From an uncultured Bacteroidota bacterium (GTDB lineage: Bacteria > Bacteroidota > Bacteroidia > Chitinophagales > Chitinophagaceae), in contig CAISOH010000132.1 of NCBI GenBank assembly GCA_903887005.1, positions 1-50,053 of the forward strand: a DNA stretch of 50,053 bases. The letters run 5' to 3'. A program made the position numbers and the translations under genes. The notes beneath the pieces were generated by a model that was given only the letters and a program-made list of their open reading frames with translations, was not told where the DNA came from and did not search any database. The stretch's first letter is position 1. Each line of letters begins with the position of its first letter. Positions 1-50,053 of this stretch are shown piece by piece.

Positions 1-2
1 AG

Positions 3-722
3 GTATTTTACTCTATTGAAAGTTTGAACAATGCCATCTCTATTGCCTTAGTGGAACACAATAACGTTATCCTAACCGGAAAGAATTATAGCAGGCGGCA
101 GAAATATGAAGAAGTGGAAAAATCTGCCCTTCTACCGTTACCGGCTATGCGTTATGAATTCAAAAAACAACTTTTTGCAACAGTGGCAAAAAACGGTCAT
201 GTTGCACTCAGCCTTGACAGGCATTATTACAGTGTACCTTTTACCTGCATTGGGAAAAGAGTAAAACTATTATTTACCGGTTATAACGTAGAAATATTTC
301 ATAATTACAGGCGAATAGCCATTCACAAACGGTTGCAAAGTCCATTTAAATACACAACTGATAAAGAACATTTACCACCCAAACATCGCTTTGTCGCAGA
401 ACTTGAACCCGACAAATTTTTGACAATGGCAGATGAGATTCATAAGGATGTAAAACTGTACATAGAAAAGGTACTTGACATAAAAAAGCATCCAGAACAT
501 TTGTATAGAATGTGCATGGGTGTTTTAGATCTTTCAAAAAAATATGGCAATGAACGGTTGACCAAAGCCTGCCAGCGCAGCTTGATTTTTGGTATCTATA
601 ACTACCGTATAGTAAAGAGAATATTGGATGGCGGATTAGAGGTATTGTTGGATGAAGATTTTATAGAAAATTTTGAAATGCCGCAGCATGATAATATCAG
701 GGGTGGCGATTATTATAAATAA
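3..722 (+). mobile_element. istA: IS21-family transposase IstA, C-terminal part (5' end outside window)
   Basis: The reading frame is open from the first bases of the window, so this is the downstream part of a longer gene. The visible 240 residues start with a YSIESLN-type segment seen after the DDE catalytic core of IstA proteins. They continue through the beta-rich C-terminal region (RHYYSVP, then VEIFHNYRRIAIHKR), which is typical of IS21 transposases. The DDE core itself would lie upstream and cannot be checked. IstA cuts and joins the element ends and works with IstB, whose gene starts 14 bp downstream. The element's left end is outside the window and I could not define its right end. 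It marks the left edge of the defence island. Confidence 0.85.
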
Positions 723-736
723 CAAAAAACAAGAAA

Positions 737-1471
737 ATGAACGAATTAACGTTAGAAAAAATGCGGAAGATGAACCTCTTCGGCATGTATAGAACCTTTA
801 AAACGAGTATTGAATCCGGTAAAACTGAAAATTATACACCGGATGAAATGATTGGCAGTCTTATAGATTCAGAATGGGACGATAGAAAAAACAGAGGTAT
901 CGAACGGTTAATCAATAATGCCCGGTTTAGGTACAAGGCTTCGGTTGAAGAACTGCAATTTGAAGCAGACCGCAATATTGACAAAAATCAGATCCTGCGC
1001 TTTGCTGACTGTTCCTTTATCAGTAAGTATGAGAACATCTTAATTACCGGCAGCACCGGAATTGGTAAAAGTTACATTGCAACTGCAATTGGTCATCAGG
1101 CTTGCTGCTTAGGGTCAAAAGTGCTTTACCATAGTACTCCAAAATTAATCAGCAAACTAAAAATTGCGAAGGCTGATGGCTCTTATATAAAAGAGATGGC
1201 TAAAATAGAAAAGCAAGAATTGCTTATACTCGATGACTTTGGTATTCAGCCCTTCGATGCTCCAGGCAGAGCTATGCTTATGGAGATAATTGAAGATCGT
1301 CATGGGAAAGGTTCCGTAATTATCACCTCTCAGTTACCTGTAAGTAAATGGTACGATATTATTGGCGACAAAACAATGGCTGACGCAATTTTGGACAGGA
1401 TTATCCATCAGGCCCATCGGGTAGAACTTAATGGTGAATCCATGAGAAAAAGGGGGCCAAAAGCTAAATAA
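737..1471 (+). CDS. istB: IS21-family ATP-binding protein IstB
   Basis: This 244-residue protein has the size and layout of IstB, the DnaC/DnaA-like AAA+ ATPase that assists the IstA transposase in target capture and strand transfer. The Walker A segment is ITGSTGIGKSYIA near residues 103-115 and the Walker B segment is LLILDDFG near residues 163-170. A sensor-like segment (SVIITSQLP) and an arginine-rich tail (MRKRGPKAK) follow. The ATG lies 14 bp after the istA stop, as expected for a two-gene IS21 operon. The gene appears intact. The roughly 150 bp downstream should contain the right terminal repeats, but no clear boundary could be fixed without the left end. Confidence 0.92.
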   Translation: MNELTLEKMRKMNLFGMYRTFKTSIESGKTENYTPDEMIGSLIDSEWDDRKNRGIERLINNARFRYKASVEELQFEADRNIDKNQILRFADCSFISKYENILITGSTGIGKSYIATAIGHQACCLGSKVLYHSTPKLISKLKIAKADGSYIKEMAKIEKQELLILDDFGIQPFDAPGRAMLMEIIEDRHGKGSVIITSQLPVSKWYDIIGDKTMADAILDRIIHQAHRVELNGESMRKRGPKAK

Positions 1472-1623
1472 AAAAGTCAATCAACATTGAAATCCGGCAG
1501 CTATCATGTCACCGGAATTTAACCGTGATTTGCCCGTAATTTAATTTCCTAAGCAGAATAATTAGATTATCCCTAGATTTGGGTTAATATACTTTGCCTA
1601 CGGATTAATCGCGATACGGAAAC

Positions 1624-2088
1624 ATGGACAAAAACATTCAAAAAGAGACGTTTCATCTGGAGTTTACCATCAAAAAGCTCAAAAAGAAGCTTGAAGACAA
1701 GCAGAAAGAGCTAAATGAGGCAGGCTTACAATTAGAAAAAGCCCTTTTGGATAACGAGAAGTTAAAAAGAAAGCTAAGTAAACATGAAAAACCGAAAGAT
1801 GAGTATGATTATAGCTGGAGCTGGATCAGTAAAATAGTTTTTACGGTAGCCCAGGCGAATAAACCCCTCCGGTCCGCCGAAATAATTTCGGTACTCCGAG
1901 TAAGGGAGCCAGACCTAAACCATAAGGTAAGCAAAGAGAAATTCCTTTCTGCATTCCTGAATGTAGCTATGCAACATGAACGACTAATTCCATATAAGCT
2001 GAAGGGCGTAAGAGGAAATTACTATTGCCTGCCGGAATGGATTAGTGAGGGAGAGTTATTGTCGGAAATGAGACAAAAGATATTTTGA
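1624..2088 (+). CDS. Coiled-coil plus winged-helix-like protein of unknown function
   Basis: No named family is recognised. The first 60 residues are highly charged with heptad-like leucines (LEFTIKKLKKKLEDKQKEL) and read as a coiled coil. After residue 65 a compact domain begins (YDYSWSWISKIVFTVAQ), with helix-turn-helix-like spacing around residues 80-115 and a GVRGNYYCLP hairpin near residues 137-146 that resembles the wing of a winged helix. The protein may therefore be a small dimeric DNA-binding factor. It sits between the IS21 element and the WYL regulator at the head of the island, with an ATG start 152 bp after istB. It could belong to the island's control module, or simply be cargo beside the insertion sequence. 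Confidence 0.6.
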   Translation: MDKNIQKETFHLEFTIKKLKKKLEDKQKELNEAGLQLEKALLDNEKLKRKLSKHEKPKDEYDYSWSWISKIVFTVAQANKPLRSAEIISVLRVREPDLNHKVSKEKFLSAFLNVAMQHERLIPYKLKGVRGNYYCLPEWISEGELLSEMRQKIF

Positions 2089-2205
2089 GTAAGTTAGCAG
2101 ATAATCTTGCAGGTACTATGTTTGATTTATGTACTAATTAACTATAGTGAACGATAATTAAAGGCTATTAAAGAATTAATGTGCCACAGGCTGAGACACC
2201 CTAAA

Positions 2206-2254
2206 ATAGCTATACACTTCCGCTTACTAAAACTGATTTAGCTATACAATGTAT
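2206..2254. promoter_or_regulatory. Candidate operator: direct repeats and palindrome upstream of WYL gene
   Basis: TAGCTATACA occurs at 2207-2216 and again at 2239-2248, with starts 32 bp apart (about three helical turns). The second copy runs into the 11-bp palindrome ATACAATGTAT at 2244-2254. The group lies 64-112 bp before the WYL regulator start, a plausible position for autoregulation. No binding data exist, so the role is inferred from position and repetition alone. Confidence 0.35.
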
Positions 2255-2317
2255 GGGGGTTCTTTTGAAACCTATCACTTGCTTGATAAGAAAACTATAT
2301 TTTTACCCTGATATAAT

Positions 2318-3322
2318 ATGCCACGCAATAAAAATTTCACCCGAAGAATAGAAATTTTGGACGAATGCCTTCGCAGACGCCAAAAAAAATGGTTTATTGA
2401 AGACCTATTAAATGCAGTTAATGATAAACTTGATGAGCGATTTGATAAAAAAGTCGGCAAACGTTCCCTCTACGATGATTTAAAGTATTTACAGGAAGAA
2501 AAAAATGCTCCTATTATAAAATGTTGGGAAGGGCAACGAGTATATTATAAATATGAGGATACCACATATTCTATTCTTAATCTCCCAATTAGCGAAGAAG
2601 AAATCATCAAACTAAAAGATGCAATCAAAATGCTTAGGGAAGTAAATGATTTTAATTTACTTGACGATGTAGATATGATTGTAGAGAAATTGGAGCATAC
2701 TATTGCTACAAATGTACCGGAGAACAGATCAATGATACAATTCGAGAAGCACACTTATGCTGATGGAGCCGAATATATCGATGATATATTTTCTGCGATT
2801 AAGGAAAAGAATGTCTTGAAAGTAGTTTACCAACCGTTTGGCGCACCCGAACCACAGGAATGGGTTATTCATCCTTATCTACTTAAAGAATACCGGAACC
2901 GCTGGTTTTTGATATGTAGAAGGGACGGCACACAAAAAGTTAGCAACCTGGCACTTGATAGAATCAAGAAAATTAAAAATTCATCTATCCCTTTCATCGA
3001 GAATGATCTGTTCGATGCAGATACTTTTTATGCATATTTAATCGGAGTTACCTTCCCAGAGGGAGAAAATGCCCAGGATATATTATTGAAGGTTACCGGA
3101 CGGCAGGTAAACTATGTGAAGACAAAGCCCATTCACAAATCGCAGGAAATCGTCGAAGAACCAAATGGAAATACTCTGATCATTAGGTTGAAGCTGATAA
3201 ATAATTACGAGCTGCAATCAGTGTTGCTGAGTTATACTCCTGATATTGAGGTGTTACAACCTATATCGTTAAGAGATCAGTTGAAGGAAAAATACCTGGC
3301 AATGATGAACGTGCTTAAATAA
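2318..3322 (+). CDS. WYL-domain transcriptional regulator
   Basis: This 334-residue protein has the usual layout of a WYL regulator. An N-terminal winged helix covers about residues 5-80 (RRIEILDECLRR, then KKVGKRSLYDDLKYLQ as the recognition region). A WYL domain follows at about residues 155-225 (VLKVVYQPF, HPYLLKEYRNRWFLIC, LALDRIKKI), then a C-terminal WCX-like extension. WYL proteins bind nucleic-acid or nucleotide ligands, and the BrxR/CapW type represses phage-defence operons. Here the gene stands at the head of a defence island and is followed immediately by the first of four copies of a conserved palindromic promoter site. That makes it the prime candidate for the regulator of those sites, which is inference. 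Confidence 0.85.
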   Translation: MPRNKNFTRRIEILDECLRRRQKKWFIEDLLNAVNDKLDERFDKKVGKRSLYDDLKYLQEEKNAPIIKCWEGQRVYYKYEDTTYSILNLPISEEEIIKLKDAIKMLREVNDFNLLDDVDMIVEKLEHTIATNVPENRSMIQFEKHTYADGAEYIDDIFSAIKEKNVLKVVYQPFGAPEPQEWVIHPYLLKEYRNRWFLICRRDGTQKVSNLALDRIKKIKNSSIPFIENDLFDADTFYAYLIGVTFPEGENAQDILLKVTGRQVNYVKTKPIHKSQEIVEEPNGNTLIIRLKLINNYELQSVLLSYTPDIEVLQPISLRDQLKEKYLAMMNVLK

Positions 3323-3323
3323 T

Positions 3324-3363
3324 ACTTGTGCAAGTAGATTGCATAAGTTGTTTTCATCTTTGC
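3324..3363 (+). promoter_or_regulatory. Island palindromic promoter/operator, copy A (before rmuC)
   Basis: An inverted repeat TGTGCAA-GTAGA-TTGCATA (3327-3345), extendable to 10-bp arms with one mismatch (3324-3348), is followed after exactly 9 nt by the -7-like box CATCTTTGC (3355-3363). The same arrangement recurs at 4897, 5557 and 14313. It lies 18 bp before the rmuC ATG and just after the WYL gene stop. Confidence 0.65.
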
Positions 3364-3380
3364 TTTTAAATAATTCAATT

Positions 3381-4892
3381 ATGGAAACCACATTAATTAT
3401 TGCATTAATAGCAGGGCTGGTATTAGGTAGTATTATTACTTGGCTGTATCGTAAGTTATTAACAGAGAAGAACGTAATTAGCCTTGCTGAATTTGAAACG
3501 ACAAAGGCTGCCTTGCAGACTGCTCAAACAGAGTTGGCCGTTGCCCGAGAAAAAAACGGAGGTGCAGAGATAGAATTAAGGCAGGCGAAGGATCTCACCG
3601 ACCAACTCAGAACATCTGAGCAGCAGGCACTACGGGAGCTGGATGTTTTGAAGACTGTAAAAGATAATGCGCTGGCACGTGTGGTGGAAGTAACCGCCGA
3701 CAGTAAAGAATTAAATACTGTATATTCTAAAACAAGAGAGTTACTAAATACTGCAAATAATACCATCGCCCGTCTCGAGGAAGAAGTGAAAAGTAGGGAT
3801 GAACGCCTAAAAACCCAGAAGCAGGATTTTGAAGAAATAAAGGGTAAGCTTGAAAAGGAATTTAAGGTAATAGCCGGGTCTATCCTCGACAACAGTTCTC
3901 AGAAGTTCCATGAGCAGCAATCAAATCACCTGAAAACAATACTTGATCCGCTCAAGGAAAACATCAATAGTTTTAAAACGGAGATTATCAGCAGATATAA
4001 TGATGAAAATAAGGATAGGGCTTCTCTGCGGACAGAAATTAAGCAAGTTGTAGAGTTGAACAAAGTACTATCAGAAGAGGCAAACAACCTTACCAATGCA
4101 CTAAAAGGGAACGCCAAGCAGCAGGGTGATTGGGGAGAGGTAATACTGGAGAGCATACTCGACTATGTGGGGCTGCAAAAAGGGATGCATTATACTGTTC
4201 AGGAGACAGCTACGAACAGTGATGGAAACAGGATAAGACCTGATGTGCTGGTGTTGTACCCCAACAAAAGTGTTTTGGTAATAGATTCCAAAGTTTCCCT
4301 ATTGCACTATGAGCAATACTGCTCCGCTGGCACCCTGGCAGAACAGGAACAATACAGGGCTTTGCTGGTAAAGTCGATAAAGACGCACATTGACGGCTTG
4401 AGTATAAAGAAGTATGCCGACTTGCCGGGTGCGTTGGATACCGTAATGATGTTCATCCCAATAGAACCTGCATTTATCACGGCGCAGCAGGGTGATCCGA
4501 AACTATGGCAGTATGCTTACGACAAAGGAATCATCTTGCTTAGCCCCACTTTATTGCTAGGCGCTATGAAACTGGTGCGAGACTACTGGAAAAGAGATGA
4601 AGTAAACCAAAATGCGCAGGAAATAGCCAAGAGGGCTGGTGCGCTATATGATAAACTGGCAGGATTTGTAGCCAACATGGATAGTGTAGGCGGCTACCTG
4701 GAAAAGGCAAAAGTAGCTTATGACGGGGCTTATGGACAACTGAAAAGCGGAAGAGGGAACCTTATAAGCCAGGCCACACAACTGAAGCAACTGGGTATAG
4801 AGGCTAAAAAGGACTTACCCAAAGACCTTGTGGCCGATGCCATGCTGGAGGCCGGTTTTATTTCACTACCTGAAGAAACGGAAAGCAAGTAA
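3381..4892 (+). CDS. rmuC: DNA recombination protein RmuC
   Basis: The 503-residue product begins with a membrane helix (residues about 3-24, LIIALIAGLVLGSIITWL). A long coiled coil of roughly 180 residues follows, then the RmuC domain with GDWGEVILESILDYVGL and a PD-(D/E)XK-like core RPDVLVLYPNKSVLVIDSK. RmuC proteins are putative nucleases that limit DNA inversions and rearrangements. The ATG at 3381 was chosen because the longer frame would run back through the promoter palindrome at 3324-3363, and because the membrane helix then sits at the N-terminus. RmuC is often a core gene, but here it shares its promoter site with island genes, which suggests recruitment into the defence regulon. 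Confidence 0.9.
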   Translation: METTLIIALIAGLVLGSIITWLYRKLLTEKNVISLAEFETTKAALQTAQTELAVAREKNGGAEIELRQAKDLTDQLRTSEQQALRELDVLKTVKDNALARVVEVTADSKELNTVYSKTRELLNTANNTIARLEEEVKSRDERLKTQKQDFEEIKGKLEKEFKVIAGSILDNSSQKFHEQQSNHLKTILDPLKENINSFKTEIISRYNDENKDRASLRTEIKQVVELNKVLSEEANNLTNALKGNAKQQGDWGEVILESILDYVGLQKGMHYTVQETATNSDGNRIRPDVLVLYPNKSVLVIDSKVSLLHYEQYCSAGTLAEQEQYRALLVKSIKTHIDGLSIKKYADLPGALDTVMMFIPIEPAFITAQQGDPKLWQYAYDKGIILLSPTLLLGAMKLVRDYWKRDEVNQNAQEIAKRAGALYDKLAGFVANMDSVGGYLEKAKVAYDGAYGQLKSGRGNLISQATQLKQLGIEAKKDLPKDLVADAMLEAGFISLPEETESK

Positions 4893-4896
4893 CCAT

Positions 4897-4936
4897 ACAT
4901 GTGCAAATACCCTGCACAAGTTCAATTCATCTTTAC
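4897..4936 (+). promoter_or_regulatory. Island palindromic promoter/operator, copy B
   Basis: TGTGCAA-ATACC-CTGCACA (4900-4918) has one mismatch to the consensus arm and is followed after 9 nt by CATCTTTAC (4928-4936). It starts just after the rmuC stop and about 160 nt before the next gene at 5096, so it would give a long leader. Spacing is identical to copies A, C and D. Confidence 0.55.
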
Positions 4937-5095
4937 ATCCTGAATTACTGGTAAGTATGGATAGGGCTTCGGTTATGCGCAATATTTTCGGTTTTAGAGT
5001 TGCTCCTATCGTAAATAGTCTTGAAATTATGTTGCATCTGGTACTTGAACTTAGGACCATAGGTAATACGTAAAAACATTAAATGCAGACAGTAT

Positions 5096-5533
5096 ATGAA
5101 AACAAACATTCATGGTTTAGACCTTTCATTAGTGAAAATGAAACTTATGGATCCTGAAGAAGGACAAGGCTGGAGTAAAGAGCAATGTGATTTTGCTGAA
5201 AATGAGTATAAGCGATTTCTAAACATTATTTACGTTTACAAAGACGCTGTACCAACCAAAGCAATTGATATCTTTTGGCACCAGCATATCCTCGATACCA
5301 GGGCATACCATAAAGATTGCCAAAGCATATTTGGTAATTACCTTCATCATTTTCCTTACTTTGGTATGTTTGGAGAGCAGGATTATGAGAATTTGGTCAA
5401 TAGTTTTGAAACAACCAAAGACAGGTACTACGAACTATATGAAGAAAAACTAGATAGACCGTCAGTCTTTGCTTCTGAATATAGCAAATGCCATGATTGT
5501 AATGGCAAATGTAGCCGGTGCAATAATGGATAG
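5096..5533 (+). CDS. GRDP-like (glycine-rich domain-containing protein-like) small protein
   Basis: The 145-residue protein contains a block near residues 58-92 (AIDIFWHQHILDTRAYHKDC, then LHHFPYFGM). This matches the conserved core of the GRDP-like family (DxxWHxHxLDxxxY followed by an HHFPY-type segment). The biochemical role of the family is unknown. The C-terminus carries four cysteines in two CxxC pairs (CHDCNGKCSRC), suggesting a bound metal. The gene lies between rmuC and the kinase fusion, with operator-like palindromes on both sides (4897 and 5557), so it is probably its own short transcription unit in the island regulon. Family assignment rests on the motif seen by eye. Confidence 0.7.
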   Translation: MKTNIHGLDLSLVKMKLMDPEEGQGWSKEQCDFAENEYKRFLNIIYVYKDAVPTKAIDIFWHQHILDTRAYHKDCQSIFGNYLHHFPYFGMFGEQDYENLVNSFETTKDRYYELYEEKLDRPSVFASEYSKCHDCNGKCSRCNNG

Positions 5534-5556
5534 ACCCTATTTTAAGCAAAGATTAG

Positions 5557-5596
5557 AGTTACGCAGATAGATTGCACAAGTTTGTGCCATCTTTGC
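5557..5596 (+). promoter_or_regulatory. Island palindromic promoter/operator, copy C (before kinase fusion)
   Basis: The right arm TTGCACA (5572-5578) is perfect. The left arm TACGCAG (5560-5566) differs from TGTGCAA by three transitions, and the 5-nt spacer ATAGA matches copy D. CATCTTTGC (5588-5596) follows after 9 nt. It lies 50 nt before the ATG at 5647 and probably drives the kinase-fusion, receiver, hsdM, hsdS operon. Confidence 0.6.
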
Positions 5597-5646
5597 AACA
5601 GCAAGAAGAAAAACAGACTCAAAACTTAATATTATATAGCATATTA

Positions 5647-8232
5647 ATGCAAAATATTACTACAACAATACGGAATTACTTAGCTCACGGATTGGGACCC
5701 AATCATCTTCTCGATATTTTCAAAGAAGTATCTAAATACGATCCAGAAGTTGAATACGAGCAAGTTTTAAATCGAATCCGTTCAAGAGTTGATCTGTTTC
5801 AATTAAATGATGATGCCACTGTACTCCTGAAACAATCTGAAAATAACGAAGTTGCAAATTTAATAGGTCGGTTACAAGAAAAATTCAGCAATATAACGGA
5901 ACCGGAAAATCTCTTTCTCCTAATAGTTTACCACATAGCTCTCGGAAGATATGCCAAGCTTGAACTAAAGCGAAAAAAAGGCACATCCATCTATGGCGAA
6001 TACAACTCCACATTGGCTTATAAAGGAATAATAATTCCAGACAAAGTATTTCTCAATATTGGTGGCATAACAATGTATGAAGTTGAAGAGTTACTTGATG
6101 AATATGATGAAATTTTTTGGGAAAAAATTGGTGGAGGTAATACCTTAAGTTTAATAGAATATCTTTTTCGAACATTTAATAATCCGAAAAAGGGTGATTG
6201 GATGTATCCAAGCGAATTTAGGATATTTATTAAAGAACTATTTCCTCAAAACGCAAAGAAAATATTGTTAGCAGCTCCGTCAGCTCATCAAACTGCTATT
6301 GAGCTATTAATAAAAAATCCGGAGCTAAAAATTGTTATTTGGGAAGCTAACCATTATACCCAAACAATCTATAGACTATTTTTTGACATTGCTGGCGTTA
6401 AAAGGGTGTATTTTACCAAAACGCTACCTATCGACTTTAGTACTGAATTTGAGGTAAAATGGTCAGAAACATTAATTGAAAATGAAATAATTGATTTTGC
6501 CTTTCTCGATGTTTTAGCAAAATCGGAGTTTTTAGAAACTAAAAATAAAAGAATAGATTTTGGAATAATCAATACTCTTAACGATTTATGCAGAGAGTGC
6601 GTGGTAGTGGTTCCCGAAAGCTATCTTTTTAATAACCATCCAATTGATGCGAGAGATAGAAATGAGTTATTGCTTGCGGGAAATTTCGTAAAAATATCTT
6701 CATTACCAGAAAAGGTGTTCACTCCTTATGCCCGTATAAAGACGTCTATCGTATATTTTTCAAATGTTAAAAATGATGCAGTAAAATTCGAATACTACAA
6801 TTCCGACACATGGAATAAGTTTAGGCTCTCGCAGAATTTGTCGGATATCAACAACATAAAACTTAATGCGTCGGTACCATTAAGTAAGTTAATTGAATCA
6901 GATAACCTTTCAGCAAGTCGATTTTGTTTGCCAGAAGTGGAAGTTCCTGGGAAAGCAGTAATGTTAAAGGATATAACATCAGGTATCACTCGTGGAATGC
7001 ATGTACTAGGTAATGAATTGAAAGAAGGTATTCCTGTTGTTACATACAAAGATCTGAGTGATGAAAATCAGTCAATCTATTTAAACTCCGAAGGATTTTC
7101 CAAATTTGCATCAGCTACCGCTAAAAATGATCCCAGGAAAAACCGGGCGTTAAAGAAAGGATCAATTCTATTAGCAGCAATTGGACCGAAATTAAAGCCC
7201 ACAGTTTTTAATTCGGATAATACAGTTTATTCATCTGGAAACCTGCTCAGTTTGACTATCGACCAAAGTAAGGCTATCCCAGAGTATGTTGCATTGGAAC
7301 TGCGTAAGCCATACGTAAAAGAACAGATTGATCGATTTGGTTTTACGTTACTGAGGCGTGCTGATCTCGAAACTATACGGATTTCCTTACCATCATTGAG
7401 TGAACAAAGAAAAATCGCTTTTCAAGAATTTGATAGTGCAACAAAAATTGATGATTCTGCTATCAGGGAAATTGTGGGAATTGTAAAGCATAGACTGAGT
7501 ACGCCGGTTGCAACGGTAAATCTTGGGTTGAAAAACTTAAATGATTTTATCCAAAACCTTGATCAAACACCGTTCACGGCTAACACAATCATTCATCCTC
7601 ACCCGGAATATTTGGATGAAATCGAGAAGGAAAAATATTCATTAAAAAACTCTGTAAATTCTATTTCGTTAATTGCAGAGGGCATTCAGAGTATTCTCAA
7701 GAAATTGGATCAAGTAACTAAACTTGAGAAAGACCAAATGGTATTGAGTGAAATTGCTTTCAAAAACTTCATTGAATCAAAAATAATACCACTTTTTGCC
7801 GCTAATCAAGTACAGTTTGAAATTAACGCTGACTATCAAAGCATTAATGCAGACGAAACACAACTTGAGTTCTTATTGATAAATTTGATTGAGAATGCTA
7901 TTAAGCATGGCAAAGAGGACAATGAAAGGCTGAAAGTTGTTTTACAGCTAAGTCTTGAGAAAATTGATACGGAAGGAAATGATTCAGTGGCACAGGGGAA
8001 TTTGATTCTTAGTGTAGCAAATAATGGCAAACCGCTTCCTGATGGTTTCAATAAAGAGGCATTTATAAAGAAGTTCTCGAAATCCGACTTTAGTTCTGGA
8101 AACGGTTTAGGGGGCTACATTGTAAATAAGATAGTATCAAACCACAAAGGGGAACTTGAAATATTGGATGAAAAAAATACTACCATTGCAGCAATGAAAG
8201 TTCAGTTTAATGTAAATCTACCAACAGAATGA
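5647..8232 (+). CDS. Pseudo-methyltransferase / HsdS-type specificity domain / histidine kinase fusion
   Basis: The 861-residue protein joins three parts. Residues about 150-375 follow the layout of an N6-adenine methyltransferase (HsdM), but the SAM-binding motif is replaced by ILLAAPSAHQTAIELL and the NPPF position reads FLDVLAKSEF, so it should be inactive. Residues about 410-595 resemble one HsdS target-recognition half, ending with LRRADLETIRISLPSLSEQR. The last 260 residues are a kinase: an H-box KHRLSTPVATV with H615, an N-box NLIENAIKHG (746-755), then ANNGKPLP and the G-box GNGLGGYIV. Its stop overlaps the receiver gene by 4 bp. The ATG at 5647 was chosen because earlier starts fall inside promoter copy C. 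The inferred role is sensing a DNA or restriction state and phosphorylating the partner. I know of no characterised homologue. Confidence 0.8.
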   Translation: MQNITTTIRNYLAHGLGPNHLLDIFKEVSKYDPEVEYEQVLNRIRSRVDLFQLNDDATVLLKQSENNEVANLIGRLQEKFSNITEPENLFLLIVYHIALGRYAKLELKRKKGTSIYGEYNSTLAYKGIIIPDKVFLNIGGITMYEVEELLDEYDEIFWEKIGGGNTLSLIEYLFRTFNNPKKGDWMYPSEFRIFIKELFPQNAKKILLAAPSAHQTAIELLIKNPELKIVIWEANHYTQTIYRLFFDIAGVKRVYFTKTLPIDFSTEFEVKWSETLIENEIIDFAFLDVLAKSEFLETKNKRIDFGIINTLNDLCRECVVVVPESYLFNNHPIDARDRNELLLAGNFVKISSLPEKVFTPYARIKTSIVYFSNVKNDAVKFEYYNSDTWNKFRLSQNLSDINNIKLNASVPLSKLIESDNLSASRFCLPEVEVPGKAVMLKDITSGITRGMHVLGNELKEGIPVVTYKDLSDENQSIYLNSEGFSKFASATAKNDPRKNRALKKGSILLAAIGPKLKPTVFNSDNTVYSSGNLLSLTIDQSKAIPEYVALELRKPYVKEQIDRFGFTLLRRADLETIRISLPSLSEQRKIAFQEFDSATKIDDSAIREIVGIVKHRLSTPVATVNLGLKNLNDFIQNLDQTPFTANTIIHPHPEYLDEIEKEKYSLKNSVNSISLIAEGIQSILKKLDQVTKLEKDQMVLSEIAFKNFIESKIIPLFAANQVQFEINADYQSINADETQLEFLLINLIENAIKHGKEDNERLKVVLQLSLEKIDTEGNDSVAQGNLILSVANNGKPLPDGFNKEAFIKKFSKSDFSSGNGLGGYIVNKIVSNHKGELEILDEKNTTIAAMKVQFNVNLPTE

Positions 8233-9116
8233 GCCTTGAACGAAAGCCAATAAGAGTTTTAATTATCGATGATGATGCTGATTATACTAAGCAGTTGACT
8301 ATACCCGCCGCTAAAAGACAAATATTATTGAAGTCCGCCACCAATTGGCAACAGGGTTTCGATATTATAAAGGGCGACAACCTTATCAGGTTCATAATTT
8401 TAGATGCCCGCTGTTTTATAAACGAAACACAAGTAGCAGGCACCGAATCTGAGAGATTCTTAATTACAGCAATTGACGAATTGAAAGAATGGCAAAGGTC
8501 AAACGGGAGATTTATTCCTTTTTGTATTAATACAGGGTATGCTGACAGCAAAAAAATGTTTGATCATCAATACAATGTATTTTCTAAAGATGATAACGTT
8601 GAAGTCCTTTTGAACTATGTATGGGATGAATATCAAAAATCGGGCATAGGCCAATTCTCTTCACAGTATCCAGAGCCTTTTGAATTTGTCAGTGATTATT
8701 TCACTCAAGAAAACAAAGAAGTGATTTCAGCCTTATTTAATAATAATAAGTTTTTAAAGACAGGTCAAAAGGATAGAATCGACAATCTTGGGGATTTAAG
8801 AAGGCTTTACGAACATTTTTGGGATATAATGCATATTGACTACTTGGAAAGGGATATTAATGAATTCCCATCTAGTGATGGCAAGCGCACAGCAAAAATT
8901 AAGGATGCGGTGAACGCGAAAATCACTATTCCAAAAATAATCTCTAATTGGGCAGATAACCTATATTTTGCTGCCAGTAAATACGGAGATCATAACCCTG
9001 TAGACGATAGGCAACTGAAGCTGCTGCCCAGCAATTACGCTGTAGCTTCTTTTTGTTATGGACTTTTAGACGCACTTAATTGGGGAGATCATCTTATAAA
9101 GAACAAAAAACATTAG
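8229..9116 (+). CDS. Receiver-domain protein, partner of the kinase fusion
   Basis: This 295-residue protein has an N-terminal response-regulator receiver domain. It shows an acidic cluster IIDDD (D14-D16), a likely phosphoacceptor D59 in FIILDA, T102 in INTGY and K120 in VFSK, which are the usual phosphorylation-site residues in the correct order. The C-terminal 150 residues are mostly helical and show no recognisable DNA-binding or enzymatic domain (DLRRLYEHFWDIMH, then NWADNLYFAASKYGD). The output is therefore unknown and may be protein-protein contact rather than transcription. Start and stop overlap the upstream kinase gene (ATGA), and hsdM starts 3 bp downstream. Translational coupling points to a stoichiometric complex with the restriction-modification proteins. 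Confidence 0.8.
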   Translation: MSLERKPIRVLIIDDDADYTKQLTIPAAKRQILLKSATNWQQGFDIIKGDNLIRFIILDARCFINETQVAGTESERFLITAIDELKEWQRSNGRFIPFCINTGYADSKKMFDHQYNVFSKDDNVEVLLNYVWDEYQKSGIGQFSSQYPEPFEFVSDYFTQENKEVISALFNNNKFLKTGQKDRIDNLGDLRRLYEHFWDIMHIDYLERDINEFPSSDGKRTAKIKDAVNAKITIPKIISNWADNLYFAASKYGDHNPVDDRQLKLLPSNYAVASFCYGLLDALNWGDHLIKNKKH

Positions 9117-9119
9117 CAA

Positions 9120-10607
9120 ATGCTTACACAAGAATTACGTACCGATATAGATAAAATTTGGAATACCTTTTGGACAGGGGGTATCTCTAACCCGCTGTCT
9201 GTAATAGAACAGATCACTTACCTGCTGTTTATAAAACGGCTGGATGAGTTGCAACAACTGAAGGAAAACAAAGCGGCGATGCTGGGCAAATCGATAGATA
9301 AGCCGATATACCAGCCTCAAGAAAAAGAGCTGCGCTGGAGCAGCTTTAAAGACCTAGAGCCGGAACAGATGCGCAAGCTCTTTACCAAGGACGAAGGTGT
9401 ATTTGACTTTATGAAGAACTATGGTGCAAAGGATAGTGCCTTCGGTAGGTTTATGAAGGGTGCAGTGTTCATGATACCCACTCCCAGACTGCTGGCAAAT
9501 GTGGTGGATATGCTGAGCGGCATAGACATGAAAGACCGCGACACTAAGGGGGATGTGTATGAATACCTGCTGAGTAAGATAGCCACCGCCGGACAAAACG
9601 GACAGTTTCGTACACCGAGGCACATCATTAAGATGATGGTTGACCTGATGCAACCCGGCCCCGAAGACGTAATCTGTGACCCTAGTGCCGGTAGCTGTGG
9701 CTTCTTGGTGGGATGTGCTGAATATATGAGGGAGCACCATAGCAAGGAGTTTTTTAAAGCGGGCTTTGAGCAGTACTTCAGCAACGATATGTTTATGGGT
9801 ATGGAGTTTGACCCCACAATGATACGCATAGGTGCTATGAACATGATACTACATGGTATAGAAGAACCGGTGCTGATGGACGTGGATGCGCTAAGTGATG
9901 CAAATAGCGATTTTACCGAAAAGGCTACGCTAATAATGGCTAATCCACCTTTTAAGGGCAGTCTGGATAAGGATGCGGTAGATAAAGAACTACTGCGCAT
10001 AGTTGATGCTGCAAAAACAGAGCTATTGTTTCTGGCTCTTATACTCAAAGGGCTTAAGAAAGGTGGCAGAGCTGCGGTGATCATACCCGATGGGGTGTTA
10101 TTTGGTACCAGTAAGGCTCACCAGCAAATAAGAAAGGAACTAATTGACAAGCATCGACTTCAAGCTGTTATAAGTATGCCGGCTGGTGTATTTAAGCCAT
10201 ATGCAGGGGTGAGTACGGGAGTACTGATATTTACCAAAACTGGAAATGGAGGCACCGACAATGTGTGGTTTTACGACATGAAAGGTGACGGCTATACCCT
10301 CGATGATAAACGCCAGCCTGATGAAAAGAAGAACGACATACCCGATATAGTAATGCGTTGGCAGCACTTAGAAAAGGATAAGAAGAATACCCGAACCGAC
10401 AAAAGCTTCTTTGTGCCAGTAGCTGAGATACGTAGTAACAAATATGACCTGAGCATTAACCGCTATAAAGAAACTGTGTATGAAGAGAAATTCTATGCGA
10501 TGCCTTCGGATATAATTACCGAAATAAAACAATTAGACAAGGAGCGTAGTGAGGCATTGAAGAAACTCGAAAAACTAATACAAGGAAAGGAGGTGGAAAC
10601 GGTATGA
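9120..10607 (+). CDS. hsdM: Type I restriction-modification DNA methyltransferase HsdM
   Basis: The 495-residue protein is a complete N6-adenine methyltransferase subunit. It has the HsdM N-terminal helical domain (residues 1-150), GQFRTPRHIIKMMVDLMQP before the catalytic fold, SAM-binding motif DPSAGSCGF (187-195) and catalytic NPPF (275-278). With HsdS it methylates the host recognition site; with HsdR it forms the restriction complex. It is the third gene of an operon with the kinase fusion and receiver protein, and its TGA overlaps the hsdS ATG. Its base composition looks less A+T-rich than the kinase fusion upstream, suggesting the two halves of the operon had different histories. Confidence 0.95.
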   Translation: MLTQELRTDIDKIWNTFWTGGISNPLSVIEQITYLLFIKRLDELQQLKENKAAMLGKSIDKPIYQPQEKELRWSSFKDLEPEQMRKLFTKDEGVFDFMKNYGAKDSAFGRFMKGAVFMIPTPRLLANVVDMLSGIDMKDRDTKGDVYEYLLSKIATAGQNGQFRTPRHIIKMMVDLMQPGPEDVICDPSAGSCGFLVGCAEYMREHHSKEFFKAGFEQYFSNDMFMGMEFDPTMIRIGAMNMILHGIEEPVLMDVDALSDANSDFTEKATLIMANPPFKGSLDKDAVDKELLRIVDAAKTELLFLALILKGLKKGGRAAVIIPDGVLFGTSKAHQQIRKELIDKHRLQAVISMPAGVFKPYAGVSTGVLIFTKTGNGGTDNVWFYDMKGDGYTLDDKRQPDEKKNDIPDIVMRWQHLEKDKKNTRTDKSFFVPVAEIRSNKYDLSINRYKETVYEEKFYAMPSDIITEIKQLDKERSEALKKLEKLIQGKEVETV

Positions 10608-11791
10608 AATGGAAAATAGAGAATATCAAGAATTTAGTCGGAGAACCTATTACCGGTGAATGGGGAGAAGAGGGATGAGAAGTAAAAGTGTTGAGAACGA
10701 CCAACTTTACTAATGATGGGAGCCTGGATCTATCTGAAGTGGTTGAACGCGATATTGATGTCAAAAAAGTTCAAAAGAAAAGGCTTCAATTTGGCGATAC
10801 AATTATCGAAAAATCAGGTGGGAGCCCAAGTCAGCCTGTTGGGAGGGTTGTTTATTTTGATATTGATAGTGAAGAGCCATACCTATGTAACAATTTCACA
10901 GCGGTTTTAAGGCCAAACTCTTCGACTGATCCCAAATATTTGTTCTGGTTTTTATTCTATAATCATCTTACTAAAAATACCCTGCGCTTTCAGAACAAGA
11001 CAACCGGGATAATTAATTTACAGTTAACACGATATTTAGCTGAGTTGAAAATTCCCCTCCCCACCCTTGCTGCGCAGCAAAAATTGGCGGCAATACTTGA
11101 TGAAGCTGATGCACTGCGCCGCAAGGATAATGCACTTCTGGCAAAGTTTGACGAGTTACTGCAATCGGTTTTTTATGATATGTTTGGTGATCCCGTAAAA
11201 AATGATAGGGAATGGGAAGTAAAGAAATTATTTTCCATTGGGAAGATAAAAAGTGGAGGTACTCCTTCTAGAGAAAGACCTGAATTTTTTAAAGGAGATA
11301 TTCCTTGGGTAACAACAGTTTCATTAGGGGAGTTGTTTATTGATGAAAAAAAAGCTGTTGAGTTTATTACTGAAGATTCAATTATTAACAGTGCAACTAA
11401 ACTTGTCCCTAAAGGCTCTATTATGATAGGGACACGTGTAGGTGTAGGTAAGGCTTCTATCTTAAAATGCGACATTTGCTCTAGTCAAGACATACTTTCT
11501 TTATCAGAACTAGATACTAATTTTAGCACTGTTTTTCTTCACCAAGTACTGTCATATTACCAACAATATTTTGAATCTCAAAAAAGAGGCGCTACAATTC
11601 AAGGTATAACCTCAGACACAATTAAGGGCTTAGACATAATTTACCCTCCTAAAGAATATCAATCGCAATTTGAAAAAGTGTCTTTAGGTATTTATGATCA
11701 AAAATCCCAAATCATCCAACAACGAATCAATTCAGAAAACCTATTTCAATCGCTTATGCAGCGTGCATTTAAAGGGGAACTGGTGGGATAA
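10604..11791 (+). pseudogene. hsdS: Type I specificity subunit HsdS interrupted by an in-frame TGA
   Basis: The ATG at 10604 overlaps the hsdM stop. The frame reads 24 codons ending ITGEWGEEG, hits TGA at 10676-10678, then continues in the same frame with EVKVLRTTNFTNDG to 11791. Both sides match the start of a HsdS target-recognition domain, so this is one gene with a nonsense codon rather than two. The remainder holds the central conserved region (LPTLAAQQKLAAILDEADAL), a second recognition domain (IKSGGTPSRERPEFF) and the C-terminal repeat (SLMQRAFKGEL). Re-initiation at GTG 10688 would lose 28 residues of the first domain. It may be a recent mutation, a sequencing error or readthrough. 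If real, methylation and restriction specificity would be impaired. Confidence 0.75.
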
Positions 11792-11849
11792 AGTGAAAGT
11801 ATGGTTATTACTAGGTTGAATTATTAAAATCTGCTCAAAATTCGTTATT

Positions 11850-11861
11850 TTTACATGTAAA
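11850..11861. promoter_or_regulatory. Perfect 12-bp palindrome before the DUF488 genes
   Basis: TTTACATGTAAA is a perfect palindrome 16 bp before the likely TTG start, and CAGGTTTG (11873-11880) resembles a -7 box but overlaps that start. This region differs from the four shared island operators, so the DUF488 operon may be controlled separately. Confidence 0.3.
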
Positions 11862-11877
11862 TTAGTACGAAACAGGT

Positions 11878-12444
11878 TTGGAAAGATTACCATTGTATAC
11901 CATAGGCCACGGCAACAGAACCAGGGAAGAACTCCTTGATCTGCTGGAGCGTTATGGCATAAAATTCCTGATTGATGTGCGTACAGTACCGTACTCCAAA
12001 TATCAGCCACAGTATAACCGGGAAGACCTCACTACATACATGCAGGCTCACAGCATCCGGTATGTTTACATGGGCGATTCGCTTGGTGGCAGACCCAAAG
12101 ACACTTCTTGTTATAACAGCGAAGGTAAAATAGACTACGAGGCGCTTAAAACGAAAGAATTCTACATTGAGGGCATAAACAGGCTAAAAACGGCTTACGA
12201 AAAACAGGTGCCTATCGCAATCATGTGCAGTGAAAGCAAGCCTTTAGAATGTCACAGGAGCAAGCTAATTGGTCGCACGTTACTACAGGAAAATATACTG
12301 TTGCAGCACATAGATGAAAATGGTCGGCTGAAAGGTCAGGAAATAATCATTAACGAGCTAAATAAAGGCAAATCAGAATTTACGTTGTTTGGCGAAATTT
12401 CTGATCTCTCGAATCATGGCTCACGCAAATCATACCTTGATTAA
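11878..12444 (+). CDS. DUF488 family protein (first of two)
   Basis: The protein begins LPLYTIGHGNRTREELLDLL, the characteristic opening of DUF488. It keeps FLIDVRTVPYSKYQPQ and the C-terminal signature CSESKPLECHRS (two Cys, Glu and His positions). The family has an unknown biochemical activity and is common in defence neighbourhoods. No ATG is available: the nearest upstream in-frame codon is a stop at 11863-11865, so TTG 11878 (or TTG 11893) must be the start. The second DUF488 gene follows 21 bp later and an OB-fold gene overlaps that, so the three probably form one operon. Confidence 0.85.
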   Translation: MERLPLYTIGHGNRTREELLDLLERYGIKFLIDVRTVPYSKYQPQYNREDLTTYMQAHSIRYVYMGDSLGGRPKDTSCYNSEGKIDYEALKTKEFYIEGINRLKTAYEKQVPIAIMCSESKPLECHRSKLIGRTLLQENILLQHIDENGRLKGQEIIINELNKGKSEFTLFGEISDLSNHGSRKSYLD

Positions 12445-12465
12445 TCATAAACACACACCCTCCCC

Positions 12466-12942
12466 ATGGAATTTTATACAATGGGCGTTTACGGTCTTAA
12501 AGACCATGAATTTTTCGGTAAGCTGGTAGAAAACGGCATTGATACATTTATTGATATCAGGCGGCGCAGGGCTGTAAGAGGTTCGGAATACGTTTTTGTC
12601 AATAGCAACCGGCTGCAAAATAAACTGAAAGAGCTGGGCATAAATTATATTCACATTCTGGATCTGGCACCAACCAACGAAATCAGAGATGCTCAAAAAA
12701 AAGCTGATGCTCAAACCGGTACTGCGAAACGTACCCGTGAGGAGTTGGGGCCTGTTTTCAAACATAGATACGAAAAGGAAATTTTAGAAAAATACGACAT
12801 TGGTCAGCTTATAGACCAACTTGTGCAAATAGGTTGCAGAAAGGCGTTGTTGTTTTGTGTGGAGCGTCAGCCTAATGCTTGCCACCGCTCTATGGTAGCA
12901 AACAAATTACAACACCTAAACTATTCTGTACATCATTTATGA
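12466..12942 (+). CDS. DUF488 family protein (second of two)
   Basis: This 158-residue protein is diverged from its neighbour but keeps the DUF488 frame. It opens MEFYTMGVYGLKDHEFFGKL, carries TFIDIRRRRA in the middle, and has the C-terminal signature LLFCVERQPNACHRS. The IGHG glycine-histidine at the start is replaced by GVYG, so the two proteins may have distinct roles or form a heterodimer. Its TGA overlaps the ATG of the OB-fold gene (ATGA), indicating translational coupling. Function cannot be stated beyond family membership. Confidence 0.82.
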   Translation: MEFYTMGVYGLKDHEFFGKLVENGIDTFIDIRRRRAVRGSEYVFVNSNRLQNKLKELGINYIHILDLAPTNEIRDAQKKADAQTGTAKRTREELGPVFKHRYEKEILEKYDIGQLIDQLVQIGCRKALLFCVERQPNACHRSMVANKLQHLNYSVHHL

Positions 12943-13628
12943 GCCAGGTATTAATAATTTCAAAAACACATTTGCAACATGCAATGTGCGTCGGCGGTCT
13001 GGAACTCAACACAAATAGGAGTATCAGGCTAATGAGCCCTGGCGATCACCATTACCAACCATTAGATACTCCACTTAATGTAGGGCAGGTATGGGAGATA
13101 ACATACCATAATCATCCAAATATCCATGCTCCGCATACAGAGGATGTGATCGTAACAGCCAAACAATTTTTACGCAACCAAGCTGATTTGCCAGGGCTAA
13201 TCACTCAGAGAAATCTTATTAATTACAGGGGTCATGTAAATAACGTATTTGGAGGTCACCTACATTGGACAAACAGTGGCAGCGGATATATTCCTGTTAA
13301 TGGTCCTTTCCCTGACCGAAGCGTGGGTTTCTGGACTTGCGATAAAGATTTATTAAAGAGAACATTTGACAACAACAAGGTAAGATACAGTTATAAAAAT
13401 GGAATGGCGTATCGAAATCTAAGCTATGTCGGAACCCAGGAACCTTCAGATATAATCAGTGCCGGAACTATAATAAGGGTTTCGCTTTCAAGAGTATTTC
13501 CTCGTCCGGGACAGGAAAATCAGTTCAATAATGTTCCTCAAGGTTATTATTTACAACTTTCTGGCTGGTATACAAATGCTCAACTAGCAAATCCAAGACC
13601 AGAAACAATTGATGATTTGCCATTTTAG
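12939..13628 (+). CDS. Dual-OB-fold-like protein, coupled to DUF488 genes
   Basis: The 229-residue product starts MSQVLIISKTHLQHAMCVGG and has a beta-rich pattern through residues 45-75 (NVGQVWEITYHNHPNIHAPH) and again at 175-215 (SAGTIIRVSLSRVF, YYLQLSGWY). This fits the dual OB-containing domain that often accompanies DUF488 genes. OB folds usually bind single-stranded nucleic acid or oligonucleotides, which makes sensing or binding plausible here, but no specific ligand can be assigned. The start overlaps the previous stop (ATGA); the longer frame beginning at 12879 lies wholly inside the DUF488 gene and was rejected. Confidence 0.65.
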   Translation: MSQVLIISKTHLQHAMCVGGLELNTNRSIRLMSPGDHHYQPLDTPLNVGQVWEITYHNHPNIHAPHTEDVIVTAKQFLRNQADLPGLITQRNLINYRGHVNNVFGGHLHWTNSGSGYIPVNGPFPDRSVGFWTCDKDLLKRTFDNNKVRYSYKNGMAYRNLSYVGTQEPSDIISAGTIIRVSLSRVFPRPGQENQFNNVPQGYYLQLSGWYTNAQLANPRPETIDDLPF

Positions 13629-13643
13629 TACCTAAATCTTTTT

Positions 13644-14243
13644 ATGAAAAAAGGGATATTTTGTCTTGAAGGCTTATGGTCTTCATCTGTCAGGGATAGG
13701 AGTACCGTTCAGCCAATGCTGGAAATAATGAACAAACGTAGCATTTGCGATCATATCCATCATTCCTGTGCCACCAAGGAAGAGCTAATCTACTTTTTGA
13801 ACCGGTTCAAATCAAAATCCGTTCAAGACAAATTTCCTATTCTTTATTTTGGGTTTCATGGAGAGAAAGATTGCATTTGTCTTGCGGGTAAGGAAAAATT
13901 CACGCTGACAGAATTGGGCGACGTGCTGGCAAATAGTGCTAAAGGGAAAGTGCTCTACTTTGCCTCCTGTGACACACTAAATACTGATGAACGTAAAATA
14001 AAGAATTTACTAGAAAAAACAGGTGCTATAGCAGCCATAGGCTATAAAGCACTGATAGATTGGATGCAATCTGCTGCCTTCGATTTATTAGTGCTTGATG
14101 CGTTACAAAGTGATCGCTTTGACGGGAGAGGGATTCAAAAAATAAAGGACTATATAACCAGCGAATATGGGAATCTTGGAAATAAACTGAAATTCAGGAT
14201 GGTTATTAATGACAGGATACATTTTCCGAGAAAGAGGAAATAG
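13644..14243 (+). CDS. DUF6642-like protein with caspase-like His/Cys pair
   Basis: The 199-residue protein opens MKKGIFCLEGLWSSS and resembles the DUF6642 family by eye. A hydrophobic strand ends in ILYFGFHG (H72, G73) and a second ends in VLYFASCD (C109). A strand followed by His-Gly and a later strand followed by Ser-Cys is the layout of caspase/CHAT-fold cysteine peptidases, so a proteolytic role is plausible. A further segment IAAIGYKALIDW fits the same fold. CHAT peptidases act as effectors in several defence systems. The gene lies 15 bp after the OB-fold gene and probably belongs to the same operon. The fold call is inference, as catalysis has not been shown for this family. Confidence 0.6.
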   Translation: MKKGIFCLEGLWSSSVRDRSTVQPMLEIMNKRSICDHIHHSCATKEELIYFLNRFKSKSVQDKFPILYFGFHGEKDCICLAGKEKFTLTELGDVLANSAKGKVLYFASCDTLNTDERKIKNLLEKTGAIAAIGYKALIDWMQSAAFDLLVLDALQSDRFDGRGIQKIKDYITSEYGNLGNKLKFRMVINDRIHFPRKRK

Positions 14244-14312
14244 AGTACTGAAAATGGCTTATTGGTATGTGATCCATCTAGCTGCCTTTTTTATGCACGT
14301 AATCTCTGGGTA

Positions 14313-14352
14313 AGATGTGCAAATAGATTGCACAAGTTCGGCGTAGGTTTGC
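14313..14352 (+). promoter_or_regulatory. Island palindromic promoter/operator, copy D
   Basis: This is the best copy of the shared site: perfect arms TGTGCAA and TTGCACA around ATAGA (14316-14334). After 9 nt comes TAGGTTTGC (14344-14352), a canonical TAnnTTTG box. The gene at 14373 starts 20 bp further on. It defines a separate transcription unit inside the hsdS-to-hsdR interval. Confidence 0.7.
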
Positions 14353-14372
14353 TTTTCATTAAAATAACATTC

Positions 14373-14789
14373 ATGAAAGCAATTGGGGTACAAATCCAGG
14401 GCAGCGAAATTATATTGGTAGTACTACAAAAACATACCGATGGCAGCATTACACAATTGAACCAATCAACCAAGTTTGGTATAGCCGACCACACGAGTAA
14501 TCAGCAAATACGGCAATTTCGAGATCAGATCACGGCAACACTTGATTCCATCAACGCAGATTTTATAGGGGTTATTGCGCGAAATGCAAGTACCAGCAGC
14601 CGGATGAAATCATCACCGGTTTCTTTTAAACTTGAGGGTATTATTCAATTATATCCCTCAAGGGAGGTCGAATTTGTCTGGCCACAATCTATCGTTCCAT
14701 TTTTTAAGAAAAACCAATTAACCATTTCACCTAAAAACAAATATCAGCAGGATGCTCTTGAGTTGGCATTTATGCTTTTAACTAAGTAG
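14373..14789 (+). CDS. Small RNase H-fold-like protein (DUF3010-like)
   Basis: The 138-residue protein begins MKAIGVQIQGSEIILVVLQK, a beta-hairpin like the first strands of RNase H/RuvC-type folds and similar to the start of DUF3010 proteins. It continues with a helix (IRQFRDQITATLDSINADFI) and a strand (GVIARNAS). The Asp usual in the first strand of active nucleases is absent (GVQIQG), so it may be non-catalytic. The ATG at 14373 follows promoter copy D; earlier in-frame starts overlap that site. The kinase gene begins 3 bp after its stop, so the two are almost certainly co-expressed and may act together. The family call is tentative. Confidence 0.5.
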   Translation: MKAIGVQIQGSEIILVVLQKHTDGSITQLNQSTKFGIADHTSNQQIRQFRDQITATLDSINADFIGVIARNASTSSRMKSSPVSFKLEGIIQLYPSREVEFVWPQSIVPFFKKNQLTISPKNKYQQDALELAFMLLTK

Positions 14790-14792
14790 ATT

Positions 14793-15887
14793 ATGCCACT
14801 AAATGATGAGCAAGCGCCAGCCAAGATTAAAGAATACATTCAGGGCTTAACGGACATTGAAGTATATGAATATGTAACCAGAGGTGCAGTTGGAGAAGTA
14901 TATTTCGGACATCGTAAAAAACTAAAGGATGACGTTGTTTTGAAATTTTATGATGGGAAAGAACATTATGATTCTTCTGAAGAGGCCGTTATTCTAAAGA
15001 AAATCGATCATCCCAATATTTTAAAAGTAATAGATTTAAAATTCGTTGCACCTTCTTATGCCCTTTTTACATCTCCCAAAATTGACGGCGGCGATTTGCA
15101 GGGTGTTATTGATGCTGGCGCAATTTCCACACATGATGCCCTCAATATGATGGCAGGTGCGCTAATGGGTTGCAATGAACTTCACGCAAAGCACCAGCTT
15201 GTACACCGGGATTTAAAACCAGGCAATATATTGGTTGATTTAACTGCAAAAAAGCCAATTATTGCCGATCTGGGAGCTGTGAAAAAAGTAACCGATCCTC
15301 ATAAACCGGTTACGGCAACAAAAGCAACTTGGATATATCTCCCCCCGGAGTCTGTTGCCGGTAATGAATACTACTTTCAATCCGATATTTATCAGCTAGG
15401 AATTGTTATGTTTCAACTTCTTGGCGGATTTTTTCCCTTACATAATCAGTTGGAATGGTTAAACATTCCGGAAAGGCGTTCTGTTGAGAAGATCGCCAAC
15501 TCTATTGCTCGGGAATTAAAATGCACTGATTTGTTGAGTGAAAAAATAAAAAAAGGAAAGCTTCTTCAATTTGATACACTTCCGGGCCATTTGGATGCAA
15601 ATTTTAAACGAGTATTAAACAAAGCATTGAACCCAGACTATACAAAAAGATTTCAAAGTGCCGCTGAGTTTTTAAAAGCAATTCACGATCTACAGAGAGA
15701 TTATCCTAATTATCTGCAAAAACCCGATTACCTTTCAATACTGCATAGCGATGGGAAAGAATTTCGGTTATTTAAGACTTCGCGAACAAATTATTCGTTA
15801 GAGCAAAAATCCACCGCAGGCTGGAGAAAGAACAATAAACATTCAGGCACTTTTGACTCCGCATTGTCAGTGGCGAGGGGATATTAA
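14793..15887 (+). CDS. Hanks-type serine/threonine protein kinase
   Basis: The 364-residue soluble protein carries a complete eukaryotic-like kinase domain. It has a glycine loop VTRGAVGEVYFG (28-39), catalytic lysine VVLKF (K51), catalytic loop HRDLKPGN (138-145), DLG in place of DFG (159-161) and LPPES in the activation region. The last 60 residues form a small appended domain (GKEFRLFKTSRTNYSLEQKS) of unknown type, and there is no membrane helix. Comparable kinases occur as phage-responsive effectors (for example Stk2-type and BREX-associated PglW-like kinases), which is family knowledge rather than proof here. It is coupled to the RNase H-like gene and precedes hsdR by 45 bp. Confidence 0.9.
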   Translation: MPLNDEQAPAKIKEYIQGLTDIEVYEYVTRGAVGEVYFGHRKKLKDDVVLKFYDGKEHYDSSEEAVILKKIDHPNILKVIDLKFVAPSYALFTSPKIDGGDLQGVIDAGAISTHDALNMMAGALMGCNELHAKHQLVHRDLKPGNILVDLTAKKPIIADLGAVKKVTDPHKPVTATKATWIYLPPESVAGNEYYFQSDIYQLGIVMFQLLGGFFPLHNQLEWLNIPERRSVEKIANSIARELKCTDLLSEKIKKGKLLQFDTLPGHLDANFKRVLNKALNPDYTKRFQSAAEFLKAIHDLQRDYPNYLQKPDYLSILHSDGKEFRLFKTSRTNYSLEQKSTAGWRKNNKHSGTFDSALSVARGY

Positions 15888-15932
15888 TCAACTCTAATTG
15901 CATAATGCCATAATGTATATATCTTTAAGGCC

Positions 15933-18900
15933 ATGCCATCAAACTTCTCCTTTCTGCAACATGAGTTTGCACCGATGTACGAGGACATACATCGGGCGGA
16001 GGAGCATGTATTCACCGACCCTATGTATTGCGCCATACTCTGTCGCAAAGGGTTAGAGGGTTTGGTAAAATGGCTGTATGATAATGATAAAGACCTCGAA
16101 CTGCCCTACGATACTACGCTCAATTCCCTCATGCATGAGCAATCGTTTCAGCAGGTCATTCCGCCTACACTGCTTCGCAATATCAATCTATTACGCAAAA
16201 TCGGCAATAATGCCGTTCATAGCTCTCAAAAAACAACAAGCACCGAATCACTATCGGCACTGCGGATATTGTTCGACTTCGCTCTTTGGGTAGTACGTAT
16301 TTATAGTTCTACACAAACCCCGGTTGTAGCATTCGATGAAAACATATTACCAACTGGCAGCCCGATTAAACGTAACCGTGCCGAAACTGAAATACTACAA
16401 CAGCAGTATGAAGATACCCGGCAACAATTGGAACGTGCTAATAAGGAGCTAAAGCACAATGAAAGCCTGATGCAAGAGCTACAGGCAAGGCTGGATGCCG
16501 TGCATGTAGTAAAAGAGGCGCATAAAGATACTGTCACACCATCTGTAAGCATTACAGAGGTAGAGACCCGAAAACTATACATAGATACTTTGCTCAAAGA
16601 AGCTGGTTGGGATGCAACATTGCCAGGAATAACAGAATATCCGGTAAAAGGAATGCCGGAGAATACAGGAGATGGTAGGGCCGACTATGTACTGTGGGGA
16701 GATGATGGTAAGCCGCTGGCAGTAATTGAGGCTAAACGCACTACAGCCGATGCCCGTCAGGGCCAGAGGCAGGCAGAATTATATGCCCGATGCCTGGAGC
16801 AAATGACCGGACAGCGCCCGGTTATATATTACACCAATGGTTTTGAAACGCATATTTGGGATGATGCAGCAGGTTATCCGCCGAGAGTAGTACATGGCTT
16901 TTATAGCAAGGATGAATTGCAGTTGGCTATCAATAGGCGCACGCTCCGGCAACCGCTCACAAAATTGTCATCCAACAAGGAGATTGCAGGGTATTACTAT
17001 CAGCAATTAGCAATAACTGCGGTGTCAGAGCGGCTACAAGCTAAAAACCGGGGCGCATTGTTAGTTATGGCTACCGGCACCGGCAAAACCCGGACAGCAA
17101 TAGCCCTCGTTGACCTATTGACCAAGGCAGGCTGGGCTAAGAAAATACTATTTCTTGCCGACAGAAATGCATTGGTAACGCAGGCCAAAAAGAATTTCAA
17201 CAAACATCTGCCGAACCTTACCGCAATAGACCTAACCAAAGAAGATGAAGATACTGCCAGCCGCATAGTATTCAGTACTTACCCTACTATGATGAACCGA
17301 ATAGATAGTGTAAAGAGCGAAGGGCACAGATATTACGGTGTAGGGCATTTTGATTTAGTGATCATAGATGAGGCTCATCGTAGTGTGTACCAGAAATACA
17401 GGGCAATATTTGAGTATTTCGACGCGATATATATTGGGCTTACCGCTACTCCGAAGGCAGATAGTGATAAAGATACTTATGAACTCTTTGGGCTGGAACC
17501 ACACAATCCTACTTACGCCTATGAGCTTACGCAAGCCGTCGGTGATGGATATCTCAATGAACCTAAAACATTGAAAGTCCCATTAAAATTTCCTCGTTTA
17601 GGGGTTAAATATGATGATCTGAGCGAGGAAGAGAAAGCGGAGTATGAAAAGGAATTTCTGGAAAATTTCGGAACCATACCAAAAGAAGTAAATAGTAGTG
17701 CGATTAATAACTGGTTGTTTAATAAAAATACTGCTGACCAGGTCCTAGATCTGCTAATGTTTCATGGAGTGAGAATAGAAGGTGGCGATAAACTTGGTAA
17801 GACAATCATCTTTGCTCGCAATCATGATCATGCTGTTTTTATTGAAGATTGTTTTAATAAACGCTACCCCGATAAGGCCGGGAAAATGCTGCGGATAATA
17901 GACAATCAAACAAAATTTGCGCAAAACGCTATTGATGAGTTCTCTCAAAAAGACAATACAGAATTTCTGATTGCAGTTTCAGTGGATATGCTTGATACAG
18001 GGATTGACATTCCCGAAATAGTCAATTTGGTATTCTTTAAGCCGGTAATGTCGAAAGCCAAGTTCTGGCAAATGGTAGGCCGGGGTACACGGCTTTGCCC
18101 TGATCTGTTTGGTCCCGGTGACGACAAGAAGTTTTTTCGCATACTTGACATTTGTGGTAATGTAGAATTTTTCAGTGCCGGTATAAAAGAAACTGAAGCT
18201 CCAATGCATGGCACATTGAGCCAACAGATATTTAATGCAAGGTTGCAGGCTACTTGGTTACTGCAAAATGCCACTGCAAATTCTGATGAGGATAAAGATG
18301 TCGCCAGGCAATATGCCGACACCTTGCATAGTATTGTAGATGGTTATAGCGAAGAAGATTTCAGAGTGAGAATGCATTTACGCTATGTTGTAAAATACCG
18401 TGACCCTGCCATATGGAATGTACTGACACAATCAGATGTTTTGGATATTCAACAACACTTGTCACATTTATATACCGATGAACAATCTGCCGAACTCACC
18501 CGACGTTTCGACCTTACAGTTCTGCGATTGATGATCTGTATATTGGAAGGTGGCAGTACCAAATACTATGTTGAAAAGATCAAGACATCAGTTAATGGTT
18601 TATTGAGGAAAATGAACCTGCCTGATGTAAAGAAGCAGGAGCCACTCATACGCAATGTACTTGAAGATGAGTACTGGCAGAACATATCGGTGGCTGGTAT
18701 GGAATCAATGCGACAGGCATTGAGAGAATTGATGCAGTATTTGGAGCAGGAACAAAAGAGAGTGCTCTACACCAATTTTACTGATGAAATGTCCGGCAGA
18801 GTTGAAGAAGCCGAGATAATAGGGGGATATTTTAACCTTCCGGCTTATAAAAAGCGTGTTGAAAAATTTATTCGAGAAAACGAACACAACATTACTATCC

Positions 18901-19307
18901 ACCGTATCCGCAACAACATACCTATTACAAAGGCTGAACTGGATGAATTGGAACGAATGCTGTTCAGTATTGATGAGAATGCCGATAGAGAAATGCTGAA
19001 CAAGGCTGTAGAAGGTCAGCCATTGGGAAAGTTCATCAGAAGCATATTGGGTTTGGATATTAACGCAGCAAAATCTGCGTTTGCCGATTTTCTTAACGAT
19101 CAAAATTTAAACTCTTCGCAGATAAATTTTATCAACACACTAATTGATTATTTGTGTCAAAACGGAACTATTGATAAGGACATGCTGTTTGATAAGCCCT
19201 TTACCAACATTAATGATCAGGGTGTAGTAGGTGTATTTCCTCAACACGCAGGTAAGATCATTTCTATAATTGATAGAATAAATGCGAACGCAATACAAGT
19301 GGCGTAA
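15933..19307 (+). CDS. hsdR: Type I restriction endonuclease/translocase subunit HsdR with DUF4145 domain
   Basis: The 1124-residue protein starts with a DUF4145-like helical domain (residues 1-130, CAILCRKGLEGLVKWLYD) and a coiled coil at about 145-190. It continues with the nuclease domain (ADYVLWGDDGKPLAVIEAKR, PD-(D/E)XK near 250-267). The SF2 motor has Walker A MATGTGKT near residue 380, DEAH near 480, GLTATP, and a C-terminal QMVGRGTRLCP motif VI. An EcoEI-R-type C-terminal region ends the protein. HsdR cleaves unmethylated DNA after ATP-driven translocation with HsdM and HsdS. It is separated from hsdS by about 4 kb of accessory genes, yet its motifs look intact. Confidence 0.95.
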   Translation: MPSNFSFLQHEFAPMYEDIHRAEEHVFTDPMYCAILCRKGLEGLVKWLYDNDKDLELPYDTTLNSLMHEQSFQQVIPPTLLRNINLLRKIGNNAVHSSQKTTSTESLSALRILFDFALWVVRIYSSTQTPVVAFDENILPTGSPIKRNRAETEILQQQYEDTRQQLERANKELKHNESLMQELQARLDAVHVVKEAHKDTVTPSVSITEVETRKLYIDTLLKEAGWDATLPGITEYPVKGMPENTGDGRADYVLWGDDGKPLAVIEAKRTTADARQGQRQAELYARCLEQMTGQRPVIYYTNGFETHIWDDAAGYPPRVVHGFYSKDELQLAINRRTLRQPLTKLSSNKEIAGYYYQQLAITAVSERLQAKNRGALLVMATGTGKTRTAIALVDLLTKAGWAKKILFLADRNALVTQAKKNFNKHLPNLTAIDLTKEDEDTASRIVFSTYPTMMNRIDSVKSEGHRYYGVGHFDLVIIDEAHRSVYQKYRAIFEYFDAIYIGLTATPKADSDKDTYELFGLEPHNPTYAYELTQAVGDGYLNEPKTLKVPLKFPRLGVKYDDLSEEEKAEYEKEFLENFGTIPKEVNSSAINNWLFNKNTADQVLDLLMFHGVRIEGGDKLGKTIIFARNHDHAVFIEDCFNKRYPDKAGKMLRIIDNQTKFAQNAIDEFSQKDNTEFLIAVSVDMLDTGIDIPEIVNLVFFKPVMSKAKFWQMVGRGTRLCPDLFGPGDDKKFFRILDICGNVEFFSAGIKETEAPMHGTLSQQIFNARLQATWLLQNATANSDEDKDVARQYADTLHSIVDGYSEEDFRVRMHLRYVVKYRDPAIWNVLTQSDVLDIQQHLSHLYTDEQSAELTRRFDLTVLRLMICILEGGSTKYYVEKIKTSVNGLLRKMNLPDVKKQEPLIRNVLEDEYWQNISVAGMESMRQALRELMQYLEQEQKRVLYTNFTDEMSGRVEEAEIIGGYFNLPAYKKRVEKFIRENEHNITIHRIRNNIPITKAELDELERMLFSIDENADREMLNKAVEGQPLGKFIRSILGLDINAAKSAFADFLNDQNLNSSQINFINTLIDYLCQNGTIDKDMLFDKPFTNINDQGVVGVFPQHAGKIISIIDRINANAIQVA

Positions 19308-19336
19308 ATTGTTTTAAAGAAAAATACTTGCGTAAA

Positions 19337-20188
19337 ATGAACAGCATTCAATATATTATGGTCACTGATTGGGATCTCCATTGGGATAAATTGGAACAGA
19401 AGTGGCGGAATTCAACACTATATACATATCCTCTTATAAAGGACGGACTAGAAACTGGACCATGGCCCAGCGAAGTTTCTACTTTATTTATCAAACTAAC
19501 CAAAGAGAAGACACATGAAAAATGTTGGACCGGAAAAAGTAAAAATTTCAGAGTTGATCCCAATAACGGTAAAACGGCTATTCGTTTTGAAGTATCAGAT
19601 TTGAAAGAAGTAAGCTGTCCCGATGAGTATAAGAATTATAGAAATGGCTGGCATTTGAATAAAATAAGAATTAATAATTCGCAAGATTCAATTAAGAAAT
19701 TCACTCAAACCTATGAAAATTTGCAGCCCGAATTTTTTAAAGAAATGGAAAGCTGTTCATGGGAAATATTCGAATTGAATTGTTTCCGACTATTGCGATT
19801 ATTAGGAATACACGATATTCATAAATTCCCACAAGCAGATAATAAAGGAAGGGCGGATGGTTTTTTCAAGTTTTTCACCTTAGCAGCTATCTATGATGCA
19901 ACAATTGATCCGAATTATTTACCCGCCAAAGAGCAACAAATAGAAAACTATATAAATCAGCTTAAAAAGGATAAAATTCGGTTCCTTCAACGTTACTACA
20001 CAATTAAAGATGCCCAAAAACAAGTTTGGATAATCACAAGAGGTAAACAAGTTAAGAATCTGAAAATAGAAGATCAGATAAAAGTAAAAGAGATACCTTA
20101 CACCAAACTAATAGAAATTTATTTAAGACGACTGCAAGAAGATATTGTTATGGATGATTTCTGCGATCTGCTTGAGAATATTATTTAA
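19337..20188 (+). CDS. Putative nuclease-fold protein paired with sacsin-like ATPase
   Basis: I do not recognise a named family. The 283-residue protein has an N-terminal half rich in aromatic residues (DWDLHWDKLEQKWRNSTLY). Its central part looks like a restriction-endonuclease fold: WEIFELNCFRLLRLLGI, then GRADGFFKF near residue 171 and AAIYDATIDPNYLPAKEQQ. The E-x-K of classical PD-(D/E)XK enzymes appears as YDATI with a later Lys, so activity is uncertain. ATG 19337 was chosen over the TTG nine bases earlier. The gene lies 29 bp after hsdR and 45 bp before the sacsin-like ATPase, suggesting one operon. It may be a modification-dependent nuclease or a partner of the ATPase. Confidence 0.5.
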   Translation: MNSIQYIMVTDWDLHWDKLEQKWRNSTLYTYPLIKDGLETGPWPSEVSTLFIKLTKEKTHEKCWTGKSKNFRVDPNNGKTAIRFEVSDLKEVSCPDEYKNYRNGWHLNKIRINNSQDSIKKFTQTYENLQPEFFKEMESCSWEIFELNCFRLLRLLGIHDIHKFPQADNKGRADGFFKFFTLAAIYDATIDPNYLPAKEQQIENYINQLKKDKIRFLQRYYTIKDAQKQVWIITRGKQVKNLKIEDQIKVKEIPYTKLIEIYLRRLQEDIVMDDFCDLLENII

Positions 20189-20233
20189 AAAAATGGTTGT
20201 TCATAATGAACTCCTAAGAATAAATACCCCAAA

Positions 20234-23200
20234 ATGAATATCAAGAACATACAGCAATATCGCAGTTTCTATAAAACTGAAATTCGTGACCTTCCGTCAA
20301 GAGATGAAAACTTCATTGGCAATTTTCTCATTGACAAAAAAACAGGTAAGAAAAAGTTTGGCTGGTTTGAAGTATATCATGGAGATAAAGACGGGTATGG
20401 TAAGGCAGAAGCAGGTATAGAGAACTTTTTGCAAAGCTTTTTGGATATGGCAAAGGACGGCCAAGCTGTTTATGAGTTTTTACAAAATGCCGTAGATGCT
20501 GAAAGCACCCATTATACTATGGTTTTCGGCAAGGACGAAATTGACGGGAACTACTATTTGTTGGTTGCAAATAATGGAAAAATGTTTGATTTAGATAGCA
20601 TTCGTTCTATTCTAAATGTAGGTTCATCTACTAAAACTGCCGATAGCCAAACAATTGGCAAATTTGGAATAGGATTTAAGCTGGCACACCGATTAGTTGG
20701 GAAAGACAACGGATTGCACGAATTAATTAATGAAAACTCTGGCCCGATATTATTTAGTTGGAAAAACTATGAAGTTGAACACCTTGCCAACTCAGAGCCG
20801 CTTATACCGACCCAGATTGAGTATAAGCCTTCGACAAATGGTAATTTCACTATAGCGGACGATAACCCATGGCTATTCAAGATACTGATTACTTGTTTTC
20901 CTTGTTTGCCTGAGAATGAACATGTGAATGAATTACCCAAAATGGCAAACGGCATACAAGCCGATTCAAATCCTTTCAGCAACGCAGAATATGAAGTTTT
21001 ATCGAGGTGGGTTAAAAACAATAAGGGGATTTTAAATAAGGACACCTACAAAGAGGGGGCTTTGTTTTTTATTAAATTGGGATTAGGTAAGGAATCTGAA
21101 CTAGCAGAAATCAACCTGAAAGAGGGTGTAAAATTCGCACTTGCTATTTTGAGGGAAACGGCAGATACAGAAATAGCAAAGGATAAAGTTCTTCACACTG
21201 TTCAAATAAATCACGAAGAGCCAATTACTTATCCAGACTTGGAATACATAAAACTCTCAGTAGATAAAATTAAAGAAAAGAACACATATGCCTATATTCG
21301 TTTTGGGATAGATAAATATGATGATTTAAATCCGGAGCAAAAAAAGAAAATTGAGATAGAAGCAAATATTGAAGCGCTATTTGGATTTAGAAAACATAAC
21401 GAAATCGGAGATTATTTTAGAGGTGCACCAAATCTATATCTTTATTTCCCTTTATCTGAAGAGGTTCATAATTTCAATTACATACTGCACTCAAATGCGT
21501 TTTATAAAGGCAGTTCACGTACATTTTTACATAAAGGAAGCAGCAAAGAAGATGGTATAAATGAGCGGCTGCTAAAAACAATAGTTGCAAAAATTGACAA
21601 TGAATTAAATAGACTCTCTAGTTCAAAGAATAGGAAAGAACGAGAGTTATTCTTGCATTTTTATGCTGCCTTATTAACATCAAGTAAGAGCACTAATCAG
21701 GATAGGTTTTGGATAGAAGAACCCTATATAAACAAGATCAACGAAATACTTAAAAAGTATATACCAATTCGGAACTCGTCAAATTCAGATGATTTTTCAA
21801 TTGCACTAAATCCTGAAAACGTTTTTATCAAAAAAACTAAAATCTCAATTGAAACACAAGCTTGGGGCTTAGCCGATGTAAACTGGTTCTATTGGGACGA
21901 TGAAGCGGAATTAAGCATTCAATTATCAGCTTTGACCAAATTGGGAGTAGTGGATTTTACTATTTACAATCTCCTAACAATTAACGATGGTATATTTTCT
22001 CACCTCAATAATTGGATAGTAGCCGATGTAATAAGGCTCAAAAACGTACTTACAGAAATATCGTTGCTAGATGCAGAGGCAATGAATAACCCAAATTTCA
22101 GGAAGAACTTCTTCAGCATTAAACTTTTGCAATTTAATAATGAAGAACTACTGAGTATGACTGAGTTCCAGGAAAAGGAAAGGGATGGTTATTTTATCGT
22201 TTACAATAAACTAAATGACATCATAGATCTACTTGGGAAGCTAGACTTAAAATATAGTTTAAACAATTTTTCCGAAAACAACTTCAATCTCAAGTTCTTT
22301 AGTTTTTTCACAAATGAATCGCAAGTAAAAAGTTATACCATCCTTACTAAATTATTTAGCCAGGTGGTTGCCGACAATAAGTTAGCTACACTGGATAAGG
22401 ATGAGAAATACAGAATATTCGAAGCCTTCAGAACATTGAATGATACGCCAGGTGACAGAATGGGTGAACTTAAATTGTTTAACAACAACAACAATAAAAC
22501 CGTATGTTTCAAAAATTTGTATTCAGATTCAAAAATATCTTGGCTGAATAAATTTTGTATAAGGAGTTCTGAAAACAATGCGGAATATAAAAAATATCTA
22601 TTAGACAAGACTGAAGAACTGTATCAGGGCATAGTACATCCTTTTTGGGAAAGCATCGCTGCCTACATCGCTCTAAACCCGTCAAAGGCAAAAGAGGTGC
22701 TTGATGATCTCGTTACAGCTTACGAAAAAAGCAGTTGGCAAGAAAAATCAAAGTTTCAATTGCATTCGAAGAAATTAATCATTTTTCAGTCCGAGGTGAT
22801 TGAATCAGACAATATTTACATTAATCAAGAATTATCCTCTCTTTCGGACGACGAGTATAAGCGCATTCAAACTAGTGCCCTTAAATATTTTAATGTTCAT
22901 TTACCAGACGCATATTTGCTTCATTATTTAGAGGCTGCGCCGTTCTCATTTACTTCATCAAATGTTTCACCAACAATTGATGATGTGGCAAGTTCGACCG
23001 ACGACATCAGAGATTTGCTGCTTTTCTCTAAAATTTGCAATATTGATTTCTTTTCAACTAACTGTGTTATTGTAAATGATGGAGTATATTGTATAGACTC
23101 CTCCTCTGGCAGAAAGCAAATAGCAACTTCTAAGCCGAAGATTGTAAAATATATTGAAACATACTATAGTGGGGAATACGCTCTCATTCCTGACCCATTC

Positions 23201-23644
23201 AGCAGCGCGAAGAATAAAATATCTCTTTCTGATACAAAGCTAGTTGAACATCTAATTGAGCGTTTCGAAGAAGGAGATTTAAACCAAGAACTTGATATTA
23301 TCGAAGTAGTTTTGCCTGAGGGCTATGACGCTGAAAAGTCTTTATTGGAGAAGCTTACATATACAAATTTAGACGCAAATTGGACAGAAGAAAGACAGAA
23401 CGAATTATACATAAGACTTCTTAAAGATGTTATCGAAGGAAATTTAACTCCAGGGGAAATTGAGGGTATCCATGGTAAGTTAACCATCGTCAAAGACGAT
23501 CAAGAAATTGTAATTGGTAACATTGATAGCGCCCATGATACTATTGAAGTATTTAGAAACGATAAGAAGATAATACTATCGCAATCGCAAATTTTAAGTC
23601 TTGAAAATGCAGTCTGCCAAGATAGTTCCCGAAACTATTTTTGA
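20234..23644 (+). CDS. Sacsin/HSP90-type GHKL ATPase, large defence-associated protein
   Basis: The 1136-residue protein has an HSP90-like nucleotide-binding domain at about residues 60-165: EFLQNAVDAES with N85, ANNGKMF (112-118), GSSTK, and the lid glycines IGKFGIGFKL. This arrangement is that of the sacsin N-terminal repeat. The following 900 residues are long, charged and without a recognised domain, and the end (about 1060-1110) looks like a small beta domain (KLTIVKDDQEIVIGN). Such proteins are frequent in phage-defence islands, but their mechanism is mostly unknown. It is the last gene of the island, strongly A+T-rich, with an ATG 45 bp after the nuclease-like gene. Confidence 0.75.
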   Translation: MNIKNIQQYRSFYKTEIRDLPSRDENFIGNFLIDKKTGKKKFGWFEVYHGDKDGYGKAEAGIENFLQSFLDMAKDGQAVYEFLQNAVDAESTHYTMVFGKDEIDGNYYLLVANNGKMFDLDSIRSILNVGSSTKTADSQTIGKFGIGFKLAHRLVGKDNGLHELINENSGPILFSWKNYEVEHLANSEPLIPTQIEYKPSTNGNFTIADDNPWLFKILITCFPCLPENEHVNELPKMANGIQADSNPFSNAEYEVLSRWVKNNKGILNKDTYKEGALFFIKLGLGKESELAEINLKEGVKFALAILRETADTEIAKDKVLHTVQINHEEPITYPDLEYIKLSVDKIKEKNTYAYIRFGIDKYDDLNPEQKKKIEIEANIEALFGFRKHNEIGDYFRGAPNLYLYFPLSEEVHNFNYILHSNAFYKGSSRTFLHKGSSKEDGINERLLKTIVAKIDNELNRLSSSKNRKERELFLHFYAALLTSSKSTNQDRFWIEEPYINKINEILKKYIPIRNSSNSDDFSIALNPENVFIKKTKISIETQAWGLADVNWFYWDDEAELSIQLSALTKLGVVDFTIYNLLTINDGIFSHLNNWIVADVIRLKNVLTEISLLDAEAMNNPNFRKNFFSIKLLQFNNEELLSMTEFQEKERDGYFIVYNKLNDIIDLLGKLDLKYSLNNFSENNFNLKFFSFFTNESQVKSYTILTKLFSQVVADNKLATLDKDEKYRIFEAFRTLNDTPGDRMGELKLFNNNNNKTVCFKNLYSDSKISWLNKFCIRSSENNAEYKKYLLDKTEELYQGIVHPFWESIAAYIALNPSKAKEVLDDLVTAYEKSSWQEKSKFQLHSKKLIIFQSEVIESDNIYINQELSSLSDDEYKRIQTSALKYFNVHLPDAYLLHYLEAAPFSFTSSNVSPTIDDVASSTDDIRDLLLFSKICNIDFFSTNCVIVNDGVYCIDSSSGRKQIATSKPKIVKYIETYYSGEYALIPDPFSSAKNKISLSDTKLVEHLIERFEEGDLNQELDIIEVVLPEGYDAEKSLLEKLTYTNLDANWTEERQNELYIRLLKDVIEGNLTPGEIEGIHGKLTIVKDDQEIVIGNIDSAHDTIEVFRNDKKIILSQSQILSLENAVCQDSSRNYF

Positions 23645-23709
23645 AGAAATTCCGTCAAAATGACAAGCCATTTAGAAAATTTACATTCTTGTAATTACAT
23701 CCTGAAACC

Positions 23710-23767
23710 GCTCCAAATCCTCAACAAAAAAGTTCGACATATTCCCGCCCTTCTCCACAAACTTTAA
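23710..23767. repeat. 58-bp imperfect direct repeat, copy 1
   Basis: This segment matches 25302-25359 at about 47 of 58 positions by eye. Each copy lies roughly 70 bp before a gene with a TAnCTTTG box a few bases from its ATG, so both the repeat and the promoter are duplicated. It is non-coding as far as can be seen. Confidence 0.6.
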
Positions 23768-23821
23768 TGCCTTCGGGCGATTTTGCTTTTTTTTAATTCA
23801 TACCCATATTCATACCACCCT

Positions 23822-23829
23822 TAACTTTG
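23822..23829 (+). promoter_or_regulatory. -7 promoter box directly before ATG
   Basis: TAACTTTG fits the Bacteroidota TAnnTTTG box and ends 4 bp before the ATG at 23834, so the transcript is probably leaderless or nearly so. Confidence 0.5.
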
Positions 23830-23833
23830 GCGT

Positions 23834-24211
23834 ATGATCACCATATCTGGCATAAAGAACTGTGACACTATGCAAAAGGCTCTGAAGTGGCTGGATGCGA
23901 AAAAGCTGGCATACACCTTCCATAATTACAAGGAATCAGGAATAGATAAGGCAACCCTGGAACAATGGTTAAAACATTTTCCGGCTGATAAGCTGATCAA
24001 TACCAAAGGCACTACTTTCCGTGGTCTGACCGATATCGAAAAGGCAGGTATTACCAGCCAGTCAAAGGCAATAGCTTTAATGATGAAAAATACTTCCCTG
24101 ATCAAGCGGCCGGTATGGGATTTTGGCGATGGAAGTTTCTTTTTAGGATGGGATGAACATGCTCTGGAAACTGTTATTGAGAAATACAAAGGAGCGCAGG
24201 AAAGCAAATAA
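23834..24211 (+). CDS. ArsC/Spx-family thioredoxin-fold protein
   Basis: The 125-residue protein opens MITISGIKNCDTMQKALKWL, the ArsC/YffB/Spx signature with a single cysteine (C10) where ArsC has its catalytic Cys. It contains LINTKGTTFRGL and the C-terminal LIKRPVWDFGDG segment, which matches the conserved IKRPV motif of the family. YffB-type proteins are small glutathione- or thioredoxin-dependent reductases and Spx-type members bind RNA polymerase; the sequence alone cannot separate these. Its neighbours offer no pathway hint, and it marks the return to ordinary chromosomal genes after the island. Confidence 0.85.
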   Translation: MITISGIKNCDTMQKALKWLDAKKLAYTFHNYKESGIDKATLEQWLKHFPADKLINTKGTTFRGLTDIEKAGITSQSKAIALMMKNTSLIKRPVWDFGDGSFFLGWDEHALETVIEKYKGAQESK

Positions 24212-24282
24212 TGCGCTGAACCCGTTGATTTCAGGGCTTCTCCTATTTTTCCTTATCCTCACGCAGGCTTTCTTCCGGGAAG

Positions 24283-25209
24283 CTAATAAAAAGTAGCACC
24301 CCCGGTAAAAACATTCCAGTAAGGTTGAGGAGCTTTTATTTTTTGGTCAGGCCTGTACAGGTATTGATTGCCTTCAGTATCTATCATGGGTATGTGGCAA
24401 TTTTTTGGTCTGCGCCATTTTTTTGGAATGAATATCATGTCATGAAATAAACGGTTCTGAATAAAATTTCTTACCTGCTCTGCATCTATACCCATATTGG
24501 CCTGCAGGCTTTGTCCGCTATTTAATGCCATTTTAAACTGCCCGCTGAGTAAACCGTTCGAATAATTTGCATAAACGCCGTTGGTAGTGTCCATGTAGCC
24601 AATAAACGGAAAGCCTTTATCATTAGTTACTTTATTGCCCATTTGCCCGGTCCACATGGTACAATTAACAGCAAACTGGCACAGGTTTTTGTATTGATAC
24701 TGTACTAAGAAGGCCCCTGTTCTGAATCTGTCAAGCGTAGGCCGTGCAAAAATATCATCCTCAGATATGATGCTCAGTTTATTAAACTGAAAAGCAATGA
24801 TGCCTGTTTGTTGTGTGGTTTTTATTTTATTGAAATAGAGATTGTATGCATAGCCTACGCTGTTGGTATAGTTGGTTTGGTTAGAAACTACGCTTACAAA
24901 CTGATTATGTTCACTTTGCTTAATGCCATATCCCATCACGAGTCCGGCAGAGGTAACTAACTCATTGTAGTGTGCAGCAGGGCCTAAATTTTTAAAATTA
25001 TGATAAACGCGTACTTCTGCGTTGATTTGTGCAAAATCATAATTATACCAGGCTTGAAAAGTAAAACCGATACGTTGAAATTTATTTCCTAATGCGGATA
25101 CCATGCCGATATTAAAACCCCGGTTTGTGCCGCAAAAAACCTGTGCATACGACGGTATCGTAAAAAGACACAGGCAGCAAATTAATATGTGGTTTTTAGA
25201 AATTGTCAA
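24283..25209 (-). CDS. Secreted protein with Ntox23-like (polymorphic toxin type 23) domain
   Basis: The 308-residue product has a signal peptide (ILICCLCLFTIPSYAQ, cleaved after residue 22). The mature part is rich in aromatic beta strands such as GFTFQAWYNYDF and FNKIKTTQQTGIIAFQF. Its end (LQANMGIDAEQVRNFIQNRL, then FIPKKWRRPKNCHIPM) resembles the C-terminal block I associate with polymorphic toxin type 23 proteins of Bacteroidota. Whether these are toxins or simply exported beta-rich proteins is not settled. No adjacent immunity-type gene was seen. It is convergent with the ArsC-like gene. An alternative reading is a generic outer-membrane barrel. Confidence 0.6.
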   Translation of the reverse strand: MTISKNHILICCLCLFTIPSYAQVFCGTNRGFNIGMVSALGNKFQRIGFTFQAWYNYDFAQINAEVRVYHNFKNLGPAAHYNELVTSAGLVMGYGIKQSEHNQFVSVVSNQTNYTNSVGYAYNLYFNKIKTTQQTGIIAFQFNKLSIISEDDIFARPTLDRFRTGAFLVQYQYKNLCQFAVNCTMWTGQMGNKVTNDKGFPFIGYMDTTNGVYANYSNGLLSGQFKMALNSGQSLQANMGIDAEQVRNFIQNRLFHDMIFIPKKWRRPKNCHIPMIDTEGNQYLYRPDQKIKAPQPYWNVFTGGATFY

Positions 25210-25301
25210 TAAACAAAGATATCTGAGGCAGACGGAATTTTACTAAAAATATTTTGTCATCGCTCCTTAGAAAACCAGGTTCAGTAAACAACCGGCAAAC
25301 A

Positions 25302-25359
25302 GCTCCAAATCGTCAACATAAAAGTTCAGCAAATCCCGGCCTGTCTCCACAAAATTCAA
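25302..25359. repeat. 58-bp imperfect direct repeat, copy 2
   Basis: This is the second copy of the segment at 23710-23767, in the same orientation, again followed by TTTTGCTTTT and a -7 box next to an ATG. The two copies bracket the ArsC-like and Ntox23-like genes. Confidence 0.6.
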
Positions 25360-25420
25360 CAAAAGGTGTCAGCGGAAGTTGAAACCTTTTGCTTTTACCA
25401 ATATTCCATAAACCATCCGT

Positions 25421-25428
25421 TACCTTTG
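25421..25428 (+). promoter_or_regulatory. -7 promoter box directly before ATG
   Basis: TACCTTTG matches TAnnTTTG and ends 3 bp before the helicase ATG at 25432, repeating the near-leaderless layout at 23822. Confidence 0.5.
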
Positions 25429-25431
25429 CAT

Positions 25432-27342
25432 ATGGAATATTTCAAAAGACTGCTGGAACTGGTGAAGATGGAGCGGGAAGTGGATAAGCAGGCTTACCTG
25501 GACCTTACCCGGTCATCATCTGTAGCAGAACGGAGGGCAAATGGCCTGGCCTGGTACCCTATAGCCATAAAGGGAACTGAGCTGAATCAGGCGGAATACA
25601 TGACCGTAGAAGCAGAGCGCACAACTCATACAGATATCTCCCACCAGCTTCGTTTTGGCGTATCCGCGATGCTGTTCTCCAACCTTGACGCGAAAAATAA
25701 CTTCGTGGAAGGGACCATCACTTTTGTAAGTGGTAACCGGCTGAAAATATCATTACGAATAGATGAGTTGCCCGACTGGGCGAGTGATGGCAAGCTGGGC
25801 ATAGACCTGCTGTTTGATGATAACAGCTATGATGAAATGCAGGCAGCGCTAAAGCTGGCAATGACCCTCAGCGGGAAAAAAGAAGAAGGCCACCTCATTA
25901 ATATACTCACCGGGACCGCAACGCCAACATTCAATACCGATTTTCCTGTTTACAACAACCCGAAACTGAACAGTACACAACAGGCCGCTGTAAATAAAAT
26001 AGTACAGGCCAATGAACTGGCTATTGTGCACGGCCCGCCCGGCACAGGTAAGACCACTACGCTGGTGCAGGCCATAAAGGCATTGATAAAAGCAGGGGAA
26101 GAGCGCATACTTGTAGTGGCCCCCAGCAATACCGCTGTAGATCTGCTGAGTGAGAAGCTGTCGGAAGAGGGCCTTAATGTACTCCGTGTTGGTAATCCTG
26201 CCAGGGTATCAGAGCGGCTTATGGCGCTTACTCTCGATAGCAAAGTTGCGGCGCATAGTTCCGTGAAAGAGATAAAACGGCTGAAGAAACAGGCGGGTGA
26301 CTTTAAGGATATGGCCCACAAATACAAACGTAGCTTTGGCAAAGCGGAAAGGGAACAGCGCAAAGCCTTATTTAATGAGGCATACAAGATCATGAAAGAT
26401 GTGGGCCGTATGGAGCAATACATCATTGACGATGTAACGTCAAAAGCGCAGGTGATCACCGCAACGCTGGTAGGGTCCAACCATTATACGGTACGCAACC
26501 TCCGGTCCCATACTGTGGTCATAGATGAAGCAGGACAAGCTCTGGAACCGGCCTGCTGGATACCCATTCTAAAGGGTATGAAAGTGATACTTGCCGGCGA
26601 CCACTGCCAGTTGTCGCCAACCATAAAGTCTGATGCTGCCGCAAGGGGCGGACTTAGCAATACCCTGCTGGAAAAATGTATCCGCCTGCACCCGGGATCG
26701 GTAGTGATGCTGCAGGAGCAATACCGTATGAATGAAACAATCATGGGCTATTCTTCAAAAGTGTTTTATGATGATAAGCTGAAAGCGCACGTCACGGTAG
26801 CAAACCATGTATTATTCCCGGAAGATATGCCGCTGGCTTTTATAGATACTGCCGGTTGCGGTTTTGATGAAAAAACGGAAAACAAAAGCATTTCCAATCC
26901 GGAAGAGGCTGCGCTGTTATTCAAACATCTGTTACGGCTCGTAACGGAGTTAAGTGCGCATTACTCTGTCGCCCGGTTTCCCTCTGTCGCTATAATTTCG
27001 CCCTATAAAGAGCAGTTGTATGTTTTGAACGAACAATTGCGGCACACCCCTGAACTGCAGGCATATGTGCACAGAATTGCTGTGAACACTATAGATAGCT
27101 TCCAGGGACAGGAGCGGGACATCGTTTATATCAGCATGACAAGAAGCAATGCGAATGGCATAATCGGTTTCCTCGCAGACACCAGGAGAATGAATGTGGC
27201 GATGACACGCGCACGGAAAAAACTGGTCATAATAGGTGATAGTGCCACGCTTTCCCGTCATCCTTTTTATTCGGATTTTATTGCCTATGCCGAAAAACAT
27301 AACGCATATAAGAGTGCATGGGATGAGAATTGGAGTGCGTAA
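25432..27342 (+). CDS. SF1 helicase, UPF1/IGHMBP2-like
   Basis: The 636-residue protein shows the full superfamily 1B helicase set: HGPPGTGKTTTLVQAI (Walker A), VVIDEAGQALEPACW (DEAG box II), LAGDHCQLSPTI (motif III), MLQEQYRMNETIM (motif IV), TIDSFQGQERDIVYISM (motif V) and MNVAMTRARKKLVIIGD (motif VI). The N-terminal 190 residues hold the OB-like beta barrel typical of IGHMBP2-like bacterial helicases. It probably unwinds DNA or RNA 5' to 3', but its cellular target is not known. The ATG at 25432 sits immediately after the -7 box; the longer frame would cross the repeat and promoter. Confidence 0.92.
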   Translation: MEYFKRLLELVKMEREVDKQAYLDLTRSSSVAERRANGLAWYPIAIKGTELNQAEYMTVEAERTTHTDISHQLRFGVSAMLFSNLDAKNNFVEGTITFVSGNRLKISLRIDELPDWASDGKLGIDLLFDDNSYDEMQAALKLAMTLSGKKEEGHLINILTGTATPTFNTDFPVYNNPKLNSTQQAAVNKIVQANELAIVHGPPGTGKTTTLVQAIKALIKAGEERILVVAPSNTAVDLLSEKLSEEGLNVLRVGNPARVSERLMALTLDSKVAAHSSVKEIKRLKKQAGDFKDMAHKYKRSFGKAEREQRKALFNEAYKIMKDVGRMEQYIIDDVTSKAQVITATLVGSNHYTVRNLRSHTVVIDEAGQALEPACWIPILKGMKVILAGDHCQLSPTIKSDAAARGGLSNTLLEKCIRLHPGSVVMLQEQYRMNETIMGYSSKVFYDDKLKAHVTVANHVLFPEDMPLAFIDTAGCGFDEKTENKSISNPEEAALLFKHLLRLVTELSAHYSVARFPSVAIISPYKEQLYVLNEQLRHTPELQAYVHRIAVNTIDSFQGQERDIVYISMTRSNANGIIGFLADTRRMNVAMTRARKKLVIIGDSATLSRHPFYSDFIAYAEKHNAYKSAWDENWSA

Positions 27343-27421
27343 GGGCCAAAAAATCCGGTACTGTTTATTTCTCAAGACCAATATAGGAATACATGTGGAG
27401 AAAGCAAGTAAAAAAAACGAC

Positions 27422-27877
27422 TCAATAAGTATAATAAAGGTCTTGGAGTACCCACTGGTCGCTGGTAGCGTGCCTGTCCCCATTGCAATACACTAAGCTG
27501 TCTTTGGCATAATACCAGGCAACACCTGTCCCCATGTTGTATTCATAATAAAAATAGGCTGTGCCGAAAAAATAAATCTGGCGCGGGGTATCTGTCTGCT
27601 CGTATTGAAAAACACTATTCCCGAATTGAATGACGCTGTCGTTTACGATCGTGATGGCAAAGGAAGTATCGGGGAAATAATAAAACACATTTACAGGAGT
27701 GGGGTAATGCATGCCGGAGGCTTGGTAGTAATGGCTTCCATGCCAGTTTCTAATCCCGCCCATTTTTGCGGTATATGAAGGCTTGGTGGGTTTCGCATTA
27801 TCGCTTTTCTTGCACCCGGAAAAGATTACAGCTAACGACAATGGCAACAACAGGGTAATTATTAATTTTGAAGGCAT
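27422..27877 (-). CDS. Hypothetical lipoprotein
   Basis: The 151-residue protein begins at the ATG at 27877 with a lipoprotein signal ending VIFSGCKK, where the Cys becomes lipidated. The mature part is short and beta-rich with many Tyr and Trp residues (YYFPDTSFAITIVNDSVIQF). No family is recognised. Eight upstream residues of the open frame were excluded because they would displace the signal peptide from the N-terminus. It is convergent with the helicase gene and 80 bp from it. Confidence 0.7.
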   Translation of the reverse strand: MPSKLIITLLLPLSLAVIFSGCKKSDNAKPTKPSYTAKMGGIRNWHGSHYYQASGMHYPTPVNVFYYFPDTSFAITIVNDSVIQFGNSVFQYEQTDTPRQIYFFGTAYFYYEYNMGTGVAWYYAKDSLVYCNGDRHATSDQWVLQDLYYTY

Positions 27878-28008
27878 GAAAGGAGTTTTTATATCAACCA
27901 CAATTATTATGCCGGATTCAGCAATTTTTTAAACCAGCTTTTTGCAGTTGGTGAGATACTTCAACCGGCATCAGAAAGACCTGCATTTGCCCGGCATTTC
28001 TACAAAAA

Positions 28009-28042
28009 GAGCGGGTGTCTCAAAAAACTGAAACACCCGCTC
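28009..28042 (-). terminator. Rho-independent terminator of the PhnA-like gene
   Basis: The arms GAGCGGGTGT (28009-28018) and ACACCCGCTC (28033-28042) pair perfectly. On the minus strand the hairpin is followed by a T run, 22 bp after the stop of the gene at 28065. Confidence 0.85.
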
Positions 28043-28064
28043 CTGTATTTATAAGGCCTGATTA

Positions 28065-28649
28065 TTAACTTCCTTGCTTCCTTACGTATTTGGTGAGAAT
28101 AACAATAACCTGCCCTTCTATTTTGCCTTCTATCTGTTCGGTATTATCTTCCACCAGCCGGATGTTTTTTACTACAGTGCCCATCCTGGCATTGAGCGTA
28201 GTGCCTTTTACATCCAGCGATTTTGTCAGTATTATGGTATCGCCCGATTGCAGCACATTTCCATTACAGTCTTTATGCAGGTCAACAGCACTGTCATTTT
28301 CATGGTCGCCGGTTGCCTTGGCCCAGGCCAGTCTTTCATCATCCATATACATCATGTCCAGGCTATCCATGGCCCAGCTTTCATTTCTTAGCCTGTTGAG
28401 CATACGCCAGGTAACTACCTGCACGCCGGGCACTTCGCTCCACATACTCGTTGTAAGACAACTCCAATGGCTGCTATCAAGTTCTTCTTTTTTCTGGATC
28501 TGCGCTTCACATTTATCACAAATCATTATGCAATTATCTTCATTGCTGCCAGACAGGGGAGCCACCTCATATAATTTCAGTGTACCTTCCGATTGGCATA
28601 GTTCACATTTATTTTCACTTCTTTTTATAAGCACTTCTTCCAGTTTCAT
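28065..28649 (-). CDS. PhnA-like zinc-ribbon protein
   Basis: The 194-residue protein begins with a zinc ribbon (CELCQSEG near residues 15-22, CDKC at 44-47) and ends with the PhnA C-terminal domain (DCNGNVLQSGDTIILTKSLD, then KGTTLNARMGTVVKNIRL). The name comes from alkylphosphonate operons, but most members are not tied to phosphonate use and their function is unknown. The central 60 residues (WSEVPGVQVVTWRMLNRL) join the two modules, as in longer family members. A -7 box lies 25 bp upstream and a strong terminator follows, so this is a single-gene unit. Confidence 0.85.
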   Translation of the reverse strand: MKLEEVLIKRSENKCELCQSEGTLKLYEVAPLSGSNEDNCIMICDKCEAQIQKKEELDSSHWSCLTTSMWSEVPGVQVVTWRMLNRLRNESWAMDSLDMMYMDDERLAWAKATGDHENDSAVDLHKDCNGNVLQSGDTIILTKSLDVKGTTLNARMGTVVKNIRLVEDNTEQIEGKIEGQVIVILTKYVRKQGS

Positions 28650-28673
28650 ATGTTCTGATTAGATAAAAAGGTG

Positions 28674-28681
28674 CAAAGGTA
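28674..28681 (-). promoter_or_regulatory. -7 promoter box of the PhnA-like gene
   Basis: On the minus strand the sequence reads TACCTTTG, a match to TAnnTTTG, 24 bp before the ATG of the PhnA-like gene. Confidence 0.5.
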
Positions 28682-28909
28682 ATCATAAAAGTGCTCTTTT
28701 AAAGTTAAGGTCAGTCTGAAAAACGCCCTTAACCGGTCCGATAATTTGTATTGGGGAGTCCATAAGCTTTAATGCCTCAAAGAGTGATTTTTGTGTTAAT
28801 CAGATATGGCTTAGAGCCCCTTGTTCTGCAATCAGCCATACTAACACGGCAAAAAACCTTCCTCATAAATTAATCCTTTTGTAAATTGCGAAAGGCAAAC
28901 TTTAAAAAT

Positions 28910-29569
28910 ATGACCAAAAAAGGACGGTACACTTTTGTAATAGACTGGTTTAAGAAAAATATGCCGAATGCGGAAACCGAACTGCATTATAATAATCCTT
29001 ATGAATTGCTGGTGGCGGTGATACTCTCTGCCCAATGCACGGACAAGCGGGTGAATATGGTAACGCCTGCATTGTTTCATAAGTTCCCGGGGCCTGAAAG
29101 TCTTGCCAAAGCTGAGTTTGAAGATGTGGAACCGCTGGTAAAAAGTGTAACCTTCGCCAATAATAAGACCCGGCACCTGATTGGTATGGCTAAGATGCTG
29201 GTAGAAAAATTTAATGGTGAGGTACCTGATACTATTGAAGACCTGGTGCAGTTACCGGGTGTTGGCCGAAAGACGGCTAATGTTATTGTATCGGTAGTCT
29301 ATCACCAGCCGGGTATGGCTGTTGATACGCATGTATTCAGAGTTTCGGCGCGCATAGGGCTGACCACAAATGCCAAAACTCCATTACAAACAGAAGCGCA
29401 ACTTGTAGCCAATATTCCAAGGGAACTTTTGGCGATAGCCCATCATTGGCTGATACTTCATGGGAGATATGTTTGTGTTGCGCGACGGCCCAAATGCGAA
29501 CAATGCGGGTTGACTTCCGCATGTAAATACTTTCAAAGCGATATGAAATATATAGTTAAGCCTGAGTAA
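28910..29569 (+). CDS. nth: Endonuclease III (DNA glycosylase/AP lyase)
   Basis: The 219-residue protein is a standard endonuclease III, which removes oxidised pyrimidines and nicks abasic sites in base-excision repair. It shows helix-hairpin-helix LPGVGRKTANVI with catalytic K121, catalytic D139 in AVDTHVFRV, and a [4Fe-4S] cluster motif C189-x6-C196-x2-C199-x5-C205. The ATG at 28910 gives the usual N-terminus MTKKGRYTFVIDWF; a longer frame adds eight residues without support. No operon partner is apparent. Confidence 0.95.
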   Translation: MTKKGRYTFVIDWFKKNMPNAETELHYNNPYELLVAVILSAQCTDKRVNMVTPALFHKFPGPESLAKAEFEDVEPLVKSVTFANNKTRHLIGMAKMLVEKFNGEVPDTIEDLVQLPGVGRKTANVIVSVVYHQPGMAVDTHVFRVSARIGLTTNAKTPLQTEAQLVANIPRELLAIAHHWLILHGRYVCVARRPKCEQCGLTSACKYFQSDMKYIVKPE

Positions 29570-29592
29570 TACCGGCGCTTTTAATATATGGA

Positions 29593-30201
29593 TTAATGCC
29601 CCGGCGGTGGCGTCATATCAGGAGCAGCGCCATTGTCCCAGGTTGATTTGTGTGATTTGGAGTAGTTCTCCCAGGTCTCGTGCTTATAAGTATTATCCCC
29701 AAAGTAGGTAAGGATGGGCTCAATCTGGCTTACTGTAAGATAACCGGGAATATTTTGAGCGTTTTCAAATTTCTCCACCATGAGTATGGTTGTAGGATAA
29801 GACATCTGGCCTTTCATCAGCTCGGCAGCCAGTTTGTTACATTTATATTCAGGAATAAAATAATAGTCTTTGCCCAAAAAATGCAACGTATCCCTGCGCT
29901 CTGCATTGAACCTGAAACAATAATAATTTAAGTTCAGATACTTTATCACGTTCGGATTGGTAAATGTAGAAGCATCCATCTTCTTGCACCAGCCACACCA
30001 GTCGGTATATACATCCATATATACCTTTTTGGGCTTTTTGGCCATTTTGGCCTGCAATTCATCAATAGAGGTTATCCATTGTATTTCTTTGGGTTCTTTT
30101 TTCTCTGCTGCAGCATTTTTCCCGCTTTTCTTCTTTCCGTCAGCTATCACCAGGGTAGGTAAGAACATAACAACAACCGCCACAAGAAATACTCGTCTCA
30201 T
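29593..30201 (-). CDS. Exported thioredoxin-fold protein (tandem copy 1)
   Basis: The 202-residue product has a signal peptide (VFLVAVVVMFLPTLVIA), a charged linker, then a thioredoxin fold with the active site DWCGWCKKMD near residues 67-76 and a cis-Pro segment SYPTTILM. It is probably a periplasmic DsbD-gamma/Thio_7-like disulfide protein. It lies 72 bp from a clear paralogue with the same tail (DMTPPPGH), so the pair arose by tandem duplication. Substrates are unknown. Confidence 0.85.
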   Translation of the reverse strand: MRRVFLVAVVVMFLPTLVIADGKKKSGKNAAAEKKEPKEIQWITSIDELQAKMAKKPKKVYMDVYTDWCGWCKKMDASTFTNPNVIKYLNLNYYCFRFNAERRDTLHFLGKDYYFIPEYKCNKLAAELMKGQMSYPTTILMVEKFENAQNIPGYLTVSQIEPILTYFGDNTYKHETWENYSKSHKSTWDNGAAPDMTPPPGH

Positions 30202-30273
30202 TATAAATTTTTAATGTGTTAATAATAGTTCGCTATAAATGTACTAAGTTTTCCTGCCATTTCAGTTTTTAGG

Positions 30274-30873
30274 TTAGTGGCCGGGAGGAGGGGCCATGTC
30301 AGGTACCGCATCATGTTTCCAGATAGGTTTGTATGTTTTCTGGTGGTCCGGCCATTGTTTGTGCTTGAATGTATTATCGCCGAAAAAAGTCAAAATAGTT
30401 TCAATTTGAGGTACGTCCATATAGCCCGGAATTGGCGTAGGGTTTTGGAAGTTTTCAAGCATAATTACGCTGGTAGGATAAGAAATATTACCGCCAGGCG
30501 AATTTTTCAATAGTTCATAAGCAAGGCCGTTCATCCTGTGTTCCGGCTCGAATTTGTATTCTTTACCTAGAAAACGAATCACGTCCTGGCGCTCAGCATC
30601 AAACCTAACCGCATAAAAATTCATGTTAATATATTTTATTACGTCTGAATTTTGATAAGTGGATACATCCATTTTTTTGCACCATCCGCACCAATTGGTA
30701 TAGAAGTCAAAAAATACCTTTTTGGGGGATTGCTGCATTTTAGCCTGTAATTCGTCCATAGACGTGATCCAATGAATTTCAGCAGCCGGATTTGGAGCGG
30801 GTGTTTTTTTCTTAGCCATCACCATGGGGCTTACAATAAGCATCGCTAATGCAAAAAGTAATACGCGTTTCAT
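30274..30873 (-). CDS. Exported thioredoxin-fold protein (tandem copy 2)
   Basis: This 199-residue paralogue of the next gene downstream has a signal peptide (VLLFALAMLIVSPMVMA), active site NWCGWCKKMD, and cis-Pro segment SYPTSVIM. The conserved lead-in segment (IHWITSMDELQAKMQQ) matches IQWITSIDELQAKMAK of the other copy, and both end with PPPGH. Being first in the direction of transcription, it may share a promoter in the 69-bp gap before the divergent ubiX. Confidence 0.85.
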   Translation of the reverse strand: MKRVLLFALAMLIVSPMVMAKKKTPAPNPAAEIHWITSMDELQAKMQQSPKKVFFDFYTNWCGWCKKMDVSTYQNSDVIKYINMNFYAVRFDAERQDVIRFLGKEYKFEPEHRMNGLAYELLKNSPGGNISYPTSVIMLENFQNPTPIPGYMDVPQIETILTFFGDNTFKHKQWPDHQKTYKPIWKHDAVPDMAPPPGH

Positions 30874-30942
30874 TTATATTGATTTTTGAGAAACGAATTT
30901 ACAATTATTCCATGTAGTTTTGTTCAATCTTCCAATAATTTT

Positions 30943-31500
30943 ATGATAAAAATTGCAATTGCGGTTACAGGGGCAAGCGGATCTATTTATGCAAAGGTAT
31001 TATTAGAGCAGTTGCAGCGGCTGAAAGACCAGGTAGCGGAGGTGAGTATAGTGTGGAGCGATAATGCTTATACCGTGTGGCAGCATGAGCTTGGGAATAA
31101 AGATTATGAACAATTCCCTTACAAGGTGTGGGATAAGACCGATTTTATGGCGCCATTTGCATCCGGCAGTTCTTCCTATAGCGCTCTAATCATTTGCCCT
31201 TGCAGCATGGGTACGCTGGGCAGAATAGCCGGGGGGATCAGCAATGACCTGGTAACCCGTGCAGCTGATGTAATGCTGAAAGAACGCCGCAAACTGATAT
31301 GCGTGGTTCGCGAAACGCCCTATAACCTGATACACCTGCGGAATATGACTACAGTTACCGAAGCAGGGGGTATTATTTGCCCTGCAACGCCTTCTTTTTA
31401 CAGTAACCCAAAAACGCTGGATGATGTAGCTTATACGGTCATTCACCGGGTGCTGCAATTGGCGGGGCTGAATGCGGAAGGTTACAGATGGGGGGAGTGA
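30943..31500 (+). CDS. ubiX: Flavin prenyltransferase UbiX
   Basis: The 185-residue protein opens IKIAIAVTGASGSIYAKVLL, the nucleotide-binding loop of UbiX. It has CPCSMGTLGRIAGGISNDLV in the prenyl/FMN site, LICVVRETPYNLIHLRNM, and the C-terminal PSFYSNPKTLDDVAYTVIHR. UbiX makes prenylated FMN, the cofactor for UbiD-type decarboxylases such as those in quinone synthesis. The ATG at 30943 puts the glycine loop at the expected distance from the N-terminus; 19 extra upstream codons of open frame were excluded. No ubiD gene lies in the window. Confidence 0.95.
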   Translation: MIKIAIAVTGASGSIYAKVLLEQLQRLKDQVAEVSIVWSDNAYTVWQHELGNKDYEQFPYKVWDKTDFMAPFASGSSSYSALIICPCSMGTLGRIAGGISNDLVTRAADVMLKERRKLICVVRETPYNLIHLRNMTTVTEAGGIICPATPSFYSNPKTLDDVAYTVIHRVLQLAGLNAEGYRWGE

Positions 31501-31579
31501 GGGTTAGCCGGTTAATTAGGTAAAAGGGTAATTGGGTTAAATGGGGCGATGTAGGAATTAAGGAAAGAGGTTCACCCAA

Positions 31580-31774
31580 TTATACTCCATTTCCGTTCCT
31601 GTGCTTTCTGATATTTTCCATTGACTCCTCTATGGTAAGTGTTTTTGTTATACCAGCAAAAGCGTCTTCACTTATTTGCTCAAGCATTTGCAATGTTTCT
31701 TCATCATATACAAATCTATCTTATGCCGACTTGATGTACTTATTCGACTTTTCTTTTGCACCAGAGTATTTCAT
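31580..31774 (-). pseudogene. Small degraded gene with internal stop, antitoxin-like size
   Basis: Reading the minus strand from ATG 31774 gives 17 codons (MKYSGAKEKSNKYIKSA), a TAA at 31721-31723, then 46 open codons in the same frame including FVYDEETLQMLEQISED, ending at TAA 31580. The part after the stop is acidic and helical, with the size and character of a small antitoxin C-terminus. The frame would encode about 63 residues if the stop were a sense codon. It lies in the 438-bp gap between ubiX and mazG; the rest of that gap has G/T-rich sequence near 31501-31560 and nothing else recognisable. Confidence 0.45.
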
Positions 31775-31938
31775 ATAACCGTTTATCTTTACTACTATAA
31801 ATATACGGAAAAATACCGCTGAAAAAATGGTAAGAAAATAGTTTAGATTTGAAATATGGAAACATAAGCGTAATAAAGAGTCTTTCATTGAAAAAAATAA
31901 TTGCCCAAATATCTTTAGATTTAAATTTTACTTTAATC

Positions 31939-32703
31939 ATGCAATACTCAAAATCAATAGAACGGTTAAGGAAAATAATGGACGAATTGCGGGAGCAATG
32001 CCCGTGGGACAGGAAACAAACTATCCATACATTGGGGCCACAAACCCTGGAGGAGATTTATGAACTGACTGATACTATAGCTAATGAAGACTGGAAAGGA
32101 TTGAAGGAAGAACTCGGCGACCTGCTGCTGCATATCATTTTTTACAGTAAAATAGGGAGTGAGCAGCAACAGTTTACTTTTGACGAAGTAGTGGAAGGTG
32201 TATGTAATAAACTGATAAACCGCCACCCGCACATTTATGGTAATGTAAAGGTGGAAAATGATACCGATGTAAAACAAAACTGGGAAAAAATAAAACAGGC
32301 GGAAGGCAAGAAGTCCATACTCAGCGGAGTACCGCCTGCTATGCCCGCACTTATCAAGGCGTTGCGGCTGCAGGAAAAAACAAAACAGGTTGGCTTTGAA
32401 TGGGAGAATACCGGGCAGGTAGAAGATAAGATAGAAGAAGAGATGCAGGAACTTTATGAAGCGGTAGAAATTGGCAACCATAAAGAAATAGAGGAGGAGT
32501 TTGGCGATGTAATGTTTGCTCTTATTAACTATGCAAGATTTGTGAAAGTGGACCCTGAGCGGGCTTTAGAGCTGACCAATAAAAAATTCATACGACGCTT
32601 CCAGAAGGTGGAAGCTATGGCTGATGCCCAGGGTAAATCGCTGCACGATATGACTTTATGGGAAATGGACGAATTGTGGAACAAGGTAAAAGAAGCAGAG
32701 TAA
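31939..32703 (+). CDS. mazG: Nucleoside triphosphate pyrophosphohydrolase MazG
   Basis: The 254-residue protein has the two MazG domains. The first includes LREQCPWDRKQTIHTLGPQ and the metal-binding LEEIYELTDTI plus EELGDLLLHIIFYSKI; the second includes EEMQELYEAVEI and EEFGDVMFALINYAR. MazG hydrolyses NTPs, and in E. coli also affects ppGpp levels. The ATG at 31939 gives the usual start MQYSKSIERL; 30 upstream codons of open frame were excluded. The next gene begins 9 bp later and is likely co-transcribed. Confidence 0.95.
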   Translation: MQYSKSIERLRKIMDELREQCPWDRKQTIHTLGPQTLEEIYELTDTIANEDWKGLKEELGDLLLHIIFYSKIGSEQQQFTFDEVVEGVCNKLINRHPHIYGNVKVENDTDVKQNWEKIKQAEGKKSILSGVPPAMPALIKALRLQEKTKQVGFEWENTGQVEDKIEEEMQELYEAVEIGNHKEIEEEFGDVMFALINYARFVKVDPERALELTNKKFIRRFQKVEAMADAQGKSLHDMTLWEMDELWNKVKEAE

Positions 32704-32712
32704 ACAATAATA

Positions 32713-35700
32713 ATGTTAAGGCGATATCCATATTGGGGCTGGCTGTTGTTGAGCCTCTTGTTGTGGTGCATCAACGGATACAAGTTCCGTTTACACCGGC
32801 AGTCTATACTGCCGGAGCGAATGGCGCGCACTGTAACTAAAGACCTGCAACAGCGGATAGATGTATTTGAAGGATTCGTGCGGGAGCATGATAAGATCCG
32901 GAGGATGTTTTCTGATTCGCTGACAGAAAAGGAATCCAGCCAAATCAACAAATTACCTTTCTATATTTTTGGTTACGACCGCGACACATTGAAATTCTGG
33001 AATACAAATTCAGTCATCGCCGGCAGTAATGATTCCGCTTCGGGTAAGACAATAATTCTGCGTAATGAAAAAGGGGTATTTATTGCCCGGTATATAAAAC
33101 TACCTTTTGAGCACCGGCAATTGGTAGTATTATTCCCGGTCATGATCACCTATCCTTTGGAAAATAATTACCTCAAGTCTCATTTTGTAGCTTCGGAATA
33201 CATACCGGTTAAAACTAAAATAATTGCACCGGAAGGAAATCCGGCGGGAGCTTACAGTATAACGGTGCATGGAAACCATACGCTGTTTTATTTGCGATTC
33301 AATCCGCAGGAAATACAAAAATGGATACCGGATACCCTATTCATCATCATGCTGATTATGGCGGTTTTGGCTTCTATGTTCTGGATACAGCTGATGGTCA
33401 TACACCTTACACGCAATATATCGCGTTTAGCTGGTTTCGGTATTACACTGATAATAGTGGGTTCATTACGTGCGCTTCTTTATTTATACGGATTACCTTT
33501 TAATTTAGATACGCTCAACTTTTTTTCGCCGAGTTTATACGCATCAAGTAAATACCTGTCTTCTTTCGGCGACCTGTTTATAAATACGCTATGCATTTTG
33601 TGGCTTGTCATATTCCTCACAAGACATACACCTTACAAAACATATTGCAACACGTTCGAAAGAAAAACTACCCGAAAGTTTATAGCCATAATTCTGATCC
33701 TGTCATTGATTGGGTACGTTTTTTTGTTTGTAAACGTGATTCGCAGCCTAGTACTTGATTCGAATATTTCTTTTGACGTAAGCCATTTTTACGCTATCAA
33801 TGTTTATACTATTCTTGGGCTGTTGGTTATCGGAACTATCACAGGTATTTCGTGCCTGGTCATTTATTTATTCAATATTCAGTTACAAACGCTTATAAAA
33901 AGTTATTGGCCGAAATACCTGTTGATAACAATAACAGGAATGGCATTCCTGTTGGTCACCGGCAATATTCATGATGGCTATGATATTGCTATTCTGATCT
34001 GGTTGCTGTTATTTACCGCTTTGCTCGATATACCCCGTTTTGCACTTGTATCTGACTTGTTTGAGCCGCATATGATATTCTGGGCTGTATTTATCTGCGC
34101 ATTCTGCACGGGTATCCTGCAATATTTCAACCAGATAAAAGAACAGAAAGCACGGACTGCCTTTGTAGAGTTACAGTTATCTCCCCACAGAGATAATATA
34201 ATGGAGTTCGCTTTTAATGAAATAGTACATAATATAGAACGGGATAAATTTCTGAAGAATTTTTTTTACAAGCCTTCTGCCGCAGGGCGTAAATTGGTAA
34301 ATCAGAAATTTGATGACCACTATCTCAGCGGCCCTCTAAACAAATATCATGCGAAGGTTTATTTATTTGATGCAAAAGAAAAAGAATTGTTTAATAAAGA
34401 TTCTGTTAGTTATACAACACTGCAGAATGAAAAAAAAGAAGCCTCATCTATCCCTAACTCGAGCAATCTGTATTATAAAGAATCTATTCTGGAAGGGCAT
34501 TATTACCTGGCCGATATACCCATATACAGCGACACAATTAATAAGGTAATAGGGTATGTAATAATAGATCTCGATCTTAAAAAGCAGGTTGCCGAAACGG
34601 TATATCCTGAATTATTGCAAACCACAACCAGTAAAGTAAGCAGCGGGAATAACGAATATGCCTACGCAATTTATATAAATGATAAGCTGATAACCCAGAC
34701 AAACGACTATGCCTTCAATAACTATCTGGCAAACGACACGCTTAAAGAACAGAAATATGCATTCTATACCAACGACAATATTTCAGAGCTGCATTATAAG
34801 ATAGCGGACAAGCGCACGATAGTAGTGGTAAACCGTCATAGCCAGATAATAGAAACCATTACCCTGTTTTCTTATTTATTTGGTATGCAGGTGCTGCTGG
34901 CCATAATAATATTGCTGTACCAGCTATATATCTCTTATTTCACCAACACACTTGACTCTAAAAAATTCATCCGGCTGACTTTGCGGAAACGGGTACATTT
35001 TTCCATGCTGGCGGTAGTGATGATTTCTTTCATTGTAATAGGCTCCGTTACCATATTGTTTTTTACGAATCAATACCAGTCGTCAAACAAAGATAAGTTT
35101 CAATCTTCCATGCAGGCTGCAAAACAATCAGTCCAGGATTATCTGAAAAACGAAAACGCCTATGACGATTATAATATGTTCGATACAGTAAGCAAGTCCT
35201 CGAAGTTTAAAGACTATGTTACTACTATTGCAAAAAGCCAAAAAATTGATATTAATATATTCGATGAAGATGGCGAACTATTGGCCGCTTCGCAGGATGA
35301 GATTTATAATAAAGGATTAATTTCCCGAAGGATGCGCCCGGATGCTTTTTATGGACTGAATATTCTGGGCAGATCAATAGTGATACAGGATGAAAGGGTT
35401 GGAGGTTTGTCCTATTTATCTGCTTATGAGCCACTGCGCGATGAACATGGGGTGACACTCGGCTATATTAATGTTCCGTTCTTCTCTTCTGAAAAAGATC
35501 TGAATTACCAGATATCCAATATAGTTGTTACGCTCATCAACCTGTATGCATTTATTTTTCTCTTGTCGAGCTTAATAGCCATTCTGATCACGCGGTGGAT
35601 TACAAGCACATTCAATATGATCATACAACAGTTTGGCCGTATAAACCTGCTGCGGAATGAACGTATTTCATGGCCCTATGATGATGAAATAGGACTGCTG

Positions 35701-36453
35701 GTCAGCGAGTACAACAAGATGGTGAACAAAGTAGAAGAGAATGCTGCATTGCTCGCCCAGAGCGAGCGGGAAAGTGCATGGCGCGAAATGGCGAGGCAGG
35801 TGGCGCACGAGATCAAAAACCCACTGACGCCCATGAAGCTGAATATTCAATACCTGCAGCAGGCAATGAAAAATAACAATCCCGATATAAAGGAACTCAC
35901 AAATAAAGTTTCGGAATCCATCATTGAGCAGATAGATAACCTTTCCTATATAGCCTCTGAATTTTCGAATTTCGCGAAGATGCCTGAAGCCAGGCCTGAA
36001 GAACTGGAATTGTATGAATTGCTGAATAAGGCTTTGGAACTTTATCTTGATGATACCCATATAAAAGTTGCAATTTACCAAACTTCTGAAAAACTATATG
36101 TGCTGTCTGATCGCAGCCAATTGCTGCGGGTATTCACCAACCTGCTCGAAAATGCAAAGCAGGCAATACCCAATGACAGAACAGGAAATATTGTAGTGTC
36201 TTTAAAAACAGAGGATAGGGACGCTATTATATCTTTTACCGATAATGGAGTTGGCATTTCAGAAGAGGTAGCGACAAAAATATTCCAGCCTTACTTCACC
36301 ACCAAGTCATCAGGTACCGGTTTAGGCCTTGCCATGACTAAGAAAATAATAGAATTCTGGAAAGGTGGAATATGGTTTGAATCAAAAGAAGGAGAAGGCA
36401 CAACGTTCTATATAAGGTTGCCGTTAGTAAAACCATCAGGCGCTAAAGCATAA
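32713..36453 (+). CDS. Large membrane-bound sensor histidine kinase (NtrY-like)
   Basis: The 1246-residue protein has an N-terminal membrane helix (WGWLLLSLLLWC), a large external part and a cluster of about seven further helices between residues 200 and 465. A second external sensor region and additional membrane helices follow near 720, 760 and 940, then a HAMP domain at about 960-1010. The kinase core has the H-box QVAHEIKNPLTPMKL with phosphoacceptor H1032, N-box LLENAKQAI near 1145, and G-box GTGLGLAMTKKI near 1200. The layout resembles NtrY-type kinases. No response regulator lies next to it, so it must act with one encoded elsewhere. The 9-bp gap to mazG suggests an operon. Confidence 0.9.
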   Translation: MLRRYPYWGWLLLSLLLWCINGYKFRLHRQSILPERMARTVTKDLQQRIDVFEGFVREHDKIRRMFSDSLTEKESSQINKLPFYIFGYDRDTLKFWNTNSVIAGSNDSASGKTIILRNEKGVFIARYIKLPFEHRQLVVLFPVMITYPLENNYLKSHFVASEYIPVKTKIIAPEGNPAGAYSITVHGNHTLFYLRFNPQEIQKWIPDTLFIIMLIMAVLASMFWIQLMVIHLTRNISRLAGFGITLIIVGSLRALLYLYGLPFNLDTLNFFSPSLYASSKYLSSFGDLFINTLCILWLVIFLTRHTPYKTYCNTFERKTTRKFIAIILILSLIGYVFLFVNVIRSLVLDSNISFDVSHFYAINVYTILGLLVIGTITGISCLVIYLFNIQLQTLIKSYWPKYLLITITGMAFLLVTGNIHDGYDIAILIWLLLFTALLDIPRFALVSDLFEPHMIFWAVFICAFCTGILQYFNQIKEQKARTAFVELQLSPHRDNIMEFAFNEIVHNIERDKFLKNFFYKPSAAGRKLVNQKFDDHYLSGPLNKYHAKVYLFDAKEKELFNKDSVSYTTLQNEKKEASSIPNSSNLYYKESILEGHYYLADIPIYSDTINKVIGYVIIDLDLKKQVAETVYPELLQTTTSKVSSGNNEYAYAIYINDKLITQTNDYAFNNYLANDTLKEQKYAFYTNDNISELHYKIADKRTIVVVNRHSQIIETITLFSYLFGMQVLLAIIILLYQLYISYFTNTLDSKKFIRLTLRKRVHFSMLAVVMISFIVIGSVTILFFTNQYQSSNKDKFQSSMQAAKQSVQDYLKNENAYDDYNMFDTVSKSSKFKDYVTTIAKSQKIDINIFDEDGELLAASQDEIYNKGLISRRMRPDAFYGLNILGRSIVIQDERVGGLSYLSAYEPLRDEHGVTLGYINVPFFSSEKDLNYQISNIVVTLINLYAFIFLLSSLIAILITRWITSTFNMIIQQFGRINLLRNERISWPYDDEIGLLVSEYNKMVNKVEENAALLAQSERESAWREMARQVAHEIKNPLTPMKLNIQYLQQAMKNNNPDIKELTNKVSESIIEQIDNLSYIASEFSNFAKMPEARPEELELYELLNKALELYLDDTHIKVAIYQTSEKLYVLSDRSQLLRVFTNLLENAKQAIPNDRTGNIVVSLKTEDRDAIISFTDNGVGISEEVATKIFQPYFTTKSSGTGLGLAMTKKIIEFWKGGIWFESKEGEGTTFYIRLPLVKPSGAKA

Positions 36454-36559
36454 TTTAATGTGGTAATGTGGTTAAATGTGAAGTTTGATGGCTCAATTGC
36501 GCAATTGCTGAATGGCTTAATTAATGTGGCAATGTGGTTAATGTGATGAATGTGGTGGT
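36454..36559. repeat. AATGTGG-type imperfect direct repeats with palindrome
   Basis: A block reading TTTAATGTGGTAATGTGG (36454-36471) followed by TTAAATGTGA recurs as TTAATGTGGCAATGTGG plus TTAATGTGA near 36520-36546. Between them is a perfect 14-bp palindrome CAATTGCGCAATTG (36494-36507). It looks like an intergenic repeat rather than a gene. The surrounding 36454-36930 gap also holds a nested hairpin and a terminator. Confidence 0.5.
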
Positions 36560-36610
36560 TTTGCGCAATTCTACTTTAAATTTTTTTTTTTAGGGTGATG
36601 AAAAAGGGTT

Positions 36611-36671
36611 TGTAGTTGATAATCTATTAAATAGATTAAAAACTGAATTGCGATAGCACCTGTCAACTACA
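36611..36671. other. Nested inverted repeat (possible structured RNA or cruciform)
   Basis: The outer arms TGTAGTTGA (36611-36619) and TCAACTACA (36663-36671) are perfect complements. Inside is a second perfect hairpin with arms AATCTATT (36621-36628) and AATAGATT (36630-36637). No gene overlaps it. Confidence 0.4.
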
Positions 36672-36756
36672 GGAAGGTAAGTCCAAAAACGCTTTTACTT
36701 TGATGAAAAAGCAAGAAAAAGCTAACCCAAAGTCAATTTATGAAGGAACCAAAAAA

Positions 36757-36781
36757 AGAGGCCACCCTTGCGGCAGCCTCT
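36757..36781 (-). terminator. Rho-independent terminator for the minus-strand gene at 36931
   Basis: The arms AGAGGC (36757-36762) and GCCTCT (36776-36781) pair, and on the minus strand the hairpin is followed by seven T residues. It lies downstream of the 36931-37344 gene and of the small open frame at 36810-36944, implying that both are on one transcript. Confidence 0.65.
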
Positions 36782-36809
36782 CTATAGATTTTGATTATTC
36801 TTTAAATTA

Positions 36810-36944
36810 CTATGGCTGTGTAACCGTATTCATTTGAAGGGTAACAGCAGTTTGCGCCTGTTTGCAAATTGATACCTGTCTGGCCTGAAATGATCCCAAT
36901 TCGCCCTTCAATTCTTCTAAAAAAACAACTTTAGCCTTGCTTTT
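36810..36944 (-). other. 44-codon open frame without start codon, gene remnant or hidden small gene
   Basis: After a TGA at 36945-36947 the minus strand stays open for 44 codons (starting KSKAKVVFLEELKGELGSF) and ends at TAG 36810. It overlaps the end of the 36931 gene in another frame. The composition looks protein-like, but there is no ATG, GTG or convincing TTG near its beginning. It could be a frameshifted tail, a remnant, or a short peptide gene that lost its start. Confidence 0.25.
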
Positions 36945-37344
36945 TCAAGCTTTCCCTTACAGCCGTTAATAAGATCATAAAATCAGATTTGACATCACTT
37001 TCAAGAGCTAGTTTATTTGTCCAGACATACTCTTTACAAAATACGTCCATCGGTCTCTTTGAATTTTTTTCTACAACAATGCCCTCCGGCGGAATGCAGT
37101 CATTTATGATATGTTCACGCTTTTGAATTTTTGTTTCATCTATCGTAAGATACACTTTTATCTTAGGATTGTCCTGTGGATGATAAAGTGCATGTCCTAA
37201 TGTAAAAAAAACATCCATATCACATCTTATGCAAATCCAATGCTTCCCTTTTGGCTTTGTTGAAAATTTAAACTTATTGCCTGGTTTATCACTTATAACG
37301 ACTTTTTGCAGGATGGTAATTAAATCCTGTAGTTCTTCTCCCAT
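36931..37344 (-). CDS. Hypothetical cytoplasmic protein
   Basis: The 137-residue product is not recognised. It has no signal peptide or membrane helix. It contains KFKFSTKPKGKHWICIRCDM near residues 24-43, a beta-rich middle (IKVYLTIDETKIQKREHI), and a helical end (DFMILLTAVRESLKKQG). Its start MGEELQDLITILQKVV follows an A+T-rich stretch. A terminator lies 150 bp downstream. It is isolated between repeat-rich intergenic regions, so context gives no function. Confidence 0.6.
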   Translation of the reverse strand: MGEELQDLITILQKVVISDKPGNKFKFSTKPKGKHWICIRCDMDVFFTLGHALYHPQDNPKIKVYLTIDETKIQKREHIINDCIPPEGIVVEKNSKRPMDVFCKEYVWTNKLALESDVKSDFMILLTAVRESLKKQG

Positions 37345-37532
37345 AATTTTTATTTGAAATTAGTATTAATTTTTCTTGCTCATTGCTTTATATAAATTTC
37401 ATCTTTAAGTCCTGTCAGAAGCAATTTATTAGTATTTGACTTTGCTGTCAATACGGGCCAAATGATCTATTAATAAAGTTCTGAATCACGAATAATGCAA
37501 ATCCCGGAGCGACATAAAATCCATACAAGAAA

Positions 37533-37562
37533 AAAGGAATTGCACTGTGGTACAACTCCTTT
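37533..37562 (-). terminator. Rho-independent terminator behind tRNA-Met remnant 1
   Basis: AAAGGA (37533-37538) and TCCTTT (37557-37562), with inner TTG/CAA pairs, form a hairpin followed on the minus strand by a T-rich run. It lies just beyond the 3' side of the tRNA remnant at 37584-37638, as a tRNA gene terminator would. Confidence 0.6.
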
Positions 37563-37583
37563 CATTCAATCATTTAATTTCTG

Positions 37584-37638
37584 TGGTCCACCAGTTCCGA
37601 TACCTATCGGAATAAACCCAGGACCACCTGATTATGAG
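37584..37638 (-). pseudogene. tRNA-Met (CAT) 3' remnant 1, with palindrome in the T-arm region
   Basis: The plus strand reads GGACCACCTGATTATGAG at 37621-37638, the complement of a tRNA anticodon loop (CTCATAA, anticodon CAT), 3' anticodon stem and variable loop. It matches the better fragment at 48834-48852. Beyond it the T-arm region is disrupted by the palindromic segment TTCCGATACCTATCGGAA (37595-37612). The sequence before the anticodon loop is not tRNA-like, so only the 3' part survives. The 37345-38020 gap otherwise contains a terminator and a possible degraded frame. Confidence 0.6.
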
Positions 37639-37696
37639 AAGGCCACGATTACCTTCTTTTTGATGATTTAAAGAGAATGTTTAAGTTTCCAATGCT

Positions 37697-37980
37697 TTAT
37701 CGGCTTGCAAGGTAGTCAATTTTACCGGTAACATCCGTCTTTGATGTTAAACCATAGGTAAAGTTCAACGCGCAGGCTGCAACAACCTTGCGGTTTGCAC
37801 GCACTCACATGTCCCTGCCACTGAATGCAGATGGCAAAATTTGCCCGTCAAAGGAAATAATACAATCAGGAAACGCATTTATATGCGCCTTAAAGTTCTC
37901 AACAAATGTAAGCGGGCATCCACGTTCAACCGAAAATGATTGTAGGTCGTTGAAATGCTCCTGCAAAATCCTGAAACCTG
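37697..37980 (-). pseudogene. Possible degraded reading frame with internal TGA
   Basis: The minus strand from about 37980 reads LSGFRILQEHFNDLQSFSVE and continues to SGRDM. It then meets one in-frame TGA and runs on through VVAACALNFTYGLTSKTDV to a TAA at 37697. The balanced composition on both sides of one stop suggests a decayed gene. No family is recognised and no start codon was identified. Confidence 0.3.
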
Positions 37981-38020
37981 AAAGTTATTTAAACCCTATG
38001 CGTAAAAGGCAATAAAGAAT

Positions 38021-38311
38021 TTATTTTTTGGCCTTGCCACTTGCCATTTTATCCTTGAAACCTTTTCCAGCTTTAAATTTAGGTACTTTACGTGCTTTGA
38101 TTTTCAAAGCCGCTCCTGTCTGTGGATTGCGTCCTGTGCGGGCTACCCGGCTTGAAACTGAAAAAGTACCGAAACCTACGAGCGTAACTTTATCGCCTTT
38201 CTTTAAAGTAGATACGATAGCGCTCGTAAATGATTCCAGCGCTTCGTTTGCCTGTGTTTTAGAAATGCCGGAATCTTTGGCAATCTGGTCAATTAATTCT
38301 GCCTTGTTCAT
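38021..38311 (-). CDS. hup: HU-family DNA-binding protein
   Basis: The 96-residue protein is a standard HU/IHF-type histone-like protein. It opens MNKAELIDQIAKDSGISKTQ, has the beta-arm region VTLVGFGTFSVSSRVARTGR with RNPQTG at the DNA-intercalating tip, and ends with a lysine-rich tail (GFKDKMASGKAKK). It bends and compacts DNA as a dimer. The ATG at 38311 matches the family N-terminus exactly; twelve upstream codons of open frame were excluded. Confidence 0.95.
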   Translation of the reverse strand: MNKAELIDQIAKDSGISKTQANEALESFTSAIVSTLKKGDKVTLVGFGTFSVSSRVARTGRNPQTGAALKIKARKVPKFKAGKGFKDKMASGKAKK

Positions 38312-38641
38312 AAAATATAGTTGTTGTTTTAGAGTGCTATAATACAAAAAGAAAAACTATTATTTACAAATGTTTTGATCAAGTGGGATCATCTGTAATT
38401 TCTCAACTCGTGAACTATACTTAATAACATGATATTTATTCCATCCGGAGATTTAAAAGGGATGATTACCTTTATAGTAATGCTTGGTTCTTTATATAGT
38501 CATGAGCTGGTTATATATGAACATTTACTACAGACGTATTGTCCGGCCATTACTTGTTTATTTGGGGATAAGAGACGGCATGGAACGATATTTGAATAGT
38601 AAAAGTGAAACCAGGTTTATTTTTATCAAAATCCGAAGCCA
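38312..38641. other. Intergenic gap, divergent promoter region
   Basis: This A+T-rich 330-bp stretch lies between the divergently transcribed HU and dehydrogenase genes and must hold both promoters. No repeat, hairpin or further gene was found in it. Confidence 0.4.
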
Positions 38642-39853
38642 TTGAATAGTCAACTGAACATCCTGTTATTGGAAAATATAAATCCTGAAGCTGTCAAAGT
38701 CTTCAGACAAAATGGTTATGAACAGATAACCCACTTAAAAACTGCATTATCTGAAGAAGAGCTAATCAGTAAGATAGGGAATGTTGACTTGCTGGGCATT
38801 CGTTCCCGGACACTGATAACCAAAAAAGTACTTGATGCTGCAAAAAAGCTGATAGGGATTGGCTGTTACTGTATCGGCACTGACCAGGTTGATATTTATT
38901 CAGCCATGAACAAAGGCGTAGCGGTGTTCAATGCTCCATATTCCAATACACGATCTGTGGCCGAGTTGGTAATAGGAGCCTCCATAATGCTTATTCGTAA
39001 AATACCCGAAAAAAATAAGTTGATCCATGAGGGGATTTGGATGAAAGATGCCAGTAACAGTCATGAGTTACGGGGAAAAACAATGGGTATCATTGGGTAT
39101 GGTAATATAGGCAGCCAGGTGAGCGTTATGGCAGAGTCACTGGGTATGAAAGTGATCTTTTACGATACACAGAAAAAATTACCTCTTGGTAATGCCATGG
39201 CAATAGAAAGCTTAAGTGAATTGCTGCAATCTGCTGATATAATTTCTATACATACACCTGCAGGCGAAGACACGCATAACATGATAAATCCGGAAACGAT
39301 TTTACAATGTAAAAAAGGAGCTATTTTAATAAATTATGCAAGGGGTGAAGTAGCAGATATGAATGCTGTGAAATCTGCATTGGAAACGGGGCTGTTGTCC
39401 GGAGCGGCTTTTGATGTATATCCAGAGGAGCCGTCTAAGAACGGGGATGCTTTTATTTGCCCGTTGCAGCAAATGCCAAATGTATTGCTCACACCGCACA
39501 TAGGCGGAAGTACTGTAGAAGCACAGGTAAGCGCAGGCCTTGATGTAAGCAATAAACTGGTACAGTTTGCAAAACAAGGTATTACTGCAGGTTCTCTTTC
39601 TGTGCCGGAACTAAACCTTCCTGTGCAGGAAAATACACATAGAATACTGCACATCCATAAAAATGTTCCCGGTGTACTTTCAGACATCAATTCCAGGCTT
39701 TCAGAACATGGCATAAATATTTTAGGACAATATCTTAAAACAAACCAGGAGATCGGCTATGTGGTTTTAGATATCAGCCATGAAGCTTCCCAAAATGCGG
39801 CGGACCTTCTTATGCATGTAAAAGAAACAATAAAAGTGCGACTGCTCTATTGA
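38642..39853 (+). CDS. serA: D-3-phosphoglycerate dehydrogenase, SerA type
   Basis: The 403-residue protein is a D-isomer 2-hydroxyacid dehydrogenase with a C-terminal ACT domain. It shows GIGCYCIGTDQVDI, the NAD-binding loop GKTMGIIGYGNIGSQVS, catalytic Arg in NYARGEV, Glu in VYPEEPS, and His in LTPHIGGST. The ACT part starts near residue 330 (HIHKNVPGVLSDINSRL) and is the usual serine-feedback module. It carries out the first step of serine synthesis. No in-frame ATG exists between the upstream stop (38606) and the conserved start, so TTG at 38642 is the likely start codon. Confidence 0.9.
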   Translation: MNSQLNILLLENINPEAVKVFRQNGYEQITHLKTALSEEELISKIGNVDLLGIRSRTLITKKVLDAAKKLIGIGCYCIGTDQVDIYSAMNKGVAVFNAPYSNTRSVAELVIGASIMLIRKIPEKNKLIHEGIWMKDASNSHELRGKTMGIIGYGNIGSQVSVMAESLGMKVIFYDTQKKLPLGNAMAIESLSELLQSADIISIHTPAGEDTHNMINPETILQCKKGAILINYARGEVADMNAVKSALETGLLSGAAFDVYPEEPSKNGDAFICPLQQMPNVLLTPHIGGSTVEAQVSAGLDVSNKLVQFAKQGITAGSLSVPELNLPVQENTHRILHIHKNVPGVLSDINSRLSEHGINILGQYLKTNQEIGYVVLDISHEASQNAADLLMHVKETIKVRLLY

Positions 39854-40048
39854 GAAGATACTTCTTTAGCTCTAACCGTCTGGCAGGACATAGCAACAGC
39901 AACAGGGATTGACTGAAGTTGTCTTTCTAAATTAATCCAGAGAAGCTATTGTTGCACTTGCCTGGCCGGAATAGAAATAAATATACCGATAAAAAATAAT
40001 GATAGCTGGCTAAAGCAATAGGAATTATTTTGTTGAAAAATAAGTTTT

Positions 40049-41089
40049 ATGAAGCGATTACTTCTGCTCACTGCCCTAGGCATGGGATGCATAATTTTTT
40101 CCTACGGACAGTCAGCGGTATTTGTATCCAGGGCTACCGGAGTTTATGGTGTAGGATATAATACTGATGGCATGGCGGAAGATGACGGATCTCCTACGTC
40201 TATGCAACAGCTCCATAATTCTGCATTAGAAGGTTGCAAAAGCTGGAAAGGCACAGGTTGTGAATTTTTCTCTGAAAGTAAAGAAGCCGGCTGGCTGGCG
40301 GTTATTTCAGGACATAAAATTGCAGACGGCTCGGTCTTATTCTCTATCTCTTATGGCAACGCGACAGAAGCGGCAGCAGATGCTAAAGTAAGAAAAGAAT
40401 ATAAGGCCATGGGTGGCAAGGATGCTGATAGTATTAGCTTAAATACCTTTTATGTATATAACACTGCGAATGTGTGGAAGCCAGATCCAACAAATCCAAA
40501 TGGCTTTGAAAGTGAGGTAACAGCACGAGATGAAAAATATTATGGCATGGTTGATGCCTATATAACACTTGACTCCCTTTGGAAATTATATGATGCAAAT
40601 AAAATAACTGATCTAAAACCTGCCCTGGACGAATTGAATAAAAAGAATGTTACTATATCTGTAGTTAATAAAAATATTTTGCATATATATTTCGACTTTA
40701 GGATAGAGAAACACATTTTTGATAGTTTAGAAAATAAAAATAAAATCCCTACAATAGCCGGTTTGAGTAAACAAAAGAGGCTGGAAACCGACTTTGGCTA
40801 CGGCGCAGGTAAAAGAGCGGGTGCAGATTATGACCCTGAACCACTACCTGATTATGGCCAGGATAATTCAAATACTACAAGCCAGGGGTACTACATGCAA
40901 ATGATTGAGACAATGACATTAGCGCCCGCTACAAACGCCGCTTTGTTGAAAGATCATAATGATCTCAAATCCTATAAAGAAATAGAAAAGAAGAGCAAGA
41001 AGCCGGTATTGGTGCTTCGCAGGCAATTTATTAAATTTCTGCATGACAAATACCAAATTCCATATCCAAAAGTTTATTCCAACCGATGA
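40049..41089 (+). CDS. Exported protein with DUF4189-like N-terminal region
   Basis: The 346-residue protein has a signal peptide (LLLLTALGMGCIIFSYG) followed by a region (SAVFVSRATGVYGVGYNTDG, ALEGCKSWKGTGCEFFSES, GWLAVISG). Its pattern of small residues and paired cysteines resembles the DUF4189 domain. The rest is not recognised and includes a Lys-rich helical end. Its stop overlaps the next gene's ATG (ATGA), so the two exported proteins are translationally coupled and may work together in the envelope. Confidence 0.6.
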   Translation: MKRLLLLTALGMGCIIFSYGQSAVFVSRATGVYGVGYNTDGMAEDDGSPTSMQQLHNSALEGCKSWKGTGCEFFSESKEAGWLAVISGHKIADGSVLFSISYGNATEAAADAKVRKEYKAMGGKDADSISLNTFYVYNTANVWKPDPTNPNGFESEVTARDEKYYGMVDAYITLDSLWKLYDANKITDLKPALDELNKKNVTISVVNKNILHIYFDFRIEKHIFDSLENKNKIPTIAGLSKQKRLETDFGYGAGKRAGADYDPEPLPDYGQDNSNTTSQGYYMQMIETMTLAPATNAALLKDHNDLKSYKEIEKKSKKPVLVLRRQFIKFLHDKYQIPYPKVYSNR

Positions 41090-41715
41090 AGAAAATATTT
41101 TTGATCATTTTTTGTTTTTATTCTCTGGTAGTTGCCGGCAGCCCTGTTGGTGATACTTCTGTTCATAAGCCCAAAGCCAATAGTGCGGTTTCAAATCAAT
41201 TTAACGATAATGAACCCGAGGACACTGCAGACCATTCATTGGAAAAACATATGCGGATGGACGTCCCGCCGCTAACAGCAAAACGCCTACTACTACAAGA
41301 GAAAAGTGATTCGGCTAATAATGCGTACTTCGTCTGGAACTGCAGTTATAAACGAAGTATTTTTGAATTCCAGTACTGGTCGGGCATTATCATTTTTATA
41401 GTTGTCATATTTATCGTGTTTTTAGGCTTAGGATTTTCTGCATGGCAATTTTATATAACCATGCACCAGATCAAGATAAAACAAGCGCTTATATTACAAG
41501 ATAAGCCGGTTGACCCCGGAGATCCTGCAGCTTCTTTAAAAAGCGATATTGAAATTTCCACGTCAGGCATTAAGATCAACTCATCCGTATTGGGGGTCAT
41601 CATCATTGCGCTTTCCATAGCTTTCTTTTATTTATACCTTCTTTATGTATATCCCATACATGCTACGGAACAAGCCAAGAAAATAGATGTGCCGGCCATC
41701 GAAAAACCGAAATAA
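41086..41715 (+). CDS. Membrane protein of unknown function
   Basis: The 209-residue product starts with a signal-like helix (IFLIIFCFYSLVVAGSP). It has two strong membrane helices (WSGIIIFIVVIFIVFLGLGF at about residues 98-117, and LGVIIIALSIAFFYLYLLYV at about 168-187) separated by a charged segment (MHQIKIKQALILQDKP). No family is recognised. It is coupled to the preceding exported protein through an ATGA overlap. Confidence 0.65.
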   Translation: MKKIFLIIFCFYSLVVAGSPVGDTSVHKPKANSAVSNQFNDNEPEDTADHSLEKHMRMDVPPLTAKRLLLQEKSDSANNAYFVWNCSYKRSIFEFQYWSGIIIFIVVIFIVFLGLGFSAWQFYITMHQIKIKQALILQDKPVDPGDPAASLKSDIEISTSGIKINSSVLGVIIIALSIAFFYLYLLYVYPIHATEQAKKIDVPAIEKPK

Positions 41716-41879
41716 CAGACGGATCCCTGACGAAAGCGAAACCTTCGGCCAGAGGGATGATTATTGTTGCAAGCATAAATAAACCAGGCAGACACGCGGA
41801 CAAGTGGACAATAAACTGATAATATATCCGTTTTCGTACAACATGTCAATCGTAATGTATGTGTGAATGGAATAAATCT

Positions 41880-42542
41880 ATGTTGCGGAAGGCGGTTTCT
41901 ATTTGCATCTTTTTATTTTTATCAGATTCAAATTGCGGGTATGCTCAGATGAGTATTGGTGGTGGCTTTGAATACGGAACAGCTGCATTTATCAATAAAG
42001 GGATATTTGTCAAAAGGCCATCTATTGGCATATCGGGGATGATAAGTTACGCCGGGCGTGAAAGTAAATTATTTCCTTCTTTCACGTACCTTTTAAAGAA
42101 TATTGTAGTGCCCGTAGATAATAATTATTACACAGGGGTGGAAGATTTTGCAAAGGACCAACATTTCGCACTAAACCTTAATTACAGAACTACTTTCGAG
42201 TCAGATTATTATCAACTTTTTATGGGCGTTGGCATTGCACACATTAGCCCTGAAAAAAACCTCAGTGACGGGCAGGGAAATGCCATGACACTGACAGACA
42301 CAGCATCTGTCAGCATATATCCGCTGATACAGGCGGGTGTTAAATATATGCACAGGATATTACCTAACAGCTCATTTTACGTTGGTATAGAAGCCAATCT
42401 CAAATACATCCGTATGCATTCTGAGAATGTCTTTTATCTGCAGCAAGGTACGGGTTCTGTAAAGGCAACAATAGCGGGCGATATCATATTCCCGGGCGTC
42501 CAAATCCATCTTGATTATTTTTTTGACCGGAATGAGGAATGA
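41880..42542 (+). CDS. Outer-membrane beta-barrel-like protein
   Basis: The 220-residue product has a signal peptide (AVSICIFLFLSDSNCGYAQ) and alternating strand patterns typical of a small outer-membrane barrel: MSIGGGFEYGTAAFI, FALNLNYRTTFESDYYQLF, FYVGIEANLKYIRMH and a final VQIHLDYFF. The ATG at 41880 is chosen because it puts the signal peptide at the N-terminus; seven upstream codons are dropped. It follows the membrane protein by 164 bp. Function is unknown. Confidence 0.7.
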   Translation: MLRKAVSICIFLFLSDSNCGYAQMSIGGGFEYGTAAFINKGIFVKRPSIGISGMISYAGRESKLFPSFTYLLKNIVVPVDNNYYTGVEDFAKDQHFALNLNYRTTFESDYYQLFMGVGIAHISPEKNLSDGQGNAMTLTDTASVSIYPLIQAGVKYMHRILPNSSFYVGIEANLKYIRMHSENVFYLQQGTGSVKATIAGDIIFPGVQIHLDYFFDRNEE

Positions 42543-42693
42543 AGTTTGCCTGCTGTCTGATGATTAAATAACCCGATCCAAGCCAGCAACGAATTTTGAT
42601 TATATTTGTTTCATGCGTAGTTTTTCAGTTTCTTGTGTAGTGAAAAGCACTGATCGCGCTTTAATCAACTGATGTTAACCTAAACCAGCAAGT

Positions 42694-43296
42694 ATGAACA
42701 GGGTGAAAGTATGTTTGACTGTATTAATTCCGGTACTTATCGTTTTATTTTCAGGTTGCAGCAAGAAAAAAGACAGCGCTCCTCCTGCCACTGCCACTAC
42801 TACCACCAGTTCAAGCCCTTATTATTTCAGGTTTACGCTCAATAACAAAACCGATACGATTAATGGCGATAACTCTAAGTCGTACACACAAAATACCAAC
42901 GCAATACTCGGCATTATCTCGTCAAACAAATATACCCTCACTCCCGCCATAACGCTTAGATTCAGCCTGCCGGTGAACGCTGATACCGTGAAGGAAAGCG
43001 ATGTGCTGGGCCTTGCCGGGAAAACGCTTTATTTCTCAGATACATTCATGAGACCTGAAATAGACTACCAGGAAACCAGCTCTTCGGATACCTGGTATTC
43101 CCAGGTAGTGGCTGATCCGAGCTATAATGTGAAGGTTGCCAGTATCGTGTTTTCAGACACCGCTAATTACCAGGGCAACCCGGTAAGAACCTATGTTATT
43201 ACCGGCACCTGCCGGGCAAAGGTGCATCAATACGTTGACAAGGATACATCGCTGACCGGCTCATTTAAAATGGTATTATCACGGGTAACTTATTAG
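42694..43296 (+). CDS. Hypothetical lipoprotein
   Basis: The 200-residue protein has a lipoprotein signal peptide ending LIVLFSGCSKKK (lipidated Cys) and a low-complexity Thr/Ser linker (TATTTTSSS). A beta-rich mature domain follows (YYFRFTLNNKTDTINGDN, then VRTYVITGTCRAKVHQY). It resembles many small exported lipoproteins of this phylum but I cannot name a family. Confidence 0.7.
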   Translation: MNRVKVCLTVLIPVLIVLFSGCSKKKDSAPPATATTTTSSSPYYFRFTLNNKTDTINGDNSKSYTQNTNAILGIISSNKYTLTPAITLRFSLPVNADTVKESDVLGLAGKTLYFSDTFMRPEIDYQETSSSDTWYSQVVADPSYNVKVASIVFSDTANYQGNPVRTYVITGTCRAKVHQYVDKDTSLTGSFKMVLSRVTY

Positions 43297-43455
43297 GAGT
43301 GTGGGCTTGTATGTTTTGCAACAAAAGATACCTGCATTTTCTGTGGCTTCTCATTTCGACCGGAAGATGATTCTCGCGCAACGCTTGCAGATATTAAGCC
43401 CAAGTGGATTCAGATTAAGTGGTTTTTTTGTTACCTTTAGTGTTCAAATTGTGAT

Positions 43456-44865
43456 ATGCGTAACAATTATATGGCAACCTTATTCTGCCATACGCTCATA
43501 GTTATACTTCTACCATGTATGCCATCCACGGCACAGACCAATATTACACTCCCGAAAGTAGCGCCGGCAATAAACAAGGGATGCAAAGTCTTTAGCACCT
43601 GGGCGCCCTCTAAAAAATTTCTAAGGAACAACCCTTGGTTCCTGCAAGATGGAAGATACTCTATGTCGGTGCAACACATCAACCGGCGAAAAGCCAACTA
43701 CAGGATGTTTCACGTAGCTTTCCCACGCCACACGGAATTCACCTCGGCAGAGTACAGTGCAACACAGGTTCTGTCATCAAAAAAAATAACAACAGAAGGC
43801 TCCGCCCACATTCAGCTTTTTAGCAGGAACGACAGCGACGCTATGTTCTACATTCCTGGCCAGGGAAATGCAATGGTGGGTACAACAGGCTACGACTTCT
43901 CAGTTGCTTTTCCGAAACTGAAGCCTGGCTACGATAAGCTAAACGAACACTACAAACGGGAGACGCAGGCAGTAGCCGACAAAAGATTTAATTGCCCGGT
44001 TGATATTCCCGATCTCGGCTACACACTTACAGACACTATCCATGCCAGTCTGCACGATCTTTTCTTCCAGTTTGAATACGTGGAATCGCAGGCAGTGAAC
44101 AATCACTTTCTGGCGTGCTACCTTGCGTCTTTCCCTCCTGTTATATGCGCGTTCCTGCCCTGGAGCTATCCGCTGCTGTTCACACGAAAAAAGAGCAATG
44201 ACGCCTACCCCAGCAACCTGCTGGTGAAGTTGCATGTAAGAAACGGGGCAGGCGAAGACATCAAAACGTATGGCCAGGTGGTATTTGTGCGCGAAAGGCA
44301 CCATTCGTCCGTGCCACTGGCGAATGCACCCTGGAATACGGCCATACTTATCTTCAAACAAGCGCTGCCCGTGGCTATGGACAACCTCCTTAGCCGCTTT
44401 GCCGAAGACACTGCCATAACAAATGCCCTCAATGAAAGAAACCGGAGGATGGATGAACTGGTGCACTGGCATCCTGAACTTGCAAAATACCTCGCGCTGC
44501 AACGCGAACTGGCTACTATAGCCGATACAAAGCACCTGCTGGAACAATCTATCAACGAAATAAACCAGGAAATGATCCTTCTTGGCGTTACTATAGGCAC
44601 AAATAATTCTGTGAATGCACCTGTGAACTCATCAGGCAGCGTAGCGGCAGATAAGGCTACAGTCTTCGCCGGGGCGGTAGCCGGTACCATTCTGGATGAG
44701 ACCCTCAGGAAAAAGCTAAACCTGCTGAAAGACAAGCAATACGACATGCGTGAACAATATGCCCACCTACAGGGCAGAGAGCAAAAATTAACAGACGACC
44801 ATGCTGCCGCCATGCAAAATAAAGACCTGCTGGACGCATTGCGCTCAATAGGCACAGCACACTAA
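43456..44865 (+). CDS. Exported protein with C-terminal coiled coil, unknown function
   Basis: The 469-residue product has a signal peptide (LFCHTLIVILLPCMPSTAQ). A middle region has one strongly hydrophobic segment (FLACYLASFPPVICAFLPW, near residues 218-236), and the helical C-terminal third is rich in charged residues (LAKYLALQRELATIADTKHL, then KKLNLLKDKQYDMREQYAHL). A small-residue stretch (ATVFAGAVAGTIL) may be a glycine-zipper helix. The base composition looks richer in G+C than its neighbours. No family is recognised. Confidence 0.65.
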   Translation: MRNNYMATLFCHTLIVILLPCMPSTAQTNITLPKVAPAINKGCKVFSTWAPSKKFLRNNPWFLQDGRYSMSVQHINRRKANYRMFHVAFPRHTEFTSAEYSATQVLSSKKITTEGSAHIQLFSRNDSDAMFYIPGQGNAMVGTTGYDFSVAFPKLKPGYDKLNEHYKRETQAVADKRFNCPVDIPDLGYTLTDTIHASLHDLFFQFEYVESQAVNNHFLACYLASFPPVICAFLPWSYPLLFTRKKSNDAYPSNLLVKLHVRNGAGEDIKTYGQVVFVRERHHSSVPLANAPWNTAILIFKQALPVAMDNLLSRFAEDTAITNALNERNRRMDELVHWHPELAKYLALQRELATIADTKHLLEQSINEINQEMILLGVTIGTNNSVNAPVNSSGSVAADKATVFAGAVAGTILDETLRKKLNLLKDKQYDMREQYAHLQGREQKLTDDHAAAMQNKDLLDALRSIGTAH

Positions 44866-45068
44866 AACCTTGTCCATATACTTTATATTCGAAGCATTTT
44901 CTATGGGTAAATTATCATTTTCACTTTCGCCAATCAGTACCGATAGCTGTCGGCGGGCTGCCACCGCGACGTAATCTGAGACTATGCCGAAATGCGCGCC
45001 TGGACTAAGGGGCCCGGCGGCATTTCAACTTGAACCGGTACAACAATTGTAACACCCAGGCCATTTAT

Positions 45069-45806
45069 TTACAATCCCAGCAGCTTATTAAAGTCGGCAA
45101 TCAACTTATCAAACTGGTCTTTGCCATAAATAGCCTGCGCACTGGCTATGTCCTGATATTTGATCAGCGAATCAAATTTGCTGGGTTGGTTTTGCTTGTA
45201 CATGTACTCCATGAAGGCCCCGGCTACAGGGTACAGTACCGTTTCTGACGCATTGTTGCCATTAGCCCAAAGAGCTAACACGCTTGTAATATACTGTCCT
45301 GCTATTGCCGATTTCGCCCTGTCTATCTTGCTGCCGGAGCTAAGGTCGAAAGCCACTGCCACACCTTCATTGACGAACCTGGTGTACAGGGTAGGCGTCA
45401 CTCCTTCCGCCCAGAAGCTAAGGACGTGCGTCATTTCATGGCCCAGGGTCTGTTCCGGCCTTGTGTTGACGAGACACTCATATGGCACGGCAAAGCCAAG
45501 GCCTTGATTCAAGGTGCGCCTCGCCAGTGCCGTATCTGTCCAGATGAAGAAACGCAGCTTTTGGGGTAGTTGTGCCTTAAATACAGCATCTATCTGCTCG
45601 TAGGCTTTTTCATGCTCGCTTACGTAGCCGCCTACCTCGTCTGTCCAGTTATCTGCAGTCTGGAAATAGTAATTGATGTGGGTGCCTTGTACCTCGCCCC
45701 ACTGCACTCCCAATGTGTCTTTACGGGAAGCGAACGGATATTTTTTATACTTGTGGCATTGTGCGAATAACACAATGCACATCAATAAAGCAATAACATA
45801 TTTCAT
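45069..45806 (-). CDS. Lipoprotein with gluzincin-type metalloprotease motif
   Basis: The 245-residue protein has a lipoprotein signal ending IVLFAQCHK. The mature domain contains LGHEMTHVLSFWAEG (HExxH near residues 122-126) and a downstream FVNEGVAVAF with the third zinc ligand Glu, the layout of a gluzincin peptidase. It is probably anchored in the outer membrane. The preceding gap (44866-45068) holds no gene. Substrate and partner are unknown. Confidence 0.8.
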   Translation of the reverse strand: MKYVIALLMCIVLFAQCHKYKKYPFASRKDTLGVQWGEVQGTHINYYFQTADNWTDEVGGYVSEHEKAYEQIDAVFKAQLPQKLRFFIWTDTALARRTLNQGLGFAVPYECLVNTRPEQTLGHEMTHVLSFWAEGVTPTLYTRFVNEGVAVAFDLSSGSKIDRAKSAIAGQYITSVLALWANGNNASETVLYPVAGAFMEYMYKQNQPSKFDSLIKYQDIASAQAIYGKDQFDKLIADFNKLLGL

Positions 45807-45928
45807 ACCGGCAGGTTGAGTTTCAAATATAGTAAAGCTGCATCTTTTTACGAAAACAAAGGTCCGGATTTGTTAACTGTCAAAGAAAAAAACGAATAAA
45901 TTTACCATCTGTAAAAAAATACAACGCA

Positions 45929-46450
45929 ATGAGAAGCACACTGGTAATTCTATTGCTGATCGCCGGCGGCTATGTGGCGCAGGCTCAAAGCAAGCGCAAC
46001 ATATACTGTGATGTAGCCATTAACAGCCCCGGGCTTTCGGCAACATATACCATGAAGCTCACCCGGCATTTCGATATGGGAGGCGGACTAAGCTCCTACT
46101 ACTTCAGGCAAGTAAACTACGGGAGTAGTCGCTCGGCTATCTCCTTTGACCTGCGGCCGCACTGGGGCGCCAAAAAAAGCTTGTTCTTTATCTTTACAGA
46201 TTTAGGTCTGGCTATAAATGGCGGGCGGCAACCTTACCTGGCTACTATGTCGCCGCTGGGGGGACATATAGCGCTGGGGCCGGGCTACTGTTTCCGGATT
46301 AACAAGAAAGGAATGGGTCCTTACCTGTCCCTGGGAATGTATGGCAATACCACACACCTCCGCGACACATATCCGCCTCCGCCACCCAGATCAAGGATGC
46401 GTGCGTATTTGGATGTCTATGGAATCATGTCTGTGGGTTTTAAATTTTAG
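45929..46450 (+). CDS. Small outer-membrane beta-barrel-like protein
   Basis: The 173-residue product has a signal peptide (LVILLLIAGGYVAQAQ). Strand-rich segments (YTMKLTRHFDMGGGLSSYYF, FFIFTDLGLAINGG, GPYLSLGMYGN) suggest a small beta barrel. A proline run (YPPPPPRSR) precedes the last strand, which ends in VGFKF, a typical aromatic barrel terminus. It is divergent from the metalloprotease-like gene. Function is unknown. Confidence 0.65.
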   Translation: MRSTLVILLLIAGGYVAQAQSKRNIYCDVAINSPGLSATYTMKLTRHFDMGGGLSSYYFRQVNYGSSRSAISFDLRPHWGAKKSLFFIFTDLGLAINGGRQPYLATMSPLGGHIALGPGYCFRINKKGMGPYLSLGMYGNTTHLRDTYPPPPPRSRMRAYLDVYGIMSVGFKF

Positions 46451-46548
46451 CAGGATTGACTTGTGAGATGCTGTCTGCAACTTTTACTGCAAGCACAAAA
46501 AGTAAGTAGCCGCAGTTCACTGTATTGTTCAAAAAAAATGTCGTTTCG

Positions 46549-46643
46549 CGTAAACTTTGTTTACGTCATAGTGGATGTCAAACTCCCGTTTGACGAATGT
46601 GCATAATCCCGTTCTTCCGGATGTTCCAAAGGGCATCCGGAAG
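46549..46643. repeat. Three consecutive perfect hairpins
   Basis: CGTAAAC/GTTTACG (46549-46565), GTCAAAC/GTTTGAC (46577-46594) and CTTCCGGATG/CATCCGGAAG (46614-46643) are three perfect inverted repeats within 95 bp. They fill most of the gap after the gene ending at 46450; the rest of 46451-46959 holds a terminator, a tRNA remnant and a short frame. Confidence 0.55.
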
Positions 46644-46720
46644 CAACTATAAAACTCCGTCTCTGATGGCATTCAATGAACTGAAGCTAATATCCTATAT
46701 TAACTTTCATTACGAGCAAA

Positions 46721-46756
46721 AAGACAAGGTTTGTGAATAAACACAAACCTTGTCTT
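46721..46756. terminator. Strong bidirectional hairpin terminator behind tRNA-Met remnant 2
   Basis: The 15-bp arms AAGACAAGGTTTGTG (46721-46735) and CACAAACCTTGTCTT (46742-46756) are perfectly complementary around AATAAA, with A-rich sequence before and T-rich sequence after. It sits just beyond the 3' side of the tRNA remnant at 46761-46781. Confidence 0.8.
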
Positions 46757-46760
46757 TCTA

Positions 46761-46781
46761 TGGGCCCACCTGATTATGAGT
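46761..46781 (-). pseudogene. tRNA-Met (CAT) remnant 2
   Basis: The plus strand reads CCACCTGATTATGAGT (46766-46781), identical to the anticodon-side part of the fragment at 48838-48853. The T-arm is missing and TGGGC (46761-46765) follows directly, which could be the acceptor end joined by a deletion. The minus strand before the anticodon loop is non-tRNA sequence shared with the site at 37639. Confidence 0.5.
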
Positions 46782-46854
46782 CGAGCTTCGATACCTTCTT
46801 TTTGATGCCTTTAGTGCAATGTTGCATTTTTCCGAATACTTGTCTGGACTGCAT
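46774..46854 (-). CDS. Possible 26-residue peptide ending inside the tRNA remnant
   Basis: From ATG 46854 the minus strand encodes 26 residues (MQSRQVFGKMQHCTKGIKKK, then VSKLDS). The stop TAA is part of the tRNA anticodon-loop sequence CTCATAA. The tail coding for IKKKV is also present at the 37.6-kb site, where it is preceded by a stop. It may be a real small peptide of an integrated element or chance. Confidence 0.2.
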   Translation of the reverse strand: MQSRQVFGKMQHCTKGIKKKVSKLDS

Positions 46855-46939
46855 AGTGGCTCATTTAATTTGTAAAAGTTGTCTTTTTGATGCATTAGGA
46901 TAAACTTAGTGCAGAAAACAGTTCAAAAGCAATTATATT

Positions 46940-46954
46940 GCGAGTTTCAGTGCG
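46940..46954. repeat. 15-bp direct repeat, left copy, flanking hipBST
   Basis: GCGAGTTTCAGTGCG is identical to 48724-48738 and in the same orientation. It ends 5 bp before the hipT stop codon, so the pair tightly encloses the toxin-antitoxin operon. Confidence 0.7.
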
Positions 46955-46959
46955 ACAAA

Positions 46960-47937
46960 TTAAGCGACCTTAATTCTGCTGACCTTATCCTGGTAGCAAT
47001 GTAAATATTTCGATTTGATCTCGTCAGACAATAAAGAGTTGTTTATCATGTTTATTACCCGATCGCTCTGGCTGGTCATCTCTGAAATAATACGCTTTGC
47101 CCTGACTTCAATTATTGATATTCTTCTTGCCAGTTCCATGAAATCAGGATAGCCATGGTGACCATATGTTTGATAATACCCGGTATTAGTATCTCCCTCA
47201 AATAAATCTAACGCGGTATCTGTTTCGCCAGGAGTATGTAAAATAGTGCTCATTAAATCATACGTAGGTGTTAATTTATAGTCTCCGCTATCGGTCTGGA
47301 TCAACGAAAAGTTTTTTAAGTGGGCGTCACCATTTGAGAATAGATAATTAAAGAAAACGTTTCTAAAAAAAACTTCCATTACTGGCAAATATGCCGCAAC
47401 ATACTTTTTAATTAAAATGCCAATGTCTTCATATGTTCCATCGTATTTGTAATTTTCGCCGTGTGTCTTTTTTTGTTTGCCGCTTAATTGTGCGAAATCC
47501 TCCTGTAGATATTTTGATCCGTCTGCTTTTACATCAAACCTTCGTGTAAGATAAGCAGGTTGTCCATCCTCAAAATTTATTAGCGCATTTGCAGCAGTGT
47601 CCATTTTAAAGATTTGTCCGGCGATTTGCATAGTGAGGTGCTCATTCTCTGGCGCCTGGTCAGGATATGCTATCACCGATGGCGGAATTGGTTTTAAAAT
47701 ATACTGGCCTCCCTTTGCAGTCAAGGTTAATAATTTATCCTCTAATCTCAATGAATATTTTAACTGTACTCCGGAAATAGATAGCCGCTTTGTTTGCTCC
47801 TGGTATTCTTGCAGGTTTTCGTTTTGAGGAGCTTTGAACGGCAGCATATGTGATACACGCTTACCATCAAATAGTTTCTTGCGGCAATTCAAACAATAGC
47901 CTTCAGTATTTTCTTTATAGCATCCTAAACAACTCAT
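46960..47937 (-). CDS. hipT: HipA-family kinase toxin, HipT-like
   Basis: The 325-residue protein is the kinase part of a split HipA. An N-terminal zinc knuckle (CLGC, then YCLNC) is followed by RLSISGVQLK with SIS at residues 53-55, where HipT proteins autophosphorylate. It has an ATP-site Lys in YILKP (K82), a catalytic loop NGDAHLKN (202-209) and the metal-binding Asp in PTYDL (D227). HipA/HipT kinases phosphorylate aminoacyl-tRNA synthetases and cause growth arrest. Short length and a separate upstream gene for the N-terminal subdomain mark the HipBST arrangement. The start is 7 bp after the hipS stop on the minus strand. Confidence 0.85.
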   Translation of the reverse strand: MSCLGCYKENTEGYCLNCRKKLFDGKRVSHMLPFKAPQNENLQEYQEQTKRLSISGVQLKYSLRLEDKLLTLTAKGGQYILKPIPPSVIAYPDQAPENEHLTMQIAGQIFKMDTAANALINFEDGQPAYLTRRFDVKADGSKYLQEDFAQLSGKQKKTHGENYKYDGTYEDIGILIKKYVAAYLPVMEVFFRNVFFNYLFSNGDAHLKNFSLIQTDSGDYKLTPTYDLMSTILHTPGETDTALDLFEGDTNTGYYQTYGHHGYPDFMELARRISIIEVRAKRIISEMTSQSDRVINMINNSLLSDEIKSKYLHCYQDKVSRIKVA

Positions 47938-47944
47938 GTCTTTA

Positions 47945-48271
47945 TTATTTTGTTTCTTCCTGTATTGTAATTGCCCCGATGGTGTCTAAGCCAGCCGTTT
48001 TTAATAACCTGGTAAAATCATCTTCCTCATCTATTTTCAATAATCTGCATTGTATATCTTTATTTACGCCTTCAGCAAGCAATCCGTAAAAGAAAGGGAA
48101 TAGAACATCCGATTCATATCGTTTTTGCGTTTTAGGTAATGTCAAACTTATACGTGGCATATTTTGGTTCATAAAATATGCATCATCATATTGAAAGATG
48201 TACTTCCCGTCATCAGAATATTCGATTGATCCCGCCTGTACATTATTTGCAAATACAATTCCCCTCTGCAT
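47945..48271 (-). CDS. hipS: HipA N-terminal subdomain protein, HipS-like
   Basis: The 108-residue protein matches the N-subdomain-1 of HipA (GIVFANNVQAGSIEYSDDGK, MPRISLTLPKTQKRY, then LFPFFYGLLAEGVNKDI). In the HipBST system this separate piece acts as the antitoxin for HipT. Its ATG overlaps the hipB stop (ATGA) and hipT starts 7 bp later, so the three genes form a coupled operon. Confidence 0.82.
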   Translation of the reverse strand: MQRGIVFANNVQAGSIEYSDDGKYIFQYDDAYFMNQNMPRISLTLPKTQKRYESDVLFPFFYGLLAEGVNKDIQCRLLKIDEEDDFTRLLKTAGLDTIGAITIQEETK

Positions 48272-48480
48272 CAGTTAATTTGTTTTATTTTTATAGTCAT
48301 TTCGAGACCTAATATTCCGCATAATTTAGATAGTGTTTTTAATGACGGGTTTCCTTTTCCTTCTTCTATGTTGTATATTGTACGGACAGTAATTCCGCTC
48401 ATTTCTGCTAAATCTTCCTGTCGGAGATTTATTTCCTTTCTTCTTTTTTCTAATTGTTTCCCCATTCCTGTTAAGTCCAT
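48271..48480 (-). CDS. hipB: HipB-like XRE-family DNA-binding protein
   Basis: The 69-residue protein is a compact XRE helix-turn-helix repressor: LEKRRKEINLRQEDLAEMSG, then ITVRTIYNIEEGKGNPSLKT as the recognition helix region. It is the first gene of the operon and should autoregulate it. A perfect 14-bp palindrome sits 3 bp before its ATG. Confidence 0.9.
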   Translation of the reverse strand: MDLTGMGKQLEKRRKEINLRQEDLAEMSGITVRTIYNIEEGKGNPSLKTLSKLCGILGLEMTIKIKQIN

Positions 48481-48483
48481 AGT

Positions 48484-48505
48484 AGAAATATATTTCTGAT
48501 TTCTG
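48484..48505 (-). promoter_or_regulatory. Candidate HipB operator
   Basis: AGAAATATATTTCT (48484-48497) is a perfect 14-bp palindrome next to the hipB start. On the minus strand CAGAAAT occurs twice in tandem leading into it. Position and symmetry fit an autoregulatory XRE operator. Confidence 0.5.
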
Positions 48506-48723
48506 TAAAATTAAGGAAAAACTATCAAGTAATGTTTAAAAATGGAATTATATTGCTTAAAATGATTAAAAAGCATACTTAAAATTATTCGAATTAGCTA
48601 AAACCAGAAGTATAATTCCGATATTAGACAGTATCTATTTATGATATATAATTGTGCCATACAAATATTGCCACATATGATAATGCAATAGTTGTATCAA
48701 TATTGACATGGTCTTTTAGTAGC

Positions 48724-48738
48724 GCGAGTTTCAGTGCG
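48724..48738. repeat. 15-bp direct repeat, right copy, flanking hipBST
   Basis: GCGAGTTTCAGTGCG is identical to 46940-46954, about 1.8 kb apart, and encloses the hipBST genes and their promoter. Confidence 0.7.
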
Positions 48739-48760
48739 GCTGAATTTAAGATAAAAGAAA

Positions 48761-48788
48761 AAGCAGTTACAACTGGAGGCAACTGCTT
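48761..48788 (-). terminator. Terminator behind tRNA-Met remnant 3
   Basis: The arms AAGCAGTT (48761-48768) and AACTGCTT (48781-48788) form a hairpin, followed on the minus strand by a T-rich run. It lies 23 bp beyond the 3' end of the tRNA fragment at 48811-48853, where the tRNA gene's own terminator would be. Confidence 0.7.
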
Positions 48789-48810
48789 GATTATTATTAG
48801 TTTGTGTAAG

Positions 48811-48853
48811 TTGGCCAGCCAGGACTTGAACCTGGGACCACCTGATTATGAGT
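48811..48853 (-). pseudogene. tRNA-Met (CAT) 3'-half fragment 3 (best preserved)
   Basis: On the minus strand this reads an anticodon loop CTCATAA (anticodon CAT), 3' anticodon stem TCAGG, variable loop TGGTC, and a perfect T-arm with 5-bp stem CCAGG/CCTGG. Acceptor strand CTGGCCA and discriminator A follow, with no encoded CCA. The 5' half (acceptor 5' strand, D-arm, 5' anticodon stem) is absent: similarity ends at 48853. A displaced 3' half plus terminator is the classic product of integration into a tRNA gene. The rest of the 48481-49004 gap has the HipB operator, a 15-bp repeat and a hairpin. Confidence 0.8.
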
Positions 48854-48885
48854 ACTATTCATGTGTTACAAATGCACCTCCATTG

Positions 48886-48908
48886 CATCCTCGAAACATT
48901 CGAGGATG
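48886..48908. repeat. Perfect 10-bp-stem hairpin
   Basis: CATCCTCGAA (48886-48895) and TTCGAGGATG (48899-48908) are perfect complements around a 3-nt loop. It stands between the tRNA fragment and the gene at 49005 and could be an element end or terminator. Confidence 0.5.
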
Positions 48909-49004
48909 AGTGGTTAAGTCATATCTGCGAACACACTCAATGTAACTCCCTAACCTGGACAAGCCAGAACCAAAAAGGAAAATACCTAACTTTATAGCAA
49001 AAAG

Positions 49005-50053
49005 TTGGAACTGCTTACCAAACGCTACAGAGATAAAATTTCCGGTGTATTAAGTTGCTACGACCGGATAGTCTTAAAAGGGACATTACCGACCGTTTGT
49101 TATGCCCAGGGTATGACGGGTTATCTGTTCAAGAACAATGTCCAGATATTTGATTACACAAAATTTGCCGACCCGCTTCGTGAAAAAATACGTGCTAATG
49201 CAGAACAACTGGCAGTGTCCAACAATATTTCAATAGAGTTCGTAAGAAACAGTAATGTTAGAAAAGAAGATATAGTAAGGAAACATTTTGATGGCAAAAA
49301 GACAGGGCTTGTTCATATTTTATCGGCTATGGAAGCCTGTCCGAGCTATATACCATGGCATGATAAAGTTTCGCATAAATCATTTCTGAAAAGCACACAA
49401 GGTAAATGCCTCCATTATTATTTTTATTTCAACGATTCCGACATTGGTTTTGGTTATGTGCGGGTACCAACCTGGTGCCCCTTTCAACTACAGGTTTATT
49501 TCAACGGACATAACTTGTTGGCCAACGAACTCACCAAACAGGGCATCGCATATACGATGCTGGACAATGCTTTCGATTATATTGCCGATTTTAAAAAGGC
49601 ACAGGAGATTTCAAACGGCCTTGATGTAAAAAAACTTCTGAAAAAGCTGGAATGGTTTTCCGGTTTATATTGTCCTGTTTACAAGGAATTTGGACAAACG
49701 TACCATTGGAGTATTATGCAGCAGGAGTACGCAACCGACATTGTATTCAAAAAGCAGGAAGACCTCAAACCGCTATATGAAGATTTAATTTCAACAGCCA
49801 TACACACGGTAAAGCCAGCCAATATCGCCACTTTCCTATCACAAAAAATACATACAAATTATGAAGGGGAGATAGGCAATAATTACAATATCCGGCTGGA
49901 AGGAAGCCGGATAAAACACAGCATGGGGCAGGTTTCTATAAAAATGTATGACAAATTCAATAAAATATTACGCATAGAGACAACAGTAAACGATGTCTCA
50001 TTTTTCAAACACTACAGAACAGTAGAACATCGTGATGGAACTACATCGCAACA
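49005..50053 (+). CDS. Unrecognised large protein, truncated by the window end
   Basis: The plus strand is open from a stop at 48987-48989 to the end of the window, giving at least 349 codons. The only early start is TTG 49005, giving LELLTKRYRDKISGVLSCYD; the first ATG is about 35 codons later. The product is soluble, with blocks such as RIVLKGTLPTVCYAQGMTGY, GYVRVPTWCPFQLQVYFNGH and SIKMYDKFNKILRIETTVND. The YDK...RIE run and paired aromatic strands suggest a nucleic-acid enzyme or transposase-like fold, but no catalytic set can be assigned. Its place beside a tRNA fragment and a perfect hairpin points to a mobile element. Confidence 0.65.
   Translation, partial: MELLTKRYRDKISGVLSCYDRIVLKGTLPTVCYAQGMTGYLFKNNVQIFDYTKFADPLREKIRANAEQLAVSNNISIEFVRNSNVRKEDIVRKHFDGKKTGLVHILSAMEACPSYIPWHDKVSHKSFLKSTQGKCLHYYFYFNDSDIGFGYVRVPTWCPFQLQVYFNGHNLLANELTKQGIAYTMLDNAFDYIADFKKAQEISNGLDVKKLLKKLEWFSGLYCPVYKEFGQTYHWSIMQQEYATDIVFKKQEDLKPLYEDLISTAIHTVKPANIATFLSQKIHTNYEGEIGNNYNIRLEGSRIKHSMGQVSIKMYDKFNKILRIETTVNDVSFFKHYRTVEHRDGTTSQ

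Follow-up and report, generated by a model that had tools for sequence, protein, structure and literature searches.

The window analysed here, a stretch of 50,053 nucleotides from an uncultured Bacteroidota bacterium, holds a type I restriction-modification locus preceded by a two-component pair, with all the genes described below on the forward strand. A WYL-domain regulator (2318..3322; PF13280, E 1.9e-12) and an RmuC-family protein (3339..4892; PF02646, E 1.7e-93) are encoded first, followed by a sensor histidine kinase (5647..8232) and its partner response regulator (8229..9116), whose genes overlap by 4 bp. After a gap of 3 bp comes hsdM, encoding an intact type I methyltransferase (9120..10607; PF02384, E 7.5e-64, with HsdM_N), then hsdS (10604..11791) and an hsdR with an N-terminal DUF4145 domain (15933..19307). 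The hsdS frame opens with the ATG at 10604 and carries an in-frame TGA at 10676-10678, the listed ORF starting at 10688. Membership of the locus in MADS was considered and rejected, as hsdM, hsdS and a Ser/Thr kinase fall far below the NCBIfam cut-offs (103/720, 32/400 and 80/460 bits, respectively).

The kinase ORF spans 5572-8232 and, from the ATG at 5647, encodes 861 amino acids in which HsdM-like, half-HsdS-like, DHp and CA regions follow one another. The first is a degenerate N6-methyltransferase region (residues ~144-401; 6076..6849) that has lost motif I and xPPF according to the motif table; both signs of an active HsdM, motif I and [NDS]PP[FYW], are absent from the protein. The Pfam scan returned no N6_Mtase match for this kinase, a profile of true HsdM picked up residues 308-378 only, and PADLOC reported MTase_I over residues 317-397 (E 1.5e-10) together with many Specificity_I profiles. 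Against a family profile built from 28 relatives, with the window copy left out, the whole protein aligned at E 1.4e-81 and residues 145-401 at E 8e-9; residues 130-310 taken alone were not significant (E 0.38), and the first 143 residues did not align. The first-pass annotation had described an HsdM-like fold lacking the SAM and NPPF motifs, which is right for the window copy, the first half of the region being recognisable only through its relatives.

A single HsdS-type recognition region comes next (residues 436-590; 6952..7416), matched by Methylase_S (PF01420) over residues 497-591 (E 4e-5) and by the leave-one-out profile at E 2e-28. An HsdS would carry both the recognition domain and the conserved helical region in duplicate; the kinase has one recognition region and then the kinase core (E 2e-45 against the leave-one-out profile). 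This core comprises a DHp-like region (7444..7791), with the candidate phospho-acceptor H615 (codon 7489-7491), and a HATPase_c (CA) domain (residues 736-847; 7852..8187; PF02518, E 1e-11) bearing N, G1 and G2 boxes. Neither the window kinase nor the family members gave a HisKA match in the Pfam scan; the DHp-like region is identified by alignment of H615 with a His kept in 29/29 family kinases and of the family profile with the kinase structures 3a0r and 3dge. An HsdS-type half and a histidine kinase core do, as first read, share one frame. No hydrophobic stretch of membrane-span grade was found in the kinase (maximum 19-residue mean 1.28), and single-sequence AlphaFold models of kinase and receiver (pLDDT 34 and 30) gave no usable fold.

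The partner response regulator, of 295 amino acids, consists of a receiver (residues 1-~130) and a conserved C-terminal domain (~138-295), and matches its leave-one-out family profile at E 2e-49. All pocket residues, D14, D15, D59 (codon 8403-8405), T102 and K120, are present, so that ORFs and residues bear out the initial description of a complete receiver set tightly between kinase gene and hsdM. No DNA-binding domain is recognisable in it, as was also claimed; the accompanying idea that it has no output domain holds only in part, since the C-terminal domain alone aligns with the family profile at E 3e-16.

The kinase family and its neighbourhoods

The genomes searched for the pair all belong to one phylum, in which 29 loci carry a family kinase adjoining a receiver gene; at least 12 full-length kinases were found in 395 genomes, two of them already known. 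The acceptor His, the N-box Asn, the G1 NxG and the G2 GxG are each present in 29/29 kinases. Just nine of the 29 have an acid following the acceptor His; the window copy has Arg there. N or S precedes PP in just 7/29, so methylation is rarely plausible in the family; some members retain a fair motif I, where cofactor binding would be possible. Scanned singly with Pfam (E <= 0.01), 15 members matched N6_Mtase in 14 cases, HATPase_c in 14 and Methylase_S in eight, the window kinase being the sole one without N6_Mtase (PF02384), and ten further members (10/10, 9/10 and 6/10, respectively) confirmed the domain order. When the family profile, with the window included, was compared with solved structures, consecutive stretches aligned with HsdM (7vru, E 3e-55), HsdS (1yf2, E 4e-16) and a histidine kinase (3a0r, E 6e-17). 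The receiver pocket is similarly constant across 34 receivers (acidic pair 33/34, Asp 34/34, Thr/Ser 34/34, Lys 33/34), and Pfam Response_reg matches just 3/20 of the receivers, weakly.

Among four close relatives dN/dS is 0.03-0.05 and low in every region, indicating purifying selection. The window kinase is the most diverged member, its branch in the tree being the longest (2.57); this long branch, the missing N6_Mtase match and the in-frame stop in hsdS indicate that the window locus may be decaying. A search of genome contigs with the window protein gave one match, L001, confined to the kinase domain. Neither window protein matched in plasmids (E 1e-8 and 1e-3), and patterns derived from A1 and A2 found no relative in viral contigs.

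The first-pass annotation had proposed looking for the fusion beside hsdM in related genomes, and it recurs there: in 16/29 loci the receiver gene is succeeded by hsdM, immediately or one ORF later. With two loci set aside whose discovery through hsdM biases them to linkage, the count is 14/27. WYL homologues are neighbours of the pair in several relatives, and RmuC lies between the WYL gene and the kinase also in G002, L041 and L054. Some pairs (L057, L097, L098) are placed among defence genes. In G019 no pair was found beside hsdM, as judged on the 1.2 kb before the contig end.

Relation of the pair to its type I system

Divergence in the kinase is matched by divergence in the receiver (Mantel r 0.39, 0 of 2000 permutations, with four near-identical rows included), and the same holds for hsdM and hsdR (Mantel r 0.78). 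Between the pair and hsdM, hsdS or hsdR no co-divergence was detected (Mantel r 0.00, -0.05 and 0.02). Inside one locus the pair has been swapped while hsdM and hsdR remain 90-92% identical (hsdM 90%), and in one genus the pair is near-core (8/9 and 9/9 genomes) without linked hsd genes, in surroundings that look like housekeeping genes. By these comparisons, the kinase-receiver pair is a portable regulatory module.

Specificity regions are usually hypervariable. That of the kinase is conserved like the rest of the protein, which fits poorly with the reading of variable sites and led us to reject a diversifying specificity domain. The region was also no closer to the cognate HsdS than to other HsdS (17 loci, permutation p 0.59, the set including two incomplete HsdS, that of L041 at a contig end and that of the window). 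With no excess similarity, no hypervariability and no co-divergence, the idea that the kinase shares a target site with its own type I system is left unsupported. Pairs lacking hsd genes in their vicinity speak against type I complex assembly being the only thing sensed. What stands of the first interpretation is a recurrent two-component pair with a restriction-derived sensor and conserved catalytic residues.

Comparison with known systems

Methyltransferase and recognition regions stand in the family kinases in an order like that of type I HsdM plus HsdS, and the long methyltransferase subunit of PDB 7eew aligns over both (family profile positions 154-634). Unlike HsdM and HsdS, the kinases have one recognition half, a histidine-kinase core where the second HsdS half would be, and have lost N/S-PP in 22/29 cases. 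They share H, N, G1 and G2 boxes with classical kinases (3a0r, 3dge), 3a0r also having Asn at the G1 position, and their partners share a complete pocket with CheY-like receivers. They differ from the former in lacking an acid after the His in 20/29 members, and the receivers differ from the latter in having their own C-terminal domain and a Pfam Response_reg signal in so few members.

The closest precedent is the HEF_HK (PF19191)/Response_reg_2 (PF19192) pair of Bellieny-Rabelo et al. 2021, in which a soluble kinase-like protein adjoins an unusual receiver; such pairs are enriched near restriction-modification genes, type I included, and were proposed to control them (PMC8011034). The HEF_HK sensor is there mostly HATPase_c_3 (paraMORC-like), with neighbours that are especially type II with C5 methylases (PMC8011034), whereas neither Pfam profile matches the window-type pairs. 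In a paper on BrxR, a family of WYL regulators of defence loci, its relatives are reported beside type I enzymes, a likeness to the WYL genes adjoining our pair in a number of loci; the text of that paper does not contain the term 'histidine kinase' (PMC9122601). No HsdM/HsdS-type input joined to a kinase was met in the libraries and papers searched, and no report of an HsdM-HsdS-kinase fusion was recognised in the titles, abstracts and passages of the open-access literature.

A putative DNA sensor and its alternatives

We give a probability of about one half to a cytosolic DNA-clamp sensor whose phosphorelay would control restriction or a nucleic-acid-directed output, both ligand and output being what we infer. 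HsdS has a coiled coil, and the DHp helices would replace this part and yield a kinase dimer. The recognition halves and methyltransferase-like lobes, two of each, could then form a clamp round DNA, akin to an M2S methyltransferase that has ceased methylating. The closing of the clamp, or its failure to close, on bare, modified or foreign DNA would alter autophosphorylation at H615 and likewise phosphotransfer to D59, and the phosphorylated receiver would act through its C-terminal domain. A pair placed before hsdMSR, frequently accompanied by a WYL regulator, would most likely tune how the restriction system is expressed or how active it is; pairs at other sites would drive another output, possibly nucleic-acid-directed. 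More tentatively, and with the odds against it, the retired methyltransferase-specificity assembly might read the modification state of the cell's own DNA and feed it through the fused kinase into a phosphorelay; such a bacterial methylome sensor would have arisen in restriction loci, and one lineage would then have domesticated it as a near-core regulator.

There is a minor chance that the methyltransferase- and HsdS-like parts instead sense proteins or SAM, binding HsdS, HsdM, HsdR or the cofactor and reporting assembly and methylating, with the receiver restraining HsdR. The homology of the input parts to the subunits they would meet, the frequency of hsdM after the pair and the fair motif I of some members are consistent with this; the lack of co-divergence with hsdM/S/R, the swapped pair, the near-core pair without linked hsd genes and the loss of motif I from the window copy argue against it.

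We consider it unlikely that the pair is an infection alarm, in which the kinase would detect invading or damaged DNA and phosphorylate a receiver-effector attacking RNA or DNA, as abortive infection beside restriction. In the L094 partner receiver a Schlafen AlbA_2 domain (E 6e-15) takes the place of the usual C-terminal domain, which is itself weakly DUF4145/HEPN-like (hhalign P 0.006), and the three loci among defence genes would suit such a role. The DUF4145 score of 22.5 exceeds those of 100 column shuffles (<=15.2), but the HH-suite probability is just 6% and two longer unrelated profiles reach 20.2 and 21.8; Pfam HEPN gives 0.085 in one of 20 members, and no RxxxxH, the HEPN motif, is visible by eye in the C-terminal domain. 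The likeness is weakly suggestive, a lead only, and the housekeeping-like surroundings of a near-core pair would be an odd site for a toxin.

A degenerate relic, with a worn methyltransferase, an inactive GHKL ATPase and no signalling role, would accord with the divergence of the window copy and the stop in its neighbouring hsdS; it is made highly improbable by the family-wide conservation of kinase and receiver residues, by purifying selection in the four relatives and by the co-occurrence of unlinked partners, the kinase being present elsewhere in 6/6 genomes with a lone receiver gene at a locus. Scarcely credible is just another HEF_HK/Response_reg_2 pair, which shares the genomic logic of a soluble kinase and odd receiver by restriction genes (PMC8011034) and a weak alignment of receiver regions (hhalign P 0.01), against which stand the absence of PF19191 and PF19192 from the Pfam matches of kinases and receivers, of PF19192 from the window's genome at E 1e-5 and of HATPase_c_3 from the family kinases, receiver C-terminal parts that fail to align (P 0.89), and type I rather than C5-methylase neighbours.

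Known inputs of histidine kinases include small molecules, light, membranes and proteins. If a DNA methyltransferase and a DNA-recognition half serve as the input of a kinase, two-component signalling would be tied directly to DNA sequence or modification, and type I restriction would gain a dedicated, testable regulator. The pair, with two genes and sometimes free of restriction genes, offers a clean system for asking what the DNA signal is. Judged from its sequence, the sensor of this soluble signalling pair is made of worn-down parts of a restriction system's DNA-reading enzymes, and the recurrence of the pair, sometimes far from restriction genes, suggests a means of turning the state of DNA into a phosphorylation signal.

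A kinase and receiver family with type I restriction parts

The kinase gene (5647-8232, plus strand, 861 aa), the receiver gene (8229-9116, plus strand, 295 aa), which overlaps it by 4 bp, and hsdM downstream (from 9120, plus strand) lie where the first-pass annotation had placed them. Scanned alone, the window kinase matches the Pfam profiles HATPase_c (736-847, E 1e-11) and Methylase_S (497-591, E 4e-5), with N6_Mtase absent, and PADLOC reports MTase_I at 317-397 (E 1.5e-10). Nothing in Pfam matches the receiver protein at E 1, and a single-sequence search against solved structures found no relative (best E 0.2).

Among 98 other genomes, two clear kinase relatives were found (G002 and G069), both followed by a receiver gene, and a partial match in G012 was later recognised as a third. 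A receiver profile searched against 396 genomes of the order matched in 22, among them G069 and the genome of the window, and a 15-member kinase profile recovered at least 12 full-length kinases, two already known, in 395 genomes of the phylum. Fetching wide locus contexts gave 29 loci with kinase and receiver together, broadening to a family what had been observed in one sequence. The kinase's partner matches the receiver profile in 28 of these; the exception is L094, where the partner joins a Schlafen AlbA_2 domain to a diverged receiver. When each kinase was scanned singly (Pfam, E 0.01), N6_Mtase was matched in 14/15 members, the window's being the exception, HATPase_c in 14/15, Methylase_S in 8/15 and HARE-HTH in 4/15; ten additional members gave 10/10, 9/10 and 6/10 for the first three.

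Built with the window included, the kinase family profile aligns successively with solved HsdM, HsdS and histidine kinases, and the receiver profile weakly matches solved receivers (best E 7e-4). No other branch of the tree is as long as that of the window copy. With its row removed from the profiles, the window kinase still scored E 1.4e-81 (kinase core alone 2e-45, recognition region 2e-28, methyltransferase region 8e-9), residues 130-310 alone reaching only 0.38 and the first 143 residues remaining unaligned; the receiver scored 2e-49 and its C-terminal part alone 3e-16.

All 29 kinases carry the acceptor His, the N-box Asn, the G1 box (N-x-G) and the G2 box (G-x-G); N-P-P is retained in five, with S-P-P in two others; the window kinase has neither, nor motif I. 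Since the His, N and G boxes are present in all 29 and N/S-P-P survives in 7/29, the kinase half is conserved and the methyltransferase half has drifted from catalysis. Asp is the usual residue of the kinase G1 box; the family has Asn, as does 3a0r. An acidic residue directly follows the acceptor His in only 9/29 kinases. Receivers keep Asp59, Thr/Ser and Trp285 (34/34 each) and the Lys and acidic pair (33/34 each). These conserved residues, together with the recurrence of the pair, support well the two-component reading made from the sequence alone.

In the accessible portions of the literature, the HEF_HK/Response_reg_2 pair (PMC8011034) comes closest. Our proteins do not match those Pfam profiles; the receiver regions align weakly, but the second halves of the receivers do not align. 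No HsdM-HsdS-kinase fusion is described in the available parts of PMC7641849 or PMC2147049, nor was a description found among the texts our literature search reached.

Linkage to restriction genes

In the window, the pair is preceded by a WYL regulator and an RmuC gene and followed by hsdM, hsdS, two DUF488 genes, DuOB, DUF6642 (weakly caspase-like), DUF3010, a Ser/Thr protein kinase and hsdR. WYL regulators are reported to adjoin type I enzymes in the accessible part of PMC9122601. The hsdS frame opens at ATG 10604, overlapping hsdM by 4 bp, and carries an in-frame TGA (10676-10678) before the listed ORF from 10688; this TGA may mean that the window's restriction system is impaired, or it may reflect an assembly error. 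A Mu-type transposase C-terminal domain lies close to the window start (24-722).

In 16/29 loci, hsdM comes next after the receiver gene or is separated from it by one ORF (window, G002, L041, L048, L054, L055, L056, L058, L059, L090, L091, L093, L095, L099, L103 and L104, the last two located via hsdM). At L092 a divergent hsdMSR lies ~4 kb from the pair, at L097 hsdR lies past a WYL gene, and no hsd genes were seen in the fetched stretch of the remaining 11. The pairs at L057 and L097 sit among other defence genes, given their neighbours: a TmtA-like 1674-aa protein in the former, type I REase and PDC-S68 genes in the latter.

Such a pair adjoins the hsdM relatives of 67-69% identity (G012, G1101), and none adjoins those of 59-66% (G019, seen over 1.2 kb only, G1031 and G1051). 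Compared with their G002 counterparts, the window's WYL, hsdM, hsdR, DUF488 and DUF6642 proteins show 86-96% identity, against 23.5% for the kinase, about 20% for the receiver, 39% for hsdS, 48% for RmuC and 62% for DuOB. The two DUF488, DuOB and DUF6642 genes between hsdS and hsdR (11878-14243) are retained in G002 at 62-96% identity; no close match to the window's protein kinase or DUF3010 gene is seen there. The G002 locus has an additional 306-aa protein between receiver and hsdM (L015:17271-18191), with no Pfam or PADLOC match.

G+C in the window falls to 34-36% over kinase and receiver, compared with 40-43% over hsdM. Kinase distances correlate with receiver distances (r 0.39, 0/2000 permutations, n=28) and weakly with WYL distances (0.27, p 0.034, n=15), and not with those of hsdM, hsdS or hsdR (n=16-17); receiver and hsdM distances are likewise uncorrelated (0.09, p 0.20), whereas hsdM and hsdR correlate at 0.78 (n=15). 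On a 34-row tree, hsd linkage requires six changes, of which well-supported branches force at least five; even so, linkage is more clustered than under label shuffling (mean 11.5-11.7 changes; 0/500 as low). The pair accompanies type I systems as a portable accessory and is not one of their subunits.

What the recognition region could read

Within region boundaries that we set, mean pairwise identity is 24.8% for recognition, 22.9% for methyltransferase, 17.5% for DHp and 26.6% for CA. By this measure the recognition region is not hypervariable, and in several close kinase pairs it is the best-conserved part. Nor does it resemble the cognate HsdS more than other HsdS proteins (mean score 55.4 vs 56.2, permutation p 0.59, 17 loci). 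The proposal that the kinase reads its neighbouring system's own target is therefore unsupported. If the region reads DNA, it probably targets something common to many members instead of the neighbour's variable target. Putative sensing of DNA or methylation by the kinase is the best inference.

Receiver output and unlinked copies

The receiver's C-terminal domain is conserved, with R191, E195 and W285 invariant in a 20-row alignment. Its likeness to DUF4145 is a lead: hhalign gives P 0.006 and a probability of only 6%, and the score of 22.5 compares with a maximum of 15.2 over 100 column shuffles and with 20.2 and 21.8 for two longer unrelated profiles. HsdR of the same operon carries a DUF4145 domain at its N-terminus (15933-16300, E 1e-10), possibly sharing the fold of the receiver's C-terminal domain. 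Eight receivers of 374-396 aa (L055, L059, L090, L091, L095, L097, L103, L104) have an extra C-terminal tail that matches nothing in Pfam and, judged by eye, resembles a small beta-barrel of OB or cold-shock type. The L094 fusion (L094:2438-3385) adjoins a family kinase, and the gene after it matches a type II restriction-enzyme profile, the match covering some 80 of 685 residues at E 1e-15. This unusual effector swap shows that the C-terminal slot is refillable, since Schlafen AlbA_2 occupies it. The accessible part of PMC12839542 mentions fusions of Schlafen RNases with a minimal histidine kinase that lie next to BREX.

Six loci have a receiver and no adjoining kinase; a full-length kinase lies elsewhere in all six genomes. 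In genus g158 the kinase is present in 8/9 genomes and the receiver in 9/9. No hsd match lies within about 7-8 kb of the five g158 and one g170 kinase loci fetched, whose surroundings look like housekeeping genes by eye. These solitary kinases and the g153 pairs form a single clade (9 rows, 100/100). Four g153 kinases have dN/dS of 0.03-0.05; among g158 kinases, silent sites are saturated in most pairs. At L152-L157 and in g158, the near-core kinase and receiver genes lie apart from each other, and no hsd gene was seen next to them; genetics would best search for the output there.
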